Part shown: positions 1 through 36,585 of the stretch, piece after piece
How the letters are laid out: the number at the start of each line of letters is the position of its first letter
Numbering within the stretch: the stretch's first letter is position 1
Assembly: GCA_016931225.1 (NCBI GenBank)
Contig: JAFGFE010000017.1
Coordinates: 1-36,585, forward strand
From: Candidatus Zymogenaceae bacterium
GTDB taxonomy: Bacteria > Desulfobacterota > Zymogenia > Zymogenales > Zymogenaceae
Length of the DNA stretch: 36,585 bases
Direction: 5' to 3'
Notes under the pieces: generated by a model
Databases searched by the model: none
Told to the model about the DNA's origin: nothing
The model's input: the letters and a program-made list of their open reading frames with translations, nothing else
Program-made: the position numbers and the translations under genes

Positions 1-218
<218 letters not shown>

Positions 219-293
219 TCCCATTTTTTATCTTGTCCCTTGTCTGCCCTAAAGATACCTATGCGATTTTCAAAGGACCGGCAAAGGCCGGAC

Positions 294-313
294 GTCCGGT
301 TTAACCACCGGAC
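294..313 (+). other. hairpin in the 23S-5S spacer
   Basis: The 120-base spacer between 23S and 5S holds no tRNA. It contains a perfect 7-bp stem, GTCCGGT at 294-300 and ACCGGAC at 307-313, around a 6-base loop, preceded by a second GC-rich hairpin (CCGGC/GCCGG) near 278-291. Such structures commonly serve as rRNA processing sites, which is inference here. Confidence 0.5.
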
Positions 314-338
314 ACATGATCTCTGACATACAGTTTTC

Positions 339-450
339 GGTGGCTATGGCGGTGGGGTCACACCTCTTCCCATCCCGAACAGAGAAGTTAAGCTCACCAG
401 CGCCGATGGTACTGCACGGGTAACCGTGTGGGAGAGTAGGTCGCCGCCGA
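339..450 (+). rRNA. 5S ribosomal RNA
   Basis: The gene is recognisable by the conserved CCCATCCCGAACAGAGAAGT at about 369-388 and GGGAGAGTAGGTCGCCGCC near 431-449. Its ends pair with each other (GGTGGC... and ...GCCGCC), giving helix I. The length of about 112 bases is normal. It lies 120 bases downstream of 23S in the same orientation, the usual 23S-5S order. Confidence 0.97.
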
Positions 451-460
451 ATCTAATTTC

Positions 461-493
461 AAAAGCCCGAGTTATATAACTCGGGCTTTTTCT
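461..493 (+). terminator. rRNA operon terminator
   Basis: A perfect 30-bp palindrome at 461-490 (arms of 15, beginning AAAAGCCCGAGTTAT) is followed by further T residues. It starts about 10 bases after the 5S gene and ends the rRNA operon. Confidence 0.92.
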
Positions 494-772
494 TTTGTCA
501 TCCTTCCGGATTATCAGGGAGCTTGAAAGAACCTGAAAGTTCGAGGAATATCTTTCTTTTTAATGAATAGAGAAAATGTTTTGGAGATCACTGTGTCAGG
601 AGTCAGACATCAATGAAAGGGGTGTATATTTAAAAAAACGAGCCCAATGGACGATTCCACAGGGCGCGTTTCCTTTTTCGGCGGGTCTGGTCGGTCGGAT
701 CAAGGGACGCATGAAGCTTCTGACGACCAGACCAACTGTCTCATCGAAGGGTGGATAAGAATGAGGGGGGGG
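494..772. other. non-coding gap after the rRNA operon
   Basis: No convincing gene is present. The only open frame here (576-758) lacks a Shine-Dalgarno sequence and resembles nothing I know. The stretch carries an inverted repeat, GGTCTGGTCG at 684-693 and CGACCAGACC at 724-733, of unknown role. Confidence 0.5.
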
Positions 773-1213
773 CTATGATACGTGCTTCCCTTTTCCGGAC
801 GCCTTCCACAGAAGCAGCGGGGACAGAAACACCAGACACAAAAGAAGCGACAGGGGCAGGACGAACATCGTGGGATTTTCTATGACATACATCGGTATCG
901 ATACGTGAAAGAACAGCTCACCTATCGCCCTCCCTCCCCACAGGATCGACTGTGAGGCGCTGTAGACAAGCGCGGTTTTTTCTCCCGAACGCAGCATTCT
1001 CGAAAAGTATATCGAGAGGATGCCAAAGACAAGGAGACAGAGGCCGATGGAAACGGAACTCAGAAACAAGAGATCGCTGTAATGCCCGGTCAGATCGGCA
1101 AATTCACCGGTTTCGACCAGTTCAAAGGGCCATACAAAATGGAGGAGAGCGATCAAGAGCTCGACAATACCTCCGATACCCATCAATCGATATGCAAGTC
1201 TTTTATTCATCAT
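773..1213 (-). CDS. small four-helix membrane protein, unknown function
   Basis: A 146-residue protein dominated by hydrophobic segments, roughly residues 9-29, 48-70, 79-100 and 116-137, suggesting four transmembrane helices and a short basic C-terminal tail. I recognise no family with certainty; the size and topology resemble small DUF-type inner-membrane proteins. The start is supported by GAGGG (complement of 1223-1227) nine bases before the ATG; a second ATG follows immediately. It is transcribed towards the rRNA terminator and stands alone, with the NrpR-like gene 140 bases upstream in the same direction. A function cannot be assigned. Confidence 0.65.
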   Translation of the reverse strand: MMNKRLAYRLMGIGGIVELLIALLHFVWPFELVETGEFADLTGHYSDLLFLSSVSIGLCLLVFGILSIYFSRMLRSGEKTALVYSASQSILWGGRAIGELFFHVSIPMYVIENPTMFVLPLSLLLCLVFLSPLLLWKASGKGKHVS

Positions 1214-1353
1214 GCCAGTATTCCCTCGATGTGTATTGTTCTTCAGTACATCTACCCGTACTCCGATGAAATGTTCGGGCTCCCAACGTGTTTACGTTCC
1301 CGATGATATAAAGATCTTTTTCCTTCAATTATGGATTCGTTCCGCACGATCGG

Positions 1354-2364
1354 TTATACCATCGCCCCCGCCCGTTTTCCCAGCTCTTCAAAGTGGAAAA
1401 ACTCACGGAAGTCCACCAGCCCCGACATGGCGCCGACGTGCCTGATGGGAATATCCCACTCTTTCAGGATCGCCACAGGATTGAGGCCGCCCATTACAAC
1501 CGCGCCGATGCGCCCGTCAGGGATGGGTATCTCCATGAGCGTGTTTCCGGGAAGCCCCACGGTGTGGTATCCACCCAGGCCGATCCTTCGCATTTCATGC
1601 TCCAGGTTCAGGACAAGCTCCCGGGAATCGGCGGGCATCTCCCTGAGGCTCGCGCCGATTATCCCGTCGCCGCTGGTCACCGTTCCGGTGTAGTCGGTCA
1701 TACCGCTCTTGATGAATATCTCCATCGGATCCATGGTGGTGCCGTCGTAGTTGATGATCTGTAAAAATCGGGTGGCCGCCCCTTCTTCAAACTCCAGCAG
1801 TCCCCCGAATCGTGAATGGGTCTGGATGGAGTGGCGAAGCAGCACGCCGTTGAGGGATATGGAGCAGATGGTTCCGATGCCCACAGAGTCCTCAGGCACC
1901 GCAACGGTGCCCGCACGCCTCCCCGGCCCGAACAGAGTTAAAAGCTCGCCCATAGAAAAACCCTTTTCGAACACCGACTGTATCAGAGGGATCGCATCGG
2001 TGAATCTTTCCTTGTCGATAAGCGTGGTATTCATGATGACCGTACCGGTTCTGGACGTGAGGTCGAAGCTCATGCGATAGGTCATCTGATCGATTTTCGT
2101 CGACATAAATCCCACCCGCTCGAAGATCCTGGCGGAGAGAAGCTCCCGACGTCCCTTGTCGGTGATAATTCTTCCCTTGCGCCCCAGGGCCTCGGTATAG
2201 CCGCAGTCGTCCAGGTACTGGAGGGAGAGCCGGACGCTTCGTGGCCCCACCTTGTGTCCCATTGCGGAGAGTTGGGACGAGATGACGAAGCTGCTGACCG
2301 GTTTGGGAGAATCCTGCAGGATCTTCATAATGGCGAGATATCTGTTTTCATATTTCTTTTCCAT
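1354..2364 (-). CDS. NrpR-like transcriptional regulator (winged helix + DUF128)
   Basis: From the chosen start the protein has 336 residues. An N-terminal winged-helix region (about 1-75, beginning MEKKYENRYLAIMKIL) is followed by one NrpR/DUF128 regulatory domain with glycine-rich motifs such as FGPGRRAG, LLEFEEGA and GGYHTVGLPGN. In methanogens NrpR represses nitrogen-assimilation genes and is released by 2-oxoglutarate; bacterial members are less studied. The frame stays open to a TTG at 2424, but that extension crosses the promoter and a 28-bp palindrome, so the ATG at 2364 is preferred. No Shine-Dalgarno precedes it, and the predicted transcript starts at or next to this ATG. The gene is divergent from glutamate dehydrogenase, which fits a nitrogen role. 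Family assignment is firm; the target genes are inferred. Confidence 0.88.
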   Translation of the reverse strand: MEKKYENRYLAIMKILQDSPKPVSSFVISSQLSAMGHKVGPRSVRLSLQYLDDCGYTEALGRKGRIITDKGRRELLSARIFERVGFMSTKIDQMTYRMSFDLTSRTGTVIMNTTLIDKERFTDAIPLIQSVFEKGFSMGELLTLFGPGRRAGTVAVPEDSVGIGTICSISLNGVLLRHSIQTHSRFGGLLEFEEGAATRFLQIINYDGTTMDPMEIFIKSGMTDYTGTVTSGDGIIGASLREMPADSRELVLNLEHEMRRIGLGGYHTVGLPGNTLMEIPIPDGRIGAVVMGGLNPVAILKEWDIPIRHVGAMSGLVDFREFFHFEELGKRAGAMV

Positions 2365-2371
2365 GGTGGAA

Positions 2372-2400
2372 AGCATATTGGAAAAAATACCATATGTCAA
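2372..2400 (-). promoter_or_regulatory. promoter of the NrpR-like gene (leaderless)
   Basis: On the minus strand, TTGACA (complement of 2395-2400), a 17-base spacer and TATGCT (complement of 2372-2377). Only seven bases separate the -10 from the ATG at 2364, so the mRNA should begin at or within a base or two of the start codon, which explains the missing Shine-Dalgarno. Confidence 0.75.
2380..2391. promoter_or_regulatory. putative NrpR operator inside the nrpR promoter spacer
   Basis: GGAA-AAAA-TACC lies between the -35 and -10 boxes. It matches GGWA-N4-TWCC and its centre is 31 bp (about three helical turns) from the centre of the stronger palindrome at 2403-2430. Binding here would block RNA polymerase, which suggests autorepression. 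Confidence 0.5.
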
Positions 2401-2402
2401 GT

Positions 2403-2430
2403 ATTTTATTGGAAAAATTTCCAATAAAAT
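2403..2430. promoter_or_regulatory. 28-bp palindromic operator, putative NrpR site
   Basis: Perfect inverted repeat with 13-bp arms (ATTTTATTGGAAA and TTTCCAATAAAAT) and a 2-base spacer. Its core is GGAA-AAAT-TTCC at 2411-2422. It lies immediately upstream of the -35 box of the NrpR-like gene. Known archaeal NrpR operators also have GGAA and TTCC half-sites, but with wider spacing. Confidence 0.65.
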
Positions 2431-2552
2431 AATATTTTTTTAATTGATGGATTAAAATACCTTATATATCGTCGTAAATACAGGATAAATCACTGATCGA
2501 ACGACCCCTGAAATTAGGGAGAAAGTGAGAAAAATGAAACAACTAAAATAAA

Positions 2553-2566
2553 CGGTAATAATACCG
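2553..2566. promoter_or_regulatory. palindrome upstream of gdh, putative NrpR site
   Basis: CGGTA-ATAA-TACCG, with core GGTA-N4-TACC at 2554-2565, eight bases upstream of the gdh -35 box. It has the same 12-bp geometry as the two sites at the NrpR-like gene. Confidence 0.5.
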
Positions 2567-2573
2567 AATTTCC

Positions 2574-2603
2574 TTGACAGAAGCCTATAAACTTGATTAT
2601 ATG
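2574..2603 (+). promoter_or_regulatory. promoter of glutamate dehydrogenase
   Basis: A perfect -35 TTGACA (2574-2579) and a TATATG -10 (2598-2603) with an 18-base spacer. The predicted leader to the ATG at 2685 is about 75 bases. Confidence 0.65.
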
Positions 2604-2684
2604 GGGTAAATTTGGATGTGAGAATTTTGGTTGCGAATCCCACGAGGGACGACATCCTTAATAAAACCTTTCACAAGGAAACGC

Positions 2685-4010
2685 ATGATGGTAACTCACG
2701 CAGGGAACCTGAATCCCGTTACATCTCGAACCGTTGTAGAACCGGTACAGACGCCGGCACATGAAACATTGAATTCATTCGAGATCGTCCAGAGGCAGCT
2801 CGATGAGTGTGCGAGCTTCATGAATCTGGATGCGGGGGCCCATAGGCTTTTGAGAAACCCGATGTTTGAAATGACCGTGTCGATTCCGGTCACGATGGAT
2901 GACGGCACAACCAGGGTATTTCAGGGTTTTCGAGTGCAGCACAATATGGCCCGGGGTCCCGCCAAGGGGGGCGTACGGTTTCACCCGGACGAGACGATCG
3001 ATACCGTCCGGGCGCTTGCCACATGGATGACCTGGAAATGCAGCCTTATGGGACTTCCCCTGGGCGGCGGTAAGGGAGGTGTTGTGTGCGACACCCGTGA
3101 ACTGTCTCCATCGGAGCTGGAGCGGCTCAGTAGGGAATACGTTCGGGCCATAGCTCCGATCATAGGTCCGGATAGAGACATCCCTGCACCGGATGTCTCA
3201 ACCAATCCCCAGGTGATGGCGTGGATGATGGACGAGTACTCCCGCATCGTGGGAAAAAACGGCTGCGGCGTTGTTACCGGAAAGCCGATCTGCGTGGGCG
3301 GATCGCAGGGACGGCTCGATGCCACCGCCCGTGGTGGTATGTATACCATACGTGAGGCGGCCAAGATGCTCGGAATGAACCTCGACGGAGCCCGGGTGGC
3401 GGTGCAGGGATTCGGCAACGCGGGTTCATTTGCAGCCTGGCTTATCCGAGACCTTTTCGGGAGTACCGTAGTGGCGGTCAGCGATACCGGCGGCGGCGTA
3501 TACTCAAAGAGGGGACTTAATCCGGAGGCGGTATTACAGCATAAACGGCTTCATCGTTCGGTGTGCGGCGCGGCTGACTGTGAGGTGATTCCAAATGAGG
3601 AAATCTTCGGTCTTGATGTGGATATTCTGATTCTGGCCGGCATCGAAAATGCAGTTACTCAAAAAAACGCAGGAGATGTTCGGGCCCGTATCGTGGCGGA
3701 ACTGGCCAACGGACCGACGACGCCGGAGGCGGACGCGATACTCATCGAAAACGGTGTCCATATTATCCCGGATTTTCTGTGCAACGCCGGCGGTGTGACC
3801 GTTTCCTATTTTGAAATGGTGCAGAATTATTATATGTACTACTGGGAGGAAAGCGAGGTGCACAAGAGGCTGGATCAGAAGATGACCGAGGCCTACCACA
3901 GCGTGTATCATGCTTCCCAGGAATACGGCCTCGATATGCGTCGGGCGGCCTCTGTACTTGCGGTGGACCGAGTGACCGAGGCGATGCGCTGCCGCGGCTG
4001 GATCAATTGA
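2685..4010 (+). CDS. glutamate dehydrogenase (Glu/Leu/Phe/Val dehydrogenase family)
   Basis: A 441-residue cytoplasmic enzyme of normal length for hexameric GDH, which interconverts 2-oxoglutarate plus ammonium with glutamate using NAD(P)H. The substrate and catalytic lysine motifs GPAKGGVRFHP and LPLGGGKGGV are intact, as is PAPDVSTN with its aspartate. The nucleotide-binding glycine motif reads GFGNAGSFAA. The open frame begins at a TTG at 2631, but AAGGA at 2675-2679 points to one of the paired ATGs at 2685 or 2688. The gene ends in a strong terminator and forms its own unit. Divergence from an NrpR-like regulator and a shared palindrome type upstream suggest nitrogen-responsive control. 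Cofactor preference (NAD or NADP) cannot be read with confidence. Confidence 0.95.
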   Translation: MMVTHAGNLNPVTSRTVVEPVQTPAHETLNSFEIVQRQLDECASFMNLDAGAHRLLRNPMFEMTVSIPVTMDDGTTRVFQGFRVQHNMARGPAKGGVRFHPDETIDTVRALATWMTWKCSLMGLPLGGGKGGVVCDTRELSPSELERLSREYVRAIAPIIGPDRDIPAPDVSTNPQVMAWMMDEYSRIVGKNGCGVVTGKPICVGGSQGRLDATARGGMYTIREAAKMLGMNLDGARVAVQGFGNAGSFAAWLIRDLFGSTVVAVSDTGGGVYSKRGLNPEAVLQHKRLHRSVCGAADCEVIPNEEIFGLDVDILILAGIENAVTQKNAGDVRARIVAELANGPTTPEADAILIENGVHIIPDFLCNAGGVTVSYFEMVQNYYMYYWEESEVHKRLDQKMTEAYHSVYHASQEYGLDMRRAASVLAVDRVTEAMRCRGWIN

Positions 4011-4087
4011 TACTAAAGAAGATAATACATGTCGAGGGCGACGCACATCGACGCTGTTTCAAAAAGGCATCGCCCGTACGATATTCG

Positions 4088-4122
4088 AAACCCCCGAATG
4101 GATATCCCTTCGGGGGTTTTTA
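4088..4122 (+). terminator. gdh terminator
   Basis: An 11-bp stem, AAACCCCCGAA at 4088-4098 and TTCGGGGGTTT at 4109-4119, followed by a T run. It sits 77 bases after the gdh stop codon. Confidence 0.85.
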
Positions 4123-4412
4123 TTGATCGGTCGCTATCCGAATCATTATCGGGTGAGGCTGCTAATCGTATCGCTGGATTCCTCGAGGGTCAAGCTTGTC
4201 TTATAGATATCGGATGTCAGTACCCGGGATGCATCGGTGAACCGGAATCCTGTAATAGGATATATGAGAATTTGCCGCTGTATACTTCATCGGTGTCGAT
4301 GTCGTCGGTGGATCCGGGCGGCCCTGAAACAGCGTGCAGCGCGTACCTTCGGTTAGGAGGGGGTGCTGCATGGTATTGTCGGATGGTTCGGTTGATTCGT
4401 TCGTTTCGACTG
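4123..4412. other. intergenic, no gene seen
   Basis: The stretch between the gdh terminator and the terminator of the minus-strand STAS-like gene. Open frames crossing it run through both terminators and lack ribosome-binding sites, so I take them as chance. Confidence 0.55.
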
Positions 4413-4444
4413 AAAAAAAAGCCCAAGGAATTTATCCCATGGGC
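4413..4444 (-). terminator. terminator of the STAS-like gene
   Basis: Read on the minus strand, GCCCATGG and CCTTGGGC form an 8-bp stem with one mismatch, followed by eight T residues (complement of 4413-4420). Confidence 0.8.
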
Positions 4445-4482
4445 AATATATGTGCATAATGATATGGAAAAGGTATGAATGG

Positions 4483-4878
4483 TTACGTATCCAACCATTT
4501 TTCCGCGTCTTCGAGGTTGTTGAACGTTCCCATTTGAAATTGATCCTTACCGACTTTATCATACACCTTGTCAAGATGAATGTTCATGGTCATGCTTCTG
4601 TTCACGATAGCGGCCTTTCGCTGGCCCGATTGACGCATCATCTCCTGTGCTTCGCTGTGTAGATTGTTTACCTCAGGGGAAGGAACGCCGAGGTGAGTGA
4701 TATCAGACAAAACCGTGTAACCACTTCTGACCATGTTGATGCACTTGTTAATATCCTCGATGTAATTCGGTACATCATGCGGTGAATCCCAGTCCCCTAC
4801 GGGTGTAAAATAAATCCTGTTCTTCTCCACATCAACTTGAAATTCATATAGGCTGTTTTTCGACACCGTGTGCTTCAT
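4483..4878 (-). CDS. STAS/SpoIIAA-like small soluble protein
   Basis: A 131-residue soluble protein. It begins with two beta strands (YEFQVDVEKNRIYFTPVGDW), then a helix (VPNYIEDINKCINMV), a strand ending in a conserved-looking DITHLG, and a second helix (EVNNLHSEAQEMMRQSGQRK). The alternating beta/alpha order and the VLSDIT strand resemble the STAS/SpoIIAA-like fold seen in anti-anti-sigma factors and in stand-alone bacterial signalling proteins. No phosphorylatable serine can be assigned with confidence. The start is firm: AAGGAGGTG lies just before the ATG. It is monocistronic, with its own promoter and terminator. Partner and function are unknown. Confidence 0.7.
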   Translation of the reverse strand: MKHTVSKNSLYEFQVDVEKNRIYFTPVGDWDSPHDVPNYIEDINKCINMVRSGYTVLSDITHLGVPSPEVNNLHSEAQEMMRQSGQRKAAIVNRSMTMNIHLDKVYDKVGKDQFQMGTFNNLEDAEKWLDT

Positions 4879-5006
4879 CGTTACACCTCCTTCTAGTGTT
4901 GTGTTAAGAGACGATGAAAAGAATGTCTCTGACGATCAATAATTATGGCCATTGCCCAATACGATTGTCTTAAATTGAAATATATCAAGGAGATATTATT
5001 TAGTTA

Positions 5007-5035
5007 ATTGTAATGTTAATATTGCTATAAGTCAA
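5007..5035 (-). promoter_or_regulatory. promoter of the STAS-like gene
   Basis: On the minus strand, TTGACT (complement of 5030-5035), 17 bases and TACAAT (complement of 5007-5012). This implies a leader of about 120 bases before the ATG at 4878. Confidence 0.7.
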
Positions 5036-5383
5036 GGCAATTATTTCAAGGCCGTCTTTTCAGAGAGACGGTATATGGATGCGAACACGCACGAAAACGT
5101 CATCTGAGAAAATTACGGACTTTGCGGACGGTTGTACAAGTAGAAAATCTCGTTGTCTCATTATATTTATCTGACGAATCGATATTTTATAATGTGCCTG
5201 ATTTCAAATTTTGAAAGGGTGATGGTTTGATACCAAGAGGGATACATGAGAAAGGCCGGCATATCGCCGGCCTGTTTTTGAATATTCGAATGTCTCCTTC
5301 AACCTCGGGAACGGGAAAAATCCCGGATCGAAGTTCATGGGGAAGTCCTCACATGAAACAAGGAGATGTAATGTGAAATCCTT
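5036..5383. other. intergenic with one strong hairpin
   Basis: No supported gene. Besides the GGCCGGC hairpin at 5252-5279 there is a weaker stem, CCGTCT/AGACGG, near 5051-5071. A 31-codon frame starting near 5078 has no ribosome-binding site and was discarded. Confidence 0.5.
5252..5279. terminator. GGCCGGC-type hairpin terminator
   Basis: AGGCCGGC, a short loop and GCCGGCCT, followed by GTTTTT on the plus strand and CTTTCT on the minus strand. It most likely ends the minus-strand secreted-protein operon that begins at 6548, since no plus-strand gene precedes it. The longer T run on the plus strand would, however, suit a transcript from the left. Confidence 0.65.
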
Positions 5384-5830
5384 TTATTCCGCTGTCACAG
5401 CGAGGGATTTCACCGGGTAATCAACCGGGCTGATTCCCATTCCGTCAGGGCTCACGACGAAGATATTCCCCGTCAAATCGTACCTGACGCCGTCGATTGT
5501 TCCCTCTGCCCCGGTTATGGAGATGACATCCGGCGTGTCCTGGCATTCAATTTCGTCGGTGGCGATTACTTTGGTGTCGACGTAAGGGTAGTGAAGCGTA
5601 TATATCGAATCCCACCACCTTGTGTCTATGGTCAGGTTTTCGATCGTGAGAGAAGTATCGGATACCACCCGAACCGCGAACACCATACCGTTGGCGTGAT
5701 CAAGGGGAATGAATCCACCGTGACACACCTCGATGGTTAATGTGTTCATATCAGCCGAAAAAACAGTCGGTCCCGCAACAAGAATGAAGAGGGACACCAG
5801 AACAGCCGCCTTGATGAAGATAGTTTTCAT
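5384..5830 (-). CDS. secreted protein of unknown function
   Basis: A 148-residue precursor with a clear signal peptide (MKTIFIKAAVLVSLFILVAG, cleavage probably after the following PTVFSA). The mature part is beta-rich, with alternating hydrophobic stretches such as TLTIEV, VFAVRVV and LTIENLTID, and two cysteines. The open frame begins 11 codons earlier at 5863, but AGGAA sits about six bases before the ATG at 5830 and the signal peptide starts there, so 5830 is preferred. It follows the larger secreted protein by 37 bases and is probably co-transcribed with it. I recognise no domain; export beyond the inner membrane is inferred from the signal peptide. Confidence 0.75.
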   Translation of the reverse strand: MKTIFIKAAVLVSLFILVAGPTVFSADMNTLTIEVCHGGFIPLDHANGMVFAVRVVSDTSLTIENLTIDTRWWDSIYTLHYPYVDTKVIATDEIECQDTPDVISITGAEGTIDGVRYDLTGNIFVVSPDGMGISPVDYPVKSLAVTAE

Positions 5831-5867
5831 TCGAATCTTCCTGAGAATGAAGAGGTTGTTCATCAGC

Positions 5868-6548
5868 CTACCATGTGCATGACCAGTTGCCCTGCCCCGA
5901 TTTTGTATAGACCCTCATGTAAAATATACGCCCCCCCGTCAGCCGAATGATTTCTCCGTTGTCCAGGTCGAAGTTTCCGAGCACCTGTCCGTTTTCTCCG
6001 GTCACCTCCACCCAGAAATCGACGTAACCCTTCGGATAACTGAAAACGACTTCGAGCTCATCCTTGTACACCTCGAACGACCACATGCAGTCCCAGCCGC
6101 CCTCTTGCAGGTATCCATAGATCACGTTGCCGTTCATTTCCACGTCAGGGCCGATGTTCACGATGACATCTTTGCTCCCGATCGGTGCACCTCCGCTTGC
6201 AAGGTTGTACGAGGCGTTCCAGTAGCCGCTCCCTCTGTTAGAGAAGATGGTGAGATAGAAGGTACCGCCTCCCATAAGCTGGATGATGTTCCCGTTGTCC
6301 AGGTCATAATTTCCGAGGATCGTGTAGCCGTCCGGACCCGTGACTTTCACCCAGAAATCCACCTGACCGACAGGGTAACTGAAAGGTACTTCCACAAAGG
6401 CGCTACTGCCGGCGTTTACCGTGAATGTGTAGGACGATCCCGGACCATTGAGATATCCGCTCTCGGTTATCGCAAAGGCAGTGCCTGAAATCAACAAGGC
6501 AACCGGCAGTACGAAAAGAATAACCAGAAAAGACTTACGGCACCACAT
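5868..6548 (-). CDS. secreted protein with two tandem beta-rich repeats
   Basis: A 226-residue precursor with a signal peptide (about 1-26, ending SGTAFA). Two copies of one unit of about 65 residues follow. The first contains VDFWVKVTGPDGYTILGN, YDLDNGNIIQLMGG and FYLTIFS. The second contains VDFWVEVTGENGQVLGN, FDLDNGEIIRLTGG and FYMRVYT. Both end in an aromatic pair near NWS/YWNAS. The repeats look like small beta-sandwiches resembling pre-peptidase C-terminal or carbohydrate-binding modules, but that comparison is tentative. GTTGAAAA plus an AGGAG motif upstream of 6548 supports the start. It is the first gene of a two-gene secreted operon. Confidence 0.78.
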   Translation of the reverse strand: MWCRKSFLVILFVLPVALLISGTAFAITESGYLNGPGSSYTFTVNAGSSAFVEVPFSYPVGQVDFWVKVTGPDGYTILGNYDLDNGNIIQLMGGGTFYLTIFSNRGSGYWNASYNLASGGAPIGSKDVIVNIGPDVEMNGNVIYGYLQEGGWDCMWSFEVYKDELEVVFSYPKGYVDFWVEVTGENGQVLGNFDLDNGEIIRLTGGRIFYMRVYTKSGQGNWSCTW

Positions 6549-6982
6549 TTTTCAACTCCTGTTTTTACATGTTGTGAGATCAACTGTAGCCATAAAAGAA
6601 GCTTCACTTTTTTATTTTGTCGATAGAATATTCATGATCTATTCAATATAAAATTATCTTGATTCTTTATCAATATATCAAGTAAAAAACGAGATCCGTC
6701 GGTAAGATTATTATTTTTCTCATGTATCTTCAAAAGCGGGTGGATAACATAGAGTATTGAGCCGTAACTGAGCCACCGTGAGACTTCCGAGAGAGTACGT
6801 TATAAATGCAATTACATGGTTTCGTGCTCCCGTCTTTTCGTGTATTTGACGGATCTCGATACGTCCCTGTTCTGTTCGGGAAAACGGGGGTATCTTGATG
6901 GAGGAGGCGCTGGCTCTTTTATACAAAGAAAAGAATATAAATGACAAAACAAAATGATACTGTTTTCTCCTCTGTTGTTGGA
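6549..6982. other. AT-rich intergenic region
   Basis: This separates the secreted-protein operon (minus) from the CDF transporter (plus). It is visibly richer in A/T than its neighbours. An open frame on the minus strand at 6720-7040 has no ribosome-binding site and overlaps the transporter promoter, so I do not call it. I could not find a convincing promoter for the 6548 gene. Confidence 0.5.
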
Positions 6983-7009
6983 TTGACATATTCATGTTAT
7001 TATTAAGAA
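6983..7009 (+). promoter_or_regulatory. promoter of the CDF transporter
   Basis: A perfect TTGACA at 6983-6988 and a weak -10 (TAAGAA, 7004-7009) with a short 15-base spacer. The -10 region is overlapped by a Fur-like box. Confidence 0.45.
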
Positions 7010-7018
7010 TCATTCTCA
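7004..7018. promoter_or_regulatory. Fur-like box
   Basis: TAAGAATCATTCTCA matches the 7-1-7 Fur consensus TGATAATNATTATCA at 12 of 14 defined positions and has a perfect AGAAT-C-ATTCT core. It lies between the -35 and the ribosome-binding site (GAGGGG at 7021-7026) of the transporter gene. Confidence 0.5.
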
Positions 7019-7033
7019 AAGAGGGGTAAATAT

Positions 7034-8230
7034 ATGGCATTCTTGGATGGAGTGAACCGGGGCGTCGCGAAGCGGCTGATCCCGGATTTTGACAACACGA
7101 AGAATAAAAACGTGCGGCTTCGCTACGGCCTGGTGGCGGGGTTATCGTCGATCATCGCCACGATCATCCTGTTTGTCGTGAAGCTGGTGCTGGGGATCAT
7201 GGCGGATTCCGTTTCGGTGATCGCCGACGCGTTTCACCTCCTCTCCCACGTGGCGAATTCCATCGTCCTGGTGGCAAGCTTCATCATCGCCTCCCGCCCC
7301 GCCACGGAAAAAACCCCCTTCGGTCACGGCCGGATGGAGCATATCGCCCCGCTGGTGATGTCGATATTTCTCCTCGTCATCGGTATCCAGGTGGGGGAGG
7401 CTGCGGTACACCAGATCGCCGAGCCCCACGAGGTGCACTACTGGAACGCGCTTCCCTGGATTCTGGGGGCCACGATCGTCGTCAAGCAGTTTTTATATCG
7501 ATTCATCCGCTATCTGGGGGAGCGGATTCACTCCCATTCCATTCTGGCAAACGCCGCCCACCAGCTCATCGAGGCGGTCATTACCCTGGCGGTTATAGCA
7601 GGCCTCGTTGCGGGACACATATTTCATGTGTCCGCGATCGACGGGTACCTGGGCGCGGTCGTGGCGCTGTGGCTGATGTACCTGGGATTCGCCCATGCCA
7701 AAGAAGCCCTGGTGCCGCTTCTGGGACAGGCCCCGAGTCCCGAGATGATAGACCGTATCAGAAAGGCCGCCACGGATGTGGACGGGGTGGAGGGGGTGCA
7801 CGAGATCATCGTGCACGATTACGGGTCGTTTTCCCTGGTTTCGCTGCACGCGGAGATGCCGGAGAAATTCTCGACCCGTAGGATGCACGGCACGGCAGAA
7901 AGGGTGGAGCGCAGGCTGGCGGAGGAGTTCGGGGGGGACGCGGTGTGTCACGCCGATCCGCTGATGGAGCGGACTCCGGAGATTAAAGCGCTGGAGGAGA
8001 GGTTCGCCCGGATCGTGGACGGGATGGAGGACGTCGCCGGCTTTCACGGATTTCGAGTGGTGGGAACAGGCGATGATAAGATCATCATCGTGGCGGATAT
8101 CGACGCCGCCCTTTCGGTGCCGGAGATGAAATACGGCGAGCTGGCGGCGTCTCTGGAGAAAGAGGTAAAGCGACAGATTGAACACGTCGAATACTGCACC
8201 TTCTCCGTGACGCCGAAGTACGCATTTTGA
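7034..8230 (+). CDS. cation diffusion facilitator (CDF) metal transporter with altered metal site
   Basis: A 398-residue inner-membrane transporter with the CDF plan. A cytosolic N-terminus is followed by six helices starting near residue 32, the family signature TPFGHGRMEH (94-103), and a long cytosolic C-terminal region (from about 225) containing two dimerisation-like ferredoxin folds, one more than usual. CDF proteins export divalent metals in exchange for protons. The transport site is normally D/HxxxD in helix 2 and HxxxD in helix 5. Here helix 2 reads AFHLLSH (H68, H72) and helix 5 AAHQLIE (H176, E180), so both expected second aspartates are replaced. GAGGGG seven bases before the ATG supports the start. 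The Fur-like box and the FeoB-associated gene just downstream favour iron or manganese, but the substrate is not proven. Confidence 0.9.
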   Translation: MAFLDGVNRGVAKRLIPDFDNTKNKNVRLRYGLVAGLSSIIATIILFVVKLVLGIMADSVSVIADAFHLLSHVANSIVLVASFIIASRPATEKTPFGHGRMEHIAPLVMSIFLLVIGIQVGEAAVHQIAEPHEVHYWNALPWILGATIVVKQFLYRFIRYLGERIHSHSILANAAHQLIEAVITLAVIAGLVAGHIFHVSAIDGYLGAVVALWLMYLGFAHAKEALVPLLGQAPSPEMIDRIRKAATDVDGVEGVHEIIVHDYGSFSLVSLHAEMPEKFSTRRMHGTAERVERRLAEEFGGDAVCHADPLMERTPEIKALEERFARIVDGMEDVAGFHGFRVVGTGDDKIIIVADIDAALSVPEMKYGELAASLEKEVKRQIEHVEYCTFSVTPKYAF

Positions 8231-8265
8231 CGAAAGAGAAAGACTTTAAAGGATCGGAGTGGAGG

Positions 8266-8436
8266 TTATCGACAGTCGGCGGGGTCTTTCCCGCAGCCGT
8301 CCCCGGCGTAGGGGCAGTGTTTGCAGACGTCGTTTTTCTTCACCGAGCGGACCGTACGCCTCATACGGCGGACGAGATAGGCCAGTGCGAAGAGCAACAG
8401 AAACCCGATGATGATGTATTCGCCGACGGCTCCCAT
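8266..8436 (-). CDS. FeoB-associated Cys-rich membrane protein
   Basis: A 56-residue protein. An acidic N-terminus (MGAVGEY) is followed by one transmembrane helix (about 8-22), a strongly basic stretch (RRMRRTVR) and a cysteine cluster C38-x2-C41-x6-C48-x6-C55 near the C-terminus. This arrangement matches the FeoB-associated Cys-rich family, usually encoded beside feoB and thought to assist ferrous iron uptake at the membrane. GGGGGAG three bases before the ATG supports the start. No feoA or feoB is in the window; the partner here is the convergent CDF transporter, whose stop codon is 35 bases away. The gene is short and easily missed by gene callers. Confidence 0.85.
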   Translation of the reverse strand: MGAVGEYIIIGFLLLFALAYLVRRMRRTVRSVKKNDVCKHCPYAGDGCGKDPADCR

Positions 8437-8642
8437 GACTCCCCCGATGGTTGCGTGTCAAATAAAAATCATATTAATAGTATAATCCTCTTGTACCCAT
8501 TTTGCCATATCTGGGGGTGATTTTTCAAATCGGGGGCGATATTTCCCGGCCGCCCCGATTAGGGATTGCGGATGCGGGAGCGGTGCACGGCGAAAGGAAA
8601 CGCGGGGGATTTGGAATCCCCATATCCGGTGCGGGAGGGACG

Positions 8643-8654
8643 GGAAACATTTCC
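8643..8654. promoter_or_regulatory. GGAA-N4-TTCC palindrome, putative NrpR site
   Basis: GGAA-ACAT-TTCC, within CGGGAAACATTTCCG. Same geometry as the palindrome at the NrpR-like gene; centre 36 bp from the second copy. Confidence 0.45.
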
Positions 8655-8678
8655 GTAGTGACCCGAGCGGACCTCGCG

Positions 8679-8690
8679 GGAACGAGTTCC
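8679..8690. promoter_or_regulatory. GGAA-N4-TTCC palindrome next to the permease promoter, putative NrpR site
   Basis: GGAA-CGAG-TTCC inside the 16-bp inverted repeat CGGGAAC-GA-GTTCCCG (8677-8692). It ends three bases before the candidate -35 of the permease, the same placement as at gdh and at the NrpR-like gene. Confidence 0.5.
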
Positions 8691-8693
8691 CGG

Positions 8694-8723
8694 TTGATTT
8701 ACGGGGCCGTCGGGTGATACACT
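8694..8723 (+). promoter_or_regulatory. candidate permease promoter
   Basis: TTGATT (8694-8699), 18 bases and TACACT (8718-8723). Both boxes are imperfect (four of six each). The leader to 8875 would be about 145 bases. Confidence 0.4.
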
Positions 8724-8874
8724 TGTCTGACGGCCGATCTCCGGGTAGGGAGTTCCGACGACGTGTGGCGGCGCGGCGAATTCGATATGACGAACCCGGG
8801 GAGGCATTGCCTGATCCACGAACGATCCAAGATGGCATGAAAGGGACGTTTGAACACAGGGGAACGACCGGACC

Positions 8875-10167
8875 ATGAAAAAAACGGACGACGGAAAGAT
8901 CGGTCTGCTGGCGGTGGTTTCCATCGGTGTCGGCGGGATGGTCGGCGGCGGTATCTTTGCGGTGCTGGGGCTGGCGGTGGAGCTGGCGCACGGCGGGACG
9001 CCGGCGGCCTTTATGATGGCGGGGGTGGTGGCGCTGCTGACGACCTATTCCTACGCGAAGCTTTCCGTCACATACCCGAGCCGCGGGGGGACGGTCGTCT
9101 TCCTGGACCGCGTGTTCGGCGCCGGGATGTTCACCGGAAGTCTGAATCTGCTGTTATGGCTGAGTTACGTGGTGATGTTGTCGCTCTATGCGGTGGCGTT
9201 CGGCAGCTACGGTGCGACATTCCTGTCTCCGGGGTTGCAGGTGATCGGCAAACATGTGCTGATCAGTCTCAGCGTGATCCTCATCGCCGGCCTGAACCTC
9301 CTCAGCGCAGAGCTGATCGGCAAAGCGGAGGATTGGATTGTATTATTGAAGGTAGCGATCCTGCTGACCTTCATCGGCGTCGGTCTCGCCGGTGTCGATG
9401 CCACTCGGATCGCGCTCGACACGTGGTCTCCTCCGCTTCAGTTGGTGGCGGGGGGGATGATCATCTTTCTTGCCTACGAGGGGTTCGAGCTGATCGCCAA
9501 TACGGCGGGCGATGTGCGGGATGCGAAACGGACGCTGCCGCGCGCCTATTACATAGCGGTGGGATTTGTGATCGTGCTGTACGTGCTGGTCTCGATTGTC
9601 ACCGTGGGCAATCTCCCGGTGGATACAATCGTGGCGGCCCGGGATTACGCGCTTGCGGAGGCGGCCCGACCGTTTCTCGGACCGGCGGGTTTTACGCTGA
9701 TCGCGATTGCGGCAATGCTGTCCACGGCTTCCGCTATTAATGCGACGCTCTACGGCTCGGCCCGCCTGAGCTACAGCATCGCCCGTGATGGCGAGCTGCC
9801 GGTGATACTCGAGCGCAAGGTCTGGAATCAGCCGGTTGCGGGGCTGGTGATTACCACGGTACTGACGCTGCTTGTGGCCAACCTCCTTGACCTGTCGAGC
9901 ATCGCGACGGTGGGCAGTGCCGGGTTCCTGTTGATCTTTGCCGCCGTCAATATAGCCAACACGCTCTCCGCGTCCCGAACAGACAGCCGCGGCTGGATCT
10001 CCTTAGCGGGGGCCGGAGCGTGCATCGGGGCGCTGGGCGCGCTCGTATGGCAGACGGCACGGACCGCGCCCCCCAGGTTGTGGGTGCTGGCGGTGCTGGT
10101 TGGTCTGGCGGTGATCATAGAGGGCGGCTTTCGGCTGGTCAAGCGGGAGATCCGGCTTCGTGAGTAA
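8875..10167 (+). CDS. APC-family amino acid permease
   Basis: A 430-residue integral membrane protein with about 12 helices, the normal APC size. The unwound first helix carries the amino-acid-binding glycine motif VGGMVGGGIFAVLG (about 19-32), and helix 6 carries the family-typical FLAYEGFELIANTAGD. APC permeases move amino acids or amines across the inner membrane by proton or sodium symport, or by exchange. The substrate cannot be read from sequence. GGGGAA about 10 bases upstream supports the ATG. It is a single-gene unit ending in a hairpin terminator. The two palindromes upstream match those at the NrpR-like gene, suggesting nitrogen-controlled uptake. Confidence 0.9.
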   Translation: MKKTDDGKIGLLAVVSIGVGGMVGGGIFAVLGLAVELAHGGTPAAFMMAGVVALLTTYSYAKLSVTYPSRGGTVVFLDRVFGAGMFTGSLNLLLWLSYVVMLSLYAVAFGSYGATFLSPGLQVIGKHVLISLSVILIAGLNLLSAELIGKAEDWIVLLKVAILLTFIGVGLAGVDATRIALDTWSPPLQLVAGGMIIFLAYEGFELIANTAGDVRDAKRTLPRAYYIAVGFVIVLYVLVSIVTVGNLPVDTIVAARDYALAEAARPFLGPAGFTLIAIAAMLSTASAINATLYGSARLSYSIARDGELPVILERKVWNQPVAGLVITTVLTLLVANLLDLSSIATVGSAGFLLIFAAVNIANTLSASRTDSRGWISLAGAGACIGALGALVWQTARTAPPRLWVLAVLVGLAVIIEGGFRLVKREIRLRE

Positions 10168-10232
10168 ACGGTGAGCATCGAAGGAGATGGGCGGCGCCAA
10201 CGAGCGCGAAAGGGATGTCATAGAGAAATAAA

Positions 10233-10266
10233 GAGGCCGGCGGATATGCCGGCCTCAATTGTTTTT
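10233..10266. terminator. bidirectional GGCCGGC terminator
   Basis: GAGGCCGGC (10233-10241) and GCCGGCCTC (10248-10256) form a 9-bp stem. T-rich tracts follow on both strands, so it can end both the permease (plus) and the PQQ-propeller operon (minus). Confidence 0.75.
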
Positions 10267-10330
10267 GGCGGGGCTGAACTGGGTCGATACCTCTAACCTC
10301 ACGGACGCCGAAAGCCTGCTCGAAACGGTG

Positions 10331-10354
10331 ACAGAGTGACTGACGTCACTGTGT
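10331..10354. repeat. 24-bp near-perfect palindrome
   Basis: ACAGAGTGAC-TGAC-GTCACTGTGT has 10-bp arms with a single mismatch. It lies between the bidirectional terminator and the stop codon of the PQQ-propeller gene, is not followed by a T run, and has no assigned role. Confidence 0.45.
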
Positions 10355-10400
10355 AACTCACTCCCCGCATTTTTGCATTTTTTATGCAACAGACCATCTG

Positions 10401-11504
10401 TTATTTCAGCCCGTAGAGAAAGCCGTCGCTGCTTCCGAAGACGACGAGGCCGTCCCGGACCGCCGGGGATGAGCGGACTGTGTCTTCGGTGCGATAGACC
10501 CACAGCGGGGCGCCGTCCACGGCGGTGAAGGCGTAAAGCCCTCCGTCATCGGATCCGATATAGACGACACCTCCGGCCACCGCCGGAGAGGAGGAGACGG
10601 CGTCTCCGGTGGTCTGCTGCCACGAGGATGCCCCAGTCTTCGCATCCACGGCGTAGAGGACGCCGTTGTCGCAGCCGATGAACACGAGTCCACCCGACAC
10701 CGCCGGGGACGAGCGGATTTTTTCTCCGGCCTCAAAGCGCCATTTCGACATGCCGGTGCGGGCGTCCAGGGCGTAGAGACAGCCGTCGTCGCTACCGAAG
10801 TAGATCACGTTATCCACTACCGCCGGGGACGAGTGGACGCCCCCCTCGGTTGCGAAACGCCATTTTTCAATACCGGTGGCCGCGTCCACGGCGTATATAT
10901 GGTCGTCCATGCTCCCGAAAAAGACAATCCCGCCGGCGACGGCCGGGGACGACCTCACGTCACCCTCGGTTTTGAACCGCCACTTTTCCATGCCGGTGGC
11001 GGCCTCCACGGCGTAGAGGAAGTCGTCATTGCTGCCGAAATAGACGACGTCGTTTTCCACCACCGGGGAGGAGAGCACATTTCCCTCGGTCTTGAACCGC
11101 CATTTTTCAAGTCCCGTATCTTTGTCGAGGGCGTAGAAATATTCATCCTCACAGCCGAAAAACACGAAATCCCCCGCCTTGGCTGGAGATGAGGAAATAT
11201 CATCCTCGGCCCGGAAGCGCCATGTGGTGACGCCGGTGTGTGCATTGATGGCGTAGAGGTGATCGTCATCGCTTCCCACGTACACGACACCGGCCCAGAT
11301 CGCCGGGGTCGAAACGATCTCGCCGTCGGCCCGGGCCTTCCAGAGCACATCCCTGACATCGGTGACACCCCGGTCGTCATAATAGCCGCTGTGATTCGGC
11401 CTGTTTCGGAACATGGAACCGATAGACGTCAGGGGGTCTCCGAAGACCGCCGGCGGTGCCAGGGTGAGCGCCAGGGCGGCGAGAAAAAGACACAATCGTT
11501 TCAT
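10401..11504 (-). CDS. secreted PQQ-like eight-repeat beta-propeller protein
   Basis: A 367-residue precursor with a signal peptide (MKRLCLFLAALALTLAPPAV, cleavage near FG-DP). It is followed by an almost uninterrupted run of eight units of 40 residues, each reading approximately SSPAV-x2-G-x-V-x-FGS-x-D-x2-LYA-x-D-x2-TG-x3-WRF. The last unit is partial and ends at YGLK. The N-terminal strand DVLWKARADG probably closes the eighth blade. The fold is the PQQ/BamB-type propeller; there is no lipoprotein cysteine and no catalytic PQQ-dehydrogenase motif, so a binding or scaffold role outside the inner membrane is likelier than catalysis. GGGAG precedes the ATG. It is probably co-transcribed with the small membrane protein 59 bases upstream. 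Confidence 0.9.
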   Translation of the reverse strand: MKRLCLFLAALALTLAPPAVFGDPLTSIGSMFRNRPNHSGYYDDRGVTDVRDVLWKARADGEIVSTPAIWAGVVYVGSDDDHLYAINAHTGVTTWRFRAEDDISSSPAKAGDFVFFGCEDEYFYALDKDTGLEKWRFKTEGNVLSSPVVENDVVYFGSNDDFLYAVEAATGMEKWRFKTEGDVRSSPAVAGGIVFFGSMDDHIYAVDAATGIEKWRFATEGGVHSSPAVVDNVIYFGSDDGCLYALDARTGMSKWRFEAGEKIRSSPAVSGGLVFIGCDNGVLYAVDAKTGASSWQQTTGDAVSSSPAVAGGVVYIGSDDGGLYAFTAVDGAPLWVYRTEDTVRSSPAVRDGLVVFGSSDGFLYGLK

Positions 11505-11563
11505 TATTTTCAGCTCCCTTTTGCTTTTTTATGAGGGGATATCCATGGTGATGATGATGCGAT

Positions 11564-11782
11564 TTACAGGCGGGAGAGGAGTACCAACAGCCCGTGACAG
11601 ACGGCGACGACGATGGTGACGTATGCCGAGCGGGAATGCCATCTAAATGGGATCCACCTGATCTTTCTCCTGTTGAGTATGGAAATTGACGCGGTAAAAA
11701 GCATCGATAAGAAGGTGAGTATGCCGAGAAGCTGTACCAAGTAGATACCAAATATACTTGTATAGGCGATATCGGAAAACAT
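11564..11782 (-). CDS. small membrane protein with H-x13-H motif
   Basis: A 72-residue protein with two hydrophobic helices (about 5-34 and 53-71) joined by a basic linker (NRRKIRWIPFRWHSRS). The second helix begins and ends with histidines spaced H-x13-H (RWHSRSAYVTIVVAVCHG), the spacing used for one pair of b-heme ligands in ferric-reductase-like proteins. Heme binding is speculative because only one such pair exists in the chain. A longer GTG start at 11791 is possible, but GAGGAGG (complement of 11791-11797) lies eight bases before the ATG at 11782, which decides the start. First gene of the operon with the PQQ propeller. Confidence 0.72.
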   Translation of the reverse strand: MFSDIAYTSIFGIYLVQLLGILTFLSMLFTASISILNRRKIRWIPFRWHSRSAYVTIVVAVCHGLLVLLSRL

Positions 11783-11829
11783 TGGCGACACCTCCTCAGG
11801 ATATCGGGGTTGTATGAATGATTGATTTC

Positions 11830-11858
11830 ATCATACGGACGACGGGATGACGTGTCAA
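11830..11858 (-). promoter_or_regulatory. promoter of the small membrane/PQQ-propeller operon
   Basis: On the minus strand, TTGACA (complement of 11853-11858), 17 bases and TATGAT (complement of 11830-11835). The leader to the ATG at 11782 is about 40 bases. Confidence 0.8.
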
Positions 11859-11882
11859 CCGGTTTTTCGTGTTATTTCGAGC

Positions 11883-11919
11883 TTAAAAAAAACGGGAAGC
11901 GCTCATGCGCTTCCCGTTT
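11883..11919 (-). terminator. terminator of the thiolase operon
   Basis: A 13-bp stem (AAACGGGAAGCGC at 11890-11902 and its complement at 11907-11919) with a TCAT loop. On the minus strand it is followed by eight T residues. It lies 22 bases after the thiolase stop codon. Confidence 0.9.
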
Positions 11920-11940
11920 GATCACGATGTATTATCGGAA

Positions 11941-13143
11941 TTATTTTCCGACGATCGCAACCGAGCAGACGCTCATGGCGGGGAATCCGCCCAGGTTGTG
12001 GGTCAGGCCCAGCTTGGGATCCTTAATCTGACGATCACCGGCACGGCCGTTGAGCTGCAGGTACATCTCATAGAGCATACGGATGCCCGAAGCCCCAATG
12101 GGATGACCGAAGCACTTGAGACCGCCGTCGGGCTGGCAGGGTATCTTCCCGCTCAGCTCGTAAAAACCGTCGTTGATGTCGTCGATGGCCTTTCCCCTGG
12201 GGGATATCTGCAAATCCTCGTAGGTGGCGAGCTCCGTGATGGAGAAGCAGTCGTGCACTTCCATCATGCTCAGCTCTTCCCTCGGTTTTTTGATGCCCGC
12301 CTCGGCGAAGGCTTTCTGGCCGGCCCTGTAGGTGGTTTCCACGTGGGCGCCGTCCCAGTCGGTGTACCACATCTCCTCGCCGGATGTGATGGCGATCTGC
12401 AGCGCCTTGACCAGCACCGGGTCGGTGTTGGGTTTCAGCTTCTTGGCGATTTCCGGGGTGGTAACGATGGCGGCGGCGGCTCCGTCGGACACGCCGCAAC
12501 AGTCGAACAGTCCCAGGGGCCACGCGATCATCGGCGCGTTCATGACCTGATCCACGGTCACCGCTTTTTGCAGGTGAGCCTTGGGATTCAGGGCGCCGTT
12601 TGCATGGCTCTTGGCGGAAATCTTCGCCAGAGCCGTCTTCAGGTCGTCCGGGCTGACGCCGTATTTTGCCATGTAGCCGGTGGCCATCAGGGCGAAGGAG
12701 CCGGGGGCCGTGGCGTTGGGCATGAAGAGACGGAAAAACGTCCCCATGGCGGTGCCGAAGTCCGGCAGACCGCCGTAGCCGGTGTCTTTCAGTTTCTCGG
12801 CGCCCAGGGCCAGGGCGATGTCGCAGGCCCCTGCGGCGACGGCGTAGACCGCGCCCCGGAAAGCCTCGGTGCCGCTGGCGCAGAAGTTTTCCACACGGGT
12901 GGCGCCGATAAAGGGGAGTTTGAGGGTCATGGGGAGGGTGATGGCGCTCTTGCCGACGTTGACCTCGTCAAAGCAGGAGCCGAACCAGGACGCTTCGATG
13001 TCTTTTTTCTCGATGCCCGCATCCTCCATGGCCTCCAAATACGCTTCGACGATCAGGTCCTCTTCGGACATGTCCCATCGTTCCCCGAACTTGGTGCATC
13101 CCATTCCCAGGATGGCCACCTTATCTTTAATACCGCTTGGCAT
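11941..13143 (-). CDS. thiolase of the SCP2/SCPx type
   Basis: A 400-residue thiolase-fold acyltransferase of normal length. The nucleophile is C88 in NFCASGTEA. The two active-site histidines are H297 in HDCFSITE and H347 in GHPIGASG, and the chain ends with the SCP2-type HNLGGFPAMSVCSVAI. The HDCF motif and the single internal Cys place it with SCPx/lipid-transfer-like thiolases rather than FadA or AtoB. Such thiolases cleave or form 3-ketoacyl-CoA and often need a DUF35 (Zn-ribbon/OB-fold) partner; here the preceding gene carries a DUF35 module. GGAGG lies seven bases before the ATG. Second gene of a two-gene operon, 32 bases after its partner. The natural acyl-CoA is unknown. Confidence 0.92.
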   Translation of the reverse strand: MPSGIKDKVAILGMGCTKFGERWDMSEEDLIVEAYLEAMEDAGIEKKDIEASWFGSCFDEVNVGKSAITLPMTLKLPFIGATRVENFCASGTEAFRGAVYAVAAGACDIALALGAEKLKDTGYGGLPDFGTAMGTFFRLFMPNATAPGSFALMATGYMAKYGVSPDDLKTALAKISAKSHANGALNPKAHLQKAVTVDQVMNAPMIAWPLGLFDCCGVSDGAAAAIVTTPEIAKKLKPNTDPVLVKALQIAITSGEEMWYTDWDGAHVETTYRAGQKAFAEAGIKKPREELSMMEVHDCFSITELATYEDLQISPRGKAIDDINDGFYELSGKIPCQPDGGLKCFGHPIGASGIRMLYEMYLQLNGRAGDRQIKDPKLGLTHNLGGFPAMSVCSVAIVGK

Positions 13144-13175
13144 GCTATACCTCCATTCTTTTGATCAATGTGTCC

Positions 13176-14627
13176 CTATTCGATCACCGGAACGATCTTC
13201 CAGAAGTAGCCGGAGATGCCCCGCTTCGGGTCATAGTACTTCCTGCGGAAGCTCATCTTGGTTTTCATACCGACCTTGAGGTCTTCGATCTTGCAGTCGG
13301 TGAGGTCTGTCCAGAGTGTACCGCCGCCCTTGAAGCGGGTGATGCCATATACCTGAGGCGGATCGAAGGAGAACGCAAGCATGTCGCCGGTGTAGGAGAA
13401 GAGTGTGCCTTCCTTGTCGGAAAAGCGGTAGTCTTCTGTTTTGTCCACGGCGCCGCAGTCTGGATTGACGCAGATGCGCTGGGGCGGGAACTGGGGCGTG
13501 TTACACTCGGTGCACTTGGTGCCCACCAGTCCGAAAACAGCCTTGCGCTTGCGCCACAGGGTGGAGAATGCCGTCCAGGCCGAGTCCTCGCCCCGGATGC
13601 CCAACTCCATGGGGATGATGTCCCGAAAGACCGCGTATTTTTCGTACGGGGCCAGATCGGCCTTGTACTCCAGCGATCCCTTGATGCCGGAGATGCCCTT
13701 GAGCTTCTTGATGTTGTCGGTCACCTCGAACAGGAGGGCGTCGCAACCGCTGCCGAAACTCGCCATAATGATCTTGTCTCCGGGCTTCGCTTCCTGCAGA
13801 GCGCTGACCATCATCACCAGGGGATGGGCCGTTCCGGTGTCTCCGCAGACGTCGTGCATGTTCGGATGGATGGCCTCGGCGGAGATGCCCACCAATGTTG
13901 CGAGCTTGCCGTGATCCCGGCCGAAATAGCAGGGATAGACGACCCGATTGATTGCCTCGGGCTTCGTTTTGGTCTTTTCCAACAATCCCTTCAGCACCTG
14001 GGGGATGAACTTGCTGTAGCCCATGTCCCTGATCCAGCGCTCTTCCCAGGTTCTGTCGAAGGGGGCGTCTTCGGATCGGAAATGATCGACGAAGTCAAAG
14101 GATACCGAGTAGGAACCCTTGAATTCGGCAACCACGTCCTTGTTGCCAAGGACAAGACAGGCGGCGCCGTCGCCGTAGAACTGCTCGACCATGCTGCCCA
14201 TCCTACCCATTCGGTAGTCGGCGGCGCTTACCATGATGTTGTTGGCCTCGCCCGCCTTGACGGCGTCCAGGGCCGCGATGGTGGCCGTGGTGCCGGACTT
14301 GACCGCCTCGGTAAAATCGGCCACCCTCACATCCTCCCTGAGATCCAGCGCTGCCGCGGCAATGGCGGCGCAGGAGCGTTCCTTGTAGGGAAGGGTTGTG
14401 GAGGCAAGGTAAATCCCGTCGATTTTGTCGCGGCCGATGCCGTTAAGGGCGTCAATACCTGCGGCCACGGCCATGCTCAGGGAGTCTTCGTCGTAGTTTG
14501 CAACCGACTTTTCACCCCGTGCCACAGCGATCGTTACCGGATTGAACCAGCCCATGGCTCCGAAAATTGTGCCGCGATTGATTCTGTACCTCGGAATGTA
14601 ACCTCCGAAAGATGTAATTCCAACCAT
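13176..14627 (-). CDS. HMG-CoA synthase-like protein fused to DUF35 Zn-ribbon/OB-fold, lacking the catalytic Cys
   Basis: A 483-residue protein. Residues 1-345 form a thiolase-fold domain of the HMG-CoA synthase type. A four-cysteine Zn ribbon follows (C372, C375, C386, C391), then an OB-fold (about 397-475), together a DUF35 module. In true HMG-CoA synthases the nucleophile sits in an A-C-K-A-G-T-like motif near residue 111. Here the motif reads EAVKSGTTAT and the position is V109 (GTC codon at 14301-14303). It therefore cannot form the acyl-enzyme in the usual way. With a thiolase next in the operon it may act as an acyl-CoA-binding or structural subunit, as in archaeal thiolase/HMGCS/DUF35 assemblies. 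GGAG precedes the ATG. A different catalytic residue cannot be excluded. Confidence 0.88.
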   Translation of the reverse strand: MVGITSFGGYIPRYRINRGTIFGAMGWFNPVTIAVARGEKSVANYDEDSLSMAVAAGIDALNGIGRDKIDGIYLASTTLPYKERSCAAIAAAALDLREDVRVADFTEAVKSGTTATIAALDAVKAGEANNIMVSAADYRMGRMGSMVEQFYGDGAACLVLGNKDVVAEFKGSYSVSFDFVDHFRSEDAPFDRTWEERWIRDMGYSKFIPQVLKGLLEKTKTKPEAINRVVYPCYFGRDHGKLATLVGISAEAIHPNMHDVCGDTGTAHPLVMMVSALQEAKPGDKIIMASFGSGCDALLFEVTDNIKKLKGISGIKGSLEYKADLAPYEKYAVFRDIIPMELGIRGEDSAWTAFSTLWRKRKAVFGLVGTKCTECNTPQFPPQRICVNPDCGAVDKTEDYRFSDKEGTLFSYTGDMLAFSFDPPQVYGITRFKGGGTLWTDLTDCKIEDLKVGMKTKMSFRRKYYDPKRGISGYFWKIVPVIE

Positions 14628-14822
14628 ACGCCAAATCTCCTTTCAATGAAGTTGCGCGACTATGTGATTCTTTCAGCACCCTTCCCGCATGCCGGATGCG
14701 GCTTCCTGACCGGTAATGCGGGAGAACGAGTAGAAAACCAAAAAAAGGTGTTATCGGTTCCCTGCTTCTTCCATCCGGGAAGACTCGCGGAATACCGAAA
14801 AAAATGAGTTTCCCTCGGAAGT

Positions 14823-14851
14823 TTTTTAGTATATGTAGTGTCTTTTGTCAA
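14823..14851 (-). promoter_or_regulatory. promoter of the HMGCS-like/thiolase operon
   Basis: On the minus strand, TTGACA (complement of 14846-14851), 17 bases and TAAAAA (complement of 14823-14828). The -35 is perfect, the -10 moderate. It is divergent from the TetR-gene promoter. Confidence 0.55.
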
Positions 14852-14899
14852 GTCTTTTCTTGTAAAGAATTTGCCTAATGATATTTATCACTTGACAAA
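14844..14899. promoter_or_regulatory. candidate TetR operator region between divergent promoters
   Basis: Two elements lie between the back-to-back promoters. One is the inverted pair TTTGTCAAG (14844-14852) and CTTGACAAA (14891-14899), which includes both -35 boxes. The other is the 13-bp palindrome TTCTT-GTA-AAGAA at 14857-14869, centred between them. A TetR dimer bound here would cover both promoters. Which element is the real operator cannot be decided by reading. Confidence 0.45.
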
Positions 14900-14921
14900 G
14901 GGATATGCGAATCAATATAAT
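14892..14921 (+). promoter_or_regulatory. promoter of the TetR-family gene
   Basis: Perfect TTGACA (14892-14897) and perfect TATAAT (14916-14921) with an 18-base spacer. The leader to 14972 is about 45 bases. Confidence 0.85.
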
Positions 14922-14971
14922 TGAGCATCGCTCGGAATGGTGGGATATTCCCGACTGAGATAGGGCTGAAA

Positions 14972-15697
14972 ATGAGTGAAAATACTACAAAAATGAATAG
15001 TATTCAAAAAGGGATTAAAGGTGTTACCAAGAACCTGAAGAAAAACCGGGAAGGCGGGGACAAGCGCGAGCGGATTCTGGCGGCGGCGGAGAAAATCTTT
15101 GCGGATAAGGGATATTTCGAAACCACCATTTCTGAAATAGCCCGGGAGGCGCAGGTTGCAGAAGGAACAATATACGATTACTTCGCCAACAAGAAAGATC
15201 TCCTGTACGCCGTGCCGGAGCGATCTTCCGTCGAATATGCGGAATTTGCCCTCAATCACCTCCAGGGCATCAAGGGGGCGGTCAATAAACTGAGAAAAAT
15301 CATCTGGTGTCACCTCTATTACTTCCGTCTGCACCGACACTTTACGAAAATCATGACCCTTGAAATCAGGATCGATCCCGACTACTTCGAGTGCAAGACC
15401 TATGAAAATCTCAAGCTCTACTCCGATCTCATTCTCACCATTGTGGAGGAGGGGATACGGGACGGGGAGATTTCCTCGCAGGTCAATCCGCATGTCGTCA
15501 GAGACATGATTTTCGGAACCATCGAGCACACCCTGATTCCCTGGCTGGTCTTTGACCGGGAAATACCCATTGATGACCTTGTGGAAGATATCTCCAATGT
15601 GATATTCTCGGGACTTGCCCCCCGGGAAAAAGTGCTCAGAGTTAACATTAACGAACTGGTATCGGGGCTGGATACCGCGGAAATTGTCGAGAAGTAG
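14972..15697 (+). CDS. TetR-family transcriptional regulator
   Basis: A 241-residue regulator with an unusually long, basic N-terminal extension (about 1-28) before the TetR helix-turn-helix. The HTH region is typical: RERILAAAEKIFADKGYFET, then ISEIAREAQVAEGTIYDYFANKKDLL. The ligand domain (about 85-230) is divergent, as expected for this family. The open frame begins at a TTG inside the -10 box, so the ATG at 14972 is preferred; its ribosome-binding site is weak. It is divergent from the HMGCS-like/thiolase operon and followed at 53 bases by MaoC genes. It therefore probably senses an acyl-CoA and controls both arms, like other TetR regulators of beta-oxidation. The ligand is unknown. Confidence 0.9.
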   Translation: MSENTTKMNSIQKGIKGVTKNLKKNREGGDKRERILAAAEKIFADKGYFETTISEIAREAQVAEGTIYDYFANKKDLLYAVPERSSVEYAEFALNHLQGIKGAVNKLRKIIWCHLYYFRLHRHFTKIMTLEIRIDPDYFECKTYENLKLYSDLILTIVEEGIRDGEISSQVNPHVVRDMIFGTIEHTLIPWLVFDREIPIDDLVEDISNVIFSGLAPREKVLRVNINELVSGLDTAEIVEK

Positions 15698-15750
15698 GTT
15701 CTTGAACCCTTGAACCGATCATCATACCAGAGGTATCAAAGGAGGCTTAC

Positions 15751-16224
15751 ATGTCAGACAAATCGATGATAGGGAATGCGTTCGAACCATTCGTGTTCGA
15801 AGTAGAGAAGGGGAAAATTTCGGAATTCGCTCTTGCGGTTTTCCAGAAGGAAGGGAAGGAACAGGTCGACCAGATCTACGTCGACTCGGTTGCGGCCAAG
15901 AAGGAGGGATATAAGGATATCGTATCCCCCCCCACATTCCAGACCTGTTTCGCCCTGTGGGGCGGCGGCGGACTGATGCCCATGATCACCGCCCTGAACA
16001 TCAACCTGGGCCGGCTGCTCCACGGCGAGGAGGAGTATGAATACCTGGCGCCGGTACATCCCGGTGACGTTATCACCTGCCAGACAAAGGTGAAGGACGT
16101 ATACGAAAAAGAGAAAAAGAACAAGCCGGGCAAGTTCATGGAGTTTACCGTGCTTGAAACTGAAATGAAAAACCAGAAGGGCGAGGTCGTGATCAAGGCC
16201 CGCTCAACCCTGGTTGAGAGATAG
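15751..16224 (+). CDS. MaoC-like (FAS1-type) dehydratase/hydratase subunit
   Basis: A 157-residue hotdog-fold protein of the MaoC N-terminal/FAS1-like dehydratase group. The pattern of an N-terminal FEPFVFEVEKGKISEFA helix, the central SPPTFQTCFALWGG and the later EYLAPVHPGDVITCQTKV is characteristic. It lacks the D-x-N-P-x-H active-site motif, which its neighbour has, so the two probably form a heterodimer in which this one binds the acyl chain, as in HadAB-like hydratases. AAAGGAGG precedes the ATG. It is followed after nine bases by the catalytic MaoC gene, so the two are translated together. Acts on a CoA thioester in the cytoplasm; chain specificity unknown. Confidence 0.85.
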   Translation: MSDKSMIGNAFEPFVFEVEKGKISEFALAVFQKEGKEQVDQIYVDSVAAKKEGYKDIVSPPTFQTCFALWGGGGLMPMITALNINLGRLLHGEEEYEYLAPVHPGDVITCQTKVKDVYEKEKKNKPGKFMEFTVLETEMKNQKGEVVIKARSTLVER

Positions 16225-16233
16225 GAGGGAACA

Positions 16234-16683
16234 ATGGCAAAAGAACTCTACTATGACGATGTAAACGTCGGCGATGAAATGCCGTCGTTCACCTCTGATC
16301 CGATCAACAGGACGCACCTGGTGCGCTATGCCGGTGCCTCCGGAGACTTCAACCCCCTGCATCATGACAATACCTTCGTTGCAATGTTCGGGATGGAGCG
16401 GGTCATCTCCCACGGCATGCTGGTGATGGGCATTACCGGCAGGGCCATTACCGATTGGGTACCCCAAAAATACATGAAGAGCTTCAAGGTGCGCTTTGCC
16501 GGCATGACCGAGCCGTGTGACCTGAACGACATGGAGAACACCTCCGCACGGGCCACCCTGACGGTGACCGGTAAGGTTATTGAGAAAACAGGCGACCAGA
16601 TAGTCTGCGAGATACAGACCGCGGACGCATTGGGCGGCGTCAAGATCACCGGAACATTTTCCGCGGCGCTTCCCAAGAAGTAA
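16234..16683 (+). CDS. MaoC-family (R)-specific enoyl-CoA hydratase, catalytic subunit
   Basis: A 149-residue hotdog-fold hydratase with the full hydratase-2 motif YAGASGDFNPLHHD, giving the catalytic pair D38 and H43 with N40, followed by the conserved SHGMLVMGITGRAI. Such enzymes hydrate trans-2-enoyl-CoA to (R)-3-hydroxyacyl-CoA. The ribosome-binding site AGGAGG overlaps the end of the preceding gene, nine bases before this ATG, and the two subunits are probably made in equal amounts. An SDR dehydrogenase 146 bases downstream would take its (R)-hydroxy product. Substrate length or branching is not readable. Confidence 0.92.
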   Translation: MAKELYYDDVNVGDEMPSFTSDPINRTHLVRYAGASGDFNPLHHDNTFVAMFGMERVISHGMLVMGITGRAITDWVPQKYMKSFKVRFAGMTEPCDLNDMENTSARATLTVTGKVIEKTGDQIVCEIQTADALGGVKITGTFSAALPKK

Positions 16684-16829
16684 AAGAAGCGTGAGTAAAT
16701 CCCGGCGGGACGGATGAGGGAAGGAGCACAGGTTGGTATGGCTCGTTTCCTCTCTCTGTCTCTCATCGGGAGTGGGCGAAATATATTAAACCCTCAGTAC
16801 ATGAATCACAACACGAGGAGGAATGCATT

Positions 16830-17741
16830 ATGGCCGATATCTCTTTTGACGGTCGCGTGGCAATCGTAACCGGTGCCGGCGCGGGTCTGGGTAGAACGTA
16901 CGCCCTGGAACTGGGCAAGCGGGGCTGCAAGGTGGTGGTGAACGACCTGGGCGGCGCCCGTGACGGTACGGGCGGCAGCAAGGGCGCGGCTGATATGGTG
17001 GTCGATGAAATCAAGGCCGCCGGCGGCGAAGCGGCCCCGAATTATGACAACGTCTCTACCATCGAAGGCGGAAAGAACATCGTCAAGACCGCCGTGGACA
17101 ACTTCGGCAAGGTTGACATCGTCATTAACAACGCCGGTATCCTCAGGGACAAGAGCTTTGTCAAGATGGAAGAGGAGAACTGGGACGCCGTAGTGGCGGT
17201 GCATCTGAGGGGCGCATTTTGCGTGACCCAGCCCGCCTTCGCAATCATGCGGGAAAACAATTTTGGTCGCGTGGTTCTGACCACATCCGGTGCCGGTCTC
17301 TACGGTAACTTCGGTCAGACCAACTACTGTTCGGCGAAGATGGGCCTCATCGGTTTTCAGAACGCTCTGAAAATTGAGGGCGCCAAGTACAACGTCAAGG
17401 TGAACACCATCGCCCCGGTGGCGGCCTCCCGTCTGACCGAGGACGTGATGCCTCCGGAATTCTTCGAAAAACTCAAGCCCGAGTTTGTCACCCCGATGGT
17501 GGTGTACCTCGCCTCCGAGGCCTGCGAAGATTCCGGATTTATCTTCAACTGCGGCATGGGCTGGTACAGCCGGACCGCCATCATGATGGCAAAGGGAGCG
17601 CTCATTGGAGACGGTTCCCGTGAGATCAAGGCCGAGGAAATCAAGGACAACTGGAAAAAGATCATCTCCATGGACGAAGCGAAGGAAGTTGGAAGCGTCC
17701 AGGAGACCTTCGGCGAGATGATGCCGCTCATTCAGAAGTAG
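16830..17741 (+). CDS. SDR dehydrogenase of the MFE-2 (17-beta-HSD4) type
   Basis: A 303-residue short-chain dehydrogenase, longer than the usual 250. The NAD motif is TGAGAGLG (14-21), followed by NNAG at 100-103. The catalytic residues are S153, Y166 and K170 (TNYCSAK). Family-specific pieces identify it as the dehydrogenase part of multifunctional enzyme 2: the loop VVNDLGGARDGTGGSKGAAD, HLRGAF, SGAGLYGNFGQTNY and NTIAPVAASRLTEDVMPPEF. MFE-2 oxidises (R)-3-hydroxyacyl-CoA. In MFE-2 this domain is fused to two hotdog hydratase domains; here those are the two MaoC genes just upstream. GAGGAGG precedes the ATG. It ends its transcription unit with a hairpin. Specific substrate unknown, with branched or bulky acyl-CoA likely by analogy. 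Confidence 0.92.
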   Translation: MADISFDGRVAIVTGAGAGLGRTYALELGKRGCKVVVNDLGGARDGTGGSKGAADMVVDEIKAAGGEAAPNYDNVSTIEGGKNIVKTAVDNFGKVDIVINNAGILRDKSFVKMEEENWDAVVAVHLRGAFCVTQPAFAIMRENNFGRVVLTTSGAGLYGNFGQTNYCSAKMGLIGFQNALKIEGAKYNVKVNTIAPVAASRLTEDVMPPEFFEKLKPEFVTPMVVYLASEACEDSGFIFNCGMGWYSRTAIMMAKGALIGDGSREIKAEEIKDNWKKIISMDEAKEVGSVQETFGEMMPLIQK

Positions 17742-17755
17742 TTTTCAGTGAGAAT

Positions 17756-17787
17756 AGGGGCGGAGAATCCCACTCCGCCCCTCTCTT
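17756..17787 (+). terminator. terminator after the SDR gene
   Basis: A 10-bp stem, AGGGGCGGAG at 17756-17765 and CTCCGCCCCT at 17773-17782. The tail CTCTTA is only weakly T-rich, so termination may be partial and the phosphoesterase gene may be read through. Confidence 0.6.
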
Positions 17788-17801
17788 AGACGGTATGCTG
17801 T

Positions 17802-18464
17802 ATGCGAATTGGAATCATCGCCGACATCCACGGAAATATTCCGGCCTTGAACGCGGTGCTTGAGCACATGAAGGATGTGGAGATGATTCTTCTGGCCGGG
17901 GACCTTGCCGGCAAGGCTACAAGCCTCGCCCGGGTGTTTCGCATCATCGATGAATACAACGTGGTATATATCCGCGGCAACCACGAGGAGATGGCCGAGG
18001 ATTATTTCAGGCGGTTCGGTGGGGACACACACACAGAGGAGGCCATCCGGCGTATCGCTGGCATTCCCGCCGTTCGGGAGATCGACGCGGGAGGGCTTCA
18101 CATGCTGATGGCCCACGGAAGTCCCTGGAATCATAAGAGCGAATATATCTATCCCGAGTACGAGACCTTCGAGCGCTTCGACGATCTGGGATATGACTGC
18201 GTCATCCTGGGACACACGCATGTTCCGATGGTTATCGATACCGGCAAGACGCTGGTTATCAATCCGGGATCGGTGGGAGAACCGGTGGCACAGGACCCCC
18301 GGCCGTCGTACGCCGTCCTGGATACCGACACAAGACGGGCCGAGATTCACCGGGTCCACGATCACGTGGAAACGAGGCGCGTCAGATCCGTTACTCCCTT
18401 TCGATGGGGACGGTCTCTGATTGAGGAAACCGCCCGGGCATGGGGAATCGAGATCAAGAAATAA
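17802..18464 (+). CDS. calcineurin-like metallophosphoesterase (YfcE/MJ0936-like)
   Basis: A 220-residue phosphoesterase with all two-metal motifs in order: DIHGN near residue 8, GDLAG near 33, GNHEE near 59, MAHGSPW near 104 and GHTHVP near 138. Such enzymes hydrolyse phosphodiesters or phosphomonoesters in the cytoplasm. The compact size, NPGSVGEP motif and C-terminal lid match the YfcE/MJ0936 branch. The Shine-Dalgarno is poor; the ATG lies only 15 bases after the preceding terminator, so expression may depend on read-through. The physiological substrate is unknown and any link to acyl-CoA metabolism is only positional. Confidence 0.88.
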   Translation: MRIGIIADIHGNIPALNAVLEHMKDVEMILLAGDLAGKATSLARVFRIIDEYNVVYIRGNHEEMAEDYFRRFGGDTHTEEAIRRIAGIPAVREIDAGGLHMLMAHGSPWNHKSEYIYPEYETFERFDDLGYDCVILGHTHVPMVIDTGKTLVINPGSVGEPVAQDPRPSYAVLDTDTRRAEIHRVHDHVETRRVRSVTPFRWGRSLIEETARAWGIEIKK

Positions 18465-18522
18465 TTATCATATACTGTCATCATACGGAGTTTCCGGTTT
18501 TTAGTATTGAAAGAGGTACGAG

Positions 18523-19674
18523 ATGTCACTGCTTGAAAAGTTGTATACCGAAGACCACAGAATTTACAGAGAAGCCCTGAGGAAGTACCTGGCTGACAAT
18601 GTCACACCGTACGCCGATCAATGGGAGGAAGAGGGGATTGTACCCCGGCAGGCGTGGAAGGATTTCGGCGCCCAGGGATTCCTGTGCTCCTGGCTGCCTG
18701 AGGAATACGGCGGCTCCGGAGTGGGTTTTGAGTATTCCGTTATCACCCTCGAGGAAATTTCCCGGACGAAGCAGTCCGGTTTCGCCGTGGGTCTCCACAG
18801 CGACGTGGTGGTTCCCTATCTCTACTCCTACGGCAGCGAGGAGCAAAAAAAGAAATGGCTCCCCAGCACCGCCACCGGGGATATCATCACCGCCGTCGCC
18901 ATGACGGAGCCGAATGCGGGGTCTGATCTTGCATCGATGAGGACCACCGCCATCAAGGAAGGCAACGAGTATGTCATCAACGGTCAGAAGACCTTCATCT
19001 CCAACGGTATCCTGTGCGATCTGTGCATAGTGGCCGCCAAGACCGATCCGAAGGCTGATCCACCGTATTCCGGCATCAGCCTGCTCGTGGTGGAGGACGG
19101 CACCCCGGGCTTTATCAAGGGACAGAAGTTCGACAAGGTCGGCATGAAGAGCCAGGACACTGCGGAGCTGTTCTTCGATGATTGCCGGGTGCCCGCAAGT
19201 AACCTTCTGGGCGAAGAGGGCGGCGGATTTAAGTACCTGATGGAGAAGCTCCAGCAGGAACGGCTGTTCGCCTCCTGGGGGTCCCAGGTGATGGCGGAAG
19301 TGGCCCTTGAGGTGACCATCGATTACTGCCGCAGCCGCGAGGCCTTCGGACGGCCGATCTCCAGATTCCAGCACAACTCCTTCAAGCTTGCGGAGATGGC
19401 CACTGATATCGAGCTGGGACGGACCTTCCTGGAGAAGCTGACGCTGGACCACATGGAGCATAAGGACGTCGTCAAGCAGGTATCGATGGCGAAATACTGG
19501 GTGTGCGAGATGGCCAACCGCATCGTACAGCAAGGCGTGCAGCTCCACGGCGGATACGGCTATATGGAGGAATACCTCATCGCACGACTCTTCCGGGATA
19601 TCAGGATCCATACCATCTACGCGGGTACGACCGAGGTCATGAAGCTCATCATCTCCCGCCTGATGGGCCTGTAA
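18523..19674 (+). CDS. acyl-CoA dehydrogenase, long-chain/isovaleryl type
   Basis: A 383-residue flavoprotein of standard acyl-CoA dehydrogenase length. It has the FAD and substrate motifs AMTEPNAGSDLASM (near 126-139), KTFISNG and QLHGGYGYMEEY. In short- and medium-chain enzymes the catalytic glutamate sits in a Y-E-G-T motif; here that motif is YAGTTEVMK with A367. The long-chain and isovaleryl types use a glutamate on helix G instead, and E246 in KLQQERLFA sits at that place. So it is catalytically complete but belongs to the helix-G-base class. A -RAGG-type Shine-Dalgarno precedes the ATG, and a strong terminator follows. It would make the 2-enoyl-CoA used by the nearby MaoC hydratase. 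Electron acceptor (ETF) genes are not in the window. Confidence 0.92.
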   Translation: MSLLEKLYTEDHRIYREALRKYLADNVTPYADQWEEEGIVPRQAWKDFGAQGFLCSWLPEEYGGSGVGFEYSVITLEEISRTKQSGFAVGLHSDVVVPYLYSYGSEEQKKKWLPSTATGDIITAVAMTEPNAGSDLASMRTTAIKEGNEYVINGQKTFISNGILCDLCIVAAKTDPKADPPYSGISLLVVEDGTPGFIKGQKFDKVGMKSQDTAELFFDDCRVPASNLLGEEGGGFKYLMEKLQQERLFASWGSQVMAEVALEVTIDYCRSREAFGRPISRFQHNSFKLAEMATDIELGRTFLEKLTLDHMEHKDVVKQVSMAKYWVCEMANRIVQQGVQLHGGYGYMEEYLIARLFRDIRIHTIYAGTTEVMKLIISRLMGL

Positions 19675-19728
19675 CGGGGGCGTTTTTCCCCGAACGGGAA
19701 GGCCCGAAGCGGCCTTCGATGGACATGT

Positions 19729-19766
19729 ACGGCCCTCCTTCGCTCAGGCGAAGGGGGGCCGTTTTC
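19729..19766 (+). terminator. terminator after the acyl-CoA dehydrogenase
   Basis: A 15-bp stem with one G-T pair, from ACGGCCC at 19729 to GGGCCGT ending at 19762, loop TCAG, followed by TTTC. A second, weaker hairpin (CGGCCC/GGGCCG) near 19790-19813 may end the enoyl-CoA hydratase transcript from the other side. Confidence 0.75.
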
Positions 19767-19905
19767 GTATAGGACCAAAGATGTTTTTCACGGCCCGATT
19801 TCGCGGGCCGGTACGATCGAAATAAAGAAGCACGGTACGCTCTTCACAGAGAGAAGCCGTGTACGAGGGATTTCAAAACGGAATCATCGCATTGATTCGG
19901 GACCT

Positions 19906-20739
19906 TCATTCATCCCCGGATGCGTCAGGGAAATCGGGTTGTGTGCCGGAAATGAACGCGGAGATCCCGGTCACGCACTCGCCTGTGGCGATGAGCTTCG
20001 ACGCCTGTTCCGTTTCGAGAGAAAGGGCGTCCTCGAAGGGAAGATCGGAGCTCTCCCTGATGACGCGAAGCGCCGCCCGTACCGCCCGGGGGCCGTTTTG
20101 TGTGATGGTGTCCGCCATCTCACGGGCCGCCTCAAGGCACTTCCCCGGCGGGCTGATTCGGTTGACCAGCCCCAGGGCGAGCGCCTCATCGGCACGAACT
20201 TTTCGAGCGGTCAGGATCAACTCCGCACAAATCGCCGGCCCCGCAATCCGGCGGAGCGCAACGCCGCCCCCCCAGTCCGGCATCAGGCCCATGCGGACCT
20301 CGGAAAAACAGATCACCGCATCCGGATCCATAACCCGCATGTCGCACCGCATGGCAAGCTCCGCACCACCGCCGTAGGCGATGCCGTTAACGGCGGCGAT
20401 AAGGGGCACCGGCAGGGATGCGAGGGCGTCCACAGCCCGGCGTATTCTCAAAAGAAGCGCCCGGGCGGTGTCGACGTCGTGCTCGCTGACGGCGGCGGAG
20501 AAATCTTGTATCTGTGGATTGTCGGGATGTACATCCATCCCCGCACAGAATGCGCCGCCGGGGGGTCCGGTGACAATGACCGCCCGGGGGAGGGGATCTT
20601 TCAAGATGCGGGCCGCCTCCTCCAAAGCACTCCACATAATTTCGTCCATGGCGTTTTTCTTGTCGGGTCGGTCGAGGGTGACCTGGGCGATGTGTTTTTC
20701 GGGGTCATGATAGGTGACAAAAACTCCGTGTTTTTTCAT
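19906..20739 (-). CDS. enoyl-CoA hydratase/isomerase family protein
   Basis: A 277-residue crotonase-fold protein. The oxyanion-hole segments are GAFCAGMDVH (near 63-72) and NGIAYGGGAELAM. The two catalytic glutamates of the hydratases both seem present, one in GGGAELAM and the other in CFSEVRMGLMPDWGG. AGGA sits seven bases before the ATG. Crotonase hydratases make the (S)-hydroxyacyl-CoA, whereas the MaoC genes in this window make the (R) form, so this gene probably serves a different pathway or acts as an isomerase. It is transcribed alone or together with the alpha/beta hydrolase 129 bases upstream. The exact reaction is not readable. Confidence 0.88.
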   Translation of the reverse strand: MKKHGVFVTYHDPEKHIAQVTLDRPDKKNAMDEIMWSALEEAARILKDPLPRAVIVTGPPGGAFCAGMDVHPDNPQIQDFSAAVSEHDVDTARALLLRIRRAVDALASLPVPLIAAVNGIAYGGGAELAMRCDMRVMDPDAVICFSEVRMGLMPDWGGGVALRRIAGPAICAELILTARKVRADEALALGLVNRISPPGKCLEAAREMADTITQNGPRAVRAALRVIRESSDLPFEDALSLETEQASKLIATGECVTGISAFISGTQPDFPDASGDE

Positions 20740-20868
20740 TATCCAGTCCTGATAAAAAAAGGGTATGGTATACCGATGCCGATCCAGATTTTAGACACCT
20801 GCGTTTTTTTGGGGAGGGAGAAAGCCTCCGGCCGGGGAGCGTGCGGGAATGTCCGCGTCATGGGCCTG

Positions 20869-21684
20869 CTATAGGAGCATCATGGAGTTTTTTTTCGATT
20901 CGGATTTCAGCTCGATGAGGCCGTTGAAAAAGTCGATGACGTATTGCGCCACAATATCCTTTTCCACATCCCAGGTGATGATGTGATAGGAGTCTTCCAG
21001 CCATACCATCCGGGTCAACTCCGAGGAGACGCCCGTAAGGATGATATCCGGGTTGTCAATGGGGACAACATGGTCGTTCTTCGACTGCATTAAAAGCAAG
21101 GGCGACGAGACTTTGTCAAGCCGCCGTTTCGTCTTCGCCATGAACTTGAGCATCTCCATGCCCGCCCGGATGGGGGAATGACTGTAGGTGACGAGCTGCT
21201 TTTGGGTTTCCAGGTCGCTGATATCCGGCCCGCCGCGTTTTTTCAGGGCCGGAAGAATTGTCAGGCCCGGCAGGTAGGTGAACAGGGCATAGATGAAATT
21301 TGCGAGCCTCGTATGCATTTTGATGGGTGCCGCCAGGATCGCCGCTCCCAGGGGATGGTGACCCATGCTCATCAGGTAGAGGGCCAGGGTACCCCCGGCG
21401 GACATACCAACCAGAAAGACCTCGGTATACTGCGCCTCGAGAAATTCATAGAATTCCTGTATCGTGGTGTACCAGTCCCGCCATCGTGTTTTATCCAGGT
21501 CCTGCACCCGGCAGCCATGCCCCGGAAGCCTGGGGGCGAGGACGGTAAACCCGGCCTCGTTGAGTTTTTTACCGAGATAGCGAACCTCGTAGGGGGTGGC
21601 GGTGAAGCCGTGTATCAACAAACATGCGTATTCCCCTCCCTGGAAGAAGAAGGGTTCGGAGCCTTTCATGTACTTCGATTTCAT
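20869..21684 (-). CDS. alpha/beta hydrolase, carboxylesterase/monoacylglycerol-lipase-like
   Basis: A 271-residue soluble hydrolase. Motifs in order are the oxyanion strand LLIHGFTATPYE, PRLPGHG, the nucleophile elbow GMSAGG, the acid in QSKNDHVVP and the histidine in DSYHIITWD. This is the Est30-like carboxylesterase and monoacylglycerol-lipase group, which cleaves short to medium acyl esters. The open frame starts with a GTG at 21732, but the residues before the ATG at 21684 look non-conserved; neither has a strong Shine-Dalgarno, so the start is uncertain. It is divergent from the lysoplasmalogenase gene. A lipid-ester substrate would fit the neighbours but is inference. Confidence 0.85.
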   Translation of the reverse strand: MKSKYMKGSEPFFFQGGEYACLLIHGFTATPYEVRYLGKKLNEAGFTVLAPRLPGHGCRVQDLDKTRWRDWYTTIQEFYEFLEAQYTEVFLVGMSAGGTLALYLMSMGHHPLGAAILAAPIKMHTRLANFIYALFTYLPGLTILPALKKRGGPDISDLETQKQLVTYSHSPIRAGMEMLKFMAKTKRRLDKVSSPLLLMQSKNDHVVPIDNPDIILTGVSSELTRMVWLEDSYHIITWDVEKDIVAQYVIDFFNGLIELKSESKKNSMMLL

Positions 21685-21799
21685 GGAAGATATCCGTTTG
21701 TAACGTCGTTTCAGAGAGGGATGCCCATGCACACTTTTCGCCGGATGTCGGCTTATTTCAACGAGGCGCCGCCCGTTCGGAAAAACCGGGAAAAAATCC

Positions 21800-21828
21800 T
21801 TGCGACCAATAACGTTTAATAATAATAT
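21800..21828 (+). promoter_or_regulatory. promoter of the lysoplasmalogenase gene
   Basis: TTGCGA (21800-21805), 17 bases and TAATAT (21823-21828) in an AT-rich patch 36 bases before the start codon. Confidence 0.5.
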
Positions 21829-21863
21829 AAAGACCTTAACAATGCAAGATAAAGGAGTGTCAC

Positions 21864-22532
21864 ATGCCTGTATATCTGCCGATCATCGTCGTACTGGCGG
21901 TGCTGGTGCCGCTGCTCGTTTATTTTGAAATCAAGAAGCAAAAAAAGTGGATCTACGTCCTCAAGCCGATATGTACGGTATTGATCATCACAGCAGCTCT
22001 TTTGTCCCTCACCCTGCCGGGACACGTACGGATTTATACCCTCTCCATCGTGCTGGGTCTTTTACTCTCCCTGGTGGGAGACATTTCCCTGATGTTCCAG
22101 GAGCATAAAAAACCCTTCATGGTGGGACTGGTATTCTTTCTCTTGGCCCACGTGGTGTACGGTATCGTTTTTCTGAAGTTCGCCGGGATCACCTCCTCAT
22201 GTTACGTCTTCGGGGCGATATTTCTGGCGCTGGGGGTCGCCATATATATCTTTTTCTATCCGGGTCTTGGCACGATGAAGGGTCCGGTGGCGGCGTACAT
22301 CCTTATTATCACGTTCATGGTAACGAGTGCGGGGTCGACCCTTTCGGCGTCATCGTTCCCCCGACCTGCGGCGATTCTCGTGACCATCGGGGGTATCCTG
22401 TTTTGGTTCTCGGACGTGATTCTCGCCACCAATCGATTTCGGATACCGATGAAATACAACCGGCTTTCCCTTATACCCTATTTCACCGGGCAGCTTCTCA
22501 TCGCCCTGTCGACCCATCTCTTCGGATCATAA
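21864..22532 (+). CDS. YhhN-family lysoplasmalogenase-like membrane protein
   Basis: A 222-residue protein with eight predicted transmembrane helices and the YhhN/TMEM86 signatures: KPICT near residue 34, SLVGDISLMF near 69 and WFSDVILATNRF near 181, whose acidic residues are thought to be catalytic. Family members hydrolyse the vinyl-ether bond of lysoplasmalogens, giving a fatty aldehyde and a glycerophospho-base. Plasmalogens are typical of anaerobes, which fits this genome. AAAGGAG nine bases before the ATG supports the start. The secernin gene follows 93 bases later in the same direction and may be co-transcribed. Substrate not proven. Confidence 0.88.
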   Translation: MPVYLPIIVVLAVLVPLLVYFEIKKQKKWIYVLKPICTVLIITAALLSLTLPGHVRIYTLSIVLGLLLSLVGDISLMFQEHKKPFMVGLVFFLLAHVVYGIVFLKFAGITSSCYVFGAIFLALGVAIYIFFYPGLGTMKGPVAAYILIITFMVTSAGSTLSASSFPRPAAILVTIGGILFWFSDVILATNRFRIPMKYNRLSLIPYFTGQLLIALSTHLFGS

Positions 22533-22625
22533 CGGAGGTCGCAGGCGACGGTCCGGCCGCACATCGATATACGCCCGAATGGGGCGGAACTGACATTCTT
22601 ATATCGCAAACAGAGGGAGGGGGAT

Positions 22626-23990
22626 ATGTGTGATACCATTGTCGCCACCGCGAGCGCAACCGCCGACGGCTCGGTGCTGTTCGGAAAAAACAGCGACCGG
22701 GAGCCCAATGAGGCCCAACCCATCGAGTACCACCCGGCGAAGGAATACAAAAAGGGCGAGAGCCTTCGCTGCACCTATATAGAGATTCCCCAGGTGCAAA
22801 AGACCAGGGCTGTGCTCATCAGCAGACCCGCGTGGATATGGGGGGCGGAGATCGGGACGAACGAGTCCGGGGTGTCCATCGGCAACGAGGCGGTATTCAC
22901 GAAACTCACCATGAGCCTTGAAAAACGGCTTTTGGGCATGGATCTGTTGCGGCTGGCCCTGGAGCGGGCGGACACGGCGGAGGATGCACTGACCGTGATC
23001 ACGAAGCTCCTTTCCGAGTACGGTCAGGGGGGACCGTGCGGGTTCGAGGACAAGAAGCTCGCCTATCATAATTCCTTCATCATCGCAGATCCAAACGAGG
23101 CGTGGGTGCTGGAGACCGCCGACACGTACTGGGCGGCCCTGAAGGTGGACGGGGTCTATTCCATCTCAAACGGGATTACCATCGGGAATAGATTAGACAA
23201 GGCGTCTCCGGGCCTGGTGGAGCACGCGATCGAGGAGGGATGGTGTAAATCGGAGGACGATTTTCATTTCGGCCGATGTTATTCGGACTGGTTCTTCACG
23301 ACGTTTTCCATGTGCAAGCCGAGGGGCAGCCGCTCGTTTCAGCTCCTTGAGAAGGCGGCGCCGAAGATCACGCCGGGCGATATGATGACTATCCTCAGGG
23401 ACCACGGGGAGGGAGACGGGGAGTTTCGACCGGAGCGGGGCTTTTTCATGAACAAGGTCTGTATGCACGCCGCCAACGGCCTTTCCCGTAACAGCCAATC
23501 CACGGCGTCGATGGTTTCCCACCTTACGGGAGGTATCAACACCCACTGGGTCACCGGCACCTCGGCACCGTGCACGTCGGTGTTCAAGCCGTTCTTTTTC
23601 GAGGCCAAAGAGCTGCCGGGAGGCACGGGTGATGTGGGGGAGACGTACAGCGAGGATTCGGCCTGGTGGCGCCATGAGCGGCTCCACCGGGCGGTGCTTC
23701 GGGACTACCCGACGATGATCAAGACATACCGGGAGGAGCGGGATGGGCTGGAGGAGTCGTTCATCGCGGAGGCGACGGAGGCTGTGGACGGCTCATCGAA
23801 AGGGGGAGCGGCGAAGAAAGGAGCCGCCCTCCGTGACCTTTCCCGGAGCTGTTTCAAGAGGGCGAACGACGCAGAGGAGACCTGGACGAAGCGGGTGGAG
23901 GCGACGAAAATAGAAAAGAGGGCTGGGGGCTCGTTCGGGAGCTACTGGAAAAAGCAGAACAGGAAGGCTAAAATCCCCGGAATGTCCTGA
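22626..23990 (+). CDS. secernin-like C69-family peptidase
   Basis: A 454-residue protein starting MCDTIVATASATADGS, the N-terminal signature of secernins and C69 dipeptidases, in which removal of Met exposes C2 as an N-terminal nucleophile. Other family pieces are FGKNSDREPNEAQ, the WIWGAEIGTNESGVSIGNEAV block and the CMHAANGLSRNSQSTASM region. There is no signal peptide, so it is probably cytoplasmic, unlike the secreted PepD dipeptidases. The C-terminal 60 residues are highly charged and rich in K/R/E. GGGAGGGGG precedes the ATG. Peptide-bond hydrolysis is the family prediction; the substrate is unknown. A strong terminator follows. Confidence 0.9.
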   Translation: MCDTIVATASATADGSVLFGKNSDREPNEAQPIEYHPAKEYKKGESLRCTYIEIPQVQKTRAVLISRPAWIWGAEIGTNESGVSIGNEAVFTKLTMSLEKRLLGMDLLRLALERADTAEDALTVITKLLSEYGQGGPCGFEDKKLAYHNSFIIADPNEAWVLETADTYWAALKVDGVYSISNGITIGNRLDKASPGLVEHAIEEGWCKSEDDFHFGRCYSDWFFTTFSMCKPRGSRSFQLLEKAAPKITPGDMMTILRDHGEGDGEFRPERGFFMNKVCMHAANGLSRNSQSTASMVSHLTGGINTHWVTGTSAPCTSVFKPFFFEAKELPGGTGDVGETYSEDSAWWRHERLHRAVLRDYPTMIKTYREERDGLEESFIAEATEAVDGSSKGGAAKKGAALRDLSRSCFKRANDAEETWTKRVEATKIEKRAGGSFGSYWKKQNRKAKIPGMS

Positions 23991-24022
23991 TTGGTGCGTC
24001 TTCTCTTTAACATACTATAATG

Positions 24023-24054
24023 AAAAGGCCGGACGATAGATCCGGCCTTTTTTA
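24023..24054. terminator. GGCCGG-type terminator after the secernin gene
   Basis: AAAAGGCCGGA (24023-24033) and TCCGGCCTTTT (24041-24051), an 11-bp stem with a T run on the plus strand and a shorter one on the minus strand. It can also stop transcripts from the minus-strand radical-SAM gene. Confidence 0.85.
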
Positions 24055-24127
24055 TGCTCTATACCGCCCGCCTCGCGCCCGACGATACACGGCACAGGAC
24101 GAGAAGGGAGGCATGGGGGCGAATATT

Positions 24128-25348
24128 TTACTCCCGCCCGCAGCAGTGCTTGTATTTCTGTCCGCTGCCGCAGGGACAGGGATCGTTCCTCCCCACAGGC
24201 TTTACCCTTGACGCATCGGGGCCGGTCAGGCTGTTTCTGATCTCCATCACCCGGCGGCGCACTTCATCCACCCTCGGTGCAATATGATCGAGGAGCGCCT
24301 TTCTGCCCTCGCACAGCAGCGACACGTCGGTATAGCCGCCCCTGCCGTTCGCTCGAAACTTCGTGCAGTCTCCCCGGCAGAACGCCAGATGCCCGCAGGT
24401 TTTGCACGCTTCCGGAATGTGCGCCTTCATCTGCCCGAAGGCGATACGCTTCGGATTACCGTAGACATCACCGATGGAATCCTCAACCAGGTTTCCCAGC
24501 TTCCACTGGGGATAGACGAAGAAGTCGCACGGGTAGACGTCGCCGTTGTGTTCCACCAGAAGGTACGCGCCGCACCGATCGAGCCAGCCGCACGAGACCT
24601 TCACGCCGTCGATAAGGTGGATGAAGATGTCCTCAAAGATACGGATTGATACCGTGGTGAATCCGTCCTCCATCCACAGGTCGAAGAGGGTCGTGTGAAA
24701 GCGGCCGAGCTCATCCCCCGTCACGGCATAGGGCATCAATTCACCGGTGTCGGGGTCGTGTTCGACACAGGGGATGAATTGGAGATGGGAAAATCCCCCC
24801 TCCCGGAGATATCGGTACAGCCGCTCCGGCTGGCCGATATTCGCCTGTGAGAGGAGCACCAGGATATTGAAGAGCACCCCATGCTCTTTGAGCACGGAGG
24901 CCGCCCGGAGCACCCGACGATGAGTGCCCCCGCCCCGGGGATCGGTGCGGTAGGTATCGTGGATGTCTTCAGGACCATCCAGGGAAAGCCCCACCAGGAA
25001 ATTTCTCTTTTTGAGGAAATCCGCCCATTCGTCGTCCAGGAGCACCCCGTTGGTCTGGAGGGTGTTTTCGATGACCTGACCCGGCTTCCGATATCTATCC
25101 TGGATGCTGGTCACCTCGCGATAGAAATCGAGCCCCATGAGCGTCGGTTCTCCCCCCTGCCAAGTGAACGAGACGTGACGGGCCCCGGTATCCAGCGTTT
25201 TCTCGATAATGGCCCGGGCGGTGTCGAAGGTCATAACCTTCCCTTCAGGATATACCTCCGACACCCGCTTGTAGAAACAGTACGTGCAGTTCAGGTTGCA
25301 GTAGTAAGAAGACGGTTTGAGGAGCAGGTAGATGTTGGGTATACGCAT
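24128..25348 (-). CDS. radical SAM/SPASM anaerobic sulfatase-maturase-like protein with SEC-C tail
   Basis: A 406-residue iron-sulfur protein. The radical-SAM cluster motif is C17-x3-C21-x2-C24 (YCNLNCTYC), with QGGEPTLMG for SAM binding. A SPASM region follows with clustered cysteines (CGWLDRCGAY, YPCDFF, CKTCGHLAFCRGDCTKF). The last 21 residues are a SEC-C motif, CPCGSGQKYKHCC, a zinc-binding tag also found on SecA. The body matches anaerobic sulfatase-maturating enzymes, which oxidise a Cys or Ser of sulfatases to formylglycine. No sulfatase is in the window, so the target is open. The MBL-fold gene lies 44 bases upstream on the same strand, probably in one operon. Its function here is unproven. 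Confidence 0.9.
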   Translation of the reverse strand: MRIPNIYLLLKPSSYYCNLNCTYCFYKRVSEVYPEGKVMTFDTARAIIEKTLDTGARHVSFTWQGGEPTLMGLDFYREVTSIQDRYRKPGQVIENTLQTNGVLLDDEWADFLKKRNFLVGLSLDGPEDIHDTYRTDPRGGGTHRRVLRAASVLKEHGVLFNILVLLSQANIGQPERLYRYLREGGFSHLQFIPCVEHDPDTGELMPYAVTGDELGRFHTTLFDLWMEDGFTTVSIRIFEDIFIHLIDGVKVSCGWLDRCGAYLLVEHNGDVYPCDFFVYPQWKLGNLVEDSIGDVYGNPKRIAFGQMKAHIPEACKTCGHLAFCRGDCTKFRANGRGGYTDVSLLCEGRKALLDHIAPRVDEVRRRVMEIRNSLTGPDASRVKPVGRNDPCPCGSGQKYKHCCGRE

Positions 25349-25392
25349 GGCGGGCCTGTGTGTGTTATGGTAATCCTTGACAATCCGGTCGT

Positions 25393-26295
25393 TTACTTCA
25401 CGACGTCCAGGATGTCCCCCTCGCGCCTGACGACCCTCCCCCCGTCGATGAGCCGCTCCAAGTGAAGATCGATCATCCGTCCCTCCCAGTATCGGAGAAG
25501 CGGCTCCGCATAGGGGAACCCGCCGTATATGGGCGAGCGGTCCACCAGCTCATCTGTGGTGGAGGCGCCGTTTTGGATGTGGGAGAAAATCAGCTCGTCC
25601 CGTTCGTCGAATACCCGGGCGTATGCAGAAAGACTCTCCTTGATGCGATCGGTGATGATCCCCTTGTGCCCCGAGACGAGGCACTCGATCTCCAGATCCA
25701 ACAGGCGATCGATGGACGAGATAAATTCACTGATGTTCGATTCCCTGTGTCCGTACCAGGGGCCGAATCCGGTCAGGTCGTAGTCGAAGGAGAACAGTAT
25801 CTTCCGATCCGGCTCATACAGGCAGTAATGGTCCGCCGTGTGTCCGGGGGTGTGTATCGGTTTGAGCGTCACGTCGTCGAAATGAAACAGGGTTGTTTCA
25901 TCGTAGGTGCCGGTGGGGGTGTAATCAATGAAGCCCAATGTCTCCGAGACGAAGTTTTGCCAGTAGAGCGCCAGGTCCCCAGGTTCTGCGAGGCGATTGG
26001 AGAGGGCCACGATACTTCCTGCGGTATCGATGCTTTCTACGGGGACGAACAGGGTCGGCCCGTTTTCGGAAAAAACGGCGTTTCCGGCGGAATGATCGGG
26101 GTGGGTGTGGGAGTTGATGACGGTATGTATGTCCGTCCGCCCTTTCAGTTCTTTCAGGATTTCAATACCGCACCCGGTATCTATGAGGACGTCGCCCGTC
26201 TGTTCGGTCCGGATGAGGATGGAGTGGGAATAGGGGAAGCGCCCCTTGTTTTTTCCTTTTACGAGATATATCGGGCCGGAAATTTGTGTGAGCAT
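25393..26295 (-). CDS. MBL-fold metallo-hydrolase (LACTB2-like layout)
   Basis: A 300-residue metallo-beta-lactamase-fold protein. The metal motif is HTHPDH (H63, H65, D67, H68), followed by the bridging region HTPGHTADH, the metal aspartate in FSFDYDLTG and SGHKG near residue 210. A C-terminal helical region of about 70 residues, likely winged-helix (SAYARVFDERDELIF to VVRREGDILDVV), resembles LACTB2/glyoxalase-II-like hydrolases that act on thioesters or nucleic acids. GAGG precedes the ATG. First gene of the two-gene unit with the radical-SAM protein. The substrate is unknown. Confidence 0.88.
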   Translation of the reverse strand: MLTQISGPIYLVKGKNKGRFPYSHSILIRTEQTGDVLIDTGCGIEILKELKGRTDIHTVINSHTHPDHSAGNAVFSENGPTLFVPVESIDTAGSIVALSNRLAEPGDLALYWQNFVSETLGFIDYTPTGTYDETTLFHFDDVTLKPIHTPGHTADHYCLYEPDRKILFSFDYDLTGFGPWYGHRESNISEFISSIDRLLDLEIECLVSGHKGIITDRIKESLSAYARVFDERDELIFSHIQNGASTTDELVDRSPIYGGFPYAEPLLRYWEGRMIDLHLERLIDGGRVVRREGDILDVVK

Positions 26296-26352
26296 GAAAA
26301 CCTCGAACTGTGAGAAATACGTCTCTCTGTTATCCCTATAATAAAAGAAAAT

Positions 26353-26380
26353 ATTGTAGCATGTTCGCTCGGCATTTCAA
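26353..26380 (-). promoter_or_regulatory. promoter of the MBL/radical-SAM operon
   Basis: On the minus strand, TTGAAA (complement of 26375-26380), 16 bases and TACAAT (complement of 26353-26358). The predicted leader is about 50 bases. Confidence 0.6.
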
Positions 26381-26385
26381 AGGGA

Positions 26386-26424
26386 CAAAAAAACCGGGAA
26401 ACGGTTTTACCGCCTCCCGGTTCG
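26386..26424 (-). terminator. terminator of the first outer-membrane gene
   Basis: On the minus strand, AACCGGGA and TCCCGGTT flank an inner stem GGTAAAACC, followed by a T run (complement of 26386-26392). It lies next to the promoter of the MBL operon. Confidence 0.8.
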
Positions 26425-26450
26425 ATGTATGGAATGCGCCGTTTTGTACG

Positions 26451-28154
26451 TTAAAATTCGTACCCGATGGAGAAGTTACCGCCGTAATTGAAACCGGAGG
26501 AGTCATATCCCCGGCTTCCGGCGCCACCCCAGGCCAGGGGATTGATGGCTCCCGCTCCCCCGGCGCTCGTCCCGCTCAGGTTGTAGGACTTCTTGTCGAG
26601 GGGAAATCTGGCGGAGCTGGAAAAAGAGATGTTCAGACGGTCAAAGGGGGAATAGGTCAGGCTGCCGCCGGCTGTGAGGTCGTGAAAGGTATCCCCGTCG
26701 TCGCCGCCGAACGTCAGTTCTCCGACGGTCAGCGGAGAGTTGTAGCTGACGTCGTATTGATAGTCACCCCATCCAAATCCGTACCCGACGCCCACATCAA
26801 AGGTGATGTCGTCGTTGACGCGGGCGGTCGCCCCCAGCTTGAGGGAGATCATATCCAGCTCTTCCTTCGTCCGCTCCTCAAACCACGCAGTGTAGGATCC
26901 TCCTCCAAAATCCTGGGTGCTATTATTTTCGAGATACTTGGTTTTGTTCTCCCAGTGGGTGTAGGTGATCAGGGAGTTGAGGGTTACTTTCGCCAGGGCG
27001 TAGTTCAGACCGGCGCCGCCGGTGGCGTGCCAGGTCTTCTCGTCGTTTTCATAGGTGATGGAGCCGGGTCCGTGATATATCCCGGCGTAGGCGTATGGGG
27101 CGAAAAATCCGGTGGTGGCGCCGTCGATCTCCCAGTTTTTGTCCGCATATGACCCGCTGCCGAGATAGGTCAGGGACAGCTCATCGGTCAGGAAAAACTC
27201 GGCGTCGGCCTCGGCGTTGTATCCGTATCCCTCGATATCGCCGTCGTCAAGGCGCTCCGAATATATGGTGTCGGCGGGGAGGGTTCCGTCATTGATGAAG
27301 TAGCTGTCGTACATCCTGGATTTCTTTTCCATGGTTCCCAGGTATAAATCCGCCGATCCCGACATATTCAGCGTGAAGCGATCGAAGGGCGTGATGGAAA
27401 CACCGATGGACGGTGACATGGTGTGCGTGTTGAATTCATACTCCCGGTCGATTTTAACATCCTCGAGGATTGCAAGTCCGACGAGACTTGACGTGGACCC
27501 GTTGACGTCATAATTCATGTTTTCATAGGAATAGAGGTATGTCAGCCCCGCACCCATGGAAAAGACGTCGCTTACATCCATGTCGTACAATAGGGTGAGT
27601 CCCTCGGTGTGGGCGTCGCGCCTCCTGGCCGTTTCGCCGGAAACCGTCATATTGCCGCCCGCTTCGCCATGCGACATGTCGAAATTACCGTACCCCATCG
27701 TGTTGTCGTAGCGATAGTGGATCAGGCCGCCGAAGCTGGAGATGTCGTTGAACCTTATGAGAAATCCGATGTCCGTGCCGGTGTTGTTTCCCACCACATT
27801 CTCGTCTGAATCGGAAGAAGACAAAAATCCTCCCACGAGGGAGTTGGTCATTTCATTCTCGAAATCGGTATAGCTCCCCTTGTAGAACATGCTGTAGATG
27901 AAGTAGTAGTTCTCCTGTAGGTTCAGAAGGGCCGGGTTCGATTCCCAGTTAGAATACCACTCCGACGGCGGGGTGCCGTAGGTATCCAATCCCTTGTTAT
28001 CCCACTCCGACGGCGGGGTGCCGAAGCTGTCTTTCGGTGTGTTGGCCAGGTTCGGTTCGATGAGGTGTGTCGATTCATCCACCGCGGCGGAAAGCGCCGG
28101 AAGGCAGACGAGCAGCACCAGCATCATCGAAAGAAGCCATAATCGCGATTTCAT
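26451..28154 (-). CDS. outer-membrane beta-barrel protein, tandem paralogue 1
   Basis: A 567-residue precursor with a signal peptide (about 1-23, ending LSAA). The mature N-terminus holds a doubled motif, FGTPPSEW at 44-51 and YGTPPSEW at 59-66, then NPALLNLQENYYFIYSMFYKGSYTDFENEM. The remaining 450 residues are alternating aromatic/hydrophobic beta strands of the outer-membrane barrel type, and the chain ends in the barrel-insertion signature GYEF with a terminal Phe. It is homologous along its whole length to the two genes upstream. I do not recognise a characterised family; it loosely resembles transport-type or OmpP1/FadL-like barrels. AGGAG precedes the ATG. It has its own promoter and terminator. 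The substrate is unknown. Confidence 0.85.
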   Translation of the reverse strand: MKSRLWLLSMMLVLLVCLPALSAAVDESTHLIEPNLANTPKDSFGTPPSEWDNKGLDTYGTPPSEWYSNWESNPALLNLQENYYFIYSMFYKGSYTDFENEMTNSLVGGFLSSSDSDENVVGNNTGTDIGFLIRFNDISSFGGLIHYRYDNTMGYGNFDMSHGEAGGNMTVSGETARRRDAHTEGLTLLYDMDVSDVFSMGAGLTYLYSYENMNYDVNGSTSSLVGLAILEDVKIDREYEFNTHTMSPSIGVSITPFDRFTLNMSGSADLYLGTMEKKSRMYDSYFINDGTLPADTIYSERLDDGDIEGYGYNAEADAEFFLTDELSLTYLGSGSYADKNWEIDGATTGFFAPYAYAGIYHGPGSITYENDEKTWHATGGAGLNYALAKVTLNSLITYTHWENKTKYLENNSTQDFGGGSYTAWFEERTKEELDMISLKLGATARVNDDITFDVGVGYGFGWGDYQYDVSYNSPLTVGELTFGGDDGDTFHDLTAGGSLTYSPFDRLNISFSSSARFPLDKKSYNLSGTSAGGAGAINPLAWGGAGSRGYDSSGFNYGGNFSIGYEF

Positions 28155-28193
28155 GGCACACTCCTATGGTCAATTCTATTATAATTTTCCACA

Positions 28194-28222
28194 TTATTAC
28201 ATTAAATAAAATAATATGTCAA
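28194..28222 (-). promoter_or_regulatory. promoter of outer-membrane paralogue 1
   Basis: On the minus strand, TTGACA (complement of 28217-28222), 17 bases and TAATAA (complement of 28194-28199). The AT-rich context matches the paralogue 2 promoter almost base for base. Confidence 0.8.
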
Positions 28223-28242
28223 GAATAATATAAAAAATATGA

Positions 28243-28260
28243 TAAATTAAGCTTAATTTA
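28243..28260. promoter_or_regulatory. 18-bp perfect palindrome upstream of the paralogue 1 promoter
   Basis: TAAATTAAGCTTAATTTA is a perfect palindrome 21 bases upstream of the -35. A related sequence, AATTAAGCATAATTT, lies upstream of paralogue 2 at about 30149-30163. A shared activator site is possible. Confidence 0.45.
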
Positions 28261-28291
28261 GTATAATTATGGTAATAAAACTGTTACTTAC

Positions 28292-28320
28292 AAAAAAAGG
28301 GAGGCGTATCGCGCCCCCCG
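28292..28320 (-). terminator. terminator of outer-membrane paralogue 2
   Basis: On the minus strand, GGGGGGCG, loop CGATA and CGCCTCCC (one G-T pair), followed by seven T residues (complement of 28292-28298). Confidence 0.85.
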
Positions 28321-28353
28321 TGTAACATGGATTGTATTTTGTTTTTGATGAAT

Positions 28354-30054
28354 TTAGAACTCGTATCCGATGGAAAGGGTGCCGCCGTAGTTCCAGGTGG
28401 AGGAGCCGTAATCCCTGATGGTATTTCCGCTCCATATGCTGATCGGAAGCCCTCCAGCGGTTGCGCCGTCGGTGGTGCCGGAGAGGTTATATTTCTTCTG
28501 ATTGAGAGGGAACTTACCCATGGCCGAGAGCGTGATATTCAAGTTATCGATTGGCCGGAAAACCATAGAGCTTCCCACGGTCATGTCATGAAACGTATCG
28601 GTATCCTTGGCGGCGGTGATGATCTCCGTGGTGCTGCCCGGCGAATAGATGGATTCATAGAGGTTGTACCGGCCCCATCCTACTGAATAGCCGACCCCGA
28701 AGTCCATGGAGAGGACTGGCGAGACATCAAAGGTCGCCCCTAACTTCAGGTTCATGATGTTCAGCTCTTCCTCGGTTCTCTGGGTAAAATTTGAAACCGG
28801 AACAACGGCAGCGAAATTGAACGTATTTTCCTGGTAGAAGGCAGTATCACGATTCCAGTAGGTATAGGTGATCAGGGAATGAAGAATTGCCCCGGATAGA
28901 TCATAGTTCATGCCCGCGCCGGCGGTGGCGTTCAAGGTTCGCTCTTCGGACTCATAATCCATCGTACCCGGTCCGCACAACAACCCATAATAATAAAACG
29001 GCAGAAAATATCCGTCAACGGCGCCGTCCACTTCCCAGCTCGTGTCGGTATACGATGCGTTTGCGAGATACGTCAGGGAGAGAGCGTCGGTCAGGAATAT
29101 CTCCGTGTCCGCTTCCCCGGAAAACCCGTAGCCGGAGAGGTTTCCGTCGTCGAGATGTTCCCGGTAATTAATGGGCGGAACGGCTACAGCGGTGTTCCAG
29201 TCGTACAAGCGCGAGTGTTTTTCAACCCCTCCGAAGAGGAAATCGGTGGTAAAGGAGACGTTCAGGATGAAGCTGTCTGTAGGGGTAAAAGACGTACCGA
29301 TAGTGGGGGAAATGCGATTAATATTGAAGATGGTCTCCCTGTCAATCTTCATTTCCTCATCAACGACCGCTCCAGTACTCACAATATCCACCGAATTCAC
29401 ATCGTAATTCGTGTTTTCGTTGGTGTACATGTAGGTGAGGTCGAAGCCGAGGGAAAACGCATCGCTGTAATCGATATCGTAGAGCAGCGTCAGCCCGGTG
29501 CTGTTGGCATCGGAGCGGCGTACGGATTCACTGGTCATGGCTATATACACTCCGGCACCGTTGCTTAATATCGTGGTGATATCGCCGTATCCGAGGATGC
29601 CGTCGTACCGGTAGTGAAGGATTGCGCCGAATGTGGAGATGTCGTTGAACTTCATCAGGAAGCCAAGGTCGGTCCCAGCGCTGTTGCCGGCGTATTCTTC
29701 TGTCGTCTCTGCATATGAACCTCCGACACCGCCGGTGAAGGCCTGATACATATCGGTCTCGAATTCGTTGAAGCTCCCCATGTAGAACATGCTGGCGATA
29801 AAGGCGTAGTTGCTCTGGAGATCCACCAGGGCTGGATTATCCCGCCAGGTGGAATACCACTCAGACGGCGGAATGCCGTACGTCTGAGTGTCGGTCTTGT
29901 TCCACTCGGACGGGGGGGTGCCGAAGGCGTCCTTCGGGTTGTTGAAGCTGTTCGGCTCCTCGAGGTGGATCGAGTCCCCCGCGAGGCCAATAAGCGGCGT
30001 ACACACGAGTACAGCAACGACGCCGATGATCAGGACATAGTTTTTCACACGCAT
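28354..30054 (-). CDS. outer-membrane beta-barrel protein, tandem paralogue 2
   Basis: A 566-residue precursor, one residue shorter than paralogue 1 and in the same register. Signal peptide about 1-25 (ending LIGLAG). FGTPPSEW is at 44-51 and YGIPPSEW at 59-66, followed by NPALVDLQSNYAFIASMFYMG. Barrel strands run to the final Phe of GYEF. Shared internal blocks include STGLTLLYDIDYSDAFSLG, SPTIGTSFTPTDSF and TDALSLTYLANASY. GGAG is six bases before the ATG. The close matching length and motifs indicate a recent tandem duplication. As a separate unit with its own terminator it could be expressed differently from its neighbours. Function unknown; a porin or hydrophobic-substrate channel is possible. 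Confidence 0.85.
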   Translation of the reverse strand: MRVKNYVLIIGVVAVLVCTPLIGLAGDSIHLEEPNSFNNPKDAFGTPPSEWNKTDTQTYGIPPSEWYSTWRDNPALVDLQSNYAFIASMFYMGSFNEFETDMYQAFTGGVGGSYAETTEEYAGNSAGTDLGFLMKFNDISTFGAILHYRYDGILGYGDITTILSNGAGVYIAMTSESVRRSDANSTGLTLLYDIDYSDAFSLGFDLTYMYTNENTNYDVNSVDIVSTGAVVDEEMKIDRETIFNINRISPTIGTSFTPTDSFILNVSFTTDFLFGGVEKHSRLYDWNTAVAVPPINYREHLDDGNLSGYGFSGEADTEIFLTDALSLTYLANASYTDTSWEVDGAVDGYFLPFYYYGLLCGPGTMDYESEERTLNATAGAGMNYDLSGAILHSLITYTYWNRDTAFYQENTFNFAAVVPVSNFTQRTEEELNIMNLKLGATFDVSPVLSMDFGVGYSVGWGRYNLYESIYSPGSTTEIITAAKDTDTFHDMTVGSSMVFRPIDNLNITLSAMGKFPLNQKKYNLSGTTDGATAGGLPISIWSGNTIRDYGSSTWNYGGTLSIGYEF

Positions 30055-30087
30055 GACATGCTCCGTAAAAACACTATTTTTTACACA

Positions 30088-30116
30088 TTATTACATAAAA
30101 TATAATATTATGTCAA
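30088..30116 (-). promoter_or_regulatory. promoter of outer-membrane paralogue 2
   Basis: On the minus strand, TTGACA (complement of 30111-30116), 17 bases and TAATAA (complement of 30088-30093). Nearly identical to the paralogue 1 promoter. Confidence 0.8.
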
Positions 30117-30189
30117 GAATAATATATTAAATAAGTCAAGTTATACATAATTAAGCATAATTTTAAACCAAATTACTGGTTTTCAGCGT

Positions 30190-30215
30190 AAAAAAAGGGG
30201 GCGAAGCCCCCCTTT
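30190..30215 (-). terminator. terminator of outer-membrane paralogue 3
   Basis: A GC stem (AAGGGGGC/GCCCCCCTT) with a GAA loop. On the minus strand it is followed by seven T residues. Confidence 0.8.
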
Positions 30216-30239
30216 CTAATTAGTTCTTTAGAGTGCGGG

Positions 30240-31952
30240 CTAAAATCGGTACTCGATGGAGAGATTCCCGCCGTAGTTCCAGGTGGAGATTTCGGAATCC
30301 AGGGAAAAATCTCCCTGCAAACCGGATGCCGGGTTTCCGTTTATCATACTGCCGTCTAGGGGATAGCTCTTGCCGTCTAGGGGAAAGGCGCCCATGGCCG
30401 AGAGGGTAATATTCAAATTTTCCATCGGCGTGATGATCATGGAGACCGCCGCGCTCAGCTCATGAAAGGTGTCGGTTTCGTTGAGGAGGATGAACAATCC
30501 ATCTTGAAAGGAAGAATCCCATGAGTGAATATATTCATAGTAGTCGTAGTCTCCCCATCCCACGGAATAGCCCAGTCCGAAGTCCATTGATATAGCGGAC
30601 GAGACGTCCAGAGTCGTCCCCAGCTTCAGGGTGAGGATATCCAGCTCCTCGCCTGTCCGCTGGGTGAAAATCGAGTGCGGCACTCCGGAAATGGGCGTGG
30701 TGAAGAGATTCTCCATGTAATAGGCGGTATCCCGCTCCCAGCGGGTGTAAGTGAGAAGTGAGTGGAGGGCGACCTTCGACAGGGCGTAGTTCATGCCGAC
30801 ACCGAAGGTGGTATGCCAGGTGTGCTCCTCGTACTCGTATTCATTCGTGCCGGGTGCCAGATGCAAACAGCTTTTATAATTGTCCGGATCGAACCACCCG
30901 GACACGTCTCCGTCGATATCCCAGCTCGTTTCGAGATACGACCCGCAAAGAAGGAGGCTCAGGGAGAGGGCGTCGGTGAGAAATATCTCGGCGTCCGCCT
31001 CCGCCGTGATGCCGTAGCCGGAGAGGCCCCCGCCGTCCAGTCGCTCACGATAATCCAAGGGGTTGGTTGGCAGACCATTGGTGCGGTCGGCCGCGTCCAT
31101 GTTTTTTTCGACCTCGCCGAAGATGATGTCCGTGGTGACGGCCAGGTTCAGGCTGAAGGTGTTACTGGGGGTAAAGGACGCGCCAACGGTGGGGGAAAGC
31201 CTGTGGGTAGTGAAGACGGTCTCCCTGGCGGTTCTTTCACTTTCTCTTCGGATAATGACTCCAGAACCGTCAAAGGTGATTTCCTTCATGTTCACAGTAT
31301 TATTCGTGCTCTCACTGGTGAACAGATAGGTGAGATCGAGGCCCAGGGAGAAGGTGTCGCTGAAATTGAGATCGTACAGCAGCGTCAGGCCCGTGCTGTG
31401 AGCGTCGGACCGGTGTTCGGAATCGACGTAAGAAAAAATCGCATCAGGAAGAAGAGGCCGCAATCTATATATCAAGGAGTCCCCCTCGCCCAGCATGCCG
31501 TCATATCGATAATGCAAGAGACCTCCAAGAGTGGCGGAGTCGGAGAGGGCCATCAGGAATCCCAGGTCTGTCCCAGTGCTGTTGCCGATGTATTCTTCGC
31601 TGATATCACTGGTTCTCAGACCGACGGCAAGGGCATTGACCTTATACATATCGGCTGAAAAATCGCTGTAGCTGCCCGAGTAGAACATGGATGAGATGAA
31701 AACAAAATCACCCTGGAGCTCCACCAGGGCGGGATTGTCCTGCCAGGTGGAGTACCACTCCGATGGTGAGACGCCGTAGGTCCGGGTGTCGGTCTTGTTC
31801 CAATCCGAAGGGGACCCGCGGAATATGTCCTTGGAGCTGTTGTAGAAGTTCAGCTCCTCCAGATGCATCGCGTCTCCCGCGAGGCTCGTGAGGGGTAGAA
31901 CGGCCAGTAGAATTACAAAGACGAAAACCATGGGAAATCTTCTTTTACACAT
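30240..31952 (-). CDS. outer-membrane beta-barrel protein, tandem paralogue 3
   Basis: A 570-residue precursor homologous to the two genes downstream but more diverged. The doubled motif is degenerate (FRGSPSDW and YGVSPSEW), followed by the well-kept WQDNPALVELQGDFVFISSMFYSG. It ends in EYRF with the terminal aromatic residue. Signal peptide about 1-26 from the chosen start (ending LTSLAG). An ATG at 31964 is in frame, but its first bases form the GAGG that serves as ribosome-binding site for the ATG at 31952, so 31952 is preferred. It has its own promoter. Function unknown; the divergence suggests it is the oldest copy or under different selection. Confidence 0.82.
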   Translation of the reverse strand: MCKRRFPMVFVFVILLAVLPLTSLAGDAMHLEELNFYNSSKDIFRGSPSDWNKTDTRTYGVSPSEWYSTWQDNPALVELQGDFVFISSMFYSGSYSDFSADMYKVNALAVGLRTSDISEEYIGNSTGTDLGFLMALSDSATLGGLLHYRYDGMLGEGDSLIYRLRPLLPDAIFSYVDSEHRSDAHSTGLTLLYDLNFSDTFSLGLDLTYLFTSESTNNTVNMKEITFDGSGVIIRRESERTARETVFTTHRLSPTVGASFTPSNTFSLNLAVTTDIIFGEVEKNMDAADRTNGLPTNPLDYRERLDGGGLSGYGITAEADAEIFLTDALSLSLLLCGSYLETSWDIDGDVSGWFDPDNYKSCLHLAPGTNEYEYEEHTWHTTFGVGMNYALSKVALHSLLTYTRWERDTAYYMENLFTTPISGVPHSIFTQRTGEELDILTLKLGTTLDVSSAISMDFGLGYSVGWGDYDYYEYIHSWDSSFQDGLFILLNETDTFHELSAAVSMIITPMENLNITLSAMGAFPLDGKSYPLDGSMINGNPASGLQGDFSLDSEISTWNYGGNLSIEYRF

Positions 31953-31982
31953 ACAAATCCTCATAAAAAGTTCTTCTCGGTA

Positions 31983-32011
31983 CTATGACATTTAAGTGTC
32001 GAGTATGTCAA
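31983..32011 (-). promoter_or_regulatory. promoter of outer-membrane paralogue 3
   Basis: On the minus strand, TTGACA (complement of 32006-32011), 17 bases and TCATAG (complement of 31983-31988). Same spacing as the other two copies but with a poorer -10 and no AT-rich upstream block. Confidence 0.55.
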
Positions 32012-32166
32012 CCGTAAATCTGGATTTTTCAAGAAAGACAATAAAATACGATACGAGAGGGAGAGCCTTCACGGCGCGTAATACGGGGGTGAACGCGGAT
32101 CCCCCAAAGGTGAAAGGGGGGTGAGGACGTTGGATGCGGAAGGGGACATGGGTGGGGGGAGGGGGA

Positions 32167-33159
32167 TTACTCCCCCGTCCCCGCCATCTCGTATGCCCGC
32201 GTGAGCCATTCCGAGGGGTGGAAATGCTCGTCCATCTGCTGCGTCAAACCCGGCATGCCCATCCACTGGCCGGAAGAGGTCATGACCAGATCGAAGGAGC
32301 CGTCACCTTTCACCGCGGCGGCTCCGCCGGTGGCCCAGAAAAGAAGCCGCCGATCCCGATCGCCCCGCACCTTGTCTCCCCTGCCGAAAAAGACGATCCG
32401 CTCGTCTTTTGAGACCTCCCGGTAAAAGGTGTAGGAGAGCCGGACGGAAACCCCGCCGCTTTTGGCCATGAAGAACGTTCCCCAGCCCATACATTCATCG
32501 CCGGTGCCCAAAAACGATATCGGGTGGTAGTTTCCGTCCCGGAGGAAATGGCCGAAGGAGTCTTTATCCGATGTGTCGAATCCCACAGGCACCACCACAA
32601 GCTGGGGCTTGGGGCCATCGTGGACGTAGAATTTCCGCCTCAGCCCTGGCTCCTCCCGGTTGACGCCGCACACGAAGCATTGCTGGTAGTAGGGGAGGGA
32701 GACCAGGTCGTCCTTGATGGTGTTGTAGTTGTCGGGCAGGTATGAGAGCGCCGTCTTTCTTCCCTTGGGGTCGTCCTTTTTGTAGGTGATGTCCCCGGTG
32801 ATGTAGGGAATTGTATCCTGTTTTGTGCTGATCACCCCGACGGCGCCGTCGTCCTTCTCGGATACCGTCACGGTTACGGTGTCCCCGGTCGAGACGCCGG
32901 CTCCGCCCATGCGAAAGGACATCGTCAGGGGGAAGAGGTCTTTTTCGTTTTTCGGGTAATTGGAAAGGCCGCATGCAAGCTCACTGATGGCCCCCATGCC
33001 GAAGCCGCCGTGGGGCAGTCCCACCCATCCTTCCGTCCGAAGGTCCAGGGCAAGGGGCGCCGTAATCGAGCCGTCCTCTTCTCTCTGAAATCCCCGAAAG
33101 ATAAAGCCGTCCTTTCCGCATCCGATACAGTCGGTGTGGTTGTCGATGATATAATCCAT
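32167..33159 (-). CDS. twin-hotdog thioesterase-like protein with two CxxCG motifs
   Basis: A 330-residue soluble protein that looks like two related halves. The first half starts with DCIGCG (C11, C14), and has the PaaI-like active-site helix start HGGFGMGAISE (50-60) followed by hotdog-type strands. The second half begins with QQCFVCG (C161, C164) and EEPGLRRKF, repeating the C-x2-CG-GL layout of hotdog thioesterases, but lacks an HGG motif. So one catalytic and one degenerate hotdog unit is likely. Neither substrate nor exact family is certain. A strong AGGAGGA ribosome-binding site lies in the six-base gap after the M28 gene, so the two are co-translated. The CxxCG pairs may bind metal. 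Confidence 0.68.
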   Translation of the reverse strand: MDYIIDNHTDCIGCGKDGFIFRGFQREEDGSITAPLALDLRTEGWVGLPHGGFGMGAISELACGLSNYPKNEKDLFPLTMSFRMGGAGVSTGDTVTVTVSEKDDGAVGVISTKQDTIPYITGDITYKKDDPKGRKTALSYLPDNYNTIKDDLVSLPYYQQCFVCGVNREEPGLRRKFYVHDGPKPQLVVVPVGFDTSDKDSFGHFLRDGNYHPISFLGTGDECMGWGTFFMAKSGGVSVRLSYTFYREVSKDERIVFFGRGDKVRGDRDRRLLFWATGGAAAVKGDGSFDLVMTSSGQWMGMPGLTQQMDEHFHPSEWLTRAYEMAGTGE

Positions 33160-33165
33160 GTTTTT

Positions 33166-34365
33166 TTATGTCCTCCTGTCGGTCATATAACTCTCAATGT
33201 ATTGTTTAAGCATTTTTTGTATGAGCGCGATGTTTGTATAATCAACCCGGGAGACGGCATCCTGAGTGGTGTGAAATCCGCCAAGGCCCGCACCCGGAAG
33301 GCCGGTGTTCCCTATGGTGACCGTCGGTATCTCCAGAGAGAGATACACCAGCGAATCATCGGTGATCCGGTCGCATTCGTCCATGATGGTCCCGGAGATG
33401 CTCTCCCACACCTTGTTGATGCGAAAGACGAGGTTCAGATCGGGCCTTTTATACTTCATGAACAGCCCGTAGCGCCGCCAGTGGCACAGGTTGCCGCCCT
33501 GTCCCGCCGCCTCCAGATTGACCACCGAGACGGGCCGTGTGCTCCCGGAGGGGTTTGTTTTGAACCGCTCCCGGGCGTATGCCCGGGCCCCCTGGAGGAA
33601 AACCTCCTCGCCCGAGGTCAAAAGAATCGTGACGGCCGAATCACCGATCCGGATCGTCTTTTGCCTGAGCCGCCGTGCCAGGGCCAGAAGCGACACCACC
33701 GACGCGGCGTTGTCCACCGCCCCCCGGCTCTGGCGGTTCCTGGGAATGAAGATATATCCCCCCTGAGCGATGAAAAAAAAGAAGAAATAGAGAAGCACCA
33801 GCCCCGCCGCGGACAGGGCGACGATGTGTGTTACAAAAGACGAAAGCGTGGGGCGAAAATGGATCATGAACAGCCATCCGCATACCCCCAGACCCAGAAG
33901 AAGGCTTGCCGGGAGCCACCGGTAGACCCGCTCCCGCTGGACGTGATCCCACACGTCGGTCTTTGAATCGTAGTGGGCGCTGAACATCAACTCGCGCCTC
34001 GGTTTTTCGGGAATGAACCGGATGATGATATTTTCCCCCCGTCTCTTTCTCAGTCTGCTCACCAGCGGGACATGCCGGATGAACTCCAATGTCATAACCG
34101 CCGAGAGGAGTATCAGGCTTGCCGTTGCAGTGATGGGACTGCCCAGGTAGACCGATCCGAATAGAATCGCCGCGCACAAAAGAGACCAGAGCCCCACGAG
34201 GAACTGGGTGTACGGATACAGGTCGAACAACTGGACGAAAAAGGGGATGTCCCATCCCAGGAGGGTTTTCTTGATGTAGTCGGCGGTGGCATCCAGCGCC
34301 GGGGAGTGGTTCGGCCGGGGCACGGCGATGCGGCCCAGCATGTTCGATAATTCCCGATAGGTCAC
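33166..34365 (-). CDS. membrane-inserted M28 family metallopeptidase (copy 1)
   Basis: A 399-residue protein. The M28 aminopeptidase zinc ligands are all present: H131 and D133 in AHYDSK, D218 in VDNAAS, E253/E254 in SGEE, E285 in NLEAAGQ and H365 in GGFHTTQD. Unlike soluble M28 enzymes it has a hydrophobic hairpin (about 53-97) before the catalytic core and a second pair of helices (about 151-202) inserted between the first and second metal ligands. The start is a GTG with a weak ribosome-binding site; the downstream paralogue aligns with it from residue 1. The hotdog gene follows after six bases. An unusual inverted repeat lies just upstream. The cleaved substrate is unknown. Confidence 0.85.
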   Translation of the reverse strand: MTYRELSNMLGRIAVPRPNHSPALDATADYIKKTLLGWDIPFFVQLFDLYPYTQFLVGLWSLLCAAILFGSVYLGSPITATASLILLSAVMTLEFIRHVPLVSRLRKRRGENIIIRFIPEKPRRELMFSAHYDSKTDVWDHVQRERVYRWLPASLLLGLGVCGWLFMIHFRPTLSSFVTHIVALSAAGLVLLYFFFFFIAQGGYIFIPRNRQSRGAVDNAASVVSLLALARRLRQKTIRIGDSAVTILLTSGEEVFLQGARAYARERFKTNPSGSTRPVSVVNLEAAGQGGNLCHWRRYGLFMKYKRPDLNLVFRINKVWESISGTIMDECDRITDDSLVYLSLEIPTVTIGNTGLPGAGLGGFHTTQDAVSRVDYTNIALIQKMLKQYIESYMTDRRT

Positions 34366-34367
34366 TA

Positions 34368-34409
34368 TATCACAATCCGTCTATTACACCAATCTCGCCT
34401 GTTGTGATA
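34368..34409. repeat. inverted repeat upstream of M28 copy 1
   Basis: TATCACAA (34368-34375) and TTGTGATA (34402-34409), perfect 8-bp arms 26 bases apart, directly upstream of the GTG start. It may be an operator for the M28/hotdog operon. Confidence 0.4.
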
Positions 34410-34440
34410 ACATACTTCGCCCCCGAGGGCAAGGATGATG

Positions 34441-34466
34441 AAAAAGCGGGGCGCACACCACCCCGC
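34441..34466 (-). terminator. terminator of M28 copy 2
   Basis: GCGGGG (34446-34451) and CCCCGC (34461-34466). On the minus strand it is followed by five T residues. It separates the two M28 genes into distinct transcription units. Confidence 0.65.
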
Positions 34467-34493
34467 CTCTTGACTATCATGCCTGAAGGTGCG

Positions 34494-35675
34494 TTATTGA
34501 ATGGAGTCGTAGCTCTCGATGAACACGCCCAGGGTTTCGACGGCCATCTCGAGGTTTTCGTAGTTCAGCCGCTCAAGGTTGTCGGCAGTGGAGTGAAATC
34601 CCCCCATGCCGAGCCCCGGCCTTCCTTCATGGCCGATGGTGATGACCGGGATCCCCGCCGCGGCGAAACGATGGGAATCGTCGGTGATGCTCTCGTCTTC
34701 GAGGGTCATGGGGACGCCCGAGACCTCCTCCCAGGCCAGGCTCGCCCGCTCGATCAGCTCCGGGTCCGCGTCGTAGAATTTCAGAAACACCCCCACCCGG
34801 GGCCAGTAGATCATGTTGCCGTTCTGGCCGATCAATTCCAGGTTGACGAGGGAGGTGGGGAGTTCGGGATTTGCGGTTTTCCCCCAGCGCTCCTTGACGT
34901 AGAAATCGGCCCCCTGCAGGGTCGTCTCTTCCCCGCAGGTGAGGATGATGGTGACGTTGGAGTCGCCGATATCCACCTCCCCGTCGTTGATGTTCTTCGC
35001 CAGGGCCATCAGTGTCACAAACGAGGCGCCGTCGTCTATGGTGCCCAGGCTGTCCTTTTCCGGCGACATAAAGACGAATCCGCCGAAGCCGATAAACACC
35101 AGCCCCCAGTAGACCACCAGGAGGCCCGCGACGGAGAGGCTTATGACAGTGACCAGGGCCTTCTTGGACTTTTTCACGAAGAAGAGCCACACCGACAAAA
35201 CGACGCCCAAAAGAAAGGCATAGGGAATCCATTTATAGATCTTCGCCCGCTGGATGTGGTCGAAGAAGTCGGTTTTCGAGTCATAGTGGGCGGCGAAGAT
35301 GAGCTCCCGCACCGCGTCCGGGGTGGAAAAGGTGATGATGATGTTCTCCGCAGGTTTGGTGAGGATCCGGGAGACCAGGGGGATGAACATCTCGAATTCG
35401 AGGAGCAAAAGCGGGAGGAAGATAATCGAGACGATCAACGCCGCCGTCGGCTTTTTCCGCCAGACCAGTATGAAGAGCAGGACGGCCAGGATGAGGAGCG
35501 TCAGGCCGATGGAAAACTGCATGTAGGGTCTCAGCATGAATTCCTGGACGGTGAAGGGGATGTTCCAGGAGGTCAGGACCTCCTTGATGTACACCGCCGT
35601 CTGCTCCAGGGTTTCCCGGTGGCCCGGGCGGGGTATGGAGATGGTTTCCATGATTTCGGTAAAATTGATATCCAT
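34494..35675 (-). CDS. membrane-inserted M28 family metallopeptidase (copy 2)
   Basis: A 393-residue paralogue of the M28 gene downstream, with the same layout: N-terminal helical hairpin (about 53-98), AHYDSK with H130 and D132, two inserted helices (about 150-205), then D214 in IDDGAS, E249/E250 in CGEE, E280 in NLELIGQ and H361 in GGFHSTAD. The VDN of copy 1 reads IDD here, still giving the bridging aspartate. The open frame starts nine codons earlier at 35702, but GGAG lies eight bases before the ATG at 35675 and the paralogue aligns from there. Own promoter and terminator. Proteolysis at or in the membrane is likely; target unknown. Confidence 0.85.
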   Translation of the reverse strand: MDINFTEIMETISIPRPGHRETLEQTAVYIKEVLTSWNIPFTVQEFMLRPYMQFSIGLTLLILAVLLFILVWRKKPTAALIVSIIFLPLLLLEFEMFIPLVSRILTKPAENIIITFSTPDAVRELIFAAHYDSKTDFFDHIQRAKIYKWIPYAFLLGVVLSVWLFFVKKSKKALVTVISLSVAGLLVVYWGLVFIGFGGFVFMSPEKDSLGTIDDGASFVTLMALAKNINDGEVDIGDSNVTIILTCGEETTLQGADFYVKERWGKTANPELPTSLVNLELIGQNGNMIYWPRVGVFLKFYDADPELIERASLAWEEVSGVPMTLEDESITDDSHRFAAAGIPVITIGHEGRPGLGMGGFHSTADNLERLNYENLEMAVETLGVFIESYDSIQ

Positions 35676-35713
35676 GCCGGCAACTCCGATAAAGATGTAC
35701 ATAATTGGTCGGA

Positions 35714-35742
35714 ATTATAGCACAGGAGGGGAGAGATTTCAG
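35714..35742 (-). promoter_or_regulatory. promoter of M28 copy 2
   Basis: On the minus strand, CTGAAA (complement of 35737-35742), 17 bases and a perfect TATAAT (complement of 35714-35719). The leader is about 30 bases. Confidence 0.6.
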
Positions 35743-35770
35743 GGAAAAAACCGGGGGACGATAGGTAAGA

Positions 35771-35799
35771 TTGACATTGATGTGTGAGAATACAACAAT
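35771..35799 (+). promoter_or_regulatory. promoter of the AbiJ_NTD4-like gene
   Basis: A perfect TTGACA (35771-35776), 17 bases and AACAAT (35794-35799). It is divergent from the M28 copy 2 promoter. Confidence 0.45.
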
Positions 35800-35839
35800 T
35801 AAGCAATTATCCAGAACGTGATATTTGAGGAATACCGGG

Positions 35840-36535
35840 ATGACAAAGCCGACATTTTCCCAGAGGAAGGGCCTGGAGCCGCTCGAAAGAGGGATGCAAA
35901 TCGAATCGATGGATGAACGGCTCAGAAATGGGTTGTGGAATTGTTTGCTTGGATTTTCAGGCTATTTACGAACGAGTTTGTATAATTTTGACTTTGATCA
36001 CAAAAGATTAGGAGAGGAATTCGATAGAATAAATAATGCAGTCATTAGAGGCTTTTGGAGTGTTTTTTTTGGGAATCGTTTAAATGAAATGAGACAACAT
36101 ACAATTTTCCCATATCAATTCGAAGATTATTTTAATTCTCTAGATTGGAACAAGGTATATGATTTTTTTGAATATTTTCTTGAACTGCTTGAATCATATG
36201 TGGAAACAGATGTAATAGAGATGCAGTCAAATTGTATAAATTCTGTTTTAAAACGAGAAAACTCCGTTTATAGGCTTGTAAATGGAATTTTTACACCAAT
36301 TACAGATAAATTGGAAAGAGAAGCGATTGAAGAAGCATCAAGCGAACAAGATCCATTTATTGGACCATCGATACATATCAAGAAGGCACAAAAATTACTT
36401 TCAGACCGGGAGTCTCCCGACTATCACAACTCCATAAAGGAGTCCATCAGCGCCATTGAGAGCATGTGTCGGATAATTACAAAACAAAAGAAGAAAACAT
36501 TATCTGCCCTAGTCACTAAAAGTGTTGACAGGTGA
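35840..36535 (+). CDS. AbiJ_NTD4-like protein, probably 3'-truncated
   Basis: A 231-residue protein that starts like the AbiJ N-terminal domain 4 group: FSQRKGLEPLERGMQIESMDERLRNGLWN, then aromatic-rich helices and the KAQKLLSDRESPDYHNSIKESISAIESMCRIIT block. In this family the last block normally leads into a HEPN-type C-terminal domain of about 60-80 more residues. Here the chain stops 20 residues later at TKSVDR, so it looks broken, and the next 50 bases do not continue the domain. The open frame begins with a TTG at 35825, but GAGGAA there serves as ribosome-binding site for the ATG at 35840. From about 35950 the DNA is visibly AT-rich, unlike its neighbours, which suggests horizontal transfer. 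A phage-defence role is inferred from the family. Confidence 0.65.
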   Translation: MTKPTFSQRKGLEPLERGMQIESMDERLRNGLWNCLLGFSGYLRTSLYNFDFDHKRLGEEFDRINNAVIRGFWSVFFGNRLNEMRQHTIFPYQFEDYFNSLDWNKVYDFFEYFLELLESYVETDVIEMQSNCINSVLKRENSVYRLVNGIFTPITDKLEREAIEEASSEQDPFIGPSIHIKKAQKLLSDRESPDYHNSIKESISAIESMCRIITKQKKKTLSALVTKSVDR

Positions 36536-36585
36536 CGAGTAAATAGAAGACGAGTCACGGTCTTCCTGTTAAGATGGATTAGCCA
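36536..36585. other. window edge after the truncated gene
   Basis: It contains an inverted repeat, GAAGAC (36546-36551) and GTCTTC (36560-36565), just after the truncated frame. This may be the edge of an inserted element, but the window ends before this can be judged. Confidence 0.3.

Follow-up and report, generated by a model that had tools for sequence, protein, structure and literature searches.

The locus and its genes

The window analysed here, a stretch of 36,585 nucleotides from Candidatus Zymogenaceae bacterium (contig JAFGFE010000017.1 of assembly GCA_016931225.1), contains on its reverse strand an open reading frame (13176–14627, −) for a protein of 483 aa. An archaeal-type HMG-CoA synthase (HMGCS) fold, residues 1–340, is joined in this protein to a complete DUF35 module (about residues 356–483). 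Residues 1–338 resemble archaeal HMG-CoA synthase models, with scores that stay under the curated thresholds: the best NCBIfam model is the one for hydroxymethylglutaryl-CoA synthase (PRK04262; 204 bits at a cut-off of 244 bits), and TIGR00748 gives 154 bits where 353 are required. Residues 366–461 match the ChsH2/DUF35 zinc ribbon (PF12172; 26.7 bits, gathering score 23.2) and OB-fold (PF01796; 32.5 bits, gathering score 27.1), with the ribbon cysteines C372, C375, C386 and C391 being encoded at 13455–13514 (−). The AlphaFold2 model of the protein (pLDDT 92.3, pTM 0.93) shows an HMGCS/KAS III fold for residues 1–340, which superimpose over 334 aa on the HMG-CoA synthase of Methanothermococcus (6esq_I) with a Z-score of 47.0 and an rmsd of 1.8 Å. 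Further fold matches of this part were PhlA (Z 44–45) and MucABC (Z 41.6).

In the alignment with 6esq_I, whose nucleophile motif reads A-C-K-A-G-T, V109 occupies the column of the nucleophilic cysteine, T77 (14397–14399, −) that of the catalytic glutamate and P232 (13932–13934, −) that of the catalytic histidine, the codon positions of the latter two being computed from the reading frame. The same three residues again stand opposite Glu, Cys and His in an alignment with the Staphylococcus enzyme (T77 and P232 were placed with 6esq_I and 1tvz). The DNA itself reads acc-gag-gcg-gtc-aag-tcc-ggc-acc (T-E-A-V-K-S-G-T), with V109 encoded by GTC at 14303–14301 (14301–14303, −). A first-pass annotation of this DNA had proposed that the synthase is dead because valine replaces its nucleophile, and that a zinc ribbon and OB-fold are attached to its C-terminus. 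Both statements were confirmed, and the loss goes further than claimed: with all three columns filled by other residues, the protein lacks the whole Glu-Cys-His triad of a catalytic HMG-CoA synthase and not the cysteine alone.

Directly downstream and in the same direction lies a gene for an SCP2-type thiolase (11941–13143, −). As had been stated before, it is intact, carrying the nucleophile C88, the HDCF motif (H297–C299) and the GHP motif (H347). A terminator-like hairpin with a 13-bp stem and a T tail (11890–11919, −), identified by consensus match only, follows the thiolase gene and may close the two genes as one unit. The divergent strand encodes a TetR-family, FadR-like regulator (14921–15697, +; below the NCBIfam cut-off), a HadA-like hot-dog subunit of the FAS1_DH/MFE-2 hydratase-2 N type (15751–16224, +), a HadB-like, MaoC-type R-specific hydratase subunit (16234–16683, +), a short-chain dehydrogenase (SDR; 16830–17741, +), an acyl-CoA dehydrogenase (18523–19674, +) and also a phosphoesterase. 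A perfect 10-bp inverted repeat, TTTGTCAAGT...ACTTGACAAA, is found between the two strands' genes at 14844–14899 and is a possible operator; its right arm overlaps a promoter (14892–14921) with 12 of 12 sigma-70 consensus positions at the start of the TetR gene.

Several other features were observed in the window. Three paralogues in tandem (26451–31964, −; 567, 566 and 574 aa), the first being 44–49% identical to the others, have a signal-like N-terminus and a C-terminal Phe and show no Pfam match; they look like outer-membrane beta-barrels. They adjoin a reading frame without any match and two M28 peptidases. A highly repetitive PQQ-type beta-propeller protein (10401–11504, −) is similar to the propeller of ACSF4, and at the window edge (35825–36535, +) an AbiJ_NTD4 protein, which also matches the PADLOC candidate PDC-S32, is a candidate anti-phage gene.

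Within the genome, TIGR00748 at E ≤ 1e-10 matched only the 483-aa protein, so that no canonical HMG-CoA synthase was found elsewhere. As DsrA had no match in the genome either, sulfate reduction is not claimed for this organism. A second DUF35 gene of the same genome (contig C34:4895–5191) is unfused and has an adjoining thiolase of its own, which is 31% identical to the thiolase of the window; this pair resembles the Bbs/Ltp type.

Loss of the catalytic residues across the family

Homologues were collected from 59 relatives, 395 genomes of the phylum, a GTDB contig collection (at least 558 confirmed relatives, of which 80 were kept for analysis) and samples of Actinomycetota (match in 38 of 246 genomes) and Chloroflexota. 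The two resulting sets (n = 147 and n = 66) combine to 185 distinct DUF35-fused proteins, which span Desulfobacterota, Chloroflexota, Actinomycetota and other groups. Not one of them has a cysteine in the nucleophile column (0/147 and 0/66), where L, Q, I, T, V, M, S, A, P or E is found instead. Glu, Cys and His are missing together in 147/147 homologues, and the zinc-ribbon cysteines are invariant (146/146). As a positive control, unfused canonical HMG-CoA synthases from Chloroflexota showed E/C/H in the same columns in 18 of 18 cases. The consistent lack of the cysteine excludes chance or a sequencing error, and the possibility, raised in the first-pass annotation, that close homologues keep the cysteine and the valine is an isolated error fell away. 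Taken from the sequences, catalytic death of the HMGCS part is thus supported as a trait of the family.

Apart from the 18 controls, three unfused proteins without the cysteine were present in the alignment. One (L207) is a fused protein cut by the end of its contig. In the other two loci, L150 (299–2934, −) and L161, DUF35, a Cys-less HMGCS-like protein and a thiolase are encoded by three consecutive separate genes, the HMGCS-like one in the middle, which is likely an intermediate architecture. No reading frame among the 147 homologues fuses the HMGCS part to the thiolase. Long Actinomycetota reading frames of 971, 745 and 648 aa contain no further Pfam domain and are probably just open frames. 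The canonical synthases of Chloroflexota (L217–L234), with their triad intact, have in most cases a thiolase gene directly downstream, which suggests that an archaeal-type complex is probably present in these bacteria too.

In a maximum-likelihood tree the cysteine status requires one change, on a branch with a support of 100/99; one change also suffices in all 200 bootstrap trees. PhlA and MucA fall on the Cys-less side. There they form a group apart from the fused family (support 100/97). As the root of the tree is not fixed, the tree makes a single loss the most parsimonious interpretation but does not prove it.

The thiolase gene is located directly downstream of the fusion gene in 131 of 147 homologue loci. 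Contig edges cut off most of the remaining loci; L095 and L132 truly lack this neighbour. The catalytic residues of these thiolases are invariant (C88 131/131, H297 123/123, C299 122/122, H347 120/120), and at each of the 130 paired loci sequence conservation is higher for the thiolase (median identity 67%) than for its fused neighbour (52%). Both observations imply that the chemistry most likely resides in the thiolase.

An SDR domain follows DUF35 in the same chain in 35 of the 147 homologues, and the separate SDR of the window is 54–73% identical to it. Of five such proteins analysed with Pfam, four additionally end in an SCP2 domain. The preceding gene was a large SDR-containing reading frame in 16 of the 18 SDR-fused loci with enough upstream sequence; in three cases examined it encodes hydratase 2, SDR and SCP2, the same domains as in peroxisomal MFE-2 but in a different order. 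Desulfosarcina alkanivorans has both forms of the fusion protein (L076 and L111). As hydratases and SDR lie on the opposite strand in the window, their coupling to the fusion gene is given there by divergent neighbourhood only. The fusions in homologues tie the SDR of the window to the complex by an argument that is independent of the one made in the first-pass annotation.

Comparison with known complexes

The first-pass annotation knew of no description of a dead synthase with DUF35 as partner of a thiolase. As a general claim of novelty, this is not supported. In the acyltransferase PpATase (PhlACB) of Pseudomonas, the HMGCS-like subunit PhlA has neither the cysteine (Gly115) nor the glutamate (aligned with Cys83), the DUF35 protein PhlB mediates the binding of PhlA and PhlC dimers, bound phloroglucinol is contacted by residues of PhlC only, and PhlA and PhlB are thought to be necessary for a properly formed complex (PMC6392133). 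With its Cys/Glu-less HMGCS-like subunit, DUF35 protein and thiolase-fold catalytic subunit, PhlACB (P. protegens, PDB 5m3k and 5mg5; Chromobacterium homologue 9skh) has the same three components as are encoded at the locus described here, and PhlA is the top PDB match by sequence for the HMGCS part. Unlike the window protein, in which HMGCS part and DUF35 are one chain, PhlACB consists of three separate proteins; it C-acylates phloroglucinols without CoA, and PhlC is much diverged from thiolases, whereas the thiolase of the window keeps all thiolytic motifs. MucABC of Streptococcus macacae (9vbo) likewise combines an HMGCS-fold subunit without the cysteine with a thiolase-like partner, but it is a natural-product acyltransferase with separate subunits and is distant from the window protein (24% identity). 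A complex of dead HMGCS, DUF35 and thiolase is hence known from PhlACB and, by structure, from MucABC, and the principle is not new. What stood of the earlier interpretation is the dead synthase as a family trait, its fusion to DUF35 and its tie to an intact thiolase.

The archaeal complex (6esq) is built from the same three folds; the HMGCS part is structurally closest to its synthase (Z 47), and DUF35 has its best sequence match there too. That synthase is active (Glu82, Cys114), whereas the window protein lacks E, C and H and has DUF35 fused. In benzoylsuccinyl-CoA thiolase BbsAB (7pxp) and the Ltp2/Sal-DUF35 aldolases (6ok1, 9myr), which belong to pathways resembling beta-oxidation, an enzyme of the thiolase fold likewise has DUF35 as its partner; this DUF35 is either a free protein or attached to a MaoC domain, and no HMGCS-like subunit is present. 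Provisionally, the new elements are the single-chain HMGCS-DUF35 protein, the full residue set of its partner thiolase, the MFE-2-like beta-oxidation context, the SDR and SCP2 extensions and the breadth across phyla. A literature search, with most subscription journals outside its scope, yielded no description of this fused beta-oxidation form.

Proposed role and alternatives

The catalytic loss across many bacteria together with the nearly constant intact thiolase neighbour makes it most likely that the fusion protein is a built-in scaffold of that thiolase. With a probability of about 0.72 we regard the 483-aa protein as a non-catalytic subunit that serves as scaffold and CoA site in a thiolase complex for R-specific, MFE-2/SCP2-like beta-oxidation. 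The HMGCS-fold part and DUF35 would take the places of archaeal HMG-CoA synthase and DUF35, and of PhlA and PhlB. The subunit would dimerise, its DUF35 would clamp a dimer of the adjacent thiolase, and it might help to shape the CoA/acyl pocket and the pocket entrance, while C88, H297, C299 and H347 of the thiolase would perform all C–C chemistry, namely thiolytic cleavage of 3-oxoacyl-CoA. Together with the divergently encoded MaoC hydratases, SDR and acyl-CoA dehydrogenase, the complex would serve R-specific beta-oxidation, a role suggested by the gene neighbourhood and the fusions. Physical complex, pocket role, pathway direction and substrate are all proposed from the genes present and by analogy to PhlACB and the archaeal complex. 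In relatives, the fused SDR (often with SCP2) would keep dehydrogenase and thiolase together. A tentative and so far rather doubtful extension is a beta-oxidation metabolon of anaerobes, with the pseudo-HMGCS as a hub joining thiolase, DUF35, R-specific SDR and SCP2 carrier; the dehydrogenase would then hand 3-oxoacyl-CoA on to the thiolase via a CoA site common to both, in a prokaryotic counterpart of peroxisomal MFE-2/SCPx.

An enzyme of a different kind, a C-acyltransferase that works without CoA or makes natural products in the manner of PhlACB or MucABC, would have the identical three-part plan, and PhlA is the closest solved relative of the HMGCS part by sequence, with MucABC also among the closest. 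Nevertheless, the partner thiolase is far nearer to archaeal acetoacetyl-CoA thiolase (E 1e-54) and BbsB (E 1e-48) than to PhlC (E 7e-17) and retains the HDCF and GHP motifs, acyl-CoA dehydrogenase, R-hydratases and SDR are encoded nearby, and the fused family branches apart from PhlA and MucA, which renders this alternative unlikely. Operation in the synthetic direction, by thiolase condensation, SDR and hydratase towards branched or long acyl chains, appears slightly less improbable. Thiolases, R-hydratases and SDRs are reversible, and the neighbours show similarity to HadA/HadB and FabG; the acyl-CoA dehydrogenase and FadR-like regulator of the cluster and the MFE-2-like fusions in relatives, on the other hand, argue for degradation.

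It is similarly improbable as for the C-acyltransferase that the HMGCS part is still catalytic with other residues, for example in aldol/retro-aldol chemistry or in an acyl transfer that uses C233 or C108, two cysteines close to the former active site. C233, beside the former histidine, is a cysteine in 116/147 homologues and C108 in 15/147, but no substitute nucleophile is conserved in residues 1–340 of the aligned homologues: no Cys or His is kept family-wide (C233 is lost in 31/147 and the best histidine, H182, in 39/147), and position 109 drifts. The polar residues R15, E47, D48, D104, E148, E195 and R197 are nearly invariant, and acyl-CoA binding or another chemistry is conceivable for the dead domain. 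That a genuine HMG-CoA synthase was misread through an alignment slip or a sequencing error, for which the best NCBIfam model might speak despite its score under the cut-off, has a negligible probability in view of 185 distinct homologues without the cysteine, of 18 controls keeping it in the same column and of the additional loss of Glu and His.

The preferred reading, a scaffold of the thiolase, has consequences for genome annotation. Since HMG-CoA synthase models give them their highest scores, these proteins can pass for enzymes of ketogenesis or the mevalonate pathway in genome-based reconstructions, and they would be better annotated as non-catalytic partners of thiolase. If the complex is real, a synthase was turned into a scaffold, most simply once, with acyltransferases (PhlACB, MucABC) and beta-oxidation complexes as its descendants. 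The complex would then also point to a way, open to experiment, in which anaerobes carry out R-specific, MFE-2-like beta-oxidation.
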